Shown here one piece after another: positions 1 to 64,000 of a DNA stretch of 64,000 nt. This DNA is from Sulfuricurvum sp. (lineage in GTDB: Bacteria > Campylobacterota > Campylobacteria > Campylobacterales > Sulfurimonadaceae). The notes beneath the pieces were generated by a model. The model was not told the DNA's origin, did no database searches, and saw only the letters and a program-made list of their open reading frames with translations. A program made the translations under genes and the position numbers. Where the stretch lies: the NCBI GenBank assembly GCA_030696775.1, contig JAUYRN010000005.1:372001-436000 (forward strand), read 5' to 3'. How positions within the stretch are numbered: position 1 is the stretch's first letter; each line of letters begins with the position of its first letter.

Positions 1-1
1 A

Positions 2-613
2 GCCGGAAAAACGACTTTTATTAAAATGCTGCTGGGACTTTTACCGATTGATGACGGGGAATTGAATCTATTAGGAAAACGCATTGAGACTGCCAAGGAT
101 CGACAGGAGCTTAAAAGTTCCATCGGATATGTGAGTCAGCATTTTGCCCTTTATAACGATATGACGGTACGAGAAAATCTCCACTATTTTGCTTCCATGC
201 ATCAAATACCGATGGATATTGCGATCAAAAGAATAGCCCGTTATTCAGAAGAACTCGGATTTGATGGGTACATGGATGCGATCCCTACCGAACTTCCGTT
301 GGGGATTAATCAACGATTTTCACTTGCGGCCGCGCTGCTGCATGAACCGGTCATATTATTTTTGGATGAACCGACATCCGGAGTCGATGCGATAGCGCGT
401 GCTCAGTTTTGGCAGTTGTTGGTAGCCCTGAAAGAGAAATGGAAAATTGCTATTTTGATTACAACGCATTACATGAGTGAAGCCGAATTTTGTGATCGGA
501 TCGTCCTAATGCGTGATGGTTGCAAGGTTGCTGATGATACGATTCCTAACCTCTATACCGCGCATCCCAATGCCAAAACGTTTGAAGAGATTTTTTTAGA
601 GTATTACCGATGA
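2..613 (+). CDS. ABC transporter ATP-binding domain, YbhF/RbbA-type second NBD (5' truncated)
   Basis: The gene enters from the left: the reading frame is open from base 2 and begins inside the Walker A motif (AGKTTFIKML), so the ATG at 26 is internal. It powers an ABC-2 type exporter made with the next two membrane proteins. Visible motifs are the Q-loop region (GYVSQHFALY), a Walker B ending in LFLDEPTSGVD and a switch histidine in ITTHYMSEAE. The signature is LPLGINQR rather than LSGGQ. From memory this LPLG form is typical of the second nucleotide-binding domain of the tandem-NBD proteins YbhF and RbbA, so a first NBD probably lies upstream of the window. The stop overlaps the next start (ATGA), which indicates translational coupling. 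The substrate cannot be told from the sequence. Confidence 0.88.
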   Translation, partial: AGKTTFIKMLLGLLPIDDGELNLLGKRIETAKDRQELKSSIGYVSQHFALYNDMTVRENLHYFASMHQIPMDIAIKRIARYSEELGFDGYMDAIPTELPLGINQRFSLAAALLHEPVILFLDEPTSGVDAIARAQFWQLLVALKEKWKIAILITTHYMSEAEFCDRIVLMRDGCKVADDTIPNLYTAHPNAKTFEEIFLEYYR

Positions 614-1722
614 GAATAGGGATACTCAAAGCTTATATTCGTAAAGAACTGAGTGAACTTCTACGTTCTCGGCTGATCATCATGGTATATCTTTTACCGA
701 CGATGCTTATGCTCCTGTTTGGGTACGGAATTCGGATGGAGGTGACTCATGCGAGGATTGCAATTATCGATAATGATCAAAGCCGTCTCTCAAATTTGCT
801 GGTAGGTAAGTTTGAACACTCCAAGTATTTCGATGTGACAACAACCGTTATGGATGAAGACGAAGCGCTGAGAAAGATTAAACAAGCTCAGAGTGATGCG
901 ATCATTATTATCCCGGCCTCCTTTGAAAAGAGGCTTCTGAAAGGGCAAACTACCCAAATCGGTGTATATGTCGATGCGGCTTTTCCAAGCCGGGGTTCAA
1001 CGATGGAAAGTTATGTGCAGGGGGTGATCCTCAATGCGGCATCGGCTTTGATCCCCTCTGCGCCGAAAGGTTCAATCGTAATCAATCAGCGAACACTGTT
1101 CAACCAAGCTATGAGGGATGAAGATGCGATTGTTCCGGGTCTTATTGGATTGGTTTTACTCGTTGCTCCGGCGATCATCGCGGCATTGCTTATCGTAAAA
1201 GAAAAAGAGAGAGGGACAATCTTTAATTTTTATGCATCTCCACTCTCAAAGGCAGAGTTTATCGCGGCCAAGCTGATTCCGGTTTTTTTACTTCATTCAA
1301 TCAATATTTTCATACTTTTGTTGTGGGCACTGTATCTTTTTGAGGTTCCGTTTCGGGGAAGTTTTTGGATCTATTGGCTGGCTTCGGAACTTTATATCCT
1401 CGTTAGTATTTCGATCGGAATTTTGATTTCTGTTATAACCAGGACACAGATTGTAGCCGTTGTTTTAACCGTTATGGTGACGATTATCCCGGGATTTATG
1501 TATTCAGGTATTATCATGCCGATATCCTCGATGGTGGGGATGTCACGGTATGAAGCACATGTTTTTCCGGTTATGTATTACAACCATATCCTCTATGATG
1601 TCTTTTTGGTAGGGGAAGGTCTCACGTCACAGAAAACTCAACTGTATTTGGTAATCTTAGCCGTATATGTAGTGATTTTGTTGAGTCTTGGGACTCTTTG
1701 GCTGCGAAAGGAGATCCGATGA
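610..1722 (+). CDS. ABC-2 type transporter permease (YbhS-like)
   Basis: This 370-residue membrane protein has the ABC2_membrane_3 layout: one N-terminal transmembrane helix (about residues 22-42), a large periplasmic domain of about 130 residues (starting near ARIAIIDNDQSRLS), then five hydrophobic segments in the C-terminal half. The cytoplasmic loop KEKERGTIFNFYASPLSKAEF is the conserved coupling region that contacts the ATPase. It overlaps the ATPase gene by 4 bases and the second permease gene by 4 bases, so the three form one operon in the ybhF-ybhS-ybhR order. The pair probably makes a heterodimeric exporter of drugs or other amphiphiles, but the substrate is inference. Confidence 0.88.
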   Translation: MRIGILKAYIRKELSELLRSRLIIMVYLLPTMLMLLFGYGIRMEVTHARIAIIDNDQSRLSNLLVGKFEHSKYFDVTTTVMDEDEALRKIKQAQSDAIIIIPASFEKRLLKGQTTQIGVYVDAAFPSRGSTMESYVQGVILNAASALIPSAPKGSIVINQRTLFNQAMRDEDAIVPGLIGLVLLVAPAIIAALLIVKEKERGTIFNFYASPLSKAEFIAAKLIPVFLLHSINIFILLLWALYLFEVPFRGSFWIYWLASELYILVSISIGILISVITRTQIVAVVLTVMVTIIPGFMYSGIIMPISSMVGMSRYEAHVFPVMYYNHILYDVFLVGEGLTSQKTQLYLVILAVYVVILLSLGTLWLRKEIR

Positions 1723-2801
1723 ATCGTATTTTTTGGTCGATTGTCGGAAAAGAATTGATCGGTTTTATACGATCATGGCAACTTGTACTGGTCGTGTTGT
1801 ATATGTTCAGTGTCGAGGTGTACATTGCGGGAAGCGGTATTGAGATTAATCCCAGAAATGTAGCTGTAGGATATGTGGACGGCACAGCAGGGGGGTTAAG
1901 CCAAAAAATCCTGACTCATCTGCACGGACCCGAATTTCTAGCTCCTCGCCGTTTTAACAGTCAAAGAGAACTAAGCCGGGCAATTTTCGATAAGGAGATT
2001 ATCGTTGGACTTGTATTTGATGCTGATTTTGAAAAAAAATGGCGCCAAAACAAAAGTGCACAACTCGATATATTGATGGATGCGACTGCGGCATCACAAG
2101 CCTATACCACACTGAATTACCTTCAGCATATTGTTTTAGATATCTCAAAAGTGAACATACCTGTCGATATCGTTACCCATAAGCTTTTCAATCAAAACGC
2201 GGACAACCATACCTTTATGGCACTAACCGAGTTGCTTTCCATTATCACAATGCTTTCGATCATACTGACAGCAGTGGTATTTGTGCGTGAAAAAGAGCAG
2301 GGGACTTGGGATCTTATGCTTCTTATGCCCGTTAATCCAAAGGTTATTATTTTGGCCAAATCGTTTTCACAGATTATTGTTGTTATGACCGGTATTGTCA
2401 TCTCCTTGGGGTTTGTTGTTTTGGGGATTTTTAATGTGCCTGTAAACGGATCGCTCAGTGCTTTTTTACTGTTAAGTTTTTTCTTTGTCTTTGCAGGTTC
2501 CGGGATCGGCTTATTTATTGCAGCGGTGGCTCGTGATGTGATGCAGGTCGCACAGCTCTCTATTGTTGTTATGATGCCGTTGATTTTTTTGAGTGGTGCG
2601 TGGACACCTATTTATGCCATGCACCCGGCACTGCAATATTTATCCTATATATCGCCACTGCGTTATTATATTGAGGGAAGTGAAAGTATTTTTTACCGCG
2701 GGACGGAGTGGATTGATTTATGGCCTTATTTTATGGGGGTTATATCGGTCGGAGGAGTAATGTATTGGATCGGTTTTCGAAAAATCGGACGATTGTTTTA
2801 G
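1719..2801 (+). CDS. ABC-2 type transporter permease (YbhR-like)
   Basis: This is the second permease of the exporter, 360 residues from the ATG at 1719. That start is preferred over an upstream in-frame TTG at 1698 because AAAGGAG lies at 1706-1712 and the ATG overlaps the previous stop as ATGA. Like its neighbour it has one N-terminal helix, a periplasmic domain (around residues 45-170) and five C-terminal membrane segments. The coupling loop KEKEQGTWDLMLLMPVNPKV matches the family, and so does the C-terminal LSYISPLRYYIEG. No clear terminator hairpin was seen in the 88 bases after the stop. Confidence 0.88.
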   Translation: MNRIFWSIVGKELIGFIRSWQLVLVVLYMFSVEVYIAGSGIEINPRNVAVGYVDGTAGGLSQKILTHLHGPEFLAPRRFNSQRELSRAIFDKEIIVGLVFDADFEKKWRQNKSAQLDILMDATAASQAYTTLNYLQHIVLDISKVNIPVDIVTHKLFNQNADNHTFMALTELLSIITMLSIILTAVVFVREKEQGTWDLMLLMPVNPKVIILAKSFSQIIVVMTGIVISLGFVVLGIFNVPVNGSLSAFLLLSFFFVFAGSGIGLFIAAVARDVMQVAQLSIVVMMPLIFLSGAWTPIYAMHPALQYLSYISPLRYYIEGSESIFYRGTEWIDLWPYFMGVISVGGVMYWIGFRKIGRLF

Positions 2802-2928
2802 AAAACTAAGGTTGTAGGCGATCCGAACCAGGATGAAAGCGCTTCTGAAATTAGGCAAACTGGTAAAGTTAGTTTTATCTATATGACTAATGAATGCTTG
2901 TTTACTTTTTTATTGTTACAATATCATT

Positions 2929-3120
2929 ATGATAAACAATTTAAATTATAAGCTTGACTTACTGGAAACAAATCTTGAACTAAAAAGTAGTTTGGAACTG
3001 CAAATGTCTTTGCTCGATGCAAAAGAACACCTGCTTGATGTATGGGGAGATCTCTCACCAGAAGAAGAGGAGAGGCTAATGAATAGGATCGCAAAAATCG
3101 AAAAATACTTACAAAAATGA
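2929..3120 (+). CDS. small acidic helical protein of unknown function
   Basis: A 63-residue protein starting MINNLNYKLD. It is almost entirely predicted helix, with leucine-rich heptad-like spacing (LDLLETNLELKSSLELQMSLLDAKEHLL) and an acidic patch (LSPEEEERL), which suggests a short coiled coil. An upstream ATG at 2890 would add 13 hydrophobic, unlikely residues. No Shine-Dalgarno is seen before 2929, but a TACAAT hexamer at 2917-2922 could be a -10 box placing the transcript start at or near the ATG, meaning leaderless or very short-leader expression. The gene stands alone between the exporter operon and a response regulator. I do not recognise a family. Confidence 0.5.
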   Translation: MINNLNYKLDLLETNLELKSSLELQMSLLDAKEHLLDVWGDLSPEEEERLMNRIAKIEKYLQK

Positions 3121-3313
3121 GTTAACGCCCTTTTCAACCTCTTGTAGTCCCATAAATTTCGGCGTAAAACTAATTTGATTCCACATGCACTAATTTAATA
3201 TATTACATAGCTGTTACATGATTCTCAAAAAATATCATTATTTTCTCATTATTTATCGTTAACATAATAAGAAAAAAATAGGCGGTCATATCCGATAGTC
3301 CAGAGGATGCACG

Positions 3314-3994
3314 ATGTTCGCAACTCAAAATTTAGCCGTTTTGTACATAGAAAAAGATCCCGATATTCGTCGAAGAGGTGCATCTTTGATGCATGAGAAT
3401 GGATTGAAAGTATTTGAATCGTCGGATACGACAAACGGGTGCGAGTTATTTCGTATGCATGAGATCGACATCGTGATGATTGATTTGGAACTTCCCGAAA
3501 AAAGCGGATTGGATTTTATACGTTGTCTTCGTGGAAAAGATGTACTGACTCCCGTCATTATTACAACAGACCATTCAGACAAAGAGACGTTGTTTGAAGC
3601 CATTAATCTCGATATCACCCGATATCTGATAAAACCATGTAAAGAAAGTCAACTTCTCGAAGCACTTCAAATGGCAATTAAAAAAGCAGTGAACTGTCAC
3701 CCGATAACCTATACTAAACTGCATCATGGCTTTAGCTACGATCCAATCAATAAAGGTATCAATAATCCTGAGGGAATATCAAGTCAATTGACCAAAAAAG
3801 AGTACCTTTTTATCGAATTGCTTTTAAAAAATAAGAATCACATCGTCCCCTATGATGTGATAGAAATGCTCGTATGGGAAGGCGGGATAATGACAATGGA
3901 TGCCCTGCGTACATTGCTTCGAGGTATTCGTAAAAAAGCCTATACCGATATTGTTTCCAACCACAATGGCATCGGGTATAAAATCGATGTTTAG
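3314..3994 (+). CDS. orphan OmpR-like response regulator
   Basis: A 226-residue two-domain regulator. The receiver domain (about residues 7-120) has the acidic pocket E13/D15, phospho-acceptor D57 in MIDLELP, T84/T85 at the switch position and K107 in the YLIKP motif, so phosphorylation should be possible. The C-terminal domain (about 145-226) resembles the Trans_reg_C winged helix, with LTKKEYLFIELLLKN and a final NGIGYKIDV resembling the family's RGxGY wing. No histidine kinase is encoded within the window, so it is an orphan. It lies 206 bases upstream of the Cache/CheW gene on the same strand, so a functional link is possible but unproven. Confidence 0.85.
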   Translation: MFATQNLAVLYIEKDPDIRRRGASLMHENGLKVFESSDTTNGCELFRMHEIDIVMIDLELPEKSGLDFIRCLRGKDVLTPVIITTDHSDKETLFEAINLDITRYLIKPCKESQLLEALQMAIKKAVNCHPITYTKLHHGFSYDPINKGINNPEGISSQLTKKEYLFIELLLKNKNHIVPYDVIEMLVWEGGIMTMDALRTLLRGIRKKAYTDIVSNHNGIGYKIDV

Positions 3995-4200
3995 TCTAAT
4001 GATGTTATAAAACTCATTTATTTAAAATTATCATTTTTTTTGAATGCATTCCCTATTTTACAGATTGTTACACAATCAATTAATAGAGATCCTCACGTTT
4101 AACTGGTTATTATTTAAGCATATACTGCATATTTTATACTCGATTATTGCCTATACTACCTTCACAAATAACATATACATTTGATGTTTGAGGAGTAAAA

Positions 4201-6780
4201 ATGCAGTACGATCATCTAATCGGTTATATGCCCGATGTTCAAAATTTTGAAAAGAATATGAGTGCCCTTTCCGATAAATGGAAGCTTTTGACCTTGCTTG
4301 GGTCTATGTCTAATATCGGAATGGATACTAGTGAAACGAGAAAGGCATTTGAAAGTCTCCTTGATGAGCCTCTTATGCGTCTCACGAAAGAAACATTCAA
4401 TAAAAGCATCGATGAGCTCGAGTCCAAAGCCCAATCTGTTATCGATATTTTAATCCGTAATCTCTTCGAACGCACGGCGGATATCGGTTTTTTGGCGACC
4501 GATGATGATGTTCGAAATTATCTAATTTTTCTTAATACAGCAGATATGTCCAGTGCTGACGAGGTGAGATACATTAAGCTGGCAAAAAAAGAGGCGCTCT
4601 TAAAACACTTTCAGGAATATGTGAGCAAATACAGCGTTTATGAAAACATAATCTTACTTGATACCAGAGGTAAAGTGCTGCTACAGCTTGATGAAGAAAA
4701 TCCTGTTAGCATCTCAAAGGATACACTTATCCAAGAGTCATTAAGAACGCATCATGGGTATGTAGAAACATTCCGAAAAAGTGATTTAACCCATCAAAAA
4801 ACTTCCCTTATTTACTCTTATCGAGTTGATCATCCCGAGACGGAAGAGCCCATAGGGGTATTATGTTTGATGTTTAAATTTGAAGACGAACTCAAAAGTA
4901 TTTTTCAAAAACTTACCCGAGAAAATCCTTATATTGCATTGGAACTTCTTAGCCCTCAGGAGCATGTCATTGCAACTTCCTCTCCTCATCATGTACCTGT
5001 TGGTGCATATTTGCAAGCACGTGAATGTGAAACACAACAGACCTATTATGCAGGATTTGAATATTTGTACAATGGGGTTAAAACGAATGGTTATCAAGGT
5101 TACTTTGGTCCTGGATGGATCGGTCATGCAATGGTACCGCTTCATTTGGCATTTCGTTCCTCTTTACGACCCTCATTTTCAAAGAATGAACTCTTTGATA
5201 CCGTAGCCAACGCGACGGTTTACTTTCCACGCGAACTCACAGATATTTTAGACAAAGCAAAAAAGATACAATCTGAGCTTGATATCACAGTATGGAATGG
5301 GAATGTCCAGATTGCGAATGCTTCCAAGAATGAGAGTCCTTTTACCAAAGCATTGCTTAATGAAATTTCCAAAACAGGGGAGGAAACCAAACTCGTTTTT
5401 GACGATACTGTAGCCAATCTTAATACTGCCATGCTCGTTCGATATCTCGAAGATTTGAAATTTCAATCTTCATTGGCAATCGACATTATGGACCGAAATC
5501 TTTTCGAACGTGCCAACGACTCACGATGGTGGGCGCTTACCACAACGTTTCGAGAAATTCTCTCTCAGACCAATATCAGTGAAAATGATCGCGAAAAAAT
5601 GAATGCTATTTTAGTTACGATAAATGATCTGTATACGGTATACACCTCCATGTTCGTCTACGATCGCGATGGGTTCGTTATCGCCGGATCGAATATGAAT
5701 GAAAGTAATACCATCGGCAAACGGGTCGGTTATAGCTGGGCGTCTGAAACACTTCGCCTTACGTCTACGCAAGAGTACGTTGTTTCGCCATTTGAACCTA
5801 GCCTTTTTTATGATAACCGTTCTACCTATATCTATAACGCATGCATCCAAGATTTTTCTGGTCATGCAATCGGAGGAATCGGAATTGTTTTTGATGCTCA
5901 ACCGCAATTTGAAGCAATGCTTCATGATGTTCTTCCAAAAGATGAACACCATGAGATTAAATACGGGATGTTCGCTTTATTTATTGATCGTACTGGGCGG
6001 GTTATTTCATCAACGACGGAAGAGATTTCTATAGGATCGACGGTTGTTCTTCCCGAATCGATTTTACACCTCTCGAACGGGCAAAGTGATGCGCAGATGA
6101 TTGAATATAATGGTATCTACTACAGCGTAGGAGCAACCTGTTCCAGCGGCTACCGTGAATACAAACAAAGTGATGGATATCAAAACGATATCATCGCGAT
6201 TTTGTATCGACCAATCGGAGAATGTCATGCTCTTGTCCATGAAACACCCGCCAGACGAACCTATGTTTATCCAAAAGCGGTTGCTGCGGAAGAAACCTGT
6301 GAAATTTCGACTTTCTTTATCGGCGGTTCTGTCTTGGCGATTGAATCCAAGGATGTGGTCTGTTCCTTGGCACATCAAGAATTAACTTCAATTCTCCATG
6401 CCAGCGAATACAATTTTGGTGTGATCGGGTATGACAAACGGATGGTCAGTGTCATATCATTGGGTAAACTGCTGGGAATGGAGAAAAAATACAACAAAGA
6501 GACGGATACGATTATTATCGTAAATGCACAGATTGATGCGCAGAGTGTTTATCTGGGCTTGGCTGTGGATGGGATATACAGCAGTCCTGAAATTCCACTC
6601 CGTTCAATCAGCCATTATAGTAATGTTTTGAAAAATGAAAATTCATTAACCAAAGCGGTCATCATTCCTGATCGTGCCGAAGATTTTGGAAATGAGATGA
6701 TTTCTATTCTCGATATCCCAAAAATCTATACACAGCTTATCCAGCCTTATCCTCGTGCATTGCACAAGATAATGGCTTGA
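4201..6780 (+). CDS. cytoplasmic double Cache-like sensor with C-terminal CheW domain
   Basis: An 859-residue protein without a signal peptide or transmembrane segment. It contains two related sensory modules, each announced by a copy of RNLFER (residues 86-91 and 432-437) followed by a Cache/PAS-like region (about 95-235 and 440-575, with cores VYENIILLDTRGKVL and YTSMFVYDRDGFVIAG). After a further region (about 590-680) comes a CheW-like domain (about 700-850), recognisable from ISTFFIGGSVLAIESKDVV, GVIGYDKRMVSVISLGKLLG and a closing ISILDIPKI. CheW domains dock CheA and receptors, so this protein probably feeds a cytosolic cue directly into the chemotaxis array. The start is preceded by GAGGAG at about 4189-4194. 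The ligand is unknown. Confidence 0.78.
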   Translation: MQYDHLIGYMPDVQNFEKNMSALSDKWKLLTLLGSMSNIGMDTSETRKAFESLLDEPLMRLTKETFNKSIDELESKAQSVIDILIRNLFERTADIGFLATDDDVRNYLIFLNTADMSSADEVRYIKLAKKEALLKHFQEYVSKYSVYENIILLDTRGKVLLQLDEENPVSISKDTLIQESLRTHHGYVETFRKSDLTHQKTSLIYSYRVDHPETEEPIGVLCLMFKFEDELKSIFQKLTRENPYIALELLSPQEHVIATSSPHHVPVGAYLQARECETQQTYYAGFEYLYNGVKTNGYQGYFGPGWIGHAMVPLHLAFRSSLRPSFSKNELFDTVANATVYFPRELTDILDKAKKIQSELDITVWNGNVQIANASKNESPFTKALLNEISKTGEETKLVFDDTVANLNTAMLVRYLEDLKFQSSLAIDIMDRNLFERANDSRWWALTTTFREILSQTNISENDREKMNAILVTINDLYTVYTSMFVYDRDGFVIAGSNMNESNTIGKRVGYSWASETLRLTSTQEYVVSPFEPSLFYDNRSTYIYNACIQDFSGHAIGGIGIVFDAQPQFEAMLHDVLPKDEHHEIKYGMFALFIDRTGRVISSTTEEISIGSTVVLPESILHLSNGQSDAQMIEYNGIYYSVGATCSSGYREYKQSDGYQNDIIAILYRPIGECHALVHETPARRTYVYPKAVAAEETCEISTFFIGGSVLAIESKDVVCSLAHQELTSILHASEYNFGVIGYDKRMVSVISLGKLLGMEKKYNKETDTIIIVNAQIDAQSVYLGLAVDGIYSSPEIPLRSISHYSNVLKNENSLTKAVIIPDRAEDFGNEMISILDIPKIYTQLIQPYPRALHKIMA

Positions 6781-6826
6781 TTAAGCTGCAGCAGATTTTA
6801 GTTCTGTGTCTGAGCTGAATGGATCA

Positions 6827-9661
6827 TCAAACGACCCATTCATGATCTTGAGACCATTTTTGAGCCCATTCAAGTAGTTTTTCTGATGGCATTGGTCGTG
6901 CGATTCCATATCCTTGAGCTAAATCACATCCCAATAAAAGTAGTTTTTTCCCATGCTCATGGGTTTCAACCCCTTCTGCTATGACTTCTCGATTGAAAGC
7001 TTTCGCTAATCCTATGATACCGACTAAGATGGCTAAATCATCAACGTTCTTGAGCATATCACGGACAAAACTTTGATCGATTTTTAAGGTCTTAACGGGA
7101 AGTTGTTTTAGATATGTTAGAGAGGAATAGCCTGTACCAAAATCATCTAAAGCGAAATGTATCCCAAATGTTTTGCACTCTTCTATAATTTCAGAAGCTC
7201 GATTGACATCTTCCAACGCGCTGGTTTCCAGTACTTCGATTTCCAGTAAAGAGGAATCAAAGTTTTTGTGTTTAGCCAGAATAAATCGTAACCGATTAAC
7301 AAAATCCCCTTGCAATAACTGACGAGCTCCGACATTAACACTGACAGGTATAGTAATTCCCTGATCTTGCCATCGTAGGATTTGTGAAATGGCCTCATTG
7401 ATTACCCACTCGCCTATTTCTACGGCTAATGGATGATTTTCAATGATTGGAAGAAATTCAAGAGGAGGGATAAGTCCTTCTTGGGGATGTTGCCAACGTA
7501 TAAGCGCTTCAGCACCGATAAGGTCGCCTGTATGCATATTGATTTTTGGTTGATAGTACAGAACAAATTCGTTGTTGCTCAGTGCTTGTTGTATTCTCTC
7601 TAAATTTTCGTGTCTTATGCGTATGGTACGATCATGTGCCGGATCAAAAATATGGTAACGATTTTTACCTGATTGTTTCGCTTCATACATTGCTTGATCT
7701 CCTTGACGAATCAGCTGATCCGCTTCCACATCATCAAGCTGAGGATAAAATGTTACCCCTATGCTGGCTGAAACTTGAACTATAACGTCATCTAAATGAA
7801 TAGCATAACTTGCAGCATCAAGAAGTCTTTGTATAACGGGTAACGCAATAGCGGTATCATTCATATCCGTCAGAATCGCAACAAACTCATCACCGCCTAG
7901 TCTGGAAAGAGTATCACCTTCGCGTAATGCCTGTTTCATCCGTAGAGAAAGAGCTACAAGAAGCTGATCTCCCACTGCATGACCATAGCGATCATTCACT
8001 TCTTTGAATCCATCTAAATCAAGATAAAGCACTGCTATATGATCATGTCGCCGTTGAGATTGGGCCATTGCTTGTCGTAATCGGTCTGAATTTAAAACAC
8101 GATTGGGTAAACCGGTAAGTGAATCATAATGGGCAATATATTCAAGCTGGTGTTCGTGCTCCTTCGTCTGGGTAATATCATAAAGCCATCCTAAAACGCA
8201 CAATTCGCCCTCAAATTCAATAGGAATGTAAGAAGCTAATACCCATATCGTTTGATTATTGATAAAAAGCTCTATAAGCTGATCGTGTATAACTTCATTA
8301 TTATGCATCCGCATTTCTATCTCATCATACTCATTCTTATGCGCATAATAATTTTTAGGACTTTGATTCATCACATTAGATTGTTCGGTATAAACAAGTT
8401 TCGCATAAGCATTATTTGCAAAAACAAGTTTGCTATCATTTAGTGTTAAAATTCTAACTGCAATGGGGCTTAATTCGAGCAATTGCGTAAGCATATACTC
8501 TCGATCCTGTACAGTTTTCGCCAATTTATCTATACTATTTGAAATCAGTTCCAGCTCATCACCAGTTTTTATTAGGATATCAGAATTATAATTTTGGTTT
8601 TTAATCGTCCGGATTTGCTCCATCAGCATCTGTAATGGATTCGCGATTTGTCGATTAAACAAGTGTCTCAGAAGTGCGATAGAAATTAATGTCAATAGCC
8701 CCATCATAAAGAGAAAGGTAGTTCTATTTTTTTCAAGGCTCTCAGCCTGGAATGTTTTATCAAGATCGCTTACGATGTACAGAGGACCATTTTTTGTAGG
8801 GATAAAAACACATCCTGTGTAAGATTTAGTCTCATCAAGTATCTTCATTGCCTGATTTTTATCATTAAGTGGTGTACTCACTGTTTTAAATCGGGAGTCT
8901 GAACTGGCGTGAACCCATATATTTAAATCATCAGAGAGTGATTTAAAATAACTTTCCCCCATTGTTTTCGACATTTCAACATGCACAATGAGTTGATTCG
9001 TTTGCTTGTCTAAAAGACTCATATGGGTAGTAACGATTAGTTCATTATTTTCCTTATGATACGTCACTACTCCTTTTGAATAGAGATTTGGATCAGAATA
9101 ATATGAGGTATGATGATAGGGTATTAATCGGAGAAATTTAGTCGGTATTGGATGATATTCTTCCTCTTGTTCCAAACGGCTGTATATCGTGACTGTATTA
9201 TTTTCATAAGAGATGAAATTCAGACGATATCCATTGGCAGTTTTATAAACATAGGCAATTAGTTCCTGGTGGGCATTATAAATACTAATGGAATCATTAA
9301 GCGATAGCTTTACTTGATATAGAAGCTGTGTTGCAATACTCTTTTTTTCTTCATCAAGCAAGATTGCGTTGTAGTTATTTTTATCTTGATACGAATTTAT
9401 CAGCTGAAGGGAAGCGATCATTATTTCATCGTCTTGGATGAATGCAATCCCTTTTTTTAAATTAGCTTCCAGCGTGTTTAGACTCGTAGATATTCTATAA
9501 AAAGCAAAATGGATTTGTTGTTGGGCTGCGGCAGCGTAATTTGAACGAAGAAAATACTCAAAATAGCTGCCAAAGATTCCAACCACCAATAATATTGTGA
9601 CGACAAGAATCAGCAGTAACTTGTTTTTAAGATTTTGTTTTGAATACCAGTTTGTCCACAT
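6827..9661 (-). CDS. membrane GGDEF-EAL protein with periplasmic sensor, HAMP-like and PAS domains
   Basis: A 944-residue bitopic sensor: transmembrane helix at about residues 13-33, periplasmic region to about 312, second helix at about 315-333, HAMP-like linker (about 335-388), PAS domain (about 390-500), GGDEF domain (about 505-675) and EAL domain (about 685-930). The cyclase signature GGDEF (589-593) and its inhibitory RxxD site (R580-D583) are intact. The EAL motif (718-720) is intact, and the downstream DDFGTGYSSL loop and the AEGVET motif are present, so both synthesis and hydrolysis of c-di-GMP are possible. Its ATG shares one base with the stop of the upstream binding-protein gene (TAATG), a tight translational coupling that suggests the binding protein is its periplasmic input. 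Confidence 0.92.
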   Translation of the reverse strand: MWTNWYSKQNLKNKLLLILVVTILLVVGIFGSYFEYFLRSNYAAAAQQQIHFAFYRISTSLNTLEANLKKGIAFIQDDEIMIASLQLINSYQDKNNYNAILLDEEKKSIATQLLYQVKLSLNDSISIYNAHQELIAYVYKTANGYRLNFISYENNTVTIYSRLEQEEEYHPIPTKFLRLIPYHHTSYYSDPNLYSKGVVTYHKENNELIVTTHMSLLDKQTNQLIVHVEMSKTMGESYFKSLSDDLNIWVHASSDSRFKTVSTPLNDKNQAMKILDETKSYTGCVFIPTKNGPLYIVSDLDKTFQAESLEKNRTTFLFMMGLLTLISIALLRHLFNRQIANPLQMLMEQIRTIKNQNYNSDILIKTGDELELISNSIDKLAKTVQDREYMLTQLLELSPIAVRILTLNDSKLVFANNAYAKLVYTEQSNVMNQSPKNYYAHKNEYDEIEMRMHNNEVIHDQLIELFINNQTIWVLASYIPIEFEGELCVLGWLYDITQTKEHEHQLEYIAHYDSLTGLPNRVLNSDRLRQAMAQSQRRHDHIAVLYLDLDGFKEVNDRYGHAVGDQLLVALSLRMKQALREGDTLSRLGGDEFVAILTDMNDTAIALPVIQRLLDAASYAIHLDDVIVQVSASIGVTFYPQLDDVEADQLIRQGDQAMYEAKQSGKNRYHIFDPAHDRTIRIRHENLERIQQALSNNEFVLYYQPKINMHTGDLIGAEALIRWQHPQEGLIPPLEFLPIIENHPLAVEIGEWVINEAISQILRWQDQGITIPVSVNVGARQLLQGDFVNRLRFILAKHKNFDSSLLEIEVLETSALEDVNRASEIIEECKTFGIHFALDDFGTGYSSLTYLKQLPVKTLKIDQSFVRDMLKNVDDLAILVGIIGLAKAFNREVIAEGVETHEHGKKLLLLGCDLAQGYGIARPMPSEKLLEWAQKWSQDHEWVV

Positions 9662-10578
9662 TAAAAAATTGGTTTCACTTTCTCTACATTTTCTTTTGTG
9701 ATCAACTTTACCGGAATTAGAATATGTTTGGGCACTTTTTCACCTTTGAAAATTTTAGCGGCAATTTCAGCTGATTTAGACCCTCCCAACGGAAATAAGA
9801 CTGATCCGCTTTGTGTACCATTTCGGATAGCATTTCGCGCTTCGGAAGTATAATCACATCCTACCGTAATCAAAGATGCAGGATTTATACGATGATGTTC
9901 GAGAGCCAAGCGGGCTCCACTAAGCATACTGTCACTTTCAGAAAAAATCGCATCAATTTTTTCACCGGAAGCAATCAGTTTTTCCATCTCGAAAATAGCA
10001 TCTTTACGTAAATAGTTACCGGTGCGTTTAATCACATGAATACCTTTGTATTTCTCCATGGTGTCTAAAAAGCCTTTTGACCGAAGCTTGGTGACATCAG
10101 CCGTCTTTATCCCTTCAAATAAAAGCACTTTGCCTTTTCCATTGAGCTGATCTGCGATGTACTGTGCACCTAGTGAGCCGATTTTGATGTTATCGGAATT
10201 AATAAACGTAGTGTAGTCATCTCCTTGTATTCCACGATCAAGAATAATGACAGGAATTCCGCTCTTATACGCTTTAGAAATAACAGGAATGACGGCTTTT
10301 TCATCGTTGGTTCCGATGATCAGAAGATCGGTTTTTATGTCTATAAAATTGTTAATTTGGCTGATAAGAAGTGCTGTTTTTCCTTTGGCATCAGAGGAGA
10401 TAAAATGGATATTCGGATATTTTTTGAATGCATCACGTACTTCATATACTTGTGCTTTACGAAAATCATTTGCCATTGTATCTTGTGCAAATGCAACCGT
10501 TTTTCCATTATTTTCAGCTGCGGCAAGAATCGATGAGTAAACTATTATTCCCGTTAGAATCATTTGTCTAATCGTCAT
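9661..10578 (-). CDS. periplasmic sugar-type solute-binding protein, probable sensor subunit
   Basis: A protein of about 305 residues with an N-terminal signal peptide (hydrophobic MILTGIIVYSSILA, probable cleavage after LAAA). The rest follows the type I periplasmic-binding fold of RbsB-like proteins (Peripla_BP_4): GKTVAFAQDTMANDFRKAQ at the N-lobe, DLLIIGTNDEKAV, a hinge-side IPVIILDRGI and the C-lobe DAIFSESDSMLSGA. No ABC permease or ATPase gene accompanies it; instead it is joined by a 1-base overlap to the GGDEF-EAL sensor. By analogy with LuxP/LuxQ it may present a ligand to the sensor rather than feed a transporter. That role is inference. The frame opens with GTG at 10581 directly followed by ATG at 10578; the ATG is favoured. 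Confidence 0.8.
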   Translation of the reverse strand: MTIRQMILTGIIVYSSILAAAENNGKTVAFAQDTMANDFRKAQVYEVRDAFKKYPNIHFISSDAKGKTALLISQINNFIDIKTDLLIIGTNDEKAVIPVISKAYKSGIPVIILDRGIQGDDYTTFINSDNIKIGSLGAQYIADQLNGKGKVLLFEGIKTADVTKLRSKGFLDTMEKYKGIHVIKRTGNYLRKDAIFEMEKLIASGEKIDAIFSESDSMLSGARLALEHHRINPASLITVGCDYTSEARNAIRNGTQSGSVLFPLGGSKSAEIAAKIFKGEKVPKHILIPVKLITKENVEKVKPIF

Positions 10579-10836
10579 CACAATGAACCTTTTTCATACA
10601 ATCTGTTTACCACGAATAACTTCAATAGATAATGAAATTCTATCGAACTTGCAGTAAGCAATGTATTAAAGAATAAAATTTTAAATGTATTTTTGAGAGT
10701 ATTGTAAAATTTATTTAAACTAGAAGTTCTTCAAAATTCAAAATTATATTAATCAAATGTGATATTTCTGTTACATTCTAATACTATACTTATACTGTGC
10801 GATGTAGTATTTAAAATATAATTTTTCAGGATTTTA

Positions 10837-12957
10837 ATGAAAATAAAGAGCAAACTATTTCTTGTTATGACGATAATCTTTGCTATTTTTATGGCTTTTC
10901 TTTGGTTTTATACTCAGTCGTTGAGCGAAAAGATCAATGAAAAGTGGGGTGAGAGATTTATTCATAAACAAATTATGTTTGATAAATACCGAACCTTGTT
11001 GCCTATCTTACACGAAATTGCACTTGTAAAGCAGCTTTCCAAAGAACCCACTATAATCGCTATGGCAAACCATGAAAATGATCCAAAAATTCGAGCTAAT
11101 GGACTTAGAACATTAGAGCGCTATCGAATTAAATTTCAAGATAGAAGTTATTTCACGGCGTTTACGCGCTCAGGTAACTACTATTTTAACGATAGCAGCA
11201 ATCAGTTTTTTGGACAAGAACTTCGATATGTTCTTTCTCCTTATCAATCAAAAGATAAATGGTTTTATGAGACCATAAAACTTGGAGATACTGTTCAAAT
11301 CAACGTGAACAAAGACAATATTTTAGGCGTTAATAAAGTTTGGATTGATTACGTAGTACGAGATAATGGCAAAATTATAGGAGTGATCGGGACAGGGTTT
11401 GATTTCGATCAATTTTTAAAACAGTCTGTCGGTATAGAGCAAGAAGGAGTGCGAAATTTCTTTATTAAAAAAGACTTATCAATACAGTTAGCTAAAGATA
11501 GACAAATGATCGACTATGCAAGTATGACAAAAAAAGATGGCACTCATAAAACAATTGATATGGTATTTAAAGATCCACATGACATGCAGTATATTAAAGA
11601 GGCAATAGCCAGTCTCGAAGATGATAAAAATCTCAATAGTGTAAAAACCTTATGGGTAGATATCGAGGGGACTAAACATCTGCTTGGTATTGCGTATCAA
11701 CCTGATGTAGGCTGGTTCAGCCTGACTCTCTTTGATTCTGAAGAATTGAGCCTTGTTAATAATAAAAACATTTTCATCTTCTTAAGCCTCTTTTTTATGG
11801 GTACGCTTATGCTTTTAGGATTCATGCTCAAATTATTGGTCGTATCGCCGATAGAAAAACTAAAAAAATTAATGATCCGTGTTGAAAAGGGAGAGATTGA
11901 AAATGATTTGCCTATCATAGGTTCGGGAGAAATAGCGGAACTTTCAGAGCGGTTTAACGGTATGGTGAAAGAAATCCAAGAACACAATCTAACGCTGGAA
12001 GAAAAAATACAAGAGCGTGCAGCAGAGCTGATCTATGCTAATGGTAAACTAAACGCTATCCTTGAGGCAATTCCGGATCTAATGTTTGAACTTGGATTGG
12101 ATGGAACATATTACGACTATCATTCTCCTCGTACCGATTTGCTTGCCGCTCCGGCTGAAGTGTTTATCGGGAAAAAAGTAGCGGATATTCTTCCTCTTGA
12201 TGCGGCTAATATTTGTTTACAGGGATTGCGTGAAGCTAATGAAACTGGCCATGTTGAGGGTTTGGTTATCGAATTTGACTTAGACGTCGGGAAGCGATGG
12301 TTTGAACTTTCTATTGCTAGAAAAATCTCCAACGTAGGCGATAAACAACCCAGATTTATAGTACTTTCACGTGATATCACTCTGCGTAAAAAAGCAGAAG
12401 AAGAAATTCGTGCACTTGCATTCTATGATAGTTTGACAAGCCTGCCAAATCGCCGTTTGCTTTCAGATCGTCTATTTCAGGCGCAAATTGTAAGCAAACG
12501 CAGCGGATGCTATGGCGCGGTACTGTTTATGGACTTGGATAATTTCAAACCTCTCAATGATACTTACGGTCATACAATAGGAGATTTGTTATTAATACAA
12601 GTAGCACAAAGGATTCGATCCTGTTTACGAGAAAGTGATACTGTAGCTCGTTTTGGAGGGGATGAGTTTATTGTATTGCTCAGTGAACTCAGTGAGGATA
12701 AAAATGCATCCATAGATCAAGCGATGGTTATTGCAGAAAAAATTCGTCACTCATTAGCTCATCCATATTTCTTAAAAATCCCATCAAATACGATAGAAGA
12801 AAAGATTGTTGAGCATCATTGCAGTGCAAGCATTGGCTGTACATTATTCTTCAATCATGACGCGACGCAAGATGAAATTTTTAACCAAGCCGACAGTGCC
12901 ATGTATACGGCAAAAGAAAATGGACGCGACAGGGTTCACTTTTACTCATTGTTTTGA
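10837..12957 (+). CDS. membrane diguanylate cyclase (Cache-HAMP-PAS-GGDEF)
   Basis: A 706-residue cyclase with transmembrane helices at about residues 7-25 and 311-333 enclosing a periplasmic double-Cache-like domain (core around YFTAFTRSGNYYFND and WIDYVVRDNGKIIGVIGTGFDF). A HAMP domain follows (about 334-388), then a PAS domain (about 403-515), then GGDEF (about 525-700). The active-site GGDEF (607-611) and the RxxD feedback site (R598-D601) are intact, and there is no EAL domain. The ATG at 10837 has only a weak ribosome site. The 255-base divergent region upstream is AT-rich and probably carries promoters for this gene and the binding-protein/GGDEF-EAL pair. It converges on the LOV-GGDEF gene with a 4-base gap. 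Confidence 0.9.
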   Translation: MKIKSKLFLVMTIIFAIFMAFLWFYTQSLSEKINEKWGERFIHKQIMFDKYRTLLPILHEIALVKQLSKEPTIIAMANHENDPKIRANGLRTLERYRIKFQDRSYFTAFTRSGNYYFNDSSNQFFGQELRYVLSPYQSKDKWFYETIKLGDTVQINVNKDNILGVNKVWIDYVVRDNGKIIGVIGTGFDFDQFLKQSVGIEQEGVRNFFIKKDLSIQLAKDRQMIDYASMTKKDGTHKTIDMVFKDPHDMQYIKEAIASLEDDKNLNSVKTLWVDIEGTKHLLGIAYQPDVGWFSLTLFDSEELSLVNNKNIFIFLSLFFMGTLMLLGFMLKLLVVSPIEKLKKLMIRVEKGEIENDLPIIGSGEIAELSERFNGMVKEIQEHNLTLEEKIQERAAELIYANGKLNAILEAIPDLMFELGLDGTYYDYHSPRTDLLAAPAEVFIGKKVADILPLDAANICLQGLREANETGHVEGLVIEFDLDVGKRWFELSIARKISNVGDKQPRFIVLSRDITLRKKAEEEIRALAFYDSLTSLPNRRLLSDRLFQAQIVSKRSGCYGAVLFMDLDNFKPLNDTYGHTIGDLLLIQVAQRIRSCLRESDTVARFGGDEFIVLLSELSEDKNASIDQAMVIAEKIRHSLAHPYFLKIPSNTIEEKIVEHHCSASIGCTLFFNHDATQDEIFNQADSAMYTAKENGRDRVHFYSLF

Positions 12958-12961
12958 TTGC

Positions 12962-14617
12962 TTAATCGATTTCAACTCGATTTTTTCCTAATTTTTTAGC
13001 ACGGTAAAGGGCGCTGTCTGCACGTGCGATTGCTGTGTCAAAAGGTTCAGAATTTTTCATAAGAGTAACTCCAAAACTTGCAGTAATCATTTGTAAGTTT
13101 CCAAATGAATTGGTCGTGATTTTATGTCGAATATTTTGGGCTGTAGTGAGTAACTGACGCTTGGTTTGAATGTGAAGAATAACCAAGATCTCTTCTCCTC
13201 CCCAGCGTATGACATAATCTCCTTTGCGAATGGAGTTTTGGATGGTTTGAGACGTTTTTTTCAGAACATCGTCACCCATTGCATGTCCGTAAGTATCGTT
13301 AATGAGTTTAAAATCATCCAAATCAATCATCATAATTCCACTTTCGAATGATGAGTGCGTTTTAAAAGTGCCATCATTTAGAATGTACTCATAAAAATAT
13401 TGGCGATTAAAGATACCTGTGAGAGGGTCATGATACGCTTTATTGGAGAGAGAAGTTTCTTTGAGCCGCGAAGCTGTTATGTCTTGGAGCGTAATAGTGT
13501 GGTGTTGGTTTTGTAATAATTTGACATTGACTTGAAAGTAAAACATTTCTCCTGCTGATGAGGAGAGTTTAATGATGCGTTCTTGAGGAGAAACTAACAA
13601 GATTTGCTCAATCCAAAACTTCTCATCTTGATTTTTACCTAAATGGAAACATTCGTTATCTTCCATAAATCGATCACAAATACAGGCATTTTTTTCTACA
13701 AAAATCTCCAATGACGGAGTATTGAAAAAATTCAAAAACGATTGATTAGCGTAGAGAATACTTTCCCCGTTGGAGACAAAAACAATGTTCTCTTGGACGT
13801 TGAGAATGGACTGAATATACAGAGCTTGATCTTCGAGAAGTTTTTCATGAAGTTTTAACTCACTGATATCATGCTGTACCCCTACGTAATAGCGTACATG
13901 TCCATTTTCCATTAAAGGTGAAAGTGTAAGAAGATTGTGAAATAATTTTCCCTCTTTTGTATAATTTTTTAGTGGAACATTGCAGGATTTCCCTTTTGAA
14001 ATGGCTTCACGTACAATTAATGATCCTTCTTGGTCATGATTGTCTCCTCGGAGATAACGGCAGTTTTTTCCAACACTTTCTTCGAATGAGTATCCTGTTG
14101 TATCAGTAAAAGCTTTGTTTGCATAAATGAGTGGACAATCATCCAGTGTCGGATCGGCGATAGTAACGCCTGTATCGACTGTTTCGATAACCCGTTTAAA
14201 AAGTGCTGCTTCTTCGTACGAATTTTTTTGATCAGTAACATCGTTAAAAATAATCATAGCGGTTTTTTTGTCTGGAATGTTGGTGACAATGGTAGCATTG
14301 ACATCCAGCCATAAAAAGCTACCTGATGATTTTTGGACACCCAAAATCATATTAACAATATTGTTGCCTGAGTCAAAGAGTTTGTTGACGGGATAATCTT
14401 GTGGCAAAAGTTTTTTGTGATGTTCATCGATAAAAAACCAAGCGGAATCTGTTGCTTTTTTTCCGATCATTTCTTCAATCGAAAATCCAAAAATTTCGGA
14501 TGCTGCACGATTAGCATAAACGATTTGGGTGTCTGATTGGTGGATTACAACACCCTCATGAAGGTTGTCTAGGAGTGATTTTAACACTTTTGGATTGGTA
14601 TCAAAAAAATCATTCAT
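12962..14617 (-). CDS. soluble PAS-LOV-PAS-GGDEF protein, putative blue-light diguanylate cyclase
   Basis: A 551-residue soluble protein: PAS (about residues 10-130), LOV-type PAS (about 140-252), a third PAS-like domain (about 262-382, Cys-rich ACICDRF) and GGDEF (about 390-550). The second PAS carries the photoactive LOV motif GKNCRYLRG (183-191) with adduct cysteine C186, flavin-contacting N218 and N228, and Q248 in VGVQHDIS at the glutamine that flips on photoactivation. The motif has Tyr for Phe and Arg for the usual Gln after Leu. The cyclase signature reads GGEEI (473-477) rather than GGEEF, with an intact RxxD site (R464-D467) and a normal NDTYGHAMGDD loop. It probably couples blue light to c-di-GMP synthesis. 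LOV assignment is strong; cyclase activity is inference. Confidence 0.87.
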   Translation of the reverse strand: MNDFFDTNPKVLKSLLDNLHEGVVIHQSDTQIVYANRAASEIFGFSIEEMIGKKATDSAWFFIDEHHKKLLPQDYPVNKLFDSGNNIVNMILGVQKSSGSFLWLDVNATIVTNIPDKKTAMIIFNDVTDQKNSYEEAALFKRVIETVDTGVTIADPTLDDCPLIYANKAFTDTTGYSFEESVGKNCRYLRGDNHDQEGSLIVREAISKGKSCNVPLKNYTKEGKLFHNLLTLSPLMENGHVRYYVGVQHDISELKLHEKLLEDQALYIQSILNVQENIVFVSNGESILYANQSFLNFFNTPSLEIFVEKNACICDRFMEDNECFHLGKNQDEKFWIEQILLVSPQERIIKLSSSAGEMFYFQVNVKLLQNQHHTITLQDITASRLKETSLSNKAYHDPLTGIFNRQYFYEYILNDGTFKTHSSFESGIMMIDLDDFKLINDTYGHAMGDDVLKKTSQTIQNSIRKGDYVIRWGGEEILVILHIQTKRQLLTTAQNIRHKITTNSFGNLQMITASFGVTLMKNSEPFDTAIARADSALYRAKKLGKNRVEID

Positions 14618-14656
14618 ACTTTAGACTTCCAATCATAAAGATTATTTACTAATTAG

Positions 14657-14662
14657 ATTATA
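14657..14662 (-). promoter_or_regulatory. candidate -10 box of the LOV-GGDEF gene
   Basis: On the minus strand a perfect TATAAT lies about 40 bases upstream of the LOV-GGDEF start, in a very AT-rich stretch. There is no clear -35 box, which is usual for epsilonproteobacterial sigma-70 promoters. Confidence 0.4.
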
Positions 14663-14707
14663 ATGAGAAATAAATTAAAATATAGCTTATTTTAATAAAA
14701 TCTGATT

Positions 14708-15436
14708 TTAAAACTCACACATCCATTCGCGATAAAGTAAAGGGACATGAGAGCGTTGAAGGTTTGGATTTAACCGTTCAGAAATGGCAACGTGATCAAA
14801 AAAACGTTTCCAAAGGTGTTGATATTTTTCTTCATCAAAACTTCGTTGAGGCAGGTCATAATCATGAATGTTATGGAGCTCCAACGAATGTCCGTCGTAG
14901 ATTAATGCCATCGAGCGCTTGAGATCGTGAATGATAAAACGTTCGTGTTTAAAGCGTTTTTTGAAATGTCCTCCCATGAGCGGCAAGACATTTCGCGGTG
15001 GGGAGATTTGTGCGTAGAGAGTCCCATCTTCGAGTGTTTCAAAACGACTAAAAGCGTTCATTTTGTGAATGGTTCTGAGGGTGCGTTTTTGATACTCTTC
15101 GATGGCGTAGACGAGTGGATGAGAAATCATCTCTAAAAGAGAAGGCTCTTTAAATCCAAGGCGAATGTAACGAAGCAGATCGTTTTCAAAAGGCTGATCG
15201 TCGCATAAAAAAGTATGATAAATTTTTTCTTTGATTTTTTCCCCAAGTTGTTTTTCTATCGCATGGAGGAGTTTTAAAGCGTCTTTAGTATTTGTGGAGA
15301 TGTCGAGTATTTCATCAAATAAACCGATATCCACCTCTGATTTTGTGAGGAGATCGGGAAGTGTTTTGTCCGTATAGCTTTGTACTACAGAACTCAAAAA
15401 TCCTTCAAAACTTCCATCATACCTCCATATCATCAT
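14708..15436 (-). CDS. TIGR03915-type partner of radical-SAM DNA repair protein
   Basis: A 242-residue protein recognised as the TIGR03915 family (probable DNA metabolism protein), which nearly always sits next to a TIGR03916 radical-SAM protein, as here. The C-terminal half (FSRFETLEDGTLYAQISPPRNVLPLMGGHFKKRF) has the DUF4130 character also seen near uracil-DNA-glycosylase-like proteins. The start overlaps the radical-SAM stop by 4 bases, so the two are co-translated. The reaction is not known to me; a role in DNA modification or repair is the family annotation, not something visible in this sequence. Confidence 0.8.
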   Translation of the reverse strand: MMIWRYDGSFEGFLSSVVQSYTDKTLPDLLTKSEVDIGLFDEILDISTNTKDALKLLHAIEKQLGEKIKEKIYHTFLCDDQPFENDLLRYIRLGFKEPSLLEMISHPLVYAIEEYQKRTLRTIHKMNAFSRFETLEDGTLYAQISPPRNVLPLMGGHFKKRFKHERFIIHDLKRSMALIYDGHSLELHNIHDYDLPQRSFDEEKYQHLWKRFFDHVAISERLNPNLQRSHVPLLYREWMCEF

Positions 15437-16668
15437 AACTCTCCACTAATGCTCGCAAAATGGTCAAAAAGAGTTGGTTGTGCCGTTGGAAGCGGTTTTG
15501 GCAACGCTAAAAGCTTATATTCAAGTGCTTCGTAACTCATGAGAGTCTTTTCAGGCTGTTTGCCACCTACTGTGATGAAATAACGTGCCGATTTAAGTGA
15601 AATTTTCATGGCAATAAGATCATTGGTCGAAAGCTGTTTTTGACGACGAGCACGAAGAATTTTTTGAACACTTCGTGCTCCAAATCCAGGAATACGCAGT
15701 AATGTCTCTTTTTCGGCACGATTGATCTCGATGGGAAAATAGTGAAGATTGCGCAATGCCCATGCGAGTTTAGGATCAAACCGTTCGTCTAAATAGGGAT
15801 GTTCTTCGTTGACGATCTCATCGACCTTAAAATCGTAAAAACGCAGCAGCCAATCGGCTTGATACAAACGGTGCTCTCGTAAAAGGGGAGGGGGAACGTT
15901 TAGGGCAGGGAGATTTTTATCATTGTTCACGGGGATATATGCTGAATAATAGACCCGTTTTAGCATTGCTTTGGAGTAGAGAGAATCACTCAGGCGCATA
16001 ATCTCGAAATCGCTTTCTGGGGTTGCTCCTATAATCATCTGTGTGCTCATGCCGATAGGACGTTTACCATTTTCCAAGGCGTAATTTTTGGCTTGCAGGA
16101 GGGGGAGAAAAACTTTTTCTTTGGTTTTTTCAGGGGCTAAGAGCTGAAGACTTTTAGAACTGGGAAGTTCGATGTTGGAGCTGACCCGATCAGCAAGGAG
16201 TGAGGTAGCAATAATAAGTTCTTGAGCAGCTCCCGGAATGAGTTTGACATGAATGTAACCGTTAAAGTGATACTCGTGTCGCAGAAGCTGAAGTGTCTTG
16301 AGCAACAAACTCATAGTATGGTCTTCGTTGCTGATGATACCGGAGCTTAAAAAAAGTCCTTCGATGTAGTTGCGTTTATAAAAATTTATGGTGAGTTCTG
16401 CCACTTCACGGGGCGTAAAAGCCGCGCGCGGTCGATCATTGCTGATGCGATTGATGCAGTAGGAGCAATCATAAATGCAGTAGTTGGTGAGTAAGATTTT
16501 AAGCAAGGAGATACAGCGTCCGTCGGCGGAATACGCATGGCATACGCCGCTTGTCCCCGTTGCACCCAACCCTCCATAGTTCTCTTCGCGTGTTGAGCCT
16601 GAAGAGGAACAGGAAACATCGTATTTTGCAGATTCTGTAAGAATGGTTAGTTTTTCATCGATAGTCAT
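15433..16668 (-). CDS. radical SAM protein, putative DNA modification/repair (TIGR03916)
   Basis: A 411-residue radical-SAM enzyme. The [4Fe-4S]-binding cysteines are in NYCIYDCSYC (CxxxCxxC, near residues 62-71). A C-terminal helix-hairpin-helix (TLLRIPGFGARSVQKILRARRQ) suggests DNA binding. These two features together define the TIGR03916 family. A further pair of cysteines upstream (YDVSCSSSGS, GVCHAYSADGRC) is also typical. It is the first gene of a two-gene unit with the TIGR03915 protein. The pair lies between the LOV-GGDEF gene and the EAL/BLUF genes, all but BLUF on the same strand. The family is well recognised, but its substrate is not established to my knowledge. Confidence 0.86.
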   Translation of the reverse strand: MTIDEKLTILTESAKYDVSCSSSGSTREENYGGLGATGTSGVCHAYSADGRCISLLKILLTNYCIYDCSYCINRISNDRPRAAFTPREVAELTINFYKRNYIEGLFLSSGIISNEDHTMSLLLKTLQLLRHEYHFNGYIHVKLIPGAAQELIIATSLLADRVSSNIELPSSKSLQLLAPEKTKEKVFLPLLQAKNYALENGKRPIGMSTQMIIGATPESDFEIMRLSDSLYSKAMLKRVYYSAYIPVNNDKNLPALNVPPPLLREHRLYQADWLLRFYDFKVDEIVNEEHPYLDERFDPKLAWALRNLHYFPIEINRAEKETLLRIPGFGARSVQKILRARRQKQLSTNDLIAMKISLKSARYFITVGGKQPEKTLMSYEALEYKLLALPKPLPTAQPTLFDHFASISGEL

Positions 16669-16724
16669 ACTGGCACTTTACAAGAAAAGAAACACAAGAT
16701 GAAAAAAAATGTCATTTTGAAATA

Positions 16725-17780
16725 CTATAGCTTTCGAATCGGTTCAGCTGAGGGTTTTCCGAAATAATATCCTTGTGCCAAATTAGCCCCTTCACGGGTA
16801 CAAAAAGCGGCTTCTTCCGCTCGCTCGATACCTTCGGCTAAAACGAGAATATTACTTTCTTTAGCGATTTGAACGATTGCTCGAAAAATAGATTGATTGA
16901 CGATATTCGTATCAATATGATCAATAATTTCACGATCTATTTTTACAATGTCAGGAAGCAGTTTCGCAATCATGTTCAGTGAAGAATAGCCGCTTCCGAC
17001 ATCATCGAGCGCGACCATAAACCCTTGTGATTTGTAATAATCCAAAATCTTTTTTAGGTGATCTAAATCTGCAACATGATCGCTTTCTATGACTTCAAAA
17101 ATGATATTTTTAGGATTAAAATCGAGTTGTTTTGCCCATTTTACCGTCGACTGTAGGCAGTGCTCAGGATCATAAATAGCGGTTGGGATAAAATTGATAA
17201 AGACTTTTGAAGCAATATTTTTGACAGCAGCAGTTTTGAGTGAGGTTTCGCGACATGCACGATCGAGATAAAAGAGCATATCTCCCTCTCGTCCCCATCG
17301 AAACAACGTATCGGGATATATGAGTTTACCCTCATCGCTGACACCGCGAGCCAAGGATTCGTAGCCATAAATCGTACTGGAAGCTAAATCAACAATGGGT
17401 TGAAAATGGGTAGTCAGAGCTCCTTTTGTAATAAGGCTTGAAAGTTCCACGGCTCCCATTAAATCTCGGTATTCTTGCAGAGTACGCATTGTTTTTAACT
17501 TCGATGGGGTGAGATTTTCGCCGAACTGGAGAAAAAGTAAACGTATTCCGCTCCGCTGTATTTTTGAAAAACTTTCAAAGACACATAGATCTTCTAAAAA
17601 AATTGAAAAATTGTTAATACTTACCCAAAGAGTTTCTGAATCTTCCACTTTGTAATTGATATTTTGAGCGGTTAAATATAAAGCAAACTTATCGGCAAGT
17701 TCGGTTACAGAACAACTCACAATTAGCTCACCTGCTGATTGAGGAATTACTGGAAGGGTTTGACATTTTACACAGCTCAT
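16725..17780 (-). CDS. soluble EAL-domain c-di-GMP phosphodiesterase
   Basis: A 351-residue protein without membrane segments. Residues 1-115 form an unrecognised N-terminal region beginning with a CxxC (C3, C6), and residues about 118-351 an EAL domain. The domain looks catalytically complete: E141 in ESL, N196, E229, D259-D260 in ALDDVGSG, K280, E316 and Q336. It should hydrolyse c-di-GMP to pGpG. The phrase NFIPTAIYDPEHCL is, from memory, typical of EAL domains in BLUF-EAL photoreceptors such as BlrP1. This protein lacks a BLUF domain of its own, but a free BLUF protein is encoded divergently 135 bases away. Control by that BLUF protein is inference from arrangement. Confidence 0.9.
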   Translation of the reverse strand: MSCVKCQTLPVIPQSAGELIVSCSVTELADKFALYLTAQNINYKVEDSETLWVSINNFSIFLEDLCVFESFSKIQRSGIRLLFLQFGENLTPSKLKTMRTLQEYRDLMGAVELSSLITKGALTTHFQPIVDLASSTIYGYESLARGVSDEGKLIYPDTLFRWGREGDMLFYLDRACRETSLKTAAVKNIASKVFINFIPTAIYDPEHCLQSTVKWAKQLDFNPKNIIFEVIESDHVADLDHLKKILDYYKSQGFMVALDDVGSGYSSLNMIAKLLPDIVKIDREIIDHIDTNIVNQSIFRAIVQIAKESNILVLAEGIERAEEAAFCTREGANLAQGYYFGKPSAEPIRKL

Positions 17781-17915
17781 TTTTAACCTTTTTTTATCAA
17801 ATTATAGATAGCTTTACAGGTTATTGGTAGTTGTTGTGTGTCAACTCAAAGAAAGTATTATCATATATTCAATCTTAGTGGTTTTAGTGTAAAATTCATG
17901 ACCAAAAGGAATCGA

Positions 17916-18320
17916 ATGAAACGTTTAATATACAGCAGCTGTTCTTCTGAAAATATTGATTTCAAAATCGTTGGCGAGATTCTTACCCATGCGGTGAAGA
18001 AAAATAAAGAAAAAAGTATTACGGGAATGATGGTGTACGACGGGAAGTACTTTCTTCAGTGCATCGAAGGAGATGAAGCCCTCATCGATGACTTGTGGAA
18101 AAAACTAACAGAAGATACCCGGCACCATTCTCTTTACATTAACGGTACAGAGTTTGATGACAAACGGTTGTTTCCAGACTGGAATATGGGATACATGAAC
18201 AATAGACAAGAAATTCAGAAAATAATCAACAGTATTACAGGAAACAAAATATTTTCCCCCGAAACACTTAATTATACACATGCAAAATTACTCCTTTTGC
18301 AACTCTCTTTTATTCTTTAG
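17916..18320 (+). CDS. stand-alone BLUF-domain blue-light receptor
   Basis: A 134-residue protein that is a single BLUF domain plus a short helical tail, like cyanobacterial PixD. The photocycle residues match PixD with constant spacing: Y6 (LIYSS), N30, Q48 (FLQCIEG), W89 and M91 (WNMGY) correspond to PixD Y8, N32, Q50, W91 and M93. It should bind flavin and respond to blue light. The start at 17916 follows AAAAGGA (17904-17910); the frame is open further upstream but those residues do not belong to the fold. It is divergent from the soluble EAL phosphodiesterase, so the two may form a split version of the fused BLUF-EAL proteins. There is no output domain, so it must act through a partner. 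Confidence 0.92.
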   Translation: MKRLIYSSCSSENIDFKIVGEILTHAVKKNKEKSITGMMVYDGKYFLQCIEGDEALIDDLWKKLTEDTRHHSLYINGTEFDDKRLFPDWNMGYMNNRQEIQKIINSITGNKIFSPETLNYTHAKLLLLQLSFIL

Positions 18321-18352
18321 AAATCATCAAAGCTAAGGTTCCCTACTGTTCT
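18317..18352 (-). pseudogene. possible remnant of an nrdB C-terminus (first copy)
   Basis: On the minus strand, overlapping the BLUF stop, the frame reads RTVGNLSFDDF followed by TAA. The last six residues and the stop position match the tail of the clearer nrdB remnant at 18976-19107, although the codons differ. It is very short, so chance cannot be excluded. Confidence 0.3.
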
Positions 18353-18486
18353 TTGGGTCTGTCATCTTTTTTATATTGCTTGACCTTGGATGGAGAATGA
18401 TGTTTGAGATGCTGATCGGGTATTTTCAGATGATCGAGTTTTGTAATAGGCAAAGAGCGTTGTATATTAGGTGCTCCTGCCCTATA
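18343..18486 (-). pseudogene. possible coding remnant, unknown family
   Basis: A minus-strand stretch of 47 open codons ends at a TAG, reading GAPNIQRSLPITKLDHL and later PSKVKQYKKDD. It has a hydrophilic, charged composition typical of a protein C-terminus, but an in-frame stop closes it upstream and there is no start codon with a ribosome site. It may be the tail of a lost gene. I do not recognise it. Confidence 0.22.
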
Positions 18487-18562
18487 TCAACAAACATTAT
18501 CGAGCTACAAACTGTTTGCTTTACAGTGTAAAATACATAAAATACAAATCTTGGAGTTTACT

Positions 18563-18919
18563 ATGCCTCATATCGTTTTAGAAAATATTAATTCGACCCA
18601 AAAAGCGTATGAATCGATTACCCCGTTTTCAGAAAGAATCGAAGGTGGTATTTTAAAAGTGAGTGACAAATATATCAATAGCTCTGCGCAAAGCGCTCTT
18701 ATTGAATCAATCGCGGTTGAAGCTGGAAAAAATCAAACATTTTTTATTCAGCTTTCAGAGAAAAAAACATCCATCACTGTACGGTTATTACCGCTAACCG
18801 ATCCGGAAAAGACACCAGGTGTTAAAACCGTCATGGCTCGCATTGCTAAACAAATCAAAGATTCCGACTCTTCTATTTTTTATGGAAAAACCAATCTTGA
18901 TGAATATCTTCTCCATTAG
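18563..18919 (+). CDS. small hypothetical protein, possibly tautomerase-like
   Basis: A 118-residue soluble protein. The ATG at 18563 has a TTGGAG ribosome site at 18551-18556; the in-frame TTG at 18551 is part of that site and not a start. The sequence starts MPHIVLEN, and the Pro-2 start together with PHxxLE recalls 5-carboxymethyl-2-hydroxymuconate isomerase-like members of the tautomerase superfamily, where Pro-2 is catalytic. Length fits, but the rest (IRLLPLTD-like TVRLLPLTDPEK, ending NLDEYLLH) gives only weak support. It stands alone in a region of gene remnants. Function is unknown. Confidence 0.62.
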   Translation: MPHIVLENINSTQKAYESITPFSERIEGGILKVSDKYINSSAQSALIESIAVEAGKNQTFFIQLSEKKTSITVRLLPLTDPEKTPGVKTVMARIAKQIKDSDSSIFYGKTNLDEYLLH

Positions 18920-18975
18920 AGGTGTCTTTAGATGATGCGGATAGAGGATAAAATAGGTCATCGTGCAAAGAACCT

Positions 18976-19107
18976 CTAAAAGTCGTCAAAACTCAAACTT
19001 CCCTTAGAATAGTTCGTAACAGTTCCCTCGAAGAAGTTGGTTTTCTGGTCATTGAACTTCGAGAAATCATCAACCCTGATGGGATTGGCAACGCGGTGTT
19101 CTTTATT
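18976..19107 (-). pseudogene. 3' fragment of nrdB (ribonucleotide reductase small subunit)
   Basis: Directly after the lipocalin stop, the minus strand encodes 43 residues, from NKEHRVANPIRVDDF through NDQKTNFFEG to KGSLSFDDF and a TAG stop. I recognise this as the C-terminal tail of a class Ia ribonucleotide reductase small subunit (NrdB) of epsilonproteobacterial type, the part that docks the large subunit. The body of the gene is absent: an in-frame TAA at 19108-19110 closes it and no start exists. The residues are well preserved, so the duplication or truncation is probably recent, or the piece was carried here by an insertion at the end of nrdB. Confidence 0.72.
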
Positions 19108-19111
19108 TTAG

Positions 19112-19630
19112 TTATGGCTGCTGTGTCGTCCAATAGAGTTTACTGGCGTCGTATCCAAGATCTGGCAAACGGTTAAGAATCGATTTTTTATCTGCATCAC
19201 TGAGAACTTTTGTTCTGCTGAGTATCCAAAGATATTTACGGCTAGGATCGCCTACAACACTGTATTGATAGTTGTCTCCCAGCATCAACACCCAATAATC
19301 TCCATAAAAAGGACGAAAAAAGCTCACTTCGAGCTTGCTGTTATTGCTGTCTTTGAGTGCGTAGGCTCGACCGTTTGCTTCACCGCTTTGGACGCCGTTT
19401 GTATCAAAACATCGGTTGGTAACGGCTATATAGTCCTCTTTACCAACGTATTGGGCAGTTGCTCCTGCGCATCCTGTTTCAAAACGGTTTTCATAACGGG
19501 CAATTTCGATCCATTTTCCGCTGTAGCGTTCTAGATCAACGCGTTCGACGGTGGCAAGAGGAGCGGATGGAGTTTTAGAGCATCCACTTAAAAAGATCAA
19601 TATCGTTAGGGCTAAATAAACTATTTTCAT
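19112..19630 (-). CDS. blc: bacterial lipocalin (Blc-like) lipoprotein
   Basis: A 172-residue outer-membrane lipoprotein: signal peptide with lipobox LSGC (lipidated Cys at about residue 17), then a lipocalin beta-barrel. The first structurally conserved region is RYSGKWIEIARYENRFETGC, with the invariant G-x-W. The second includes GDYWVLMLGDNYQYSVVGDPSRKYLWILSRT and the third RT-containing strand is present. Blc proteins bind fatty acids and lysophospholipids in the envelope. It lies 11 bases downstream of the broken glutathione peroxidase gene on the same strand and immediately precedes the nrdB fragment, within a zone of decayed genes. It appears intact. Confidence 0.9.
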   Translation of the reverse strand: MKIVYLALTILIFLSGCSKTPSAPLATVERVDLERYSGKWIEIARYENRFETGCAGATAQYVGKEDYIAVTNRCFDTNGVQSGEANGRAYALKDSNNSKLEVSFFRPFYGDYWVLMLGDNYQYSVVGDPSRKYLWILSRTKVLSDADKKSILNRLPDLGYDASKLYWTTQQP

Positions 19631-19641
19631 AAGGTCTCCAT

Positions 19642-20180
19642 TTAGAGAAGTTTTTCGATGTCTGAAGCTATCGATTCAGGGGATGTCGAGGGAGCATAAC
19701 GCTTGATGACTTTTCCCTTTTGATCGACAAGAAATTTTGTAAAATTCCATTTAATCGCTTCACTTCCTAAAATCCCTTTCGCATTTTGTTTTAGATGGGT
19801 GTACAGTGGATGAGCATTGTTTCCGTTTACATCGATTTTTGCAAACATTGGAAAGGTTACGCCATAGCTTATACGGCAAAAGTTTTCGATCCCTTTTTCA
19901 TCCAGCGGTTCTTGTCCAGCAAACTGATTGCATGGGATTCCTTTTCTTGAATTTATAAAAAGTATAATAAGGATTAGAGTTTTTCTAACCCCTCCAACTG
20001 CGGCGTAAATCCGCATCCGCTTGCGGTGTTGACAATTAGCAAGACTTTACCCTTGTACGGTGCCAAAATGGTTTTTTCATGATGAATGGTGACGACTTCA
20101 AAATCGTAAAGTGACTGGGTTGGTGTTGCCATAAGTGTACTCCATGTAGTGATTAATAGGATAAAACGTTTCAATTTCAT
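19642..20180 (-). pseudogene. frameshifted glutathione peroxidase-like gene
   Basis: Two minus-strand frames together make one glutathione peroxidase. The first (20180 down to about 19974) has a signal peptide, SLYDFEVVTIHHEK, YKGKVLLIVNTASGCGFTPQ with the peroxidatic Cys, and stops after LEGLEKL. The second continues in another frame with IPCNQFAGQEP, YGVTFPMFAKIDVNG and IKWNFTKFLVDQKG to the normal end. Between LEKL and the PCNQF motif there are 38 bases where 39 would keep frame, so one base is missing, and the residues there match the family poorly, which hints at more than one change. It is either a pseudogene or an assembly error. Surrounding decay favours a true pseudogene. Confidence 0.8.
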
Positions 20181-20402
20181 AGATGAGCCTTTTTTATTTA
20201 ACTATTTAGTATTGCCCTAAAACCTACTGTAAGACCTTGAGGATAAAAGTAGGTAAATAATAGTGGTTTAGACCTTTGATTAAAACTTTATCCATGCTTT
20301 GCTGGATAATACGTTTATACTTAGTAGAACTATACTTTTTTCATTCAGTTTTTTGTACCATATTTTTGTTTTTTGATAATCTTGGCATAGGTTGGTGTTT
20401 AG

Positions 20403-20640
20403 TCAACAAAAAACAATAATTCCATATTCTTTGAGCAGCTCTATGTGCGAATAAGAGGTATATTGGCTTCCTCGAACGGTATGCTAGATCAGTCCATGAA
20501 CGTGAGTTCGCTTTTTTAACGCCATAAACAGAGCATCATTGACAAGAGTAGCTGTCATATGGGCATACATTGAGCAACCGATAATACGTCGGGAATATAG
20601 ATCGATAACAGTTGCTAAATATTCGCCAATGCACAGCTGA
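20403..20640 (-). pseudogene. IS3-family transposase (DDE/rve) remnant
   Basis: The minus strand encodes a piece of an IS3-family OrfB: GEYLATVIDLYSRRIIG, then MTATLVNDALFMALKKR, then VRGSQYTS and ELLKEYGII. These match the catalytic-core pattern around the first and second acidic residues (VIDLYSRRIVG and HSDRGSQYTS); here the second reads HTVRGSQY and the catalytic Asp is lost. A stop interrupts it before that motif (GLI then stop) and another ends it. No inverted repeats were seen, so this is a non-functional fragment. Boundaries are approximate. Confidence 0.75.
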
Positions 20641-20663
20641 TTAGGCTGTGATGCATAAAAATC

Positions 20664-20889
20664 TTATTTCAATCGATTGGGTGAGATGGCATAGTGGAGC
20701 TTTTTATGATAAACTCCCGTGCTCTCGAAACCGACGCTATCAATGTTTTTTAAGTGAAGAAATTGAATAATATCGTAGAAACCATTTTCATCATTACTAA
20801 AAATGTCGAATGTTGGATTGTTATTTTTATAAAATGCAAACATCAAGTGTAAGTTTAGAAACGTCTATACCACATACGTTAGTCGTTGG
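20664..20889 (-). pseudogene. IS110-family transposase N-terminal remnant
   Basis: The minus strand begins with VCGIDVSKLTLDV, the DEDD-transposase signature of IS110/IS1111 elements. It runs into a stop and continues in another frame with YKNNNPTFDIFSNDENGF, then LKNIDSVGFESTGVYHKKL, where ESTGVYH is the second DEDD motif. It stops soon after. The element is frameshifted and truncated to about the first 70 residues. It adjoins the IS3 remnant, and both lie in the same orientation. Confidence 0.72.
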
Positions 20890-21100
20890 AATACATTTAT
20901 TTTCTATATGAGTTCAAGGGCTCTGAATTACTAGGTTATTAAAGAGGTACTACTTTAAGTTTGAGATCAAAAGTCTCTAAAAGGGGTACGTATTCTTCAT
21001 AAATAGTTTAAGTTATTAAAAAAATAAATCTAGCTAATAAAAGCAAGATTTAAGTAATCAGTAAAATGTATCAATCGCATTTATAGAAAAAGGGGTAACA

Positions 21101-21574
21101 TTGGCAACAGCTAAAGTTCAAGAGGATGATAAAAATTTATTGCAGATGGTCAATAACCAGCAAGACAGTTTAATAACGCATAACAAAGTAAACACGGCTT
21201 TTAGTGGTGAGGTAGTAAAGCTTGAACACGGAAGTGCGACAGTAGAACTTGAAACTATAGAAGTTATGAGAGCTGATGAGTTAGGATTGGTACATGGCGG
21301 GTTTATCTTCAGTGCAGCTGATTTTGCAGCAATGGCAGCAGTAAATGAGCCCAATGTTGTTTTGGCATCATCAAGCTGTTTATTCTTATCCCCTGTACGA
21401 GTAGGAGATAAGGTTACTTTTGAAGCAATAGAACATCAAAAAGAGGGGCGTAAACGTACCGTGAGTGTCAAAGGATATGTTCATGAGATAAAAGTCTTTG
21501 AGGGTGACTTTAAAACGGTCATTACGGAGCGTCACATTCTTCGCCTTGATTTACTTAAAAATATAGAAGAGTAA
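21101..21574 (+). CDS. hotdog-fold thioesterase-like protein
   Basis: A 157-residue protein with a 4HBT/PaaI-type hotdog domain (about residues 30-150): the central helix region LGLVHGGFIFSAADFAAMAAVN, followed by strands SSSCLFLSPVRVGDKVTFEA and KRTVSVKGYVHEIKVFEGDFKTVI. The VHGG motif is the usual active-site entrance. The start is TTG at 21101 with a good AAAAGGGG ribosome site six bases upstream; the next ATG (21146) would cut into the protein and has no site. It probably hydrolyses an acyl-CoA or acyl-ACP, substrate unknown. A perfect hairpin follows the stop. Confidence 0.8.
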   Translation: MATAKVQEDDKNLLQMVNNQQDSLITHNKVNTAFSGEVVKLEHGSATVELETIEVMRADELGLVHGGFIFSAADFAAMAAVNEPNVVLASSSCLFLSPVRVGDKVTFEAIEHQKEGRKRTVSVKGYVHEIKVFEGDFKTVITERHILRLDLLKNIEE

Positions 21575-21588
21575 GAGATTGATGTTTT

Positions 21589-21618
21589 ACATTAAAACGG
21601 ATGCATTCGTTTTAATGT
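21589..21618. terminator. perfect 11-bp hairpin, terminator-like, copy 1 of a recurring structure
   Basis: ACATTAAAACG and CGTTTTAATGT form an 11-bp perfect stem around the loop GATGCATT, 15 bases after the hotdog gene stop. There is no U-run directly after. A second hairpin with the same loop frame and compensatory base changes lies at 41469-41496. Confidence 0.6.
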
Positions 21619-21703
21619 CAGGTACAAATGTCTCTACAACCCCCTAAAGCTACCATCATCTTTTGGATGCTGAAAAGTAATATATTGTTTGTACTTGGTG
21701 AAA

Positions 21704-22297
21704 TTAAAGCATACGCAACCAGTAATCTGCATTGCGTTGTTCGTTAAAGAGCGTTGTACTTCCTCCATGCCCTGGATAAAGGGTTTTGTCGTCTTTCAAT
21801 AACTTCATTTTTTCCAAACTTTTTTTCATATCAGACGGGCTTGAATAGGGAAAGTCGTATCGACCAATGGAATTATGAAACAAAAAATCGCCGCTAAACA
21901 TTACATCCCCAATCTCAATCATAGAACATCCCGGACAATGCCCCGGAAAGTGATGAAACTTTACCTCAATCCCCTCTAAATCAAACGTTACATCACCATC
22001 CACTTCAACATCAGGGTACGAAGCAGGTAAATCAGGCATAAAAGTGCTGTTGGTGAGAAGAGGAATATCACCTTTAGGTGTATAGAGGGGAACGTTTAAT
22101 TTTTCTTTGAGCTCTTGGTTGCTCCATACGTGGTCAAAATGTCCGTGGGTATTGAGAATTGCGATGGGATTGGTGACATTTGCCATCACCCACTTAGTTG
22201 CTCCGACACCTGGATCGATGATAATATCTTTGCCCTCTATGTTGACGATATAGCAATTTGTCTGATACTCGCCCATTGGTTGTTTTAGGATTTGCAT
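21704..22297 (-). CDS. metallo-beta-lactamase fold hydrolase, glyoxalase II-like
   Basis: A protein of about 197 residues from the ATG at 22297 (MQILKQPMGEYQTNCYI); the frame is open to 22321 but the extra lysine-rich residues are not family-like. Zinc ligands are in THGHFDH, the following HFPGHCPGCS, the FSGDFLFHNSIGRYDFP region and the final YPGHGGSTT. This is the short, single-domain GloB-like type (YcbL family) that hydrolyses S-lactoylglutathione or related thioesters, or acts on sulfur compounds in some lineages. It is divergent from the DUF455 gene with a very short intergenic region. Confidence 0.88.
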   Translation of the reverse strand: MQILKQPMGEYQTNCYIVNIEGKDIIIDPGVGATKWVMANVTNPIAILNTHGHFDHVWSNQELKEKLNVPLYTPKGDIPLLTNSTFMPDLPASYPDVEVDGDVTFDLEGIEVKFHHFPGHCPGCSMIEIGDVMFSGDFLFHNSIGRYDFPYSSPSDMKKSLEKMKLLKDDKTLYPGHGGSTTLFNEQRNADYWLRML

Positions 22298-22341
22298 TTT
22301 ATTACTTCTTTTTTTAATCAAATTCTAGCATAATTACGAAT

Positions 22342-23154
22342 ATGGAACTTTACTCAACACTGGAAACAATTTTAACGGCTCCTTCTTCAGCTGAAAAAAT
22401 ACAAATTTTTAAAAGCTTTTATGCCGTGTATCTTCACGGAGATGTAACACGAGATAGTACGTCACCAATAATAGTATTTACTCATCCTTCTTATCATGGT
22501 TTTTGTACGGTAATCGACCCAAAAGAGATTGTTAAACGGCAAAAATTAGGGGGTACTCGAGGTCAAATACAACTTTTGCATTCGATTGCGCATATAGAAT
22601 ACAGTGCCATTGATTTGGCGCTGGATGCGGTGTATCGATTCCGTGATGTTGGGGATGAATTTAATGATGATTGGCTAAAAGTTGCGGATGATGAGGTGCG
22701 TCATTTTCTGATGATTGAAGGATTGTTGCAGGAATTAGGAAGTTTTTATGGGGAATATCCTGTCCATAACGGATTGTTCGAAGCATCCGTCAATACAGTG
22801 AATTTATTGGAACGTATGGCAGTAATCCCACGCTATTTAGAAGCAAATGGTTTGGATGCAACACCACTTATTGTGAGCAAACTGGAACCTCTGAAAACGA
22901 ATCCGATGGTTGGAAAAATTATTCAAGCATTGCAGGTAATATTGGATGAGGAAATTGACCATGTTCACAGAGGTGACCGATGGTTTAAAGTGGCGTGTGA
23001 GCGTGAGAAGATTCATCCGGATGTTTATTTTGATATAATTGAGCATCATTATCCAAGCAGTTTTCCTCGTAAAGTTGGGGTCAATTGTGAGGCGAGAGTA
23101 TCTGCAGGATTTAGTGTAGATGAACTGAAACGCATTTCGTTAGTTTTATGTTAA
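22342..23154 (+). CDS. DUF455 ferritin-like protein
   Basis: A 270-residue protein of the DUF455 family, a ferritin-like four-helix fold. Possible di-iron ligands are visible as HSIAHIEYSAIDLALDA (E and H on one helix), DDEVRHFLMIEGLLQELG and DEEIDHVHRGDRWFK. The KLGGTRGQIQLLHSIAHIE motif is characteristic. From general knowledge the fold is related to MiaE-type tRNA hydroxylases, but the substrate of DUF455 proteins is not established. The length is normal for the family. It lies 60 bases upstream of nadE on the same strand. Confidence 0.85.
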   Translation: MELYSTLETILTAPSSAEKIQIFKSFYAVYLHGDVTRDSTSPIIVFTHPSYHGFCTVIDPKEIVKRQKLGGTRGQIQLLHSIAHIEYSAIDLALDAVYRFRDVGDEFNDDWLKVADDEVRHFLMIEGLLQELGSFYGEYPVHNGLFEASVNTVNLLERMAVIPRYLEANGLDATPLIVSKLEPLKTNPMVGKIIQALQVILDEEIDHVHRGDRWFKVACEREKIHPDVYFDIIEHHYPSSFPRKVGVNCEARVSAGFSVDELKRISLVLC

Positions 23155-23214
23155 CAACTTAACGCAAAAAATTAGTTATAATGCAAATAGTTAAAATTTC
23201 AATAAGGTGTTTGT

Positions 23215-24015
23215 GTGAACAAGTATGAATTAATCAGCCGTCATTTAGTCGGTTTTTTACAATCAGAAGTTTACAAAACTGGCTTTAAAAAAGTAGTAAT
23301 TGGGCTTAGTGGCGGGCTTGATTCGGCTGTTGTGGCAGTATTAGCGCATAAAGCATTCGAAAATGATTTGCTGTGCGTAAAAATGCCCTCGCACTATTCA
23401 TCGCAAAGCTCTCTGAATGATGCCGATGCCTTGTGTGCAACGTTTGGACTGCGGTGTGAGACGCAGAGCATTGAACCCATGTTACGTGCGTATCAAAGTG
23501 CTGATATGTCACCTCTTCGAGTTGGGAATCTCTCAGCTAGGTTACGAATGGTGACACTGTTTGATATTTCTGCCCGCGAGAATGCTTTAGTATTGGGTAC
23601 AAGCAATAAGAGTGAATTGATGCTTGGCTACGGGACACTTTATGGTGATTTGGCGAGTGCGTTGAATCCCATCGGTGATTTGTACAAAACCGAAGTGTTT
23701 GAGCTCGCACACTATTTAGGTGTAAACGACGCGATACTTTCTAAACCTCCTTCTGCAGATTTATGGGAAGGGCAAAGCGATGAGAATGAGATTGGCTATC
23801 CATACTCTGATCTTGATCGTGTGTTAAAGCTGTACGTTGAATCACGTTTGACGCGCGATGAATTATTAGAGAGTGGCGAAAAAAGTGAATTAGTAGAGTT
23901 AATTATTCGTAAAATTTATCAAAATCAGTTCAAACGGAAGATGCCGATTATCGCAAAATTGACATCCCGTACCCTTAATCATGATTTTAATTATCCAAGA
24001 GATATAACCCAATGA
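23215..24015 (+). CDS. nadE: NH3-dependent NAD+ synthetase
   Basis: A 266-residue enzyme making NAD+ from deamido-NAD+, ATP and ammonia, the last step of NAD biosynthesis. The PP-loop is VVIGLSGGLDSAVVAVLA near the N-terminus; the second motif LGTSNKSELMLGYGTLYGD and the KPPSADLWEGQSDENEIGYPY stretch are family hallmarks. There is no glutaminase domain, so ammonia is the nitrogen source, as in the other small bacterial NadE proteins. The start is GTG at 23215 with an AAGGTG-type site just upstream. It leads a tightly packed run with the DegT-like gene, lpxK and argB. Confidence 0.95.
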   Translation: MNKYELISRHLVGFLQSEVYKTGFKKVVIGLSGGLDSAVVAVLAHKAFENDLLCVKMPSHYSSQSSLNDADALCATFGLRCETQSIEPMLRAYQSADMSPLRVGNLSARLRMVTLFDISARENALVLGTSNKSELMLGYGTLYGDLASALNPIGDLYKTEVFELAHYLGVNDAILSKPPSADLWEGQSDENEIGYPYSDLDRVLKLYVESRLTRDELLESGEKSELVELIIRKIYQNQFKRKMPIIAKLTSRTLNHDFNYPRDITQ

Positions 24016-24025
24016 GGAGCATACA

Positions 24026-25144
24026 ATGAGTATTCCATTTTTTAGAGTAGAAGTAGGCGGAGACGAACGTGAAAAGATAGATGAAGTATTTGATGGGGAA
24101 GCCCCAAATATTATTGAAGATTTAGAGTCTGCTTTTGAATCGTATATTGGTGCAACATATGCCCTTTCAACGTCTCACGGTACGTCCGCACTTCATTTAG
24201 CAATGTTGGCGATTGATTTGAAACGCGGTGACAAAGTATTGTGTTCAATTAATGCGTATCCTTCTGTTCCTGAAGTAGTACGTCATTTTGATGCGGAGCC
24301 GACGTTTATTGATATTTATCCGGATCTTTTTACGATTGACTTGGATAAGCTTGAAGCTTATTTACATGAGCATAAATCCAAAAAACTTAAAGCAGTTATC
24401 GTATCACACATTGCAGGGCAAAGTATTGATTTAGATCGCTTGTATGGTATTGCAAAGACGTATGATGTGAAGATTATCGAAGATGCTGCTGATGCATTGG
24501 GCGCTACGTATAAAGGTAAAAAAATCGGTTCTACGGGTGCAGATATTACCTGCTTTGATTTTAGCCCTCATTTACGTCGTAATGTCTGCAATGGCGGAAT
24601 GATGGTAAGTGATGATGAAGATATTATTGAGCGAGCTAAATCGTTACGTCATCATGCCCTTGAGCTAGACGATGATTCATTAGGTTATGTGTATGACGTG
24701 ACGGATATCGGAAGTCAGTATACGATCAGTCCTCTTGATGCAGCGGTTATTTTAGTACAGCTTGAAAAGCAAGACGAGATTATTGAACGCCAACAAGAGA
24801 TTGCGGCAATTTTTAATGAAAGATTGGCAGATGCTCCTCATATTACATTGCCGGTTGTAGAACAAGATCACAGCTTTTCGCTTTACATTGTAAAAATCGA
24901 TAAGAATCGTGACTCGTTTGCACGTGAGCTTAAAGAACGCGGAATTGAAACAGGATTACATTATATTCCTCTTCATTTACTCAGTTATTATAAAGCAAAA
25001 TATTCATTACGTATTAACGACTTTCCGGTTGCGTTACGTAATTACAGTCAAGTTCTCTCTATCCCTAACTACGCAGCGTTGAGCGATGCTGAAGTTGAAG
25101 AGATTTGTGATGCCATATTAGATGTGGCCGCAACACGCGTTTGA
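24026..25144 (+). CDS. DegT/DnrJ/EryC1/StrS-family PLP protein lacking the catalytic lysine
   Basis: A 372-residue fold-type I PLP protein. The N-terminal GTSALHLAMLA (phosphate-binding), IIEDAADALGA with D153 that pairs with the pyridine nitrogen, and the C-terminal HYIPLHLLSYYK are normal. The loop that should read SFHPTKN..GEGG reads CFDFSPHLRRNVCNGG (176-191): aligned on the phenylalanines and the GG, the Schiff-base lysine position is L183, with H182 next to it. It is therefore unlikely to be a normal sugar aminotransferase. A His-for-Lys replacement is known in the dehydratase ColD, so a non-transaminase reaction is conceivable. It is 10 bases from nadE and overlaps lpxK by 4 bases. Confidence 0.85.
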   Translation: MSIPFFRVEVGGDEREKIDEVFDGEAPNIIEDLESAFESYIGATYALSTSHGTSALHLAMLAIDLKRGDKVLCSINAYPSVPEVVRHFDAEPTFIDIYPDLFTIDLDKLEAYLHEHKSKKLKAVIVSHIAGQSIDLDRLYGIAKTYDVKIIEDAADALGATYKGKKIGSTGADITCFDFSPHLRRNVCNGGMMVSDDEDIIERAKSLRHHALELDDDSLGYVYDVTDIGSQYTISPLDAAVILVQLEKQDEIIERQQEIAAIFNERLADAPHITLPVVEQDHSFSLYIVKIDKNRDSFARELKERGIETGLHYIPLHLLSYYKAKYSLRINDFPVALRNYSQVLSIPNYAALSDAEVEEICDAILDVAATRV

Positions 25145-26046
25145 AGCGTTTAGCTGTTTTATGGGGTGAGCAGTATCTCTATCACCCCACTTTATTTCAA
25201 AAAATACTTTCCCTTTTACTTTTGCCGTTTAGTTGGCTTTATTGTCTCCTTGCTTTTATTCGCTACTCACGAAGTACTCCTATAAATTTGGGAATTCGTG
25301 TGGTTAGTATTGGCAATCTAACGGTGGGTGGAAGCGGAAAAACTCCTTTAACCATCGAGCTTGCTAAGCATTTTTCCAAACCAGCTATTATTTTACGTGG
25401 ATATGGTAGAAAGAGCAAAGGGATGATTGTGGTCAAAGATCGCGATATTTTATGCGATTTTCAAAAAAGCGGCGATGAGGCGATGGTGTATGCGCAAAGT
25501 CTTTCTCATGCGGTCGTCATTGTGTGTGAAAGTCGTGAACATGGTATTTCTGAAGCTTTGGCTATGGGATGCGAGATGGTATTTTTGGATGATGGCTACG
25601 GGAAGCATGGCATTGAAAAACTTGATATTCTCATAGAAGTAAAAACTCCTAATACTTTTTGTCTTCCTAGCGGACCTTATCGTGAAAAACTATGGAGCAG
25701 TAAATCGGTGATCATGGTACGAGAAGAAAAAACCTTTAAACGTCATGTTGACATTAAGGATCCAACTTCTAAAATGGTTTTGGTAACGGCTATCGCACGA
25801 CCAGAGCGACTGGATGTGTACTTGCCGGAGGTAGTAGAAAAAGTCTATTTTGAGGATCATCATTTTTTTACTCAATGGGAACTGGAAGCGATCGTTAAAC
25901 GTACCGGAGCGACAAGTCTCTTGGTAACTTCAAAAGACTTTGTTAAAATGTCATCTTTTAATCTCAATCTCTCTATTTTAGAACTCACATTAGAACTTGA
26001 TGAGAGTTTGATTACTACTGTAAAGGATTATGTACATGCTACGTAA
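25141..26046 (+). CDS. lpxK: tetraacyldisaccharide 4'-kinase
   Basis: A 301-residue inner-membrane-associated kinase that adds the 4'-phosphate to the lipid A precursor. The N-terminal hydrophobic stretch (LLLLPFSWLYCLLAFI) anchors it; the P-loop is SIGNLTVGGSGKTPLTIELA; IILRGYGRKSKG and VFLDDGYGKHGIEKLDILIE are LpxK signatures. The start is TTG at 25141, overlapping the previous stop. At the 3' end it overlaps argB by a few bases. At about 300 residues it is slightly shorter than the E. coli enzyme, as usual in epsilonproteobacteria. Confidence 0.93.
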   Translation: MKRLAVLWGEQYLYHPTLFQKILSLLLLPFSWLYCLLAFIRYSRSTPINLGIRVVSIGNLTVGGSGKTPLTIELAKHFSKPAIILRGYGRKSKGMIVVKDRDILCDFQKSGDEAMVYAQSLSHAVVIVCESREHGISEALAMGCEMVFLDDGYGKHGIEKLDILIEVKTPNTFCLPSGPYREKLWSSKSVIMVREEKTFKRHVDIKDPTSKMVLVTAIARPERLDVYLPEVVEKVYFEDHHFFTQWELEAIVKRTGATSLLVTSKDFVKMSSFNLNLSILELTLELDESLITTVKDYVHAT

Positions 26047-26887
26047 AATTGAAACCGTTAAAACCCTCATGGATGCTATGCCATTTATCAAAGAGTTTCG
26101 TGATGAAATTGTTGTTATAAAATACGGCGGTTCAGCACAAAGTTCCGATGAACTTAAAGCCAAATTTGCTCAGGATATTGTGCTGTTACATTTAGTCGGG
26201 GTAAAAGTGGTCATCGTTCATGGCGGAGGCAGTCGTATCTCTCAACTTTTGAGTGATTTGAAAATCCCGACGGAATTTATCGATGGCGAGCGTGTAAGTA
26301 CTCCTGAAGTCATGCGAATCGTCGAGATGGTTCTTAGTGGTGAGATTAACAAAGAGATTACCTCATTACTCAATTCACACGGTGCAAAAGCAATCGGAAT
26401 CAGTGGTAAAGATGCCCACTTCTTGATGGCAAAACCTAAAGATGCAGTGAAGTTTGGTCTTACGGGACGAGTAGAGAGTGTCAAAGCCGATGTCATCCAC
26501 AATCTGTTACGTGAAGGGTTTATCCCAGTAATTGCCCCAATAGGAGCGGACGAAGCTATTGGACATCCTGGATACAATATCAATGCCGACCTTGCTGCAT
26601 CTGCGATTGCAAGTGCTATCGGTGCGTGTAAAGTTATTTTTATGACCGATACCTCAGGTGTTTTGAACAATGACAAAGAACTCTTTTCAACTCTCACCGA
26701 AGCAGAAGTAGAAGCACTAAAAGCTGATGGAACAATTCACGGCGGTATGGTTCCAAAAGTGGATTCATGTCTCGAAGCAGTCGATGGCGGAGTAGAAAAA
26801 GCCCATATCATTGATGGACGTATTGAACACGCGATTTTACTCGAACTCTTCACGTCTGAGGGTGTGGGAACGCAAATCACGCTCTAA
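26036..26887 (+). CDS. argB: acetylglutamate kinase
   Basis: A 283-residue amino-acid kinase catalysing the second step of arginine biosynthesis. Motifs: EIVVIKYGGSAQ at the nucleotide site, VIVHGGGSRISQLL for acetylglutamate, NINADLAASAIASAIGACKVIFMTDTSGV and the closing GGMVPKVDSCLEAVDGG. The ATG at 26036 is chosen over 26030 because AAAGGA at 26022-26027 is 8 bases from it but only 2 from the earlier one. The N-terminal ETVKTLMDAMPFIKEF helix is present, as in arginine-sensitive hexameric NAGKs. The gene overlaps the lpxK end. Confidence 0.95.
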   Translation: MLRKIETVKTLMDAMPFIKEFRDEIVVIKYGGSAQSSDELKAKFAQDIVLLHLVGVKVVIVHGGGSRISQLLSDLKIPTEFIDGERVSTPEVMRIVEMVLSGEINKEITSLLNSHGAKAIGISGKDAHFLMAKPKDAVKFGLTGRVESVKADVIHNLLREGFIPVIAPIGADEAIGHPGYNINADLAASAIASAIGACKVIFMTDTSGVLNNDKELFSTLTEAEVEALKADGTIHGGMVPKVDSCLEAVDGGVEKAHIIDGRIEHAILLELFTSEGVGTQITL

Positions 26888-26947
26888 GCCAACCATGAGA
26901 GAGGCTTAGTTATAATTCGAAAACTTTTTACATTGGGGCATTAAACG

Positions 26948-28420
26948 ATGAAATTTATTGAAACACGCGGAAATGATGGAGTCCATCCCGGCGAAGTCAC
27001 TTTTTCAGAGGCAATTTTAAGTCCCATTGCATCCTTTGGCGGTTTGTATGTTCCTAAAGAGCTTCCCGTTCTCGGAGAAGAATTTTTAACTAAGCATTTA
27101 AACTCATCGTACAAAGTATTGGCAAAAGATCTTCTTACTGTTCTTGGTATTGATATTGAACCGTCGGTTATTGATGAAGCCTTATCGTTGTATGATAAAT
27201 TTGATGATCCTTCTAATCCCGTTCCTGTCGTAAAAGTACGTAATGATTTGTATGTGAGTGAACTTTATCATGGGCCAACCCGTGCATTCAAAGATATGGC
27301 ATTGCAACCCTTTGGTGTAGTGCTATCTTCCATCGCGCAAAAACGTGGAGATGAGTATCTTATTCTTGCTGCTACAAGCGGTGATACGGGTCCGGCTGCT
27401 CTTGATACGTTTAAAAATCGTGCGAATGTTCGTGTGGTATGTCTCTATCCTGATGGGGGAACTTCGGACGTTCAGCGTCTTCAAATGGTTACGGAAGATG
27501 CAGCGAATCTCAAAGTGATCGGAATTCACGGAGATTTTGACGATGCTCAAAGTGCTTTGAAAAAACTTTTGGGATCGACAACGTTTAAAGCAACGCTAAA
27601 AACTAAAAATATATCTCTTTCAGCTGCCAATTCAGTTAACTTTGGACGTATTATTTTCCAAATTATTTACCATATTCACAGTTATCTTGAACTGGTACGT
27701 CAAAATGCTATCTTGATGGGTGAAAAAATTTACCTCGATGTTCCAAGTGGAAATTTTGGTAATGCATTGGGTGGTTATTATGCTACAAAAATGGGATTAC
27801 CCGTTGAAAAAATCATTATTGCATCCAACGAAAACAATGTTCTTACTCGACTTATCAATACAGGGCATTATGATCTGCGTAATGATAAAGTGATTCCGAC
27901 AACATCTCCTGCAATGGATATTTTGATTTCCAGCAATGTTGAACGAATTTTATTTGACCTTTTTGGAGCAGTTCGAACCAAAGAATTAATGCAGAAATTG
28001 GAAAATGATCGTTTTTACGCCCTTAGTGATGATGAAACAATGAAGCTTCAAGGTATGTTTTCGGCGGATTATTGTAATGGTTCGGAGGGAAAAGGGTACA
28101 TTAAAGAGGCTTATGACAGTGGTTACTTGATGGATCCGCATACGGCTACGTGCTTTAAAGCATACGACTGCTGTGCAACCAAGCCGCTTAAAACTATCGT
28201 TTATTCAACGGCTGAGTGGACTAAATTTTCTCCGACGATTGCGAATGCGCTTACTGGTGAGAAAGATGCCAATGACATAGATGCTCTTCTATCTATCTCA
28301 GTAACAGCAAAGTTGCCTATTCCGGAAATGATCAAAGGCCTTTTCACTAAGCCAATTACCCAAGATACCGTTATTGACAAAGAAGATATTGAAGTAGAAA
28401 TTCTAAAATTTCTTTCATAA
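26948..28420 (+). CDS. thrC: threonine synthase
   Basis: A 490-residue PLP enzyme converting O-phosphohomoserine to threonine. The PLP lysine is in HGPTRAFKDMALQPFG; LAATSGDTGPAALDTF is the phosphate/PLP motif; VPSGNFGNALGGYYATKMGLPVEKIIIASNENNVL is the glycine-rich loop. The length fits the long (E. coli/yeast) class. It has its own short upstream region (60 bases) with AT-rich promoter-like sequence. Its end faces the SulP gene, with only 7 bases between the two stops. Confidence 0.95.
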   Translation: MKFIETRGNDGVHPGEVTFSEAILSPIASFGGLYVPKELPVLGEEFLTKHLNSSYKVLAKDLLTVLGIDIEPSVIDEALSLYDKFDDPSNPVPVVKVRNDLYVSELYHGPTRAFKDMALQPFGVVLSSIAQKRGDEYLILAATSGDTGPAALDTFKNRANVRVVCLYPDGGTSDVQRLQMVTEDAANLKVIGIHGDFDDAQSALKKLLGSTTFKATLKTKNISLSAANSVNFGRIIFQIIYHIHSYLELVRQNAILMGEKIYLDVPSGNFGNALGGYYATKMGLPVEKIIIASNENNVLTRLINTGHYDLRNDKVIPTTSPAMDILISSNVERILFDLFGAVRTKELMQKLENDRFYALSDDETMKLQGMFSADYCNGSEGKGYIKEAYDSGYLMDPHTATCFKAYDCCATKPLKTIVYSTAEWTKFSPTIANALTGEKDANDIDALLSISVTAKLPIPEMIKGLFTKPITQDTVIDKEDIEVEILKFLS

Positions 28421-28427
28421 CAAGACT

Positions 28428-30638
28428 TTAGACGTCGGCTTCATCGCCAAGTTCCGATCGGGTTAGACGTAGTCGCTCTGCTAATACCGTAGCGAGGCTT
28501 TGCATAAAATGCAAAGAGGCTTTTTTGTGATGTTCTGAAAATAAATCAAATGCTTCGCGTGAAATTCTATACAAATCGGTATCAGTATTTGCAATGCTGT
28601 CTGTATAATGGGGACTGCATTCTAAGAATGAAAATTCTCCAAAAAAATTCCCCTGTCCCAACGTACTGAGATGAACACTTTTTCGATCAGGAAATGGCAG
28701 CATGAGACGAACTGATCCACGACGAATCAGGAAAATTTCACCATTAGAGCTACCTTCAGAGTAAATAATGTCTCCTTTATGGTACGAACGGGATTCAAGA
28801 AGACCTTGAAGTTCTTCGAGTGTATCAAGATGTCTTCCTTTGAAAAGATCAAAATCAGCCAATTCTAATAACTTTTCTTCTGCTTTGTCCATAAGATTCT
28901 CATGGATAGTGGTATCTTCAACCCATTCAACAGCATCGTCCAAGTCATCAAAAATCTTTATGGGGCTAAGATGTTTTAAAAGTCCTACATTGTTAAAATA
29001 GCTTTCTAAATCATCCCCGGTCGGAAGTTTGTGAGGCAATCGTGATAAAAGCAAATAACCGTCATTATCATGCAGTATGTCTTTGATTTGCAAGAGAATA
29101 TGAGCTGCCGTTAAATCAACGGTTTGTACTCGTTTCATATCTAAAATAATGTATTTTTTGTGCTTTAAATCGTCTTGAAGCATAGAATAGAGTTGATTAG
29201 CTGTTCCAAAAAAGAGACTTCCATGCAACTCATAGATAGAAAAATCTTCTCCATGTTCTAGCAAAAAAGCCTCTTGCTCACGGTTTCGGATAATTTTACT
29301 TTTTATTTCAGTACCATCGTGTTTGCGATAGACTACTGAAGCACCCATTTGCTGTGTTATGTACAAAATAATAGCCAAGACCACACCAACACCAGATGCC
29401 GCAATAAGACTGACGGTGAGAGCTGTGAGAGATACGATAACTATGATCAAAAAATCAAAAACTGTTTTACGAGATTTAAAGAGTTTGATACTGTGCGTAT
29501 CAATCATACGTACACCAATCACAATTAAAATCCCTGCCAGTGCGGCAATCGGTATCCAGGCAATAAGGCTTCCAAGCAGTACAAACGAGATAATTGCCAT
29601 AACTCCTTCAATGACTCCTGAAAGTGAAGATCGTGCACCACTTGAGAGGTTAACCATGGTTGCACCCATCGTACCTGATCCGCTCATTCCTCCAATTAAT
29701 GATGAGGTAATATTCCCAGTGCCTTGAGCTATAAGCTCTTTGTTTGAGTTATGAAATGAGTGGGTCATTGAATCGATAATGATACAAGTTTTGAGTGTAT
29801 CAATCGAGAGGAGGGCAGCGAGTGTCAATGCTGGTAAAATGAGTAAATATAGGTCATCAAGAGTAAAATTGGCAAGTACCTGAAAACGTCCAACAAACAT
29901 TTGTAAGAAATTGATTCCGCCACTTTCTCCCAGCTCTCCAATGACTAAAGGGTTATTTGGTATAAAGAGAGAGGGATCAGCGATTCCAAGTAAACCATAG
30001 GCTAAGCCACCTGCTATAAGCGCCAAAATGACTGCTGGGATAACTCGAAATATTTTGTCTGCATATAACATCGTGATGATGGTTATGAGTCCAACTGTAA
30101 TGCTTTGCCATTGCCATGTTGTTGGATTCTTCAGTGCTTCGAAAATATGTGAACCTTGCGGAAGCCCTAAAAACTTAGGCGCCTGAGAAGCAATAATATA
30201 GAGTCCTACGCCACTTAGATAACCGCTTACAACGGGAAAAGGCATGTATTTAATTAATTTACCAAGTCCAATGAGGCCAAAAAGGATTTGAAAAATACCT
30301 GCTAAAAGCGCTACGACCATCAACATAGCGAAAACAGCATCGGGTCCGAAATCTTTAGAAATATAAGTGAGTGCAAAAGCGGATAAAACGGCTGCAGCTG
30401 GGGCACTTGGAGCTGATATTAGACGGCTTGTTCCCCCTAAAAGCGCTGCAACTATCCCGATGGCTGCAACTCCAAGAATACCGGCTACTGCACCATATGC
30501 CCCATAATGTCCACCAATGGTAGCATAAATGGTAACACCAAAGGCAATGGCTGAGGGGAGGGCAACCAGCATAGCTGCCGTTCCACCCCAAAAATCAGCG
30601 AGAATATTTTGAGATTTTAGGATGGCTGATTGAGGCAC
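28428..30638 (-). CDS. SulP-family anion transporter with STAS and cyclic-nucleotide-binding-like domains
   Basis: A 736-residue protein: 10-14 membrane segments (about residues 10-435), a STAS domain (about 455-575, YIILDMKRVQTVDLTAAHILL) and a Crp-like cNMP domain (about 595-715, IIYSEGSSNGEIFLIRRGSVRLM). The SulP core (SAPSAPAAAVLSAFA, GGMSGSGTMGATMVNLSSGARS) suggests transport of sulfate or bicarbonate. In the phosphate-binding cassette the sequence is FFGEFSFLECSPHYTDSIAN: the usual Arg before T/S is Tyr, so cAMP/cGMP binding is doubtful and another ligand, or a purely structural role, is possible. The PPK2 gene ends 2 bases upstream of this start, and the two are probably co-transcribed. 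Confidence 0.88.
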   Translation of the reverse strand: MPQSAILKSQNILADFWGGTAAMLVALPSAIAFGVTIYATIGGHYGAYGAVAGILGVAAIGIVAALLGGTSRLISAPSAPAAAVLSAFALTYISKDFGPDAVFAMLMVVALLAGIFQILFGLIGLGKLIKYMPFPVVSGYLSGVGLYIIASQAPKFLGLPQGSHIFEALKNPTTWQWQSITVGLITIITMLYADKIFRVIPAVILALIAGGLAYGLLGIADPSLFIPNNPLVIGELGESGGINFLQMFVGRFQVLANFTLDDLYLLILPALTLAALLSIDTLKTCIIIDSMTHSFHNSNKELIAQGTGNITSSLIGGMSGSGTMGATMVNLSSGARSSLSGVIEGVMAIISFVLLGSLIAWIPIAALAGILIVIGVRMIDTHSIKLFKSRKTVFDFLIIVIVSLTALTVSLIAASGVGVVLAIILYITQQMGASVVYRKHDGTEIKSKIIRNREQEAFLLEHGEDFSIYELHGSLFFGTANQLYSMLQDDLKHKKYIILDMKRVQTVDLTAAHILLQIKDILHDNDGYLLLSRLPHKLPTGDDLESYFNNVGLLKHLSPIKIFDDLDDAVEWVEDTTIHENLMDKAEEKLLELADFDLFKGRHLDTLEELQGLLESRSYHKGDIIYSEGSSNGEIFLIRRGSVRLMLPFPDRKSVHLSTLGQGNFFGEFSFLECSPHYTDSIANTDTDLYRISREAFDLFSEHHKKASLHFMQSLATVLAERLRLTRSELGDEADV

Positions 30639-30640
30639 GA

Positions 30641-31591
30641 TTATCCTCTCTCATTAAACTCATCATTTTTCTTCAAGGACATACTGGATTCCATCAATTT
30701 GAGCTCTTGATCCCCATCGAGTAAAATCTTTTCCGATGTTTTTAGACGAGAAGATTTGATTTTACTCGGATATTCACTACGAGAGAGGATATGTCTAAAA
30801 CAGTTTATGCGTGCTTTTTTCTTGTTATCCGAACGTATAATGACCCATGGGGCATGGGAAGTGTGTGAGGCTAAAAGCATGGAATATTTTGCGATGGTAT
30901 ATTTGTCCCACAGATCTTGAGATTTGGCATCGACGGGAGAGAGTTTAAACTGTTTTAGAGGATCAGTTTTGCGTTGTTTAAACCGTTTGGCTTGTTCATT
31001 TTTGGAGACGGAAAAATAAAATTTAAAAAGAATAATCCCTGAGTTTACGAGCATTCTCTCATACTCACCCACTTCATGCAAAAATTCTTTGTGTTCTTCT
31101 TCTGTACAAAATCCCATAACGGGTTCAACCCCTGCGCGGTTATACCAACTTCGGTCGAAAAAGACCATTTCTCCTGCACTCGGGAGATGTTGTACGTAGC
31201 GTTGAAAATACCATTGGGTTTTTTCAACATCAGAGGGCTTATCCAGCGCAACGACACGAGCACCACGAGGGTTAAGATGTTCGGTAATGCGTTTAATCGT
31301 ACCACCTTTACCGGCAGCATCACGCCCTTCGAAGATCATAAGGACTTTAAGTCCTTTATTTTTGATATGATTTTGAAGTTTTAAAAGTTCAATCTGTAAT
31401 TTTTTGAGTTCATCTTCGTATTCTATGATACTGGCTTTTACCCAAATTGGAAGTCGTTCTTCTTTAGAGCTATGTTTTTCTTGTTCTTTTTTCTGTTTTT
31501 TGATATCTAATTTTCGATCGCCATGAACAACATCTGCTATATCAGATACATCCGCGATTTCATCTCTTACCATAGAGCCTTTTGAATGCAT
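30641..31591 (-). CDS. ppk2: polyphosphate kinase 2 family protein
   Basis: A 316-residue PPK2. Walker A is FEGRDAAGKGGTIKRI, the lid-region PSDVEKTQWYFQRYVQHLP and Walker B FFDRSWYNRAGVEPVMGF are complete, and LSPVDAKSQDLWDKYT follows. PPK2 enzymes make nucleoside di- or triphosphates from polyphosphate, or the reverse; the subclass cannot be fixed by eye. The start is the ATG at 31591, five bases after AGGTGG; an upstream GTG at 31600 is part of that site. A charged N-terminal extension of about 50 residues (KKQKKEQEKHSSKEERL) precedes the domain. It lies in a minus-strand run with the DUF255 gene upstream and SulP downstream. Confidence 0.92.
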   Translation of the reverse strand: MHSKGSMVRDEIADVSDIADVVHGDRKLDIKKQKKEQEKHSSKEERLPIWVKASIIEYEDELKKLQIELLKLQNHIKNKGLKVLMIFEGRDAAGKGGTIKRITEHLNPRGARVVALDKPSDVEKTQWYFQRYVQHLPSAGEMVFFDRSWYNRAGVEPVMGFCTEEEHKEFLHEVGEYERMLVNSGIILFKFYFSVSKNEQAKRFKQRKTDPLKQFKLSPVDAKSQDLWDKYTIAKYSMLLASHTSHAPWVIIRSDNKKKARINCFRHILSRSEYPSKIKSSRLKTSEKILLDGDQELKLMESSMSLKKNDEFNERG

Positions 31592-31609
31592 ATTGACCAC
31601 CTATTTTTT

Positions 31610-33526
31610 TTATTGTAACGTTGAATGGATTAATTCATCCAACGTTTGAGCTTCAAATGTAGTGGCAAAGCAGCTGTTTTCTCCACAAATCAAAAACCCT
31701 TCTAGCCTTTCATCGTTTTTTAGTAATACAAAAGGATATTTAAAAGATTCTAAGGATTTTAGTAGTTCTTTAGTTGCTTTCACAATACGATCACCTTTTA
31801 GATATCGAATGGTTTGTTCCGTAAGTTTGGGATAATAGATGGGAGTCTTCATCAGCTTAATGGATGAGTATTCGAGACTTTTAAAGGCAAAATGGCGATA
31901 CTTACTATCAATGAGGCTTCCAAGAGAAAGCAAATTATCCATCATAATGGCCATTGCACTAGGATAGGAACCATCATCGAGCTCACAAAGTGTTGGAAAT
32001 GCTCCGCGACTAAAATACCATGCACCATTTTGGTAAAAAAGTTCCAATGCTTTGTTGGTGAGTTGTTGGGCACGTATGAGATAGACTTCATCAAATGTGT
32101 TTTGATAGGCTTGGATTAATGCATCGGTCAGATAGGAATAATCTTCTAAAAAAGCTTCGATTTTTGGTTGTTTGTGGATGAGGGTCGTGTGATAAAGAAC
32201 TCCATCAATAAACATGGTTGAGAGTAGGGCCTCTAGCGATCTAATCGCATTGTCTTGATACGCTGGAATCTGCTTTCCCAGTATCAAGAGAGATTTGATC
32301 ATCATGGCGTTCCATGCAACATTGATTTTACGGTCGATAAAAGGATACGTTCGAGTAGAACGCAGTTTTTGACACTCTTTGACAAAATCCTCAAACCATT
32401 GGGGTCGCTCTAATGATGAGAGGGTAACGATGCAGTGCCCTTCGAAATTTCCATCAGGGGTGATTTGAAGTATTTCCATGGCTTCATCGAGATTGGAAAT
32501 ACCTATATTTCGAAGTGCTTGAGTGATTTCATCATAAGTGTAGACAAAATATTTTCCTTCCTCACCCTCGGTATCCGCATCGCTCGCACTGTAAAAGAGA
32601 TGATCTTCCATCATAAGTTTCATCATAAAATCGGCAGTCTCTGTGGCGCATCTCAAATAGAATGGATTATGAAATAAAACGGAAGCTAAAGCATAGAGCT
32701 CACATAGAAGGGCATTGTCATAGGTCATTTTCTCAAAATGAGGAATCAGCCACGACTCTTCGGTACTGTATCGGCAAAATCCACCATCGATGAGATCATA
32801 CATCCCTCCTCTTGCCATCGAATCAAGTGTATGGGTAATAATTTTGAGTCGTTGAGGATCCGGCTCAAGACGCTCTTGGCTCATCAAAGTTTTAAGTGTA
32901 GAGGTGTGAGGAAACTTCGGAGCTTTTGAAAAACCGCCGTTGATGGGATCGAAATTATGCTCGGCTTGTTTTCCAAACTGTATCATGATTTTTTCATCCA
33001 GTTGGGTTGCTTGTGTCGGTATCTCTTTGGGTTTCATAAAGCCGGTGATCTCATCGGCATTTTGAAAGAGCTTTTCGTCATTTAGGGCTATTTTTTCGGA
33101 AATGATAGTCGTAAGCTCACTAAATCCCATCATTTTATCGCGATTATGAGGGGGAATGTAAGTTGCGGCATAAAACGGTTTGTTTTCTGGTGTACAAAAG
33201 ATCGAGAGTGGCCACCCTCCGCTTCGGCGATTGAGCAGGACGTGCAATTCTTGAAAATGTTTGTCGATGTCAGGGCGCTCTTCACGATCCACTTTGATAC
33301 AAATAAAATGTTGATTTACAAATTCGGCTATCTCTTCATTCTCAAAAACATCATGTTCCATTACATGACACCAGTGACAACTGCTGTATCCAATAGAGAT
33401 AAAAATAGCTTTTTTTTCACGCTTTGCACGCTCAAACGCTTCATCGCACCACCCATACCAATCGATAGGGTTATCTTTATGTTGCTGGAGATAGGGGGAA
33501 TCTTCGAGGGCGAGGCGATTGGACAT
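31610..33526 (-). CDS. DUF255 thioredoxin-domain protein (YyaL/SSP411 family)
   Basis: A 638-residue protein. The N-terminal thioredoxin-like domain carries [24 protein letters not shown] with CHWC as redox motif and [14 protein letters not shown]; the remaining about 450 residues form an (alpha/alpha)6-barrel-like domain ([25 protein letters not shown] links them). The family is widely conserved (spermatogenesis-associated protein 20 in animals) and its function is uncertain. No signal peptide is present. At 638 residues it is close to the usual 650-690. It is upstream of ppk2 and downstream of a small membrane protein and the porin. Confidence 0.88.
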
Positions 33527-33555
33527 TGTGTAACTCCGAAATAAAATAGACTACT

Positions 33556-33906
33556 TTACCATAACTCGATTCCAAACTGACGCACAATGAGTGAAAAGAT
33601 GATAAAACAAATTACGGTAATGGCTATGGAAGCAAGAAGTGAAGGCCAAAAACCGATACGTTGCAGTAGCAGTGGAAAGGCCAAAAACATTGGTAATGTC
33701 GGTATAACATACCAAAATGTATACCACGCATGATTAGCAATTTTTTCTGTAGGCTGATTTTCAACATAGAGCCAAATCAAAGCCAAAAAAGTTACGAGTG
33801 GCAATGCTGCGATGAGTCCCCCGAGTTTATCGCTGCGTTTTGCCATTTCAGAGACGAGGACAACAATTCCAGCGGTTACTAAATATTTAATGATAAGCCA
33901 GGTCAT
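33556..33906 (-). CDS. DUF3147-like small membrane protein
   Basis: A 116-residue protein with four hydrophobic segments (starting MTWLIIKYLVTAGIVVLVSE; then LGGLIAALPLVTFLALIWLYV; YTFWYVIPTLPMFLAFPLLL; LLASIAITVICFIIFSLIV). It starts at 33906, where GGAG lies six bases upstream; the longer frame (to 34143) runs antiparallel-frame through the porin gene and is not real. The pattern resembles DUF3147. Function is unknown. The porin stop lies 13 bases upstream, so it may be co-transcribed with it. Confidence 0.75.
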   Translation of the reverse strand: MTWLIIKYLVTAGIVVLVSEMAKRSDKLGGLIAALPLVTFLALIWLYVENQPTEKIANHAWYTFWYVIPTLPMFLAFPLLLQRIGFWPSLLASIAITVICFIIFSLIVRQFGIELW

Positions 33907-33919
33907 TTTTTCTCCAATA

Positions 33920-35164
33920 TTAAAACATATAATCAGCAATGATGCGAGTGTTAAACTCGTCATATGCACGAGTTTGATACAGATTTGTGCTATCAGGATT
34001 GTAGTCGATGTACGCGAAACGGCATCGCAATCGTATCTCTTTTGTCGGTTGATAGGTGGTATCAACATTGTATTCATCCGAATCAGGGCGAGGGTTATCG
34101 GTGAGAGAATTTGGAGCACTTTGTTTTGAGTCGCTTTGGTCAATGCGTAAATATTTCAGTGATGCTTCGAGTGTTTTATCAAAACGGTGCGTTAAAACAG
34201 TACCATAGGCTACTGCACCCGCATTTTCCGTTTCACCGTCGATTTGAAGATCGGTATAGGTGATAAATCCTCCCCATCCCATCTTGGTGTAACGTCCTCC
34301 TGTCCCTGCAAGTGATTGGTCGCCGATTTGGGTGAACAGCCCCATAAGACTCCAATGATTATAATGAAGTCCTAATTTTGTCCCGATGAGATAGGTAGAT
34401 GATAGTTTGATTCGTTTATCTCCTACTCCATTTTCTTTTAGATACTGCAGAGAACCCGAAATATTGAAAGGAGAGCTTTCTGATAAAAATTTCGGTGTTT
34501 CACTTTGAATGTACAGAGCATTCATTACATCGGGGACGTAGTAGTCATATACTTCATTCGTAATTCTTCCTTTTTTCATTACGCCACCAAGCATCACTAT
34601 ATCACGATGAAATCCGTAATTTTCGGTTGGTGAGATAAAACGGTCGGAGTCTTTGTATTTCCATTTGGTGATGTAAGCACCCTTGAGAGTCACATCAGCT
34701 ATTGAACGGTTTTCGAGGGTGAGCGCTTCGAAACTGTTTGGAAGCATTCGGTTGTAATAGTCATTTGTTAGAGGTGTATTGAGGCGTTGTCGCCCATATT
34801 TCACTATAGTATCATCATAGGTATACGACAGGGCAGCTTCACCGAGAACATTGATAGAACTACCATCGCTTTTGAGGTTACTGGTTTGCCCAGATTCAGG
34901 CATTTGCGTGAGTGAGGTAATACCGTTACTGGAGAAGAAAGAAGCATTGGCTTGAACTCCATAAAAAGGTGCGGTTTGATAGCTTAGTATGCCGCCAACG
35001 GTGAGAGAAGTACGATCTATTTTTAGGTCACGATCTCCGTCGTACCAAAAAGCACGAATGTTTCCACTTGCTTTCCCGTTTTTAAATGCATCGTCAAGCA
35101 TTTCTCCTTGTAGCAATAGTGGAACGATAAACGTGATAATTGATAGTAAATATTTTATTACCAT
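33920..35164 (-). CDS. outer-membrane porin, OprD-like
   Basis: A 414-residue beta-barrel protein with a signal peptide (hydrophobic YLLSIITFIVPLLL, cleavage near LQGEM). It starts with DAFKNGKASGNIRAFWYDGD, the typical OprD/epsilon porin first strand, has alternating amphipathic strands (VGGILSYQTAPFYGVQANASFF, VKYGRQRLNTPL) and ends in ADYMF, with the terminal aromatic residue recognised by the BAM complex. R-x-x-L-N-T-P in the strand region recalls OprD proteins that admit small organic acids or amino acids. The regulator gene ends 2 bases upstream on the same strand, so the ArsR-family protein and this porin are one transcript. Confidence 0.82.
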   Translation of the reverse strand: MVIKYLLSIITFIVPLLLQGEMLDDAFKNGKASGNIRAFWYDGDRDLKIDRTSLTVGGILSYQTAPFYGVQANASFFSSNGITSLTQMPESGQTSNLKSDGSSINVLGEAALSYTYDDTIVKYGRQRLNTPLTNDYYNRMLPNSFEALTLENRSIADVTLKGAYITKWKYKDSDRFISPTENYGFHRDIVMLGGVMKKGRITNEVYDYYVPDVMNALYIQSETPKFLSESSPFNISGSLQYLKENGVGDKRIKLSSTYLIGTKLGLHYNHWSLMGLFTQIGDQSLAGTGGRYTKMGWGGFITYTDLQIDGETENAGAVAYGTVLTHRFDKTLEASLKYLRIDQSDSKQSAPNSLTDNPRPDSDEYNVDTTYQPTKEIRLRCRFAYIDYNPDSTNLYQTRAYDEFNTRIIADYMF

Positions 35165-35166
35165 AG

Positions 35167-35544
35167 TTATTTAACGGCTACCGTATCGTTGAAAAAAAGC
35201 TCTCGATTATTGTCAAAATTGGTGATCAACGTCTGAAAACATGCAGATAGCTCTCGAATTGTTTCAATATTAGGCTCAATGTAAACTTTATTTCCTTTTT
35301 TTTCTACAGAGATTATTTTTGCCTCTTTGAGCTCTTTAATATGAGCAGAAATTGTCGGGAGGGAAAAATTAAAATGTTCGGCTACCGTACTGACACAGGT
35401 AGCGATGGGATTTACTTCAACTCCGGCTTGTTTTTTATCGAGAGAACATGTATATCCGCCCGTAAAGACATTTTTGAAAATCAGGAAACGTGTTTCATTA
35501 CTCAGGGCTTTAAAAATTTTTAATTTTTGTTCCATATCTAACAT
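35167..35544 (-). CDS. ArsR-family regulator, possible sulfur/persulfide sensor
   Basis: A 125-residue winged-helix regulator. FKALSNETRFLIFKNV is the N-terminal ArsR signature and HFNFSLPTISAHIKELKEAKII the recognition helix, followed by the wing (VEKKGNKVYIEP). An insertion of about 20 residues (GGYTCSLDKKQAGVEVNPIATC) sits before the recognition helix. Cysteines are C33, C50 and C102; the canonical arsenic motif ELCVCDL is absent. A Cys near the front and one in the C-terminal helix recall the persulfide sensors SqrR/BigR, fitting the divergent sulfur genes. A ribosome site AAAGGTAG precedes the start. The sensing role is inference. Confidence 0.85.
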   Translation of the reverse strand: MLDMEQKLKIFKALSNETRFLIFKNVFTGGYTCSLDKKQAGVEVNPIATCVSTVAEHFNFSLPTISAHIKELKEAKIISVEKKGNKVYIEPNIETIRELSACFQTLITNFDNNRELFFNDTVAVK

Positions 35545-35604
35545 AAACTACCTTTTTATGGATCTTTTTTAATGCTTTAATTATAGCATAAGATAGTTAT
35601 TAGG

Positions 35605-35618
35605 AAATTAGCTAATTT
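35605..35618. promoter_or_regulatory. 14-bp perfect palindrome, candidate ArsR-family operator
   Basis: AAATTAGCTAATTT is a perfect palindrome between the regulator gene and the divergent sulfur-trafficking operon. Its core TTAGCTAA recurs upstream of the rhodanese gene (36214-36221). AT-rich palindromes of this kind are typical operators of ArsR-family dimers. Confidence 0.55.
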
Positions 35619-35681
35619 ACATTATTTTTACATTTTGTGATTATAATAACAATCGTAAAATTATTATCACAAAGGAATACT

Positions 35682-36143
35682 ATGAAAAAATGGTTACTTA
35701 TCCTCGCACTCTCAGCGGTTTTATATGGAGAAGAAGGGGTAAAGCAAGTTGTTTTCGATCTCAAAACAGGAAATTTGGAAACGTTTGAGAAAAAGGTGTT
35801 GCAGGGAATTGCATTTCATAAGAACCATTATGAAGGAAAGCTCGAAAAACTTGAGGTTGCCGTGGTGATTCATGGGGATGCGTATAAGTTTTTTGTAAAA
35901 GATTTAAAAAATTCACCGTATAAAAACGATCAAAAGTTGGCGCTGGCTCACGATCAACTGAGCAAGAGGATTGCCACTATGGCGGATACCTACGAAGTGG
36001 AATTTTTAATGTGTGAAGCAACGATGAAAACGTTGAAGATTGATAAAAGCAATGTGTATGACTATGTGAAGTTAACACCCAACTCAACTATCGGGCTGAT
36101 TGATAAACAAAGCGAACATTTTACGTATATTCCAATCGATTAA
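35682..36143 (+). CDS. periplasmic DsrE-like protein
   Basis: A 153-residue exported protein: signal peptide KKWLLILALSAVLYGEE, then a DsrE/DsrF-like (COG1416-type) fold with VKQVVFDLKTGNLETFEKKVLQGI, LEVAVVIHGDAYKFFV and VEFLMCEATMKTLKID. The Cys in FLMCEATM occupies the place of the active Cys in DsrE-like sulfur carriers. The start at 35682 has AAAGGA upstream; the frame opens earlier without a ribosome site. It is the first gene of the cluster running to 39303 and probably binds or passes sulfane sulfur in the periplasm. The precise substrate is inference. Confidence 0.78.
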   Translation: MKKWLLILALSAVLYGEEGVKQVVFDLKTGNLETFEKKVLQGIAFHKNHYEGKLEKLEVAVVIHGDAYKFFVKDLKNSPYKNDQKLALAHDQLSKRIATMADTYEVEFLMCEATMKTLKIDKSNVYDYVKLTPNSTIGLIDKQSEHFTYIPID

Positions 36144-36208
36144 TTGCGATTATAAGGGTGTGAATCCTTGACAGTTTAATTTTATTGTTATATTATACAC
36201 ATTAATTA

Positions 36209-36225
36209 GTTATTTAGCTAATAAC
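36209..36225. promoter_or_regulatory. inverted repeat with TTAGCTAA core, second candidate operator
   Basis: GTTATT and AATAAC flank TAGCT, and the site contains the same TTAGCTAA octamer (36214-36221) as the palindrome at 35605-35618. It lies 21 bases before the rhodanese start, overlapping or just downstream of a TATTATAC -10-like box (36191-36198), a position suited to repression. Confidence 0.5.
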
Positions 36226-36245
36226 ATAAATACTTGGAGTTGTGA

Positions 36246-36710
36246 ATGAAAAATATGAAAGTAGCTTTTATGCTTGTAGGTTTATTGGTGGGATCGTCCC
36301 TTATGGCAGGACATGCTGAATCTGAAAAATTAATCGAGAGTGCGAAGCAAGAGGTGGGTGAAATGACCCCAAAAGAGTTAAAGAAGATGATTGATGAGCA
36401 AAAAAAGGTGATCGTTTTGGATGTACGTGAGGAAAATCAGCGTGCTGAAGGTGAGATTTATGCACCAAGTACGCTTGCAATCACACGTGGAAATTTGGAA
36501 TTTGATGTTCTAAATAAAGTTAAAGACAAAAATGCAGTTATTGTGACCTATTGTCGTGGAGGAAGCCGAGGTGCATTGGCAGCGCAAACACTTAAAAGTT
36601 TGGGCTATGTTAATGCAACGTCTCTCAAAGGCGGACTCAAAGGCTGGGCTCAAGAAGGGTATGGTGTAGAGACCGGTCTAGGTGTTACTCTTTTGACCAA
36701 AGAGCAATAA
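36246..36710 (+). CDS. periplasmic rhodanese-domain protein
   Basis: A 154-residue sulfurtransferase with a signal peptide (VAFMLVGLLVGSSLMAG). The rhodanese domain spans about residues 40-145: VIVLDVREENQRAEGEIYAPSTLAI and the active-site loop VTYCRGGSRGALAA, where the persulfide-forming Cys opens CRGGSR. The GGLKGWAQEGYGV motif closes the domain. It probably moves sulfane sulfur (thiosulfate or polysulfide) in the periplasm. It lies in the same direction as the two DsrE-like genes and has its own candidate operator. Confidence 0.9.
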   Translation: MKNMKVAFMLVGLLVGSSLMAGHAESEKLIESAKQEVGEMTPKELKKMIDEQKKVIVLDVREENQRAEGEIYAPSTLAITRGNLEFDVLNKVKDKNAVIVTYCRGGSRGALAAQTLKSLGYVNATSLKGGLKGWAQEGYGVETGLGVTLLTKEQ

Positions 36711-36730
36711 ATACAATAAAGGAATATAAT

Positions 36731-37084
36731 ATGATTACTTTAATTTTAAATCACGACCCTTACGATGGGAGTGATATTACTTATAATGCACTGCGTTTAG
36801 CGAAAAGTTTGCATAAAAGCAGTGAAGTGGTCAATATTTTTTTGATGAACGATGCGGTTGCTTTGGCTCGAAGTATTTGTATAAAGCCTGAAATATATGA
36901 TTTTGACTTACACGATATGGTGAAAAATCTCTACGAACATGGCGTGAGTGTTCGTGCCTGTGGAACGTGTAATGCCCGTTGTGGAATGTATAAAAATACC
37001 CCTTATTTTAGTGAAGAGATTAATTCCTCTATGGAACAGCTTACACAATGGGTAATAGAAAGTAAGCACGTGCTAACGTTTTAA
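36731..37084 (+). CDS. DsrE-family (YchN-like) cytoplasmic sulfur-relay protein
   Basis: A 117-residue protein without a signal peptide. It follows the DsrE/YchN fold: ITLILNHDPYDGSDITYNALRLAKSL, then VVNIFLMNDAVALARS and a Cys-rich motif VRACGTCNARCGM (three cysteines at about residues 77-84). YchN-like proteins carry these at the sulfur-accepting site. An AAAGGA site precedes the ATG. Sitting between a periplasmic rhodanese and DsbD, it may receive sulfur or reducing equivalents on the cytoplasmic side. That is inference. Confidence 0.85.
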   Translation: MITLILNHDPYDGSDITYNALRLAKSLHKSSEVVNIFLMNDAVALARSICIKPEIYDFDLHDMVKNLYEHGVSVRACGTCNARCGMYKNTPYFSEEINSSMEQLTQWVIESKHVLTF

Positions 37085-37129
37085 AAGTTATGCTAAAATA
37101 GTGAATATTTGCAATAAAAAGGTTTAAAT

Positions 37130-38920
37130 ATGCGTTTTTTGTTTTTAATATTTTTTTCTATGGCTCTTTTTGGAGTGAGTTTTCTCCAACCTGAAGAGGC
37201 ATTTAAGCCAAAAATAATAGCAGTAGATGGTGATACGATAGCCGTTGAAATTGAGTTGGGAAATCAGATTTATCTCTACAAAGATAAACTCAAAATTGAA
37301 GATGCTGATGCTCAAGATGGCATTAATTTTACTATCATTGAAACGGCAACAAAAACAGTTGATCATGAGGGAGAGGCAGTTTATGAAACCAATCCTATTA
37401 CAAATATCGACTTAAGTAAAAGTAAAGAGCTCAGCGGAGAGCAAAAAGTTCGTGTTAAGCTCTCCTATCAAGGGTGTTCGTCGGCAGGTTTATGTTATGA
37501 GCCTCAAGAGGCTGTTTTAGATATCATGGTTGATGCGGACAAATTAAATGCATCTGATCCTGCACACCTTAGTGCATTGGCTCTAAGCAAGTCTTCAAAA
37601 GAAGTTGTAACCCCTAAAAATGCATCCGAAACCGATCAAATCGCGAGTGTCATCAAAGGCGGAAGTTTGTGGTTTATCATTATCAGTTTCTTTGGTTTTG
37701 GTCTTCTGCTCTCTTTGACGCCGTGTGTATTTCCTATGATTCCTATTATCTCATCTGTGATTCTTGCGCAGGGTAAGGGAATGGGCGCTAAAAAAGCATT
37801 TTTACTCTCATTAGTCTATGTTTTGTCGATGGCCGTAGCGTATACAATTGCAGGAGTTTTGGCGGGGTTATTTGGGGCTAATTTACAAGCAGCCTTTCAA
37901 ACGCCGTGGATTATTACAGTTTTTGCTCTTGTTTTTGTTCTTTTATCGTTATCAATGTTTGATGTATATGAACTTCAAATTCCGAATTTTATTCAGTCAC
38001 GTATTTCTAAACTCGGCGGTCAGAGAAGCGGAGTCGTTGGTATTGCTATTATGGGATTTTTGTCTGCACTTATTGTTGGACCATGTGTGGCTGCACCGCT
38101 TGCTGGGGCGCTGATTTATATCGGTCAAACAGGGGACGCATTACTGGGTGGGATAGCCTTATTCGCCCTTAGTATCGGGATGGGTGTTCCCTTGCTCATT
38201 GTCGGTACAACTTCGGGTAAATTTATGCCTAAACCCGGAATGTGGATGGATGTTATCAAAGCGATTTTCGGGGTAATGCTTCTTGGTATTGCTATTTGGA
38301 TGATGGGTCGTGTTTTGGATGAAAATACGACGTTACTATTGTGGGGTGGATTAGCGATTTTTGTAGCGATCAATACGGGTGCCCTTGAGCCTTTAGGTGA
38401 GCATCCTTCATGGAGTTCACGTTCGAATGTAAAAGCCCTTGGTTTTCTGATACTTCTGTATGGCATGTCATTGCTTATAGGAGGAATGGCGGGTGCTAAA
38501 AATCTTTTGCATCCTCTAGATCCTTTTTTGACTGTAAAACAAGAAATTTCGGCCCCAGTGAATGCCCATAAAACGTTTGAAAAAATTACTTCTATTGAAG
38601 AACTTGATGCTATTTTGGCAGAAAATAAAGGCAAACGTGTGATGGTCGATTTCTATGCAGACTGGTGTACTGCATGCAAAGAGTTTGAAGAAAAAACTTT
38701 TAGTGATGAATCCGTAAAGAAAAGTATGGATGCATATGTATTGGTACAGGTCGATGTAACTGCCAATGACGATGCTTCCAAAGCCATTACTAAAAAGTAC
38801 GGAATTTTTGGACCACCGGCTATTTTATTTTTTGATGAAAAAGGTCAAAAAATAGAGGATGCAACCATTGTTGGTTTTAAAGAGCCAAAAGAATTTCTAA
38901 CCCATTTAGGAGGAATATAA
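37130..38920 (+). CDS. dsbD: thiol:disulfide interchange protein DsbD
   Basis: A 596-residue electron conduit across the inner membrane. It has a signal peptide and a periplasmic alpha domain (about residues 20-140) with the Cys pair in SYQGCSSAGLCYEPQ. The eight-helix membrane domain (about 180-465) has its redox cysteines in SLTPCVFPMIP and GPCVAAPLAGALIYIGQ. The C-terminal thioredoxin-like gamma domain (about 490-596) carries DFYADWCTACKEFE. It moves reducing power from cytoplasmic thioredoxin to periplasmic partners such as the adjacent thioredoxin-like protein. The stop shares one base with the next ATG. All three redox pairs are present, so it should be functional. Confidence 0.95.
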   Translation: MRFLFLIFFSMALFGVSFLQPEEAFKPKIIAVDGDTIAVEIELGNQIYLYKDKLKIEDADAQDGINFTIIETATKTVDHEGEAVYETNPITNIDLSKSKELSGEQKVRVKLSYQGCSSAGLCYEPQEAVLDIMVDADKLNASDPAHLSALALSKSSKEVVTPKNASETDQIASVIKGGSLWFIIISFFGFGLLLSLTPCVFPMIPIISSVILAQGKGMGAKKAFLLSLVYVLSMAVAYTIAGVLAGLFGANLQAAFQTPWIITVFALVFVLLSLSMFDVYELQIPNFIQSRISKLGGQRSGVVGIAIMGFLSALIVGPCVAAPLAGALIYIGQTGDALLGGIALFALSIGMGVPLLIVGTTSGKFMPKPGMWMDVIKAIFGVMLLGIAIWMMGRVLDENTTLLLWGGLAIFVAINTGALEPLGEHPSWSSRSNVKALGFLILLYGMSLLIGGMAGAKNLLHPLDPFLTVKQEISAPVNAHKTFEKITSIEELDAILAENKGKRVMVDFYADWCTACKEFEEKTFSDESVKKSMDAYVLVQVDVTANDDASKAITKKYGIFGPPAILFFDEKGQKIEDATIVGFKEPKEFLTHLGGI

Positions 38921-39303
38921 TGAATAAAACAATAGTAGCCTTGGCTCTCATGGTATCGTACGCGTCTGCGCAGATTAATTGGGCACCATCGTATGACGTA
39001 GCATTAATAAAAGCTGTAAAAGAGAAGAAAAATGTGATGGTAATGCTTTCCAAAGAGGGATGCCCAGCATGCGAATATATGGAAAATAATGTTTTTGAGG
39101 AACAAGTGATTGAGGAGACTATTAATAAAAATTTTGTTCCAGTCCATCTTGACATTCACAAAGACAAAATTCCCTCAGACTTAGGGTACATTGGAACTCC
39201 GACATTTCATTTCATTAATGCCAAAGGTGAGAAATTGAAACGTTATGATGGAGGAGCAAATATTCCAACATTTATGGGGATTTTAAATAGCGTTAAAAAA
39301 TAG
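38920..39303 (+). CDS. periplasmic thioredoxin-like protein (SoxW-like)
   Basis: A 127-residue exported thioredoxin-fold protein: signal peptide ending VSYASAQ, active site KEGCPACEYME, and the cis-Pro region LGYIGTPTFHF. It is fused translationally to dsbD (TAATG), so DsbD probably keeps it reduced. Proteins of this sort (SoxW) accompany sulfur-oxidation genes and reduce disulfides or persulfides on sulfur-carrier proteins. It ends the sulfur-trafficking operon and faces the lpxB operon. Confidence 0.88.
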   Translation: MNKTIVALALMVSYASAQINWAPSYDVALIKAVKEKKNVMVMLSKEGCPACEYMENNVFEEQVIEETINKNFVPVHLDIHKDKIPSDLGYIGTPTFHFINAKGEKLKRYDGGANIPTFMGILNSVKK

Positions 39304-39311
39304 GGAAAATT

Positions 39312-39842
39312 TTACTTCTTCCCCTCAACAAGTTTCTCTAAAATATAAAGCTGCAATTCTTTATTTGGTATCTCTTTATCAAGTGCTTCAGAATAGATAT
39401 TTGCTACTTCGCTAGCATGTATTTCATAGTTAAAATGGGGAAAATGATTTTCCCATCCGCGTTTAAGAATTTTATGCGCTACAGCGTCGATAAGAAACTC
39501 TTTAAAAATAGCGTACATTGCAAAAAACATTCCCGTAAACAATACCGCCATTATGATGAGTAAGTGACAGTTGATTTTGACCAGCTCGGCGTGAAAGACT
39601 GCGGCAGGAGGAAGCATTATCATGTGCCATAAAATGATGAAAACAATATAACTTTTTCCGACACTAAAACGAAATCCGGGAATATTGCCTTCGAGTTTTA
39701 GACCATCTTGATACATTTTATTGGTTCTCAGTAAATCACGAAAAAGCATTGGTGAATCAGAAAGGGTAAAAACGTAGGGGATGATTTTCTCATCAACGAT
39801 ACGATTTGAGTAGGTTTTAGCCCATGAAAAAAGTCTAAGCAT
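39312..39842 (-). CDS. hypothetical membrane protein downstream of lpxB
   Basis: A 176-residue protein with two hydrophobic segments in the middle (SYIVFIILWHMIMLPPAAVF and HLLIIMAVLFTGMFFAMYAIF) between a basic N-terminal half and an acidic C-terminal domain (SEVANIYSEALDKEIPNKEL). I do not recognise a family. It overlaps the lpxB end by 8 bases, so it is translated with lpxB; a role at the inner membrane near lipid A assembly is only suggested by that position. Confidence 0.75.
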   Translation of the reverse strand: MLRLFSWAKTYSNRIVDEKIIPYVFTLSDSPMLFRDLLRTNKMYQDGLKLEGNIPGFRFSVGKSYIVFIILWHMIMLPPAAVFHAELVKINCHLLIIMAVLFTGMFFAMYAIFKEFLIDAVAHKILKRGWENHFPHFNYEIHASEVANIYSEALDKEIPNKELQLYILEKLVEGKK

Positions 39843-40884
39843 TGGTTTCCTTGATTATTTTACTTACGCGCGCCGCACTACCATGTTGTAACAGAGCTCG
39901 AAGTGCACCCGCGTCATTGAAAAATTTTTCTCTATCCATTTGAATATAGCTATTATACAGGTTTTCTACCGTTACATCGTTTTGAATAAATTCAGGATGG
40001 AGAGGTTTCCCATATTGGTGCATAAATAAAAGATTTCCAAGCCCTGCAAATTCTAATTTTATCAAAGCACATCCGATGATATAATCAAGTTTTTTGGCAA
40101 TATAGACTAAAGCAAAGGGTGTTTTAATAAGGCATGCTTCGAGTGTCGCTGTTCCGCTACAGATGAATGCAAAATCCGATTGAGCAAGGGTAGTATGTGC
40201 ATCATGAGTAATGGTAAAATTAGCCGTGTCACCATACAGTTCTTCTATTTTTTCCAGTGTAAAGTGAGAGGGAATAACCAGCATGGCTGTACACTCTATT
40301 CGAGCACGCACCTCTTTGAAAATCCCCATTAGTTTTTTGATTTCACCGGGACGGCTTCCAGGCATAAATGTGATAATGCCCGTAGGCTCAAGTGAACTTT
40401 TTTGCACCGTTATTTCATCGAGTAACGGATGACCGACATATTCGATAGGGGCAAGAGGCGAATAGTATGAGGGCTCGAACGGAAGGATAGAGCATAATTT
40501 GGTGATGGTTTTTTCTAATACAGGGATGCGCTTTTTCTTCCAAGCCCATGCTTGGGGGAGAATATAGTAGATAATTTCTTTGGTAGGATAGCGCTTACGA
40601 ATCGCTTTGGCTAATGGTAAATTAAATCCTGAAGAGTCTATCAGCAACACTTTATCGGCATTCTGTGCAAGTTCTACCATTTCATCTTTCAGACGAAAGA
40701 AGAAGGGAAGCTTGGTAAGGGCATCTACAAATCCCATAATAGCGGTTGAGCGTAAATCGACAATGCTGTCTCCCAATGAAGCATCGAAAATTCCACTAAG
40801 TTCGACATCATTTTCAAGCTCTTTTATGAGATATCGCAGGTGAACATTGGCTGAGTGCTCGAGCGCAGATACAAGTAATTTCAT
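39835..40884 (-). CDS. lpxB: lipid-A-disaccharide synthase
   Basis: A 349-residue glycosyltransferase (GT19) that joins UDP-diacylglucosamine and lipid X. Recognisable parts: DSSGFNLPLAKAIRKRYP, the highly characteristic YYILPQAWAWKKKRIPVLEKTI, LPFEPSYYS, IEYVGHPLLDE, ITFMPGSRPGEIKKL and FAFICSGTATLEACLIKTPFALVY. The protein starts MKLLVSALEHSAN, where E. coli has the AGEASGD motif. At 349 residues it is a little shorter than the E. coli enzyme, in line with epsilon homologues. Its start overlaps the cytochrome c gene stop by 4 bases. Confidence 0.94.
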   Translation of the reverse strand: MKLLVSALEHSANVHLRYLIKELENDVELSGIFDASLGDSIVDLRSTAIMGFVDALTKLPFFFRLKDEMVELAQNADKVLLIDSSGFNLPLAKAIRKRYPTKEIIYYILPQAWAWKKKRIPVLEKTITKLCSILPFEPSYYSPLAPIEYVGHPLLDEITVQKSSLEPTGIITFMPGSRPGEIKKLMGIFKEVRARIECTAMLVIPSHFTLEKIEELYGDTANFTITHDAHTTLAQSDFAFICSGTATLEACLIKTPFALVYIAKKLDYIIGCALIKLEFAGLGNLLFMHQYGKPLHPEFIQNDVTVENLYNSYIQMDREKFFNDAGALRALLQHGSAARVSKIIKETNA

Positions 40885-41240
40885 GATCCTCCATCTCCTT
40901 TAATATTGAAATCTCTTTTGGCTGGAATCGATCCTTCTTTAAATTCAGAAAAGAATGTGGTCAGCGCGTCTATTTGTGTATCACTAAGCGCAATTGCAAA
41001 AGGGATCATCATTTGGGACAATTGGGTTGTACCTTGCTTGGCTCGGTATCCTTTGAGTTTAGCCATCAAAAAGGGTTTGCGTCGAAAAGCAAGTGCGGGG
41101 TATTGACCTGAGCCTGATGCAGAGATACCATGGCATCCATTGCATCCCTTTTCAAAATAAAGTTTTTTTCCCTGATCGTAGGCTGAGGGTGCTGCAAAGA
41201 GCGCGATTGTACTTACAAAAAGTAAAATAAATAAGCGCAC
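40881..41240 (-). CDS. small class I c-type cytochrome
   Basis: A 119-residue exported monohaem cytochrome: signal peptide LFILLFVSTIALFAAP, haem motif CNGCHG (about residues 33-38) and a distal methionine in the QMMIPFAIALSDTQI region. Cytochrome_CBB3-like length. It is probably an electron carrier between periplasmic oxidation reactions and a terminal oxidase. Its stop overlaps lpxB by 4 bases, an odd functional pairing, and a structured region lies upstream. Confidence 0.88.
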   Translation of the reverse strand: MRLFILLFVSTIALFAAPSAYDQGKKLYFEKGCNGCHGISASGSGQYPALAFRRKPFLMAKLKGYRAKQGTTQLSQMMIPFAIALSDTQIDALTTFFSEFKEGSIPAKRDFNIKGDGGS

Positions 41241-41339
41241 ATTTCCCCTTTTTAAACCTTCATAGATTACAATATCGTTATTATAACTGACCTTACATGC
41301 TTTTACAAAAATGGGGGTGTATAGATATCTCTAAAATTC

Positions 41340-41496
41340 TCAAAAACAACGTTTTTGAAGCTTTATGGGATTGCAAAGGTGAAAAGCGTGCGAAAAAGCC
41401 AATTGATTGGCTTTTATAGCTTTGGAACCAAAGGCTATATACGACAGTATAGCCGAAGGAGTCCTTGCCACTAAAACGGATGTGTTCGTTTTAGTG
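41340..41496. other. structured intergenic region with four consecutive hairpins
   Basis: The 286 bases between the cytochrome c gene and the next plus-strand gene hold four hairpins: 41340-41358 (8-bp stem, loop AAC), 41394-41415 (10-bp stem AAAAGCCAAT, followed on the plus strand by a short AT stretch), 41433-41454 (7-bp stem GGCTATA, loop TACGACAG) and 41469-41496 (10-bp stem CACTAAAACG, loop GATGTGTT). The last matches the hairpin at 21589-21618 with compensatory changes. They lie in the leader of the dihydroorotase-like gene on the plus strand. I recognise no known riboswitch. Confidence 0.5.
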
Positions 41497-41526
41497 TTAT
41501 GATCAGATAACAACACAGGAGCAACC

Positions 41527-42744
41527 ATGGTTATTACAAATGCACTCATTTGTGATGCAGATTCAGAACGTTTAGGTGATGTTAGAATACACGATGGTAT
41601 GATTGTTGAGATTGGTAACTCATTAAGCGATGATGAGATGATTGAGGGAGCAGGATGTTATCTTCTTCCTGGGTTAGTCGATACAAATGTTTCTCTTAAA
41701 GATGGACATCTTAATGGTAAAAATCTTGTTTCTCTTGCACGTTATGCACTTGCAGGTGGAGTCAGTACGGTTATTCTCAACAGTGATCTAAACCCACGTA
41801 TTGATAACGAAATTACCTTGGAATTTGTCCATCAGCATCGACGTACAAAAGAGGGGGCAACTATCGAGTGCAGTATCAGTGCTCTCAACGATGCAGGTGC
41901 TCTTAGCAATATTGCTATTTTGCTAAAAAATGGAGCACTTTCGGTATCTACATCAACACTATGTGATTATAATCTTATTAGCCGCATTGCCCAATATCTC
42001 CAAATGACCCATAAACCTCTGTTTTATAAAGCTGTCGATAAAAGCCTTTTTGAAAGCGGTGTGATGGCAGATGGCTCTGTAGCTGCCAGCTTGGGACTGA
42101 GTGGTATTTCTCCACTTTCTGAGATCGTTCATGTGGCATCAATGATCGAAGTGGCACGTCATTTTGAAATAAAAATCATTTTTAAAAGCATTACTGAACC
42201 TAGAAGTGTTGAATTGATTGCACAAGCGAGAATATCTGGAATTGATGTGGAGTGTGAAGTAGGTTTGCACCATTTATTGAAAAATGACTCAGCGTGCAAG
42301 GGATATGACTCGGATGCAAAAATCAATCCTCCTTTGGTGAGTGAAGAAAAACGAGCATTCTTAATTCGTTCCCTACAAGAAGGAAATATTCACTCTCTAA
42401 GCGCTTTACATCAGCCAAATTCTGATATTCATAAAGACATTACGTTTAATGATGCCAGTTTCGGAACTACCTCGATCGGAGAGTATTTACCGCTGTGCTA
42501 TACTCACCTCATTAAAAATAAAATTATTACGATGAGTCGTCTCATAGAATTAGCATCTAAAAATCCTGCACAGAGTATTGGGATGAGTAAAGGGACAATT
42601 AAAGTGGGATTGACTGCGGATTTAATTCTGTTTAATCCCAATGAGGTGACACGGGTGATCCACCATCACTCATTGTATAAAAACGAGAGCCTAGAAGGTA
42701 AAGTAATGATGGCCATTCAAGGTGATGAGGTAACACGGTTTTAA
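41527..42744 (+). CDS. dihydroorotase homologue, catalytically inactive (PyrX-like)
   Basis: A 405-residue amidohydrolase-superfamily protein with the dihydroorotase plan: ITNALICDADSERLGDVRIHDGMIVEIG start, GCYLLPGLVD before the first metal site, and a C-terminal KNPAQSIGMSKGTIKVGLTADLILFNP. The metal ligands are missing: D-x-H-x-H-x-R is DTNVSLK and the TDHAPH motif is SALHQPN. It should therefore be a non-catalytic partner, as PyrX/PyrC' is for aspartate transcarbamoylase in pseudomonads and others. No pyrB is in this window. GGAG precedes the start at 41518-41521. A separate active pyrC is expected elsewhere. Confidence 0.88.
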   Translation: MVITNALICDADSERLGDVRIHDGMIVEIGNSLSDDEMIEGAGCYLLPGLVDTNVSLKDGHLNGKNLVSLARYALAGGVSTVILNSDLNPRIDNEITLEFVHQHRRTKEGATIECSISALNDAGALSNIAILLKNGALSVSTSTLCDYNLISRIAQYLQMTHKPLFYKAVDKSLFESGVMADGSVAASLGLSGISPLSEIVHVASMIEVARHFEIKIIFKSITEPRSVELIAQARISGIDVECEVGLHHLLKNDSACKGYDSDAKINPPLVSEEKRAFLIRSLQEGNIHSLSALHQPNSDIHKDITFNDASFGTTSIGEYLPLCYTHLIKNKIITMSRLIELASKNPAQSIGMSKGTIKVGLTADLILFNPNEVTRVIHHHSLYKNESLEGKVMMAIQGDEVTRF

Positions 42745-43040
42745 AGTGACTTAGCATTCCTAAACTCAGAAATCTCAGCTTCGACCATCTCATCGATCAT
42801 AATAGTGTAAAGCTTGGTGAGAAGATTGGGTGAAACCCCAAATTCCATTGCCCGCATTCGAACTCGGTCCATGACTGCTTCCATTCTCTCTTCCCCTTTG
42901 ATCTCATCTATGGAGTGTTTAAACTTGGCCGCTTGTTTGACATACGCATTGCGTGCGGCAATAAACTCAACAATTTGATCATCTACAGCATCAATACAGT
43001 TTCGAAGTTCTTCCAAGCTTTTGCAATCTACTGTTTTCAT
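42741..43040 (-). CDS. chorismate mutase-like protein
   Basis: A 99-residue all-helical AroQ-type protein: SLEELRNCIDAVDDQIVEFIAARNAYVKQAAKFKHS contains the R-x-x-I-D-x-x-D-x-x-I/L pattern and the following R and K, while the later helices (RMEAVMDRVRMRAMEFGVSPNLLTKLYTIMIDEMVEAE) match PchB-like chorismate mutase/isochorismate pyruvate-lyases. It probably acts in phenylalanine/tyrosine synthesis. The ATG at 43040 follows AAGGA by 8 bases; the ATG at 43049 is too close to that site. It faces the dihydroorotase-like gene with a 4-base overlap of the stops. Confidence 0.82.
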   Translation of the reverse strand: MKTVDCKSLEELRNCIDAVDDQIVEFIAARNAYVKQAAKFKHSIDEIKGEERMEAVMDRVRMRAMEFGVSPNLLTKLYTIMIDEMVEAEISEFRNAKSL

Positions 43041-43263
43041 AAGTAACATCCTTATAAATTATTATTCTTATATGATAGCATTATAACAATAAAAATACTC
43101 AAAAAAGCCATCATATTAGGAATTATTACAAAAATATCACATTGATTTATATAATAAACTCTTATTATCACTTTTTAGACTCATTTTATATAATCTTATA
43201 ATACTTTAAGGATTCTGAGAATAATATGTTTGCACTTTAAAGAGTAATAGGAGAATCAGACCC

Positions 43264-44676
43264 ATGAACATTTCAAGACGTGACTTATTTAAATTCGCAG
43301 GTATCAGTGCAGCAGCAGCTGCAGTATCAGGATGTAGTACTAAGGCATTTGATCCACTACCGGCAAAAGCAGCAGCACCTGCAAGCATTATGCTTGGTAA
43401 ACATCAAGTTGTTATTATTGGTGGAGGATTTGGCGGTTTAACGGTTGCTAAAGAACTGAAAAAGATTGATCCAAAGTTTGATGTAGCAATTATTGAAAAA
43501 AATGACAGCTTTATGTCATGCCCATTTTCGAACTGTAATCTTGGCGGAATTGAGGGTGTAAATCTTGGAACGTTAACGCATGACTATTCTCAAGCAGTTG
43601 AAGCAAACGGATATGGAATGTTGACAGCTGTTGTTACAGGAATTGATCGTGCTGCAAAAGTGGTTCATACATCAAAAGGTTCTGTAGGATACGATATCTT
43701 GGTCATGGCTCCGGGTATTGATTATAACTATAAAGGGCAATTCCCAACATGGGATGCGGCTAAAATCGCAAAAGCAAAACGTTTAGCTCCGGCTGCTTTG
43801 GTTCCAGGTGGTGAGCACATTGCATTGGATCGTATGGTTAAAAATATGGAAGACGGTGACGTTGTTGTTATCACTGTTCCTGCAGGTAAATACCGTTGTC
43901 CCCCTGCACCGTTTGAGCGTGCAAGTATGATTGCAAACTACATGAAAAAAGAGGGAATCAAAGGTAAAGTCATTATCTTGAATGAAACAGCAGAAGTTGC
44001 AAAAGGTGCAGCGTTTAAAGAGTCGTGGAAAGAACTCAATGCCGGTGTTGTTGAGCACATGGACAACTGTAAAATTTCTGATGTTGATTTTGCTGCAAAA
44101 GAGATTACGTACGTTCAGACTGTTTTTGCAAGTAAAGAAGATACTGAAGGTACAAAAACAACAAAAACTCTTAAATACGGTATTTTCAATTTCATCCCAC
44201 ACAATATGTCTAATCCAGTCATCGAAATGTCAGGTGTTGCGACAACTCCAGACGGTTTCAAAAAAGTTAAAATGGCTACAAGTGCTGAAAAACCAGTTTC
44301 ATTTGCAACAGCAACCGATGCAAGCGTTTATGCAGTAGGAGATGTTGTAGGTCATGCAATCCCACCAAGTGGCCAATCAGCAATCTGGTCAGGTAAAGAG
44401 TGCGCAAAAGAGATCGCTCACGTTCTTCACGGTAAATCGTACAGTGTCGCTACTGCGCTTCCATACAAAAGTGCAAACGTGTGCTACTCAATGGTAAATG
44501 GGAATCCAGAAGAAGCAATCATGGTTAATCATGAATTTATGGTTGCAGGTCCAGTTATCGGAAGCAAAGGAAGTGTTCCAAAAGGGGATACAGTGAATGA
44601 TAAATTCCGTTCAACCGGTCTTGGAAAAGCAACTCACGATTGGTACAAAGGTGCTATGAGAGATTTGTTTAGTTAA
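43264..44676 (+). CDS. Tat-exported flavocytochrome c sulfide dehydrogenase-type flavoprotein
   Basis: A 470-residue FAD enzyme with a twin-arginine signal (SRRDLFKFAG) followed by AVSGC, so it may also be lipidated. The FAD-binding motif is VVIIGGGFGGLTVAKEL, and FMSCPFSNCNLGG supplies a redox Cys; the later AVGDVVGHAIPPSGQSAIWSGKECAKEI is the FCSD C-terminal FAD motif. The family (FccB/SoxF) oxidises sulfide in the periplasm and passes electrons to a cytochrome. Here no diheme FccA is adjacent; a Rieske protein and a C-terminal CxxCH cytochrome follow and may take over. A hairpin separates it from the Rieske gene. Confidence 0.9.
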   Translation: MNISRRDLFKFAGISAAAAAVSGCSTKAFDPLPAKAAAPASIMLGKHQVVIIGGGFGGLTVAKELKKIDPKFDVAIIEKNDSFMSCPFSNCNLGGIEGVNLGTLTHDYSQAVEANGYGMLTAVVTGIDRAAKVVHTSKGSVGYDILVMAPGIDYNYKGQFPTWDAAKIAKAKRLAPAALVPGGEHIALDRMVKNMEDGDVVVITVPAGKYRCPPAPFERASMIANYMKKEGIKGKVIILNETAEVAKGAAFKESWKELNAGVVEHMDNCKISDVDFAAKEITYVQTVFASKEDTEGTKTTKTLKYGIFNFIPHNMSNPVIEMSGVATTPDGFKKVKMATSAEKPVSFATATDASVYAVGDVVGHAIPPSGQSAIWSGKECAKEIAHVLHGKSYSVATALPYKSANVCYSMVNGNPEEAIMVNHEFMVAGPVIGSKGSVPKGDTVNDKFRSTGLGKATHDWYKGAMRDLFS

Positions 44677-44697
44677 GTTAACAATCAATACGCATTC

Positions 44698-44721
44698 CGT
44701 CGTACCCTGTAGGGTATGACG
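44698..44721 (+). terminator. hairpin between flavoprotein and Rieske genes
   Basis: CGTCGTACCCT and AGGGTATGACG pair over 11 positions with one G-T wobble and a minimal loop. There is no long U-run afterwards (AGAAATTTTAC), so partial termination or mRNA processing that lowers downstream expression is as likely as full termination. Confidence 0.5.
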
Positions 44722-44783
44722 AGAAATTTTACAAAAAAAACTGCTAAACTACATACCACAAAATCATTCACACGGAAATTATC

Positions 44784-45512
44784 ATGGATAGAAGAAACTT
44801 TTTAAAAGTAGTTGCTGCAAGTGCAACAGTTGTGGCGATAAGTCCATCACTTATTCGGGGCAATTTGCATGCATCAGACGGAACACTGTATAGAGCGTAT
44901 GAAAAAACACAGCTCATAGGAGCGGATGGAAAACCTATTTTAGCGTCAAAGCTGGAAAAAGAGGTCAATTATATTTTTAATTATCCGTATGCTTCAACTC
45001 CTTGTTTGTTAGTTAATCTGCCTAAGCCAACTTTGACTGATGTTGAATTGACATCGGAATCAGGCGAAAAATACATTTGGAAAAGCGGTGTTGGAAAAGA
45101 TCGTACGGTAGTTGCGTATGTAGCTATTTGTACGCATCAAATGACACACCCAACACCAAGTGACAGTTTTATCATGTACGTTCCCGAAAAAACAAAAACG
45201 ATGGCGTACGATAAGAGCGGTATTATTGTTTGTTCTTCTCACATGTCTGCATTTGATGTTCATGCAGGAGCAAAAGTACTAGGCGGAGCAGCGACTCAGC
45301 CTCTCGCAGCAGTTGTTTTAGAACATGCGGCGGATGATACCCTTTGGGCTGTCGGGATTTTAGGTTCGGATAAATTCCAAGACTATTTCAAATCGTTTAA
45401 GCCGGAGCTAAAACAGTTTTACAATGGTCCTGCAGAAGCAAAAAAACTGGTTTCCATTTCGGCAAAAACCGTGAAGCTGACTGAATTTTCCAAAGAACTA
45501 ATCCAATACTAA
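44784..45512 (+). CDS. Tat-exported Rieske iron-sulfur protein
   Basis: A 242-residue protein with a twin-arginine signal (MDRRNFLKVVAASATVVA). The Rieske cluster ligands are C-x-H in AICTHQMTHP and C-x-x-H in IVCSSHMSAFDVHAG, followed by GGAATQPLAAVVLEH, which corresponds to the proline loop region. The two boxes are about 50 residues apart, longer than in bc1 Rieske proteins, and there is no bc1 context, so it is a special Rieske protein. It sits between an FCSD-like flavoprotein and a cytochrome and probably relays electrons from sulfide oxidation. That role is inference. Confidence 0.86.
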   Translation: MDRRNFLKVVAASATVVAISPSLIRGNLHASDGTLYRAYEKTQLIGADGKPILASKLEKEVNYIFNYPYASTPCLLVNLPKPTLTDVELTSESGEKYIWKSGVGKDRTVVAYVAICTHQMTHPTPSDSFIMYVPEKTKTMAYDKSGIIVCSSHMSAFDVHAGAKVLGGAATQPLAAVVLEHAADDTLWAVGILGSDKFQDYFKSFKPELKQFYNGPAEAKKLVSISAKTVKLTEFSKELIQY

Positions 45513-45520
45513 AAGAGGAC

Positions 45521-45934
45521 ATGATGAAAAAATTATTAACCACCTTGGCACTTTTGGCGACAATGGCTGTTTCTGTAGAAGCTGAACAAAAAGATCATCG
45601 ATCAATGCTGATGAAAGATATGCGAACTATGCTTGAATCAATGGAGCAAATTCAGCGTGGAGGGCTTTACAGCTCGAGTGATGAGATGAAAGCCGGGGTC
45701 AAAAAACTTCAAGGAACACTTAAATCATTAGAAGGTGATGACGTTAAATGGATTTTGCCAAAAGATCAAAAATACGCTTATCAATTTGCTCAAAAAACAG
45801 CAAGTATGCTAAGACTCTATTCTAATGATATAGTTGTATCGATTGATGCAGGAAGAATGGATGATGCATTAGAAGATTACAATCAGTTGTTAAAGCAATG
45901 CACATCGTGTCATATTCGTATTCGTAACTGGTAA
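45521..45934 (+). CDS. monohaem cytochrome with C-terminal haem motif
   Basis: A 137-residue exported protein: signal peptide LLTTLALLATMAVSVEA and a helical body (MLMKDMRTMLESMEQIQRGGLYSS) with a single haem site CTSCHIRIRNW at the extreme C-terminus. That placement is typical of four-helix cytochrome c'/c556-like proteins. The adjacent Rieske protein is the likely electron donor. A GAGGA ribosome site precedes the start, 8 bases after the Rieske stop. Confidence 0.85.
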   Translation: MMKKLLTTLALLATMAVSVEAEQKDHRSMLMKDMRTMLESMEQIQRGGLYSSSDEMKAGVKKLQGTLKSLEGDDVKWILPKDQKYAYQFAQKTASMLRLYSNDIVVSIDAGRMDDALEDYNQLLKQCTSCHIRIRNW

Positions 45935-45939
45935 TTATT

Positions 45940-45956
45940 TTCCCCAATTAGGGGAA
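45940..45956. terminator. hairpin between convergent cytochrome and yceI genes
   Basis: TTCCCC and GGGGAA form a 6-bp stem around AATTA, six bases after the cytochrome stop and just before the yceI stop. It could serve either strand, although neither has a strong U-run. Confidence 0.5.
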
Positions 45957-45960
45957 GTAA

Positions 45961-46512
45961 CTATTTGCAGTCGCTTTTAGTTGGAATTTCAAATCCTATC
46001 TCTACATCTTGCCATGTTTTTCCGGCATGAAGAGCAAAGCATGCTTTATTGATGGATTGCAGTGATGCAAGCATTGTAAAATCACCCAAATCAATCGCTC
46101 CTTTTGCCACAATTTTCCCCTCTTGTATCGTATAATTTAGTGGAATTGTTTTGGTGACATTGTTCATTGTTATTTCTGTAATGGCTTTAGAATCTTTTGC
46201 TGAAATAATTTTAGCCGTGATGCTGTCAATGTTTTGAACTTTGAAAAAAGAGTTTACCAATGTCGCATCACGCGCAGGATTAGCCGAATTAATACTTCCT
46301 GTCTCAATCTTAACGTTGCTACCTATGAGAAGTGCTTCGATACTGCTTGCGTTTTTAGGCTGCGTTATTACACGATCAAAACTTCCGCCAACGCCAATTT
46401 TTTCATACGTTTTAAACGCTTTCCACGTTACTTTTGCTGAGTCACTTTGATAAGTACAATCTGCAAATGCACTTAATGCTAATAATACGGTTGCAGAGAC
46501 AATTTTTTTCAT
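45961..46512 (-). CDS. YceI-family periplasmic protein
   Basis: A 183-residue exported lipocalin-like protein: signal peptide VSATVLLALSAFA, then the YceI barrel with AKVTWKAFKTYEKIGVGGSFD, ARDATLVNSFF and AKGAIDLGDFTMLASLQSIN. YceI proteins bind isoprenoids or other amphiphiles in the periplasm. It faces the cytochrome operon and is transcribed alone from the AT-rich region it shares with the major porin. Confidence 0.87.
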   Translation of the reverse strand: MKKIVSATVLLALSAFADCTYQSDSAKVTWKAFKTYEKIGVGGSFDRVITQPKNASSIEALLIGSNVKIETGSINSANPARDATLVNSFFKVQNIDSITAKIISAKDSKAITEITMNNVTKTIPLNYTIQEGKIVAKGAIDLGDFTMLASLQSINKACFALHAGKTWQDVEIGFEIPTKSDCK

Positions 46513-46793
46513 TTAATTTCCTTGAAGTTTAATGTATCCGTTTATTGTAGCGGAGTTTTATAAACTAACGTGATGACCGTGCTGCTTGCTGTTTAGATAC
46601 AATATTCTGTTTTCAGTATTCTTATTAATTTATGAAATTGATAGTTGTAGTAAAAATGAAGAATATTTTCAAATATTATTTTAGTAAATTGAAATAATTT
46701 ATTTTATTTTATATTCGTATTTATAATTGCTAATATTTTTGTTACTCTCTAGCAGTTCCATATAGTACGGGATAAAACTATCATGACGCTTTT

Positions 46794-46830
46794 TATCACA
46801 ATTTTGTCTCAGAGTATCACAAATTTGTCT
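46794..46830 (+). promoter_or_regulatory. tandem 16-bp operator-like repeat upstream of the porin
   Basis: TATCACAATTTTGTCT (46794-46809) and TATCACAAATTTGTCT (46815-46830) differ at one base and are 21 bp apart, two helical turns. Each has an inner ACAAWTTTGT palindrome, perfect in the second copy. This is a typical layout for two dimers of a regulator bound to the same DNA face. The second copy abuts a TATATATTATAAAAT stretch that may contain the -10 box. Confidence 0.6.
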
Positions 46831-46896
46831 ATATATTATAAAATACAATACTAATAAAGAAACATTTAAGAAGTAATTGTTATGATTGTCCTATGA

Positions 46897-46924
46897 TTCG
46901 AAATAAGAAATTCTTATTAACGAA
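46897..46924 (+). promoter_or_regulatory. hairpin in the porin mRNA leader
   Basis: AATAAGA and TCTTATT pair around AAT, and outer TTCG/CGAA extend the stem with small bulges. It ends 12 bases before the AAGGAG ribosome site, so it may stabilise the porin mRNA. Confidence 0.45.
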
Positions 46925-46945
46925 CGGTTTTTACAAGGAGAAAGA

Positions 46946-48307
46946 ATGAAATTAGGAAAATTGAGTCTAGTTGCTGTAATGGCTCTTGGAACAAGTGCTT
47001 ATGCTCTTGAAGATATTAAAGTAGACGGTGAAGCAAAACTTTGGTACCAAACATCAGAATTTTCTGGTCCAGCTGCGGGATCAGGTGTTGGTTCAGCTTC
47101 TGAGCAAAGTTTTTTTGATCACGATACTAACTCTGTTGCTGAAGCAAAATTGAGTATTGGTGCATCTGCAAAATTACTTCAAAACGTTAGCGGTGCAGTA
47201 AAATTGACAGCACTCTCAACACTTGGTCTAGAAAATAATTTGGTTGGAGCAATTCCAGCAGCAAAATTTAACAATGATGGGACATCAGCTGCAAATCAGC
47301 TAGACGACCAATCGTGGGTTGAAGTCGCTAATTTGAAATACGCTCAAAAAGAGTTTGATGTAGCAGCGGGTCGTATGGCATTGCAAACACCTCTTTGTTT
47401 TTCAGAATCATGGAACGTTGTTGATAATACTTTTGAAGCAGTAGTAGCACACGGTTATTTCTTGCCTGATACTATTTTGGCAGCGGCATGGGTCGGAAAA
47501 CATAATGGTGTTGGCTTGTTAAAACCTACTACTGGTCGCGGTACAACTGTAGCAAATGGTGGTACATTTAGTAATTTTGGAACGGAAGGTGCGTATGCAG
47601 CTGCTGTAATCAATAAATCTGTTCCTAATACGACACTTCAAGCGTGGTATTATAATGTTCCTCAAATTGCGGATGCTTATTGGTTGCAAGCAGATACTAA
47701 AGTAATGGGTATGGTTGACGTTGGTGTTCAATACGCAGGTATGATGCCAAAACTTTCACAAACTACTGTTATTGCTGCTGGTTACCCTAACTCTGGTCCC
47801 ACTGCAAATGCTCAAGATCTTGATGTTGTTAAACAAAATTCAAATGTATTCGCTATTAAAGCATCAGCTGATGTTGCGGGCGTAAATGTGTATGCTGCAT
47901 ATTCAACTGTAAGCACGGGTACTCTTGGTTTTGCCAACGTCGCAACTGGTGATAAATCAATGGTTTATACATCTCTTGGCAGCATCTACATGGATGGTGA
48001 AATCGCAGCAAATCCAGATACTGATGCATGGAAAATCGGTGCTTCTACTAAAATGGTCCCTGGTGTAACATTGTCTGCAAGTTATGCACAAGCAGAAACA
48101 GGTGCTAATAGTGGTGCTCTTGCTGCAGTTGCAGGTGCTAGTAAAGTCAATACAGACTACACAGCGTGGGATGTTACTGCATCTACAAAAATCGGAATGC
48201 TTGATTTGACAGCGATCTATACTCAGTTTGATAAAGATGTTAAAGCTAATGATCTAAATGACAAAACAACAGATACTTTACGTATCATCACTTCTTTGAA
48301 ATTTTAA
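46946..48307 (+). CDS. major outer-membrane porin, epsilonproteobacterial type
   Basis: A 453-residue beta-barrel porin with a signal peptide (LVAVMALGTSAYA). It begins EDIKVDGEAKLWYQTSEF, the first strand typical of Campylobacter/Sulfurimonas major outer-membrane proteins, and ends IITSLKF with the BAM-recognised terminal Phe. The low-charge, Gly/Ala/Thr-rich loops and FDVAAGRMALQTPL (residues about 132-146, the constriction-strand motif) support this. A strong ribosome site (AAGGAG) and two-site operator region precede it, and a UUCG-loop terminator follows. It is probably among the most abundant proteins of the cell. Confidence 0.87.
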   Translation: MKLGKLSLVAVMALGTSAYALEDIKVDGEAKLWYQTSEFSGPAAGSGVGSASEQSFFDHDTNSVAEAKLSIGASAKLLQNVSGAVKLTALSTLGLENNLVGAIPAAKFNNDGTSAANQLDDQSWVEVANLKYAQKEFDVAAGRMALQTPLCFSESWNVVDNTFEAVVAHGYFLPDTILAAAWVGKHNGVGLLKPTTGRGTTVANGGTFSNFGTEGAYAAAVINKSVPNTTLQAWYYNVPQIADAYWLQADTKVMGMVDVGVQYAGMMPKLSQTTVIAAGYPNSGPTANAQDLDVVKQNSNVFAIKASADVAGVNVYAAYSTVSTGTLGFANVATGDKSMVYTSLGSIYMDGEIAANPDTDAWKIGASTKMVPGVTLSASYAQAETGANSGALAAVAGASKVNTDYTAWDVTASTKIGMLDLTAIYTQFDKDVKANDLNDKTTDTLRIITSLKF

Positions 48308-48322
48308 TAAACTCTTCTTTCA

Positions 48323-48339
48323 GGGCCTTCGGGCCCTTT
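48323..48339 (+). terminator. porin terminator with UUCG tetraloop
   Basis: GGGCC and GGCCC form a stem around TTCG, a very stable UUCG-type loop, followed by TTTCGATT. It is 16 bases after the porin stop. Confidence 0.75.
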
Positions 48340-48400
48340 CGATTCTCCTTATATAAAACTACCGCGCTAGAACTCGTCACTCTAGCGCACCCAACTTCTT

Positions 48401-49969
48401 TTAAATCCGATTTGCCTGTCGTTTTGGCGTTACACTTTTTTCATTCTTATTTTTATTTTCCAATGTTTTTTGTCGTAAGAAAAAAGGGATTGTTTTTTCC
48501 GGTCGTTTACTCATATCTTCAGTGAGTGCTTTTTCTACCGTTTCTCTATCATGACTTAGGATAAGATAGTCATAGATGAGTGTAATTTGACGATCCAGGG
48601 ATATTTTCCATGTAGAGAGGGTTTGGGTATAAATCCATTCGCTGAAGGCGTAAAATGAGTTAAATACACTTTCCTTATCCCATAGCAACTTCACCGTATT
48701 CTCAAAACTTCCGCTGTTGTAAAAAATATCCCAAAAGCGAGCGAACCGTTTCATTTTCTGAATTTGTTCAAAACTTAGATTGTTGTTTTGAAGAATGTCA
48801 TACGGCGGTGTATCACTGTAAATCATGCCATGCTCTTTATCGTGGCGTGACAGTGTTGTTCCTGAGAGGTTTTTGAGGATACCGATTTGGATTTCACTGT
48901 GGGTAAGGGAAACGAGCTTGTCAAGATTGCGCCCAAATCCTGCCAGTGTTTCTCCTGGCAGTCCGACGATGAGATCAAGGTGCATGTGTGCTTTGGTTTC
49001 ATTTTCTAAAAATTGAAGATTTTCAAATATTTTTTCCAGTCGAAGCGGACGGTTGATCCCTTTTGCGATAATGGGGTCCAATGTCTGGATACCGATTTCA
49101 AGCTGCAATGAGCCCTCAGGAAAAAGGGATATTTTGGCTTTTAGAACGTCAGGAAAATGATCGGGTATCACTTCGAAATGAGCGAAATAGGGGGGCTCTT
49201 TAGAGAGGAAAAAGTCCAAAAGACGATTGGCAAACGTCATATTGAGATTAAAGGTACGGTCGATGAATTTAAAACTTCGTGCGCCTCGCTGCCAGAGTAT
49301 CTCAAATTCTTCGATGAGTTCATCCAGTGGAAAGTTTCGTACCTTTTCATCCATAGATGAGAGGCAAAATTCGCACTCAAATGGACATCCGCGTGAAGCT
49401 TCGACATAGATGGTTCGGTTCGCTACGTCTTCATCACTGTATGCACGGTAGGGGAGAGTAATAGCTTTTAGATCAGGCATGATGGCTTTGATGAATATGG
49501 TTTTGTCGTCATCCTCGAGCTTCACTTGCCCTTTAGGGTAGACCCTGGGATCCAGCTGGATTCCCGCCTTCGCGGGAATGACGGGATTCAATATCTCCTT
49601 ACACAATTCATAAAACGCCACTTCACCTTCACCGCTAATGATGTAATCAGCACGGCTAAAATCAACCCGATGCGGAGTGTATCCCGCTTCCGGACCTCCG
49701 AGAACGATAACGGTATCAGGAGCTACTTTTTTAATGATCTCTATAAGTTCCGCAGTTTGGGAAGCATTCCAAATATAGACGCTTATTCCGATGATTTTAG
49801 GGGTATGTCTTAGAATATCTTCGGCGATGGTTTGGATTTGCTCATTGATGGTAAATTCGACTATTTTTGTATCGTCTTGGAGCTCATGCAAGTTGGCATA
49901 GAGGTAGCGAAGTCCGAGTGCGCTATGGGCGTAGCGAGCGTTTAGGGTAGTGAGGAGAATAGTACTCAT
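48401..49969 (-). CDS. B12-binding radical SAM protein (DUF4080) with in-frame repeat insertion
   Basis: A 522-residue protein: N-terminal cobalamin-binding-like domain (about residues 1-130, LTTLNARYAHSALGLRYLYANL, VLGGPEAGYTP), radical-SAM core with VEASRGCPFECEFC (CxxxCxxC) at about 195-208, and a DUF4080 C-terminal domain. The substrate is unknown. Between CKEIL and IKAIMPDLKAI the frame contains NPVIPAKAGIQLDPR and more residues that are the translation of a palindromic repeat (49506-49585), so the gene has tolerated an insertion of about 26 codons in the linker between the domains. It overlaps the ParA-like gene by 4 bases. Confidence 0.88.
   Translation of the reverse strand: MSTILLTTLNARYAHSALGLRYLYANLHELQDDTKIVEFTINEQIQTIAEDILRHTPKIIGISVYIWNASQTAELIEIIKKVAPDTVIVLGGPEAGYTPHRVDFSRADYIISGEGEVAFYELCKEILNPVIPAKAGIQLDPRVYPKGQVKLEDDDKTIFIKAIMPDLKAITLPYRAYSDEDVANRTIYVEASRGCPFECEFCLSSMDEKVRNFPLDELIEEFEILWQRGARSFKFIDRTFNLNMTFANRLLDFFLSKEPPYFAHFEVIPDHFPDVLKAKISLFPEGSLQLEIGIQTLDPIIAKGINRPLRLEKIFENLQFLENETKAHMHLDLIVGLPGETLAGFGRNLDKLVSLTHSEIQIGILKNLSGTTLSRHDKEHGMIYSDTPPYDILQNNNLSFEQIQKMKRFARFWDIFYNSGSFENTVKLLWDKESVFNSFYAFSEWIYTQTLSTWKISLDRQITLIYDYLILSHDRETVEKALTEDMSKRPEKTIPFFLRQKTLENKNKNEKSVTPKRQANRI
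49506..49585. repeat. palindromic repetitive element inside a coding sequence
   Basis: The segment includes GTCATCCTCGAGC near one end and the strong hairpin ATTCCCGC-CTTC-GCGGGAAT (49560-49579) followed by GACGG at the other. The latter is the widespread CTGGATTCCCGCC...GGGAATGACGG repeat whose translations read VIPAKAGIQ or LDSRLRGNDG. Imperfect inverted ends (GTCAT ... ATGAC) suggest a short MITE-like unit. Its length leaves the reading frame open. The left boundary is approximate. Confidence 0.75.
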
Positions 49970-50550
49970 GCTTGGGGTGCACTAAAATAGTGTCCATCCG
50001 TTGTAAAGAGCTTGAGTATTTTGTTGTATTCACTAAAGGCTTGTTTGTAGACGTGCTGGTTTTGTTTGCTCGATTCATACAATTGGGTAGCACTCATTCC
50101 TGATTCCAGAGCATTTTTAAGTAGTTTGGTACGTCGCAAATAGGTAAAGGCGAGATTGGGGAAATGTTCATGAATTTTTGCTTTTATGACGGTGGCATCG
50201 TTGGGATTATCGATCATGTTGGCAAAGACGAGAATGGTTTTTTCTTTGTAATTTTTGATAAAAATCAAGCTTTTCATAATGGAGTTTAAATCATTGGTTG
50301 TGGGGACGAGGATGATGTCTGAGTTACGTAAAATCTCATCGACATGATCAGCATCAAATCCTCCAAAATCGTAGACTGTATCAGGGTAAAGGGGTATCTT
50401 CTTAGGGTAATAGCGGGCGTTTTTATATTTATTAAGGACGACGGACATATCGTTAGTTGCATAACGATAGCCTAGGTCTTTGGCGAGTGAAAAAGCAAGA
50501 GAGGTTTTACCTACTCCGCCTTTGGTAGATGCGATAGAAATAATAGCCAT
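49966..50550 (-). CDS. ParA/Soj-like ATPase, orphan
   Basis: A 194-residue P-loop ATPase of the ParA/MinD class with the deviant Walker A STKGGVGKTSLAFSLA and Walker B YDFGGFDAD. There is no ParB-like neighbour and no DNA-binding N-terminal extension, so it is not a typical chromosome-partition ParA; the short McdA/MipZ/VirC1-like class fits better. It is translated with the downstream radical-SAM protein (4-base overlap). The cargo is unknown. Confidence 0.85.
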   Translation of the reverse strand: MAIISIASTKGGVGKTSLAFSLAKDLGYRYATNDMSVVLNKYKNARYYPKKIPLYPDTVYDFGGFDADHVDEILRNSDIILVPTTNDLNSIMKSLIFIKNYKEKTILVFANMIDNPNDATVIKAKIHEHFPNLAFTYLRRTKLLKNALESGMSATQLYESSKQNQHVYKQAFSEYNKILKLFTTDGHYFSAPQA

Positions 50551-50655
50551 GATTCACCCATAAGTTTTTATGCAAATATAGCATAAATCGTATCGTTATT
50601 GCCTAATTCGTGCTATTCTTATTTTAATAAAGTACAAGAAGAAAAAGGAGAGTGT

Positions 50656-53058
50656 ATGCACTATATTCGTCGATTTGATTCTCTTGGATTAGCTGATTTA
50701 GCTTTGGTGGGTGGTAAAAATGCCTCATTAGGTGAAATGATCGGCTCTCTCAAAGTGTTAGGGGTCAAAGTTCCTGAAGGATTTGCTGTAACGGCGTATG
50801 CTTATCGTGCATTTATCGAGCACAACCGTTTCGAGCCAAAAATTCGTCAATTGTTTTTGGATGTTGATTTGAGTAATATTGAAGCACTCAATCGATGTGG
50901 AGACGCCATAAGAACGCTGATGCTCTCAGGCGATATGCCTGAGCTGTTAAAAACTGAAATTGCAGATGCTTACCAAGCAATGGAAAAAGAATACGGTATG
51001 GCGTCGGTGGATGTGGCGGTGCGCTCTTCGGCTACGGCGGAAGATTTACCCGATGCAAGTTTCGCAGGACAGCAAGAGAGCTATCTTAATGTTCGCGGCA
51101 GTGTCATGCTCATCGAGCACGTTAAACGATGTTTTGCTTCACTCTTTACCGATCGGGCTATCAGTTATCGTCACAGTCGTGACTATGATCATTTTGCCGT
51201 TGCTCTCTCGGTTGGGGTACAAAAAATGGTACGCAGTGACCTTGCAAGCAGCGGAGTGATGTTTACGATCGATACTGAAAATGGTTCGGAAAATTTGATA
51301 TTAATTAATTCAATATGGGGATTAGGAGAAAATATCGTCGGCGGGCGAGTGAACCCTGATGAGTTTTATGTGTTTAAGCCAACACTCAAAGAGGGAAAAA
51401 TATCCATTCTTAAACGTCAAATCGGTTCCAAGGCGCTCACGATGATGTATGATGAACGCCACACTACGATCAATCTCGCTACTCCTAAAGCCCTTCAAAA
51501 CAGTTTTTCGATTACGGATGAAGAGGTGGCAACGTTGGCACGCTATGGGCTTCTTATCGAAGAACATTACACCCAAAATGCAGGAACATACCGTCCTATG
51601 GATATTGAATGGGCAAAAGACGGACAAGACGGAGAACTCTACATCGTCCAAGCCCGTCCTGAAACGGTACAAAGTCGTAAGATGGGGGATAACAGTCTCG
51701 AGCAATACTCTCTAAAAGAAGGTATTGAGTCGAAAATACTTCTCAGCGGTAAAGCAATTGGTGAAAAAATCGGTTCTGGTCGGGTTAAGATCATCCATTC
51801 TCCTCATGAGGGGGAAAATTTTACAGTCGGAGATGTCCTCGTCGCCGACATCACTGATCCGGACTGGGAACCGATCATGAAAAAAGCCTCTGCCGTCATT
51901 ACCAACCGAGGTGGACGAACGTGTCATGCGGCGATTGTGGCACGTGAAATCGGTGTCCCGGCGATTGTGGGGACGGTGAATGCGACTGAGCTGCTTCACG
52001 ATGGACAGGAGGTGACGGTGAGCTGTGCCGATGGAGAGAGCGGTCGTATTTATACAGGATTACTGGAATATGAAATCAATCACATCGATCTTGGAAATGT
52101 TACCCCGACAACCACAAAGCTGTACATGAACGTCGGTAATCCTGATAGTGCATTTAAAGTGGCTAAGCTTCCTAATGACGGGGTAGGGCTGGCACGGATG
52201 GAGTTTATTATTTCTCATTACATTAATGCCCATCCGATGGCTTTGGTGGAGCTCTCACAAGGCAAAACGATTCAAGAACGTGCGTCGGTGAAAGCTGCGA
52301 TGCTGGGATATGATGATTCCAAAGCATTTTTTATCGACAAGATCTCTGAGGGGGTAGGGATGATCGCCGCAGCTTTTTATCCTCGACCTGTTATTGTCCG
52401 CACCAGTGATTTTAAATCGAATGAGTACCGACATATGATTGGTGGAAAAGCATACGAAGAGGTCGAAGAGAATCCAATGATCGGTTTTCGAGGTGCGAGC
52501 CGCTACTATTCTCCTCACTACAAAGAAGCGTTTATATGGGAGTGTGAAGCATTGAAGAAAGTGCGCGATGAAATGGGACTTACAAACGTCAAAGTGATGC
52601 TTCCATTTGTCCGTACACCAAATGAAGCTCGTAAGGCGATTGAAGTGATGAACGAAGCGGGACTAGTGCAGGGTGAGAATACGCTTGAAGTGTATGCGAT
52701 GTGTGAAATCCCTGCTAATGTTATATTGGCAGATGAATTTTTAGAAATATTTGACGGATACAGTATCGGCTCCAACGATCTCACTCAGCTTATCCTAGGA
52801 GTGGATCGTGACAGTGCATTAGTCTCATCGGTGTTTGATGAGCGAAATCCTGCAGTGACACGTATGCTTAGTATGGCGATTCGTGCGTGTAAAGAGCGAG
52901 GAAAATACATCGGTATTTGCGGGCAAGCTCCTTCGGATTATCCTGAAATTACTAGATTTTTAGTTCAAGAGGGAATTGATTCGATTTCACTCAATCCCGA
53001 TTCTCTATTAAAAATGTGGAAGGTCGTTTCGGAGTTGGAAACTGAAATGGAGAAATAA
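50656..53058 (+). CDS. ppsA: phosphoenolpyruvate synthase
   Basis: An 800-residue enzyme converting pyruvate and ATP to PEP, a key gluconeogenic entry for CO2-fixing sulfur oxidisers. The N-terminal nucleotide-binding domain has GGKNASLGEMIGSL, VRSSATAEDLPDASFAGQQES; the phosphohistidine domain has ITNRGGRTCHAAIVAREIGVPAIVG with the catalytic His; the PEP/pyruvate TIM barrel has VRTSDFKSNEY, NPMIGFRGASRY, SNDLTQLILGVDRDS and ICGQAPSDYP. The start at 50656 follows AAAGGAG; the earlier in-frame ATG (50599) has no site. It is complete. Confidence 0.95.
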   Translation: MHYIRRFDSLGLADLALVGGKNASLGEMIGSLKVLGVKVPEGFAVTAYAYRAFIEHNRFEPKIRQLFLDVDLSNIEALNRCGDAIRTLMLSGDMPELLKTEIADAYQAMEKEYGMASVDVAVRSSATAEDLPDASFAGQQESYLNVRGSVMLIEHVKRCFASLFTDRAISYRHSRDYDHFAVALSVGVQKMVRSDLASSGVMFTIDTENGSENLILINSIWGLGENIVGGRVNPDEFYVFKPTLKEGKISILKRQIGSKALTMMYDERHTTINLATPKALQNSFSITDEEVATLARYGLLIEEHYTQNAGTYRPMDIEWAKDGQDGELYIVQARPETVQSRKMGDNSLEQYSLKEGIESKILLSGKAIGEKIGSGRVKIIHSPHEGENFTVGDVLVADITDPDWEPIMKKASAVITNRGGRTCHAAIVAREIGVPAIVGTVNATELLHDGQEVTVSCADGESGRIYTGLLEYEINHIDLGNVTPTTTKLYMNVGNPDSAFKVAKLPNDGVGLARMEFIISHYINAHPMALVELSQGKTIQERASVKAAMLGYDDSKAFFIDKISEGVGMIAAAFYPRPVIVRTSDFKSNEYRHMIGGKAYEEVEENPMIGFRGASRYYSPHYKEAFIWECEALKKVRDEMGLTNVKVMLPFVRTPNEARKAIEVMNEAGLVQGENTLEVYAMCEIPANVILADEFLEIFDGYSIGSNDLTQLILGVDRDSALVSSVFDERNPAVTRMLSMAIRACKERGKYIGICGQAPSDYPEITRFLVQEGIDSISLNPDSLLKMWKVVSELETEMEK

Positions 53059-53104
53059 ACCTATTTGGATATACTCCATTTATAAAATAAGAAAGTGAAA
53101 CAGT

Positions 53105-54724
53105 ATGAATCTTTTATCCAAAAGCTCACCCCTCGAAGAGTCAATTAAGAAAATGGAAGCGGTTTTAAGCGATGTAGGATGCGAGGCAATATTCTCAGAC
53201 GAAAAACATCCATTGGAACATTGTTATTCTGTCAATCTGGCATCCATTGAAGCTCCCCGTCATATCTATTCAAATGGTAAAGGAATTGTTTCCGATGCCT
53301 CAAAAGCAAGTGCATTAGGTGAATACATCGAGCGATTGCAAACCAATAACTTTTTTATCGATTTTTATCTCCCTGAGAGAAAATATTATCCTGAGGAGGT
53401 GGCGTTTGAGTTTGGCGGTGAATTTTTAAATGAAGAGTTACGCGCAATATACAATCCTAATAATGAGTTAACTGATGAGGATTGGGTCGATTACAACAGC
53501 GATTATGAGGATAAAGTAGTTGCCCTGCCTTTCATCAAGCACAGTACGAGAGAAACCGTTTATATCCCCCTCAACATTCTTAGTAATCTATATGTGAGTA
53601 ATGGTCTGGCTACGGGAAATACTCCTCTCGAAGCACAAGTCCAAGCGTTGAGTGAGATTTTCGAGCGATATGCCAAGATTGAGATTATAAAAAATGGCTA
53701 TGCTCTCCCAAAATATCCTGATGATATCCTACAATCGTATGAAAGAGTTTACCGTGATGTTGTCGCCTTACGAAAGCTTGGCTACATTGTGGAAGTCCTC
53801 GATGCATCGTTAGGCGGACAATTTCCTGTTACCGCTATTTCATTGATAAATCCTGATAATTCAACTCTGTTCGTCTCTTTTGGTGCCCATCCGATTTTAC
53901 AAGTATCATTGGAACGTACTATGACGGAACTGATGCAAGGACGCGGATTGGAGAATCTCGATGCGTTTGAGTCTCCAACTTTTGATATGTCGCTTGTCTC
54001 GGACAGCTTTAATCTCGAGTCTCATTTTATTGACTCCAATGGTAAGCTTGGATTTGGATTTTTGAGTTCTAAAAAGAGTTTTGAGTATGCACCGTGGAGT
54101 TATGAAGGAGTGGGAAATGAAGCAGAATTTGAGTTGCTTCTTTCAATATTAAAAAATTTTAACAAAGAGATGTATTTGCGTGAGTACAACTATTTGGGAT
54201 TCTATTCGTGTCAGATGATTGTTCCCAGTGTTTCGGAAGTGTATCCGATAGAGGATATGAGTTTTAATAACAAAAACAACGGCAAATGGATTCGAGAGAT
54301 GATCTTGAATTTTGAAGAGTTTGACGGAGAAGAGATATTAGATAATATTGAATCTCTCGAAGAGACGCTGAATGTCGAAAAATATATCGGAGTCATTTTT
54401 AAGCATAATTTTACGATGCAAGAATTCAAAGCTCAAGTTCATCTTTTACTCGGCAATACAGATGAAGCCCTCTCGTTACTTGAGTTTGGAACCAATAAGA
54501 TGGGTCACATCGTAGCAGAACTCATCCGAATGGGGGAGGAAGAGTGTGTGTGGGAAGAGTATGAAGAGGCATTGTTTGATATATATGGCAAAGAAACAGT
54601 CAAGAAGGGACTCGCTATTTTGGAAGGTGAAGAATTTTTAATTGATGTAACCCTCCATGGCGATTATCATAATATGTTAAAAATGTACGACCGGTTAGAA
54701 ATCAAAAAAGCGTTAATCGTTTAA
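53105..54724 (+). CDS. ycaO: YcaO-domain protein (E. coli YcaO-like, RimO-associated)
   Basis: A 539-residue protein with an N-terminal YcaO domain (about residues 50-390): ATP-binding parts are SKASALGEYIERLQTNNFF, TGNTPLEAQVQALSEIFERYAKIEII and SLERTMTELMQGRG. The C-terminal region (about 420-539: VHLLLGNTDEALSLLEFG) is TPR-like, as in E. coli YcaO, which assists beta-methylthiolation of ribosomal protein S12 by RimO. There is no peptide-precursor or cyclodehydratase partner gene here, so azoline natural-product synthesis is less likely. It follows ppsA by 46 bases and precedes a MATE gene by 4 bases. Confidence 0.88.
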   Translation: MNLLSKSSPLEESIKKMEAVLSDVGCEAIFSDEKHPLEHCYSVNLASIEAPRHIYSNGKGIVSDASKASALGEYIERLQTNNFFIDFYLPERKYYPEEVAFEFGGEFLNEELRAIYNPNNELTDEDWVDYNSDYEDKVVALPFIKHSTRETVYIPLNILSNLYVSNGLATGNTPLEAQVQALSEIFERYAKIEIIKNGYALPKYPDDILQSYERVYRDVVALRKLGYIVEVLDASLGGQFPVTAISLINPDNSTLFVSFGAHPILQVSLERTMTELMQGRGLENLDAFESPTFDMSLVSDSFNLESHFIDSNGKLGFGFLSSKKSFEYAPWSYEGVGNEAEFELLLSILKNFNKEMYLREYNYLGFYSCQMIVPSVSEVYPIEDMSFNNKNNGKWIREMILNFEEFDGEEILDNIESLEETLNVEKYIGVIFKHNFTMQEFKAQVHLLLGNTDEALSLLEFGTNKMGHIVAELIRMGEEECVWEEYEEALFDIYGKETVKKGLAILEGEEFLIDVTLHGDYHNMLKMYDRLEIKKALIV

Positions 54725-54728
54725 TTAA

Positions 54729-56066
54729 ATGCACTTAGATTTAACTCAAGGTGACATAAAAGTCCAGATAAAAAAGCTGGCAATCCCAGCAAGTGTCGGT
54801 TTTTTCTTTCATACGATGTACAACGTAACTGATACGTATTTCGCAGGATTGATATCGACGCAGGCACTTTCTGCATTGACACTCTCTTTCTCCATTTTTT
54901 TTATGATGATAGCTATTGCCGTAGGAATGAGTGAAGCAGTCACGGCTTTAGTGGGGAATGCTTTGGGGAGAGGGAATAGAGAACAGGCGTCTCATATTGC
55001 ACTGAATGCATTGTTGTTTGGACTTTTTCTTTCTTTTATTTTAACCATTATTGGGGTTATCTCTACCCCTTATTTGATGATGTTATTGGGTGCTAAGGGA
55101 GCATATTTACAAGACTCCTTAGCGTATATTAATGTCATTTTGTATGCGTCTGTCTTTTTCGTTGCTAGCTTTTTTATCAATGCACTCTTAAATGCGGTAG
55201 GTGATACGGCTTCATTTAGAAATGTACTGATCGTTTCTTCTGTGCTAAATGTTCTTTTGGATTATTGGTTTGTCACAGGAGGATTAGGATTAAGCCCTCA
55301 TGGGGTGAGCGGAATTGCGTTTGCAACTGTGATTACTGAGTTTGTTACGGTTGTATACCTATTTTATAAACTGCAAAAAACTTCTCTTCTTAAGAACTAC
55401 AGAGAGTTCTCAGTGGATAAAATAATCTTTAAAAAATTTATAATGCAGGGCTTTCCACCAAGTGTGAACATGGTTATGATGGCAACAGGTATTTTTATTG
55501 TCACCTATTTTGCTTCTTCTTACGGTCAGGAAGTCATAGCTGCATACGGGATAGGAATGCGGATTGAGCAAATTATTCTCATGCCTATAATCGGTTTGAA
55601 TGTGGCAGTTCTTGCGATTGTTTCGCAAAATAATGGAGCAAAGCAGTTTGAACGTATTAAAGAAACGTTAAAAATATCTCTTTCTTACGGAGGGATACTT
55701 TCATTGGTCGGTATGGTTTTACTGCTTGTGGGGGCTGAGACATTTATGCGCTTCTTTAGCGAGGATTTAAAAGTTATAGAAGAGGGCGCTCGCTATTTAC
55801 GTGTAGAAGCATTTATACTTTTTTCATTTGTTATTATATTTGTGTATTTGGCGCTGCTTCAAGGAATTGAGCGACCCGGTTTTATTTTTTATATCTCTAT
55901 TTTTAGACAAATAGCAGCACCTATCGTCGTGTTGAGCCTTTTGTCTTTTTTAGGTTTAGGGGTGATTTGGATATGGATTGGTATTGCTATGATTGTGACT
56001 TTTTCAGCTTTAGTGACATGGAGATACAGTCATCAAAAGCTGATTGAAGTTTCTATGAAAAGATAG
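54729..56066 (+). CDS. MATE-family efflux transporter
   Basis: A 445-residue transporter with about 12 membrane segments in two homologous halves. The N-terminal half has LAIPASVGFFFHTMYNVTDTYFAGLISTQALSALTLSF and GMSEAVTALVGNALGRGNREQAS; the second half repeats with IMQGFPPSVNMVMMATGIFIV and GIGMRIEQIILMPIIGLNVAVLAIVSQNNGAKQ. The family exports cationic drugs or metabolites using Na+ or H+. It starts 4 bases after the YcaO stop, so the two are co-transcribed. Confidence 0.9.
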   Translation: MHLDLTQGDIKVQIKKLAIPASVGFFFHTMYNVTDTYFAGLISTQALSALTLSFSIFFMMIAIAVGMSEAVTALVGNALGRGNREQASHIALNALLFGLFLSFILTIIGVISTPYLMMLLGAKGAYLQDSLAYINVILYASVFFVASFFINALLNAVGDTASFRNVLIVSSVLNVLLDYWFVTGGLGLSPHGVSGIAFATVITEFVTVVYLFYKLQKTSLLKNYREFSVDKIIFKKFIMQGFPPSVNMVMMATGIFIVTYFASSYGQEVIAAYGIGMRIEQIILMPIIGLNVAVLAIVSQNNGAKQFERIKETLKISLSYGGILSLVGMVLLLVGAETFMRFFSEDLKVIEEGARYLRVEAFILFSFVIIFVYLALLQGIERPGFIFYISIFRQIAAPIVVLSLLSFLGLGVIWIWIGIAMIVTFSALVTWRYSHQKLIEVSMKR

Positions 56067-56126
56067 TTTTTGTGGTTGAAGATAAAATGATGAGTGTAAA
56101 AATGGAAGACACGATAGGTTAAAAAC

Positions 56127-57194
56127 CTATTGCTTATCTTCAGATGGTTTGAGTGATTTGACATTTATGCGACGTGGAGCACGCTTTGGCAGAGTAGATT
56201 CTGAATGTGCAGGTTTAGCGTAATCAGGTCTACGGTTGCTTGAAGATGAATCGTAAGGTTTTTTATCTCCATACGGTTTTCTGTCCCCAAAAGGTTTCTT
56301 TTCACCAAAGGCTGGCTTATCCCCATAAGGTTTTTTATCTCCATACGGCTTTTTATCACCAAAAGCTGGCTTATCCCCATAAGGTTTTTTATCTCCATAC
56401 GGCTTTTTATCACCAAAGGCTGGCTTATCTCCATAAGGTTTTTTATCTCCATACGGTTTCTTTTCACCAAAAGCAGGCTTGTCACCATAAGGTTTTCGTT
56501 CACCCTCAGGTCTAGGTTTATTAAATTGCTTTTTATCATCACCAAAAAATACCGGTTTATTGGCATACTGAGATTTTGTTGATTTTTCTTCATCTTTACG
56601 TGGAGTACCATCGATGTAGTGGTTACGCTCACGCGTTTTTTGTTCAAAAATAGGTTTGCCGTTCTCATCTTTGCCTAAAAACTTAGGCTTGTCTCTATCT
56701 TTACGTGCCCATCGTTCTTTTTTGAGTGCTTCTTCCTCGTCACGTGCATCACGTCGCGCTTTTGCTTCGGCTTTTTGCTGATTGTCTACGGCAATTCCAA
56801 AACTTGGTTCAAATCCTGCAACGGCTTCTTGGATAATAGTACGACCTAAAAGTGTTTCGATACCGTAAAGATTTTTTTGATCTTCAGCACCTAATAATAC
56901 CAATGCCATTTCACGTGCATGGGCAAAACGAGTCATATAGATGATCGCTTTCTCAGGCAGGTCGTAGCTGATTAGAATATCGTATTGATTTTTTTCGGAT
57001 CCCTTCATGTCATCATCCGCTACTATGGTGATATTTTTTGAGTCTCCTATTTCAATAGATTGAGGATTCTTGGCGGTTACAATCAGAATTTGTTTTTCTG
57101 GATGTTGTGAGATTAAAAAATTGAGTAACTCATTTTTACGTTCGCTGTTACATGGATGGATACGGTGGTTTTTACGTTGGATTTCAGATGACAT
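56127..57194 (-). CDS. helicase RecA2-like remnant domain with basic tandem-repeat tail
   Basis: A 355-residue protein. Residues about 12-125 resemble the second RecA domain of DEAD-box helicases (KNELLNFLISQHPEKQILIVTA, YDILISYDLPEKAIIYMTRFAHAREMALVLLG, ETLLGRTI), but the first RecA domain is absent and motif VI (HRxGRxxR) is replaced by MTRFAHARE, so no ATPase activity is expected. A charged linker (140-230) leads to 4.5 copies of an 18-residue repeat (KPYGDKPAFGDKKPYGDK, 234-315) and a basic end (PKRAPRRINVKSLK). It is likely a disordered RNA- or ribosome-binding protein. The role is inference. Confidence 0.75.
   Translation of the reverse strand: MSSEIQRKNHRIHPCNSERKNELLNFLISQHPEKQILIVTAKNPQSIEIGDSKNITIVADDDMKGSEKNQYDILISYDLPEKAIIYMTRFAHAREMALVLLGAEDQKNLYGIETLLGRTIIQEAVAGFEPSFGIAVDNQQKAEAKARRDARDEEEALKKERWARKDRDKPKFLGKDENGKPIFEQKTRERNHYIDGTPRKDEEKSTKSQYANKPVFFGDDKKQFNKPRPEGERKPYGDKPAFGEKKPYGDKKPYGDKPAFGDKKPYGDKKPYGDKPAFGDKKPYGDKKPYGDKPAFGEKKPFGDRKPYGDKKPYDSSSSNRRPDYAKPAHSESTLPKRAPRRINVKSLKPSEDKQ
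56253..56495 (-). repeat. 54-bp coding tandem repeat, about 4.5 copies
   Basis: Within the previous gene, four 54-base units plus a partial fifth encode KPYGDKPAFG[D/E]KKPYGDK. The units are nearly identical at DNA level, so copy number may vary between strains by slippage. The antisense frames across it are open only because of the repeat. Confidence 0.9.
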
Positions 57195-57485
57195 TAGTGT
57201 CCTTTAGGAGTGTGGCCTCAGTAATTCGAGGGAATGCGGCGCTTTATACGACACAATTTTAATAGCGGAATTATAGCGAGTTATTGCTTATAGGCTTTGA
57301 GACTGAATATTTATCTAATAAATGAAACGTAATGAAGTATCTTGATATTAAGCTTTTAATCAGCAGATTCTTTTATAATTACTGAAACTTGACTTTATCA
57401 ACTATTTTTTAGAGGATAAGCAGTTGTATTGAAAAATGGATATAGACATTATTTACATCATAAAAGATTGAGGAGCAAAAGAGCT
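57195..57485. other. intergenic region between divergent genes
   Basis: About 290 bases separate the repeat-tail gene and the next plus-strand gene. I see AT-rich promoter-like sequence (a TTATAATTAC box near 57373) but no open frame, hairpin or repeat that I can support. Confidence 0.5.
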
Positions 57486-58286
57486 ATGAAAAAACTTTTA
57501 ACTTTACTTGTAGGGACACTGGCGTTTGCGTTGAGCAGTTTTGCTTCAGAAATGATTTCTACTTATAAAATTGCAGGTTATGTTGATGTTGAAACTGCTA
57601 AAAGCAAACTATCCACGGCAGGTTTCGAGGTAGTCGGTACGTATAAAGCGACTGATGCAGGAACTACTATTTTATATACCAATGCGGCAATGAAAGCAGC
57701 ATCTGCAAAAGAGATTCGTGGATTTAATGCAGTTGGACGCATTTTGGTGGATGATGAGCGTAAACAGGTCTCGATTGCTAATCCTCTCTATTTTGGGGCA
57801 GCATTTATGCAAAAAGAGTTCAATAAGTCAGCCAGTTTAGCGGTCTTGAATTCTCTTAAAAAAGCATTCGGTACTTTAAAAGATTCTGAAGATGCGGGTG
57901 AAGTAAAAGGACTGTCGGGGTATCACTTTATGATGGGAATGCCCTATTATGAAGATATGGATGTTGTAGGTACTGGGTCAACTGCTGATTTGGTAGCAAA
58001 AGCAAAAGCGGCAAAAGGGACAACGGCAGTAGTTCAAGTAGGAGCAGATCGCTATCTCGCTTTCCTAGAACTAGATAAACGTACCAGTGGATTTGTAAAA
58101 AAAATTGGATCACAAAACAGTGAAATTTTACCTTATGCTGTTTTGATTGAGGGGGGACAAGCCAAAGCCTTTAATGCAAAATATTACATTGCCCTTAGCT
58201 ACCCACTTTTAACAATGACTGAATTCATGGGAATTGCAACGATTCCAGATGCGATCACCAAGGGTCTCCAAAAAATCTTCAAGTAA
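57486..58286 (+). CDS. exported DUF302-like hypothetical protein
   Basis: A 266-residue exported protein: signal peptide LLTLLVGTLAFALSSFAS, then two related alpha/beta halves of about 120 residues (YKIAGYVDVETAKSKLSTAGFEVVGTYK and later AVVQVGADRYLAFLELDK). Ala/Lys-rich helices connect them. It somewhat resembles DUF302-type periplasmic proteins, but I cannot assign it firmly. The start at 57486 follows a GGAGCAAAAGAG site; the frame is open 57 bases further up without one. It faces the deacetylase gene, whose stop is 8 bases away. Confidence 0.7.
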   Translation: MKKLLTLLVGTLAFALSSFASEMISTYKIAGYVDVETAKSKLSTAGFEVVGTYKATDAGTTILYTNAAMKAASAKEIRGFNAVGRILVDDERKQVSIANPLYFGAAFMQKEFNKSASLAVLNSLKKAFGTLKDSEDAGEVKGLSGYHFMMGMPYYEDMDVVGTGSTADLVAKAKAAKGTTAVVQVGADRYLAFLELDKRTSGFVKKIGSQNSEILPYAVLIEGGQAKAFNAKYYIALSYPLLTMTEFMGIATIPDAITKGLQKIFK

Positions 58287-58294
58287 ATCTATTT

Positions 58295-59065
58295 TTATTT
58301 GTAAGCTTTGAGATTCAACATGACATCAAGTGTTGTGAATGTGTAGCCAATAGAGTGCAAAGTTTCTATAATCATTTCTAGGGATGCTACGCTGGTTGGA
58401 TTTCGGTGCATGAGGATAATATCGCCGTTACGCACATTAGAAACAACGTTGTTGGCAACGGCAAAAGGATCGTTGAGTGTCCAATCGAGTGAATCAAGTG
58501 ACCAGAGTATGATAGAGGAACCGGATGCATTGACGGTGTCTACAACATTTTGATTGATCGAACCGTATGGAGGGCGAAAGAGCAGAGGATAGCTTCCGGT
58601 GAGTGTTTCAATTTGCGTAGAAGTACGATTAAGTTGAGAGAGCGTCGAATTTTCGTCAAGATTGGTAAAACGAGGATGGTTAAAGCTATGGTTTAGTACA
58701 CGATGTCCTTCATTAAAAGAGCGTTTAACAACAGTGGTATTCTCATCATTCATCGTTGCACCGATCATGAAGAAGCTTGCTTTGACATCATGTTTTTTCA
58801 AAATATCGAGAATATTACGTGTATTGTTTTCATCGGGTGCATCGTCGAATGTCAAGGCTACGATTTTTTTAGTGGTATTGCCATTGACGTAAACATTTTT
58901 ATACGTTCCATTTTGAACAGGGGTGATGGTATCAGTACGCCATTTATCTAAAAATTGGGTCATGTTCGCATCAAGTAATTTGGATGAGCCTTGTATGTTG
59001 TAGATAGTATCGGCAAATAAAAATGACTGACAGAATACGAACAGTATCAAAATAATTTTCATCAT
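58295..59065 (-). CDS. polysaccharide deacetylase (NodB domain)
   Basis: A protein of about 256 residues with a signal peptide (IILILFVFCQSFLFA) and a CE4/NodB domain: KKIVALTFDDAPDENNTRNILDIL has the catalytic Asp and metal Asp, LNHSFNHPRF the HSxxH metal histidines, LFRPPYGSIN the RPPYG motif and IILMHRN the final His. It removes acetyl groups from peptidoglycan or another glycan in the periplasm. The true start is the ATG at 59065 (or the adjacent one at 59062), which overlaps the upstream gene stop; the longer frame to 59116 lies inside that gene. Confidence 0.9.
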   Translation of the reverse strand: MMKIILILFVFCQSFLFADTIYNIQGSSKLLDANMTQFLDKWRTDTITPVQNGTYKNVYVNGNTTKKIVALTFDDAPDENNTRNILDILKKHDVKASFFMIGATMNDENTTVVKRSFNEGHRVLNHSFNHPRFTNLDENSTLSQLNRTSTQIETLTGSYPLLFRPPYGSINQNVVDTVNASGSSIILWSLDSLDWTLNDPFAVANNVVSNVRNGDIILMHRNPTSVASLEMIIETLHSIGYTFTTLDVMLNLKAYK

Positions 59066-60321
59066 AAAGGTGTTGCTCCTAAATGACCAGCCAAATACCC
59101 GCTGGCAAAGGACCACTGGAGATTATATCCGCCGCATGGACCATCGAGATTCATTACTTCACCGCAAAAATAAAGACCGTTGAGTATTTTACTTTCCATG
59201 GTTTCAGGACGTATCTCTTTGAGTGATACGCCGCCTCGTGTAATCATCGCCATTTTAAATCCATCATGCCCGATCACCGTGAGCGGAGTCCATGCGAGAA
59301 GCTTAATAAGACGGTCACGTGAAATCCCTTCGAGCTTGTTAAATCCCATGTCCGGATCAGCTTGAGCGAGTATGCAGAGTTCGCGGGCAATTGATTCAGG
59401 AAGGAGTGTCATGAGGTGGGTCAATACGGACTGCTCTGGATTTTTGTAAATTTCATCTTTGATGTGTGTACGAATTTGCTCTTCATTTAACCCTTTGGTC
59501 AGGTTGATGAGCAAAGGAACTTCACCGTGTTTTTCCAGCAGAGGATTCACTTCGCGAGCAAAATCAAGGACGACGGGGCCACGGATACCATTTGACGTGA
59601 AGATAAGATCCCCAATGGCCCGAAGATTTTTGGCTTTGGGTAAATCGACACGAAGTTCTGCTTTTGCGATGGTGTCTGCACGACACATAGCCACCCATGT
59701 CTCTTTCGTTTTCAGAGGCATCATAGCGGGGTAGAGATCGATAATTTTGTGTCCAACAGCGGAGGCAATAGTGAATCCATCGCCCTCGGCACCCAATTGC
59801 GGATAGCCTAGACCTCCTGTTGCGATAATGACATTTGTTGCACTGTAGGAATTTTCAGCTGTGGTTACTCCCGTTACACGTACACCGTCATGCTCTAAAC
59901 TTTCTACGCGCGATGAGGTGATGAGGACCACTCCCAATCGAGCCATTTCCTCTTCGAGTGCGGTGATGATACTGACCGAACTGTGAGAGATTGGAAAAAC
60001 ACGATAGCCATCAGGTGCATGGCTCTCTACTCCTATGTCAGCAAAAAAAGCAATTAAAGCACGATGATCAAAAGTATTCAGGGCAGGAGTCATAAATTTT
60101 CCCTCACGACCGAAACGTGCCATGAAATCTTCATTAGAGAGGGTATTGGTCAGATTACATCGACCGCCGCCGGTTGCTTTGAGCTTGGAAGCGATTTTAG
60201 AGAGTTTTTCGAGGAGAAGAACCTTGTTCCCACGACGTGCAGCGGTAATGGCAGCGATAAGACCTGCTGCCCCGCCACCTACAACAATGAGATCAAAAGA
60301 AGTTTTAGGGGAGTTTTGCAT
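59062..60321 (-). CDS. HI0933/YhiN-family flavoprotein (BaiN-like)
   Basis: A 419-residue FAD oxidoreductase of the HI0933 family: DLIVVGGGAAGLIAAITAARRGNKVLLLEKL is the Rossmann motif, SKLKATGGGRCNLTNT the family signature and the C-terminal FCGEVMNLDGPCGGYNLQWSFASGYLAGH the second FAD motif. The length is typical. The substrate is unknown; the homologous BaiN is described as an aminoacetone/bile-acid oxidase-type flavoprotein with unclear physiology. It is translationally joined to the deacetylase and preceded by a transglutaminase-like gene 14 bases upstream. Confidence 0.92.
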   Translation of the reverse strand: MQNSPKTSFDLIVVGGGAAGLIAAITAARRGNKVLLLEKLSKIASKLKATGGGRCNLTNTLSNEDFMARFGREGKFMTPALNTFDHRALIAFFADIGVESHAPDGYRVFPISHSSVSIITALEEEMARLGVVLITSSRVESLEHDGVRVTGVTTAENSYSATNVIIATGGLGYPQLGAEGDGFTIASAVGHKIIDLYPAMMPLKTKETWVAMCRADTIAKAELRVDLPKAKNLRAIGDLIFTSNGIRGPVVLDFAREVNPLLEKHGEVPLLINLTKGLNEEQIRTHIKDEIYKNPEQSVLTHLMTLLPESIARELCILAQADPDMGFNKLEGISRDRLIKLLAWTPLTVIGHDGFKMAMITRGGVSLKEIRPETMESKILNGLYFCGEVMNLDGPCGGYNLQWSFASGYLAGHLGATPL

Positions 60322-60335
60322 GCGTCATTATATCA

Positions 60336-61184
60336 TTAACACTGACTGACCCATACGCCCACATCCATAGTTGAATCCGCAGTACCGACGAATGACCCTG
60401 CTATTGGGGGGACAGCTTCGGCTAATCGTGCAACAGCAACGGCAATGTGATCACTTCCTACGATTTTTCCGATCGTGGGATCAAATCCCTTCCATCCAGC
60501 TCCCGGTAAATAGACTTCAGCCCATGCATGCGTCGACCCTATTTCTGACATGAGCGGCGCGTAGAGATATCCGCTGACAAATCGCGAAGCCAATCCTAAG
60601 CATCTCACGGCTTCCATAAACAGCAAGGCAAAATCACGACACGATCCTGTTCCATAAGAGAGCGTTTGAGTGGCACTTTGCACTCCCGGTTCTTCTCTTA
60701 CCTTATAAAGCAGTGTTTGATAAATATATTCGGCAATTCGCTGCAGGAGCGTATAGGTTTGAATTGTTTCATCAGGTTTCCAAAAATTGCTGATCCATTC
60801 ATGTACCGCATTGATGGTTTCTTGTTCGGGTAATTCCATATAGGGAGAAAGCAAAATTTGTTCATCTTCACGATAACTAAAAGGATAAGAAATCGCGTAA
60901 TCACTCACCAAAAAGTCAAGAGGGTCTTCGTTGAATTGCTGGATTATTACTTCACTTTCAATCAAAAGTTGATTTGTCGGCAGATCAAAACTGGCAATAG
61001 CTACCGAATTCCCCTCAACATCCCGATGCCAAAGAATGTTAGATTCAGGAGTCGTCTTTAGGGTAAAAGACTCGATACGCAGTTCATAGTCTTCTCGAGG
61101 GCGTAAGAGCAGGTTGTGGGCTCCCAGCATTACGTTCGCAGAATAGTTATAGTAAGTGCGATGAATGATTTTATAACGTTGCAT
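60336..61184 (-). CDS. transglutaminase-like cysteine protease family protein
   Basis: A 282-residue protein with a Bact_transglu_N domain (about residues 1-85: YKIIHRTYYNYSANVMLGAHNLLLRPRED) and a transglutaminase core (about 150-235). The catalytic triad is visible: Cys in YGTGSCRDFALLF, His in GSTHAWAEVYL and Asp in WKGFDPTIG. There is no signal peptide. These proteins often sit with alpha-E and circularly permuted ATP-grasp genes making peptide tags; those are absent here. It is the first gene of a three-gene minus-strand run. Confidence 0.9.
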   Translation of the reverse strand: MQRYKIIHRTYYNYSANVMLGAHNLLLRPREDYELRIESFTLKTTPESNILWHRDVEGNSVAIASFDLPTNQLLIESEVIIQQFNEDPLDFLVSDYAISYPFSYREDEQILLSPYMELPEQETINAVHEWISNFWKPDETIQTYTLLQRIAEYIYQTLLYKVREEPGVQSATQTLSYGTGSCRDFALLFMEAVRCLGLASRFVSGYLYAPLMSEIGSTHAWAEVYLPGAGWKGFDPTIGKIVGSDHIAVAVARLAEAVPPIAGSFVGTADSTMDVGVWVSQC

Positions 61185-61215
61185 GGAAGACCTTGTGCAT
61201 TGAGTTGTAGAATGA

Positions 61216-62130
61216 TTAATATTTCTTGTTCGTATTGATAAGAAGATCTTTCTCGCTCAAATCTTCGATCAGACTTTTTAGATGTTTCAGACTAAAGAGA
61301 CGGAGGGTTTCGCCTTTTTCCTTTTTAAATTCGCTTGAAAAACCATTTTTTGAGAAGAGGACAAAAATATCGGGATTAAGTTTCGCACGAGCACATTTCT
61401 CTTGAAGTTTGGTGAGTTCACTTTTATTGGCTTTGGCTTTTGAATATTTGCAGGAACCTGCCACAATCTTACCCGCTTTTGTTCGTCCCAAAATTTCTAT
61501 TTCACCATTTTTATCCCAATAAGAACCGATTTTTTCAATCCAATCACCTTTGAAACTCTCTTTGATACGTTCCATAACGAGCTTCTCATAAATTGGATCA
61601 AAAAATGTTTGTTTGATTTCCACCCAGCGCTCTTTTGCTTCTAGGTAATCGCCCTCTTTAATCCCCTTATAATACGGTGAAATTGCAGAAAACCAAAAAC
61701 GGATAAATGGACTGATAAATACCAGCCGCGCAGAGACTATTTCATTTTCGTCAGCAGGTTCATCCTGTGAAGTCTCACGAGCCAGTATCCCAAATTTAAT
61801 CAAAAATGCAGCAGATTCTTCTCCCTCTTTTCGAGACAGATTGGCACGTTTGAATGCCGAATGTTCGCGTCGATCACCGCTTGCCAGTGCAGTGAGAAGA
61901 GAGTGGTAAGATTTATTGCTTTGGGTAATTTTAGTAATATCCCCATGAATATAACGGTAGTTTGCCAGCACTTTTTCTTCAATCAGTTCATCCAGCGGTT
62001 TTGACATATCGACACTCCATCCCATTCCGCCGAAAACTGCGAAGTACTCTATCGCTTGTTCAATATCCGTTGCGTTATTTTGAAAACAAAAGGAGCGAAA
62101 TTGTTTGAGGAGGGTGGGGTGATTTGACAT
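61216..62130 (-). CDS. DUF234-type protein with PD-(D/E)xK nuclease-like C-terminus, no AAA domain
   Basis: A 304-residue protein resembling the C-terminal two-thirds of archaeal/bacterial AAA ATPases that carry DUF234. A winged-helix-like part (SYHSLLTALASGDRREHSAFKRANLS) precedes a nuclease-like core in which IGSYWDKNGEIEILGRTKAGKIVAGSCKYSKAK shows the E-x-[I]-G ... C-K pattern of PD-(D/E)xK enzymes. The usual N-terminal AAA ATPase is missing: the first 60 residues have no P-loop. It is either a stand-alone family member or a truncated form. Function is unknown. Confidence 0.75.
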   Translation of the reverse strand: MSNHPTLLKQFRSFCFQNNATDIEQAIEYFAVFGGMGWSVDMSKPLDELIEEKVLANYRYIHGDITKITQSNKSYHSLLTALASGDRREHSAFKRANLSRKEGEESAAFLIKFGILARETSQDEPADENEIVSARLVFISPFIRFWFSAISPYYKGIKEGDYLEAKERWVEIKQTFFDPIYEKLVMERIKESFKGDWIEKIGSYWDKNGEIEILGRTKAGKIVAGSCKYSKAKANKSELTKLQEKCARAKLNPDIFVLFSKNGFSSEFKKEKGETLRLFSLKHLKSLIEDLSEKDLLINTNKKY

Positions 62131-62237
62131 GGGAAAAAAGCCTTCAGTTATTTTTTAGCATTATAACCTAATGAGCAAGGGGAACTCTTGATAGACGAGC
62201 GAGAATGAGGAAAACTCATTTTCCTCACAGTCGTTTG

Positions 62238-62516
62238 TTATCCTCTGGCAGTAACTTCGAGTAAGTGGTAACCGAATTGTGTTTTGATCGGACCGTACAA
62301 AACACCGACATCTCCCGTAAATACCGCTTTATCAAACTCAGGAACCATTTGACCAGGACCAAATTTACCTAAAGAGCCACCGTCTCTGCCTGAGGGACAT
62401 TTGGAGTGACTTTGAGCAACAGTCTCGAAAGATGTTCCGTTTTCTATATCTGATTTCAATGTATTACACACTTCTTCCGTCTCGACTAAAATATGTCGTG
62501 CAGTTGCCCATGCCAT
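62238..62516 (-). CDS. ppiC: parvulin-type peptidyl-prolyl isomerase
   Basis: A 92-residue single-domain parvulin without a signal peptide, as in E. coli PpiC. Motifs: ATARHILVETEEVCNTL (His at the active site), SFETVAQSHSKCPSGRDGGSLGKFGPGQMVPEFDKAVF and the closing TQFGYHLLEV. It catalyses cis-trans isomerisation of peptidyl-proline bonds in the cytoplasm. It is likely monocistronic. Confidence 0.94.
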   Translation of the reverse strand: MAWATARHILVETEEVCNTLKSDIENGTSFETVAQSHSKCPSGRDGGSLGKFGPGQMVPEFDKAVFTGDVGVLYGPIKTQFGYHLLEVTARG

Positions 62517-62589
62517 GATGATCCTTTTATTGTTTTTGAAATTTTACTGTATTTTAACTTTGATTATTTCGCGATGATCTTCTTGATTT

Positions 62590-62934
62590 TTAAAGAAGAT
62601 CAGCACCTTTTGCCGTCAATACCAACGTAACTCCGTCTTCTTTCATTTCGATTATGCCGTCATTCTTTAGTTCGTCCATAGCGAGTTGAAAAGGGCGATC
62701 TTCTTTTGGTCCTAATTTTTTTAAAATACCGTTGATAACATCTTGCTTGGTCATGATATGACCTTCTAATGCACGGCTGGATTTGAACCACGTCATAAAC
62801 ATTGTTTTGATCTCATTTTTTTGAGTGGTTTCTAAACTCTCTTTCTTCGGCGGTGCTTTGCGTTGAAAAGTTGGAGGAGGACTTTTATAATCTCTTTTTG
62901 GTGTAGTTTTTCTATTCGTTGCAAATGGTTTAAT
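62590..62934 (-). CDS. small basic protein with winged-helix-like domain, possible ATT start
   Basis: The C-terminal 65 residues (MTKQDVINGILKKLGPKEDRPFQLAMDELKNDGIIEMKEDGVTL) form a small helical/winged-helix-like domain. The frame stays open upstream of its first ATG (62802) for 44 codons with a coherent Pro/Lys-rich sequence (KPFATNRKTTPKRDYKS...KAPPKKESLETTQ), and a stop lies just before. The only good ribosome site is AAGGA at 62941-62945, six bases from an ATT codon (62932-62934), so initiation at ATT is possible, giving about 114 residues. Otherwise the start is the ATG at 62802 or 62754. I do not recognise the family. Confidence 0.55.
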   Translation of the reverse strand: MKPFATNRKTTPKRDYKSPPPTFQRKAPPKKESLETTQKNEIKTMFMTWFKSSRALEGHIMTKQDVINGILKKLGPKEDRPFQLAMDELKNDGIIEMKEDGVTLVLTAKGADLL

Positions 62935-63074
62935 CGGTAATCCTTATAATCGTGTAATGAGTTACTGTATTGTATTGAAAAATATTTAAACACGGCTATA
63001 ATACATTATTATGCTATAAATTCTTGAGGCTTTAATTTGAAGCGAAAATACGACTAGAAAGGAATTATACAATT

Positions 63075-63770
63075 ATGCAAGGTAAAATATTAGATTATAA
63101 CCGTGATATGAAAAGCGGATTTTTAAGAGATGAAAGTGAAAATAAATACCATTTTTTTGTGGGTGATTGTACCTATCCGGAAAAACTGACAATAGGTGCT
63201 GATGTCGATTTTGAGCACGATGGAGAAAAAGCAACTAAAATAACGGTCATAGATTCAGCAAAAGAGATATCAGAAAATGATGCACAACATACCAAAAAAC
63301 TATCCGTAAAAAAATCAAAGAAGCTGATGTCGGTACTCTTGAATTTGATACTTGTAGTGACGATAGTTGGATTAATCGTTATTGTCATCATGTCTGAAAT
63401 GCAAAAGCAAAAATCAGAGGAAGTTCAAAAAAGATATGAAGCACAAATCAGCAGTATAAAAAAATATATTCTCGAAGGAGACTGTGCTAACGCCGCTTTG
63501 GAATATGACCAAGCGAGTAATACGCGTAGCGAAATCTATAAACACGGTGCCTATTACAGTATTGAAACTCACGCACAGCATGGGCATGCAATAGACATAG
63601 CTGAGTGTTTTGCAAACGAGAATGATTTTAAAAATGCTGTAAAAATGCTGGATATAAAAAATGCAAACAACGCAGATTATTTTAATAGAGCTTCAATTGT
63701 TTATAAAAAAGCAGGGGATGATGAAAGCGCTCAAGAAGCACATTTCAAAGCTCAGCAGATCATACCATAA
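63075..63770 (+). CDS. cold-shock-like domain, transmembrane helix and TPR-like region fused
   Basis: A 231-residue protein. Residues 1-60 resemble a cold-shock/OB-fold domain (GKILDYNRDMKSGFLRDESENKYHFFVGDC, then VDFEHDGEKATKITVI). A charged linker leads to one transmembrane helix (about 89-110, LNLILVVTIVGLIVIVIM). The C-terminal region (about 120-231) is helical and TPR-like (ALEYDQASN, FKNAVKMLDIKNANNADYF, YKKAGDDESAQEAHFKA). The OB-fold at the N-terminus next to an inner-membrane anchor recalls YcaC-like DUF1294 fusions. The function is unknown. Confidence 0.75.
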   Translation: MQGKILDYNRDMKSGFLRDESENKYHFFVGDCTYPEKLTIGADVDFEHDGEKATKITVIDSAKEISENDAQHTKKLSVKKSKKLMSVLLNLILVVTIVGLIVIVIMSEMQKQKSEEVQKRYEAQISSIKKYILEGDCANAALEYDQASNTRSEIYKHGAYYSIETHAQHGHAIDIAECFANENDFKNAVKMLDIKNANNADYFNRASIVYKKAGDDESAQEAHFKAQQIIP

Positions 63771-63800
63771 AAGTAAAAGCAGCTATCTCTTCTGTTTTAA

Positions 63801-64000
63801 TCAGTCTGTATTTTCGACGAAGACGTTGTTCCACTGTCGTTTGAGTTTTTGGGTGTAGTAGTGTAATGCATCTTCACGTGACAGCCGTTTTGGTTTGTCT
63901 TTGATATGCAAGGTTGAGACAAACTGCCCATTGATCATTCTGATGCTCAAAACTTCAGCATGCGTGCATTCACCGTAGGTTCTGCCATTTGGGGTTTCAA
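63801..64000 (-). CDS. C-terminal part of a hypothetical protein (continues beyond the window)
   Basis: On the minus strand an open frame enters from the right edge and ends with TGA at 63801-63803. The visible 65 residues start ETPNGRTYGECTHAEVLS and end KRQWNNVFVENTD; the composition is that of a normal soluble protein. No family is recognised. Confidence 0.55.
   Translation of the reverse strand, partial: ETPNGRTYGECTHAEVLSIRMINGQFVSTLHIKDKPKRLSREDALHYYTQKLKRQWNNVFVENTD

Follow-up and report, generated by a model that had tools for sequence, protein, structure and literature searches.

Does a free BLUF photoreceptor control the c-di-GMP phosphodiesterase encoded next to it, and is such a pair a fused BLUF-EAL protein that has come apart or a partnership between proteins of separate descent? 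The question is raised by a 64,000-nucleotide stretch of DNA from Sulfuricurvum (the window), in which two genes diverge from a short intergenic region:

16725–17780, minus strand: gene for an EAL phosphodiesterase of 351 residues, of the CxxC/N-terminal domain-EAL family (Pfam, catalytic residues, AlphaFold2 model)
16752–17447, minus strand: EAL domain, residues 112–343 (Pfam; closest solved structure VcEAL)
17448–17780, minus strand: N-terminal domain, residues 1–111, with C3xxC6 and then a ferredoxin-like fold over residues 17–85 (AlphaFold2 model, alignment)
17781–17915, no strand: intergenic region of 135 bp common to both divergent genes, aligned in three species
17916–18320, plus strand: gene for a free BLUF photoreceptor of 134 residues (Pfam BLUF match, residue check)

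The two genes lie where the preliminary description of this DNA had placed them, a BLUF gene divergent from that of a complete EAL protein, and both give Pfam matches far beyond chance (PF04940 over BLUF residues 1–92, E = 1.6e-23; PF00563 over EAL residues 112–343, E = 9.5e-53). The photocycle residues that it had listed for the BLUF protein (Y6, N30, Q48, W89 and M91) are all kept and align with those of other BLUF proteins, and the completeness that it had claimed for the EAL active site is borne out by ten residues (E141, N196, E229, E232, D259, D260, K280, D282, E316 and Q336) that are invariant in 41 homologues. AlphaFold2 models the whole EAL protein with a mean pLDDT of 92. The open reading frame listed for the BLUF gene begins at GTG 17838, but ATG 17916 is the likely start because it is preceded by a conserved AAAAGGAA ribosome-binding site. 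A literature search on BLUF proteins in Sulfuricurvum found nothing relevant. In a second BLUF protein of genome G000 (L040:5070–5486; G000:C35:170096) N30 is replaced by threonine and Q48 by histidine, and the latter replacement is also found in the BLUF protein of G1105; given these substitutions, BLUF photochemistry has probably been lost or changed in both.

Work on PapB-PapA of Rhodopseudomonas palustris, which is the closest working precedent for the window pair, was reportedly published by Kanazawa et al. in 2010. PapB-PapA is a non-covalent, light-activated BLUF/EAL heterotetramer (PMC8846402) in which the EAL protein affects the BLUF photocycle (PMC3989770). The window likewise encodes a free BLUF protein with intact photocycle residues and a separate EAL phosphodiesterase with intact catalytic residues, the features of a pair of this type, and light control in trans, which has been shown for PapB-PapA, is proposed here. 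The systems differ in that descriptions of PapA give it an EAL domain alone, to which the window EAL protein adds a CxxC/ferredoxin-like domain at its N-terminus, and in that the window genes come from another phylum, are divergent and lie in a repair-gene neighbourhood. BlrP1 and YcgF (BluF) share the BLUF input and EAL output but are fused on one chain, with an EAL domain of another lineage; the YcgF of E. coli is catalytically degenerate (PMC3509220). Photoactive yellow protein operons, which contain EAL and GGDEF genes (PMC12826048), also set a small free photoreceptor gene beside genes for c-di-GMP enzymes, although the photoreceptor is of another type.

The preliminary description took the pair for a two-component version of YcgF/BlrP1, a reading that is not supported if it is meant as a line of descent. 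Among 45 EAL domains placed in one tree, with short EALs such as that of L204 standing in for PapA, the BlrP1-type BLUF-EAL fusions and the PapA-like short EALs form one clade with a support of 100/97, and the window EAL domain falls outside both the fusions and the short EALs. The pair is therefore not a split YcgF/BlrP1, and its two domains lie on two divergent genes rather than on one chain. A true splitting of an ancestral fused protein, which the tree disfavours, is accordingly very improbable: the two domains are identical in kind to those of the fusions, and BlrP1-like fusions occur within the same family (G236, G401), but the fusion EAL domains group with the short ones and apart from that of the window, which has an N-terminal domain of its own that is found in many phyla with no BLUF nearby. 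We propose instead that the window pair is PapB-PapA-like in its action, with an EAL protein from another lineage than the short-EAL stand-ins. One Sulfuricurvum protein of approximately 815 residues (G001, L050:6275–8722) carries an EAL followed by a BLUF domain, a fusion order unlike that of BlrP1.

Membership of the lineage to which the window EAL protein belongs is recognised by an N-terminal CxxC, an N-terminal domain of approximately 110 residues and the sequence NFxPxxIYDPxxC within the EAL domain, all of which the protein has. C3, C6 and C208 (the last in the YDPxxC motif) are invariant in 41 family sequences from many phyla, with members in Campylobacterota, Geobacter relatives, Deferribacterota, Chromatiales, Clostridia, Myxococcota, Cyanobacteriota and Alphaproteobacteria; Deinococcus members have CxC instead. 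Cyanobacterial members (L128, L136, L144, L147, L150, L160 and L171) reach approximately 730–745 residues through an extra C-terminal region. The motif that had earlier been noted as common to the window protein and fused BLUF-EAL proteins is indeed present, but it is not specific to them, as NF-P-(A/S)(I/V)Y-P--C is found throughout the CxxC-EAL family and in the short EALs. The nearest solved structure to the EAL domain is VcEAL, the standalone EAL protein of Vibrio cholerae (6ifq, 6ij2; Z 29.8; phmmer 5e-52; 37–38% identity), which groups with the short EALs in the 45-domain tree and whose aligned chain has no N-terminal domain of this kind. RimA (NF052265) is the best NCBIfam model, but its score of 201 bits is far under the family cut-off of 430 bits.

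The N-terminal region with a CxxC, another feature of the preliminary description, measures approximately 112 residues with the cysteines at C3 and C6, and in the AlphaFold2 model residues 17–85 have a beta-alpha-beta-beta-alpha-beta, ferredoxin-like fold. A structure search with this domain gave no specific solved match, but generic ferredoxin-like folds with Z < 7, including a region of PelD. The domain may conceivably be a degenerate BLUF, whose general topology it has, but no BLUF was among the structural matches listed. Since this region is found in many phyla with no BLUF nearby, it is not a BLUF-specific docking domain. By the same token, a family that mostly lacks a BLUF nearby presumably has some other usual input, and the BLUF protein appears to be an added, recruited one.

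How closely, then, do the two genes keep together? Co-occurrence and adjacency across Campylobacterota, the check suggested at the outset, give evidence on both sides. Among 156 Sulfurimonadaceae genomes, 14 have a free BLUF (four further genomes have a BLUF in long frames), 16 have an intact EAL protein with the N-terminal domain and eight have both, where approximately 1.4 would be expected by chance (hypergeometric p ~4e-6, relatedness ignored). The EAL gene is thus present in 8/14 free-BLUF genomes versus 16/156 overall, and missing from six of the 14. Within a set of 60 relatives the divergent pair is found in G000, G012 and G009, all Sulfuricurvum; the two genes lie within approximately 4.4 kb of each other in G031, and G028 has a BLUF without the EAL. 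The divergent pair is missing for seven of the ten full-length Sulfuricurvum EAL orthologues in this set, and six of the ten genomes concerned have no BLUF at all. More widely, a BLUF lies near the EAL gene in only 4/29 Campylobacterota loci, and at 80 named GTDB EAL loci one is nearby only in those of Sulfuricurvum; in a sample of the phylum, eight of 397 genomes have a BLUF over the cut-off, 16 the N-terminal domain and two both.

Where the genes are neighbours, the arrangement varies. Between G009 and G000 the divergent pair is retained although its flanking genes have changed on either side; adjacency is conserved for 52/87 gene pairs on these contigs (9/13 divergent pairs), a high background that makes this comparison, taken alone, weak to modest evidence. 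In G1136, which belongs to another genus, genes for HMP kinase, an NMT1-like protein, the EAL protein, a 122-residue protein and BLUF form one co-directional string, so that one gene lies between the pair, and a second BLUF gene adjoins an ABC1 gene of the same cluster. In a tree whose deep branches lack resolution, the BLUF proteins of G1136 and those of the window clade are each supported as a separate group, so that recruitment of BLUF may have happened twice. In Alphaproteobacteria a free BLUF gene lies beside a short EAL gene in L204, and L198 offers an independent instance of the divergent arrangement, in which the short EAL gene opposite the BLUF gene is split between two frames.

The surroundings of the pair include a second photoreceptor gene and several genes of repair or stress families:

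12962–14617, minus strand: gene for a LOV-PAS-GGDEF diguanylate cyclase with the photo-Cys motif GKNCRYLRG (LOV domain against phototropin, E 6e-26)
14708–15436, minus strand: TIGR03915 putative DNA repair protein, DUF4130 (NCBIfam)
15433–16668, minus strand: putative DNA modification/repair radical SAM protein, TIGR03916 (NCBIfam E 4e-173, over the cut-off)
18551–18919, plus strand: 122-residue protein, with a promoter-like element of its own at 18505–18534
19112–19630, minus strand: lipocalin, which recurs next to the EAL gene in relatives

The cyclase gene, which has both the LOV photo-Cys motif and a GGDEF domain, lies three genes away from the EAL gene within the window and directly downstream of it in G012, the closest relative. 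The locus thus holds two kinds of blue-light receptor together with enzymes for making and breaking c-di-GMP, and the presence of the cyclase in G000 and G012 suggests an opposing blue-light arm. Across the 29 Campylobacterota loci, recurrent neighbours of the EAL gene are those for ABC1 kinase, FAD/NAD oxidoreductase, 2-thiouracil desulfurase/DUF1722, photolyase, the TIGR03916/TIGR03915 repair proteins, lipocalin, glutathione peroxidase and SRPBCC proteins, gene families that we read as a setting of light damage or oxidative stress. The 122-residue protein has no Pfam or NCBIfam match above the cut-off; its gene is linked to EAL and/or BLUF in several genera. The glutathione peroxidase gene of the window (19642–20180, minus strand) is seemingly in two overlapping frames where relatives have one, which may be real or an assembly error. 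An Rfam search found no RNA elements.

Two sequence elements in the intergenic region bear on expression:

17801–17830, minus strand: upstream of the EAL gene, promoter-like element CTACCAA-N17-TATAAT, which the majority of Campylobacterota EAL orthologues share, as do several genes in the neighbourhood
17885–17896, plus strand: TAGTGTAAAATT, probable -10 region of the BLUF gene, identical in three species

Neither the first of these nor the LOV-PAS-GGDEF gene had been picked up in the preliminary description. Its general form is CTACnAA-N17-TAnnAT, and in the window it lies approximately 20 bp upstream of the EAL start. With a matrix trained on seven of 32 EAL genes, 22 of the 32 rank among the top 2% of background scores, and the element is also found before the untrained EAL orthologues of G1119 and G1145 and in untrained families (SRPBCC 4/7, 122-residue gene 3/4, NMT1 3/4); it precedes none of six BLUF genes. 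There is no genome-wide enrichment (317 hits versus 427 in a reversed-sequence control), so that its placement ahead of these genes is its one notable feature. It may mark a regulon of EAL, SRPBCC, NMT1-like and 122-residue genes across Campylobacterota. B12-dependent LitR/CarH was rejected as the regulator of the cluster because the B12-binding hits lie in open frames of mostly ~1,160–1,190 residues, a length that fits methionine synthase, and a search for ECF sigma factors by PF08281 told nothing, since almost every genome has a match.

Taken together, the intact residues, co-occurrence above chance and adjacency in several genomes support the reading that the two genes encode a non-covalent, blue-light-regulated c-di-GMP phosphodiesterase working like PapB-PapA, to which we assign a probability of approximately 0.52. 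The BLUF protein would bind FAD, and blue light would rearrange the hydrogen-bond network around Y6 and Q48; the change would pass through the C-terminal helices of BLUF to the EAL enzyme by physical contact, their light-driven movement altering EAL activity by analogy with PapB-PapA (PMC8846402) and BlrP1 (PMC3989770). Breakdown of c-di-GMP would thereby be altered and, by the same analogy, be higher in the light. Light probably controls the phosphodiesterase directly. Against this stand the many EAL orthologues without a neighbouring BLUF, which are the majority, the free-BLUF genomes without the EAL, the position of the EAL domain outside the BlrP1/PapA-like clade, and a promoter element that is missing from the BLUF gene.

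The main alternative, possible though doubtful, is that the two proteins never touch and merely share a gene neighbourhood concerned with light damage or oxidative stress, the BLUF protein acting elsewhere and the EAL protein being governed either transcriptionally or through the CxxC/ferredoxin-like domain that it carries. In many Campylobacterota the EAL gene lies beside those for photolyase, radical SAM/DUF4130 proteins, lipocalin, glutathione peroxidase, SRPBCC and ABC1 whether or not a BLUF is present, it has its promoter-like element in common with several of these stress-type neighbours, and BLUF genes without a CxxC-EAL are found in the same neighbourhood (G028, G360). Such an account is harder to reconcile with the tight linkage of the genes, in two different arrangements, across four genomes from two genera, or with the co-occurrence statistic given above. 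It is rather improbable that BLUF acts on another neighbour, the 122-residue protein or a cyclase, in place of the EAL protein. The free BLUF proteins PixD and BlsA do use varied partners, and the 122-residue gene adjoins BLUF in the window, G012 and G1136, but it is missing beside the pair in G009 and lies near an EAL gene with no BLUF nearby in G1145, G330 and L101.

If the PapB-PapA-like reading is true, trans-acting BLUF control of c-di-GMP takes in the Campylobacterota and a further EAL lineage, a separable light-controlled phosphodiesterase is on offer, and the occurrence of blue-light sensors beside repair genes in non-photosynthetic sulfur oxidisers becomes easier to explain. The EAL family with the invariant CxxC, large and so far uncharacterised, is a further point of interest. 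A broader scenario, unlikely in all its parts at once, is that this ancient CxxC/ferredoxin-like-EAL family, with another usual input (perhaps redox or metal through the CxxC), was captured by a free BLUF at least twice in Sulfurimonadaceae, giving a dual-input enzyme that would form, with the LOV-GGDEF cyclase, an opposing blue-light c-di-GMP switch within a regulon for photodamage repair that has a promoter class to itself. Where BLUF is absent, a 115-residue protein (L048:5247–5594; homologues in L043, L047 and L089) recurs near the EAL gene, and as its gene overlaps the EAL start in L048, it is a candidate alternative partner of the EAL protein.
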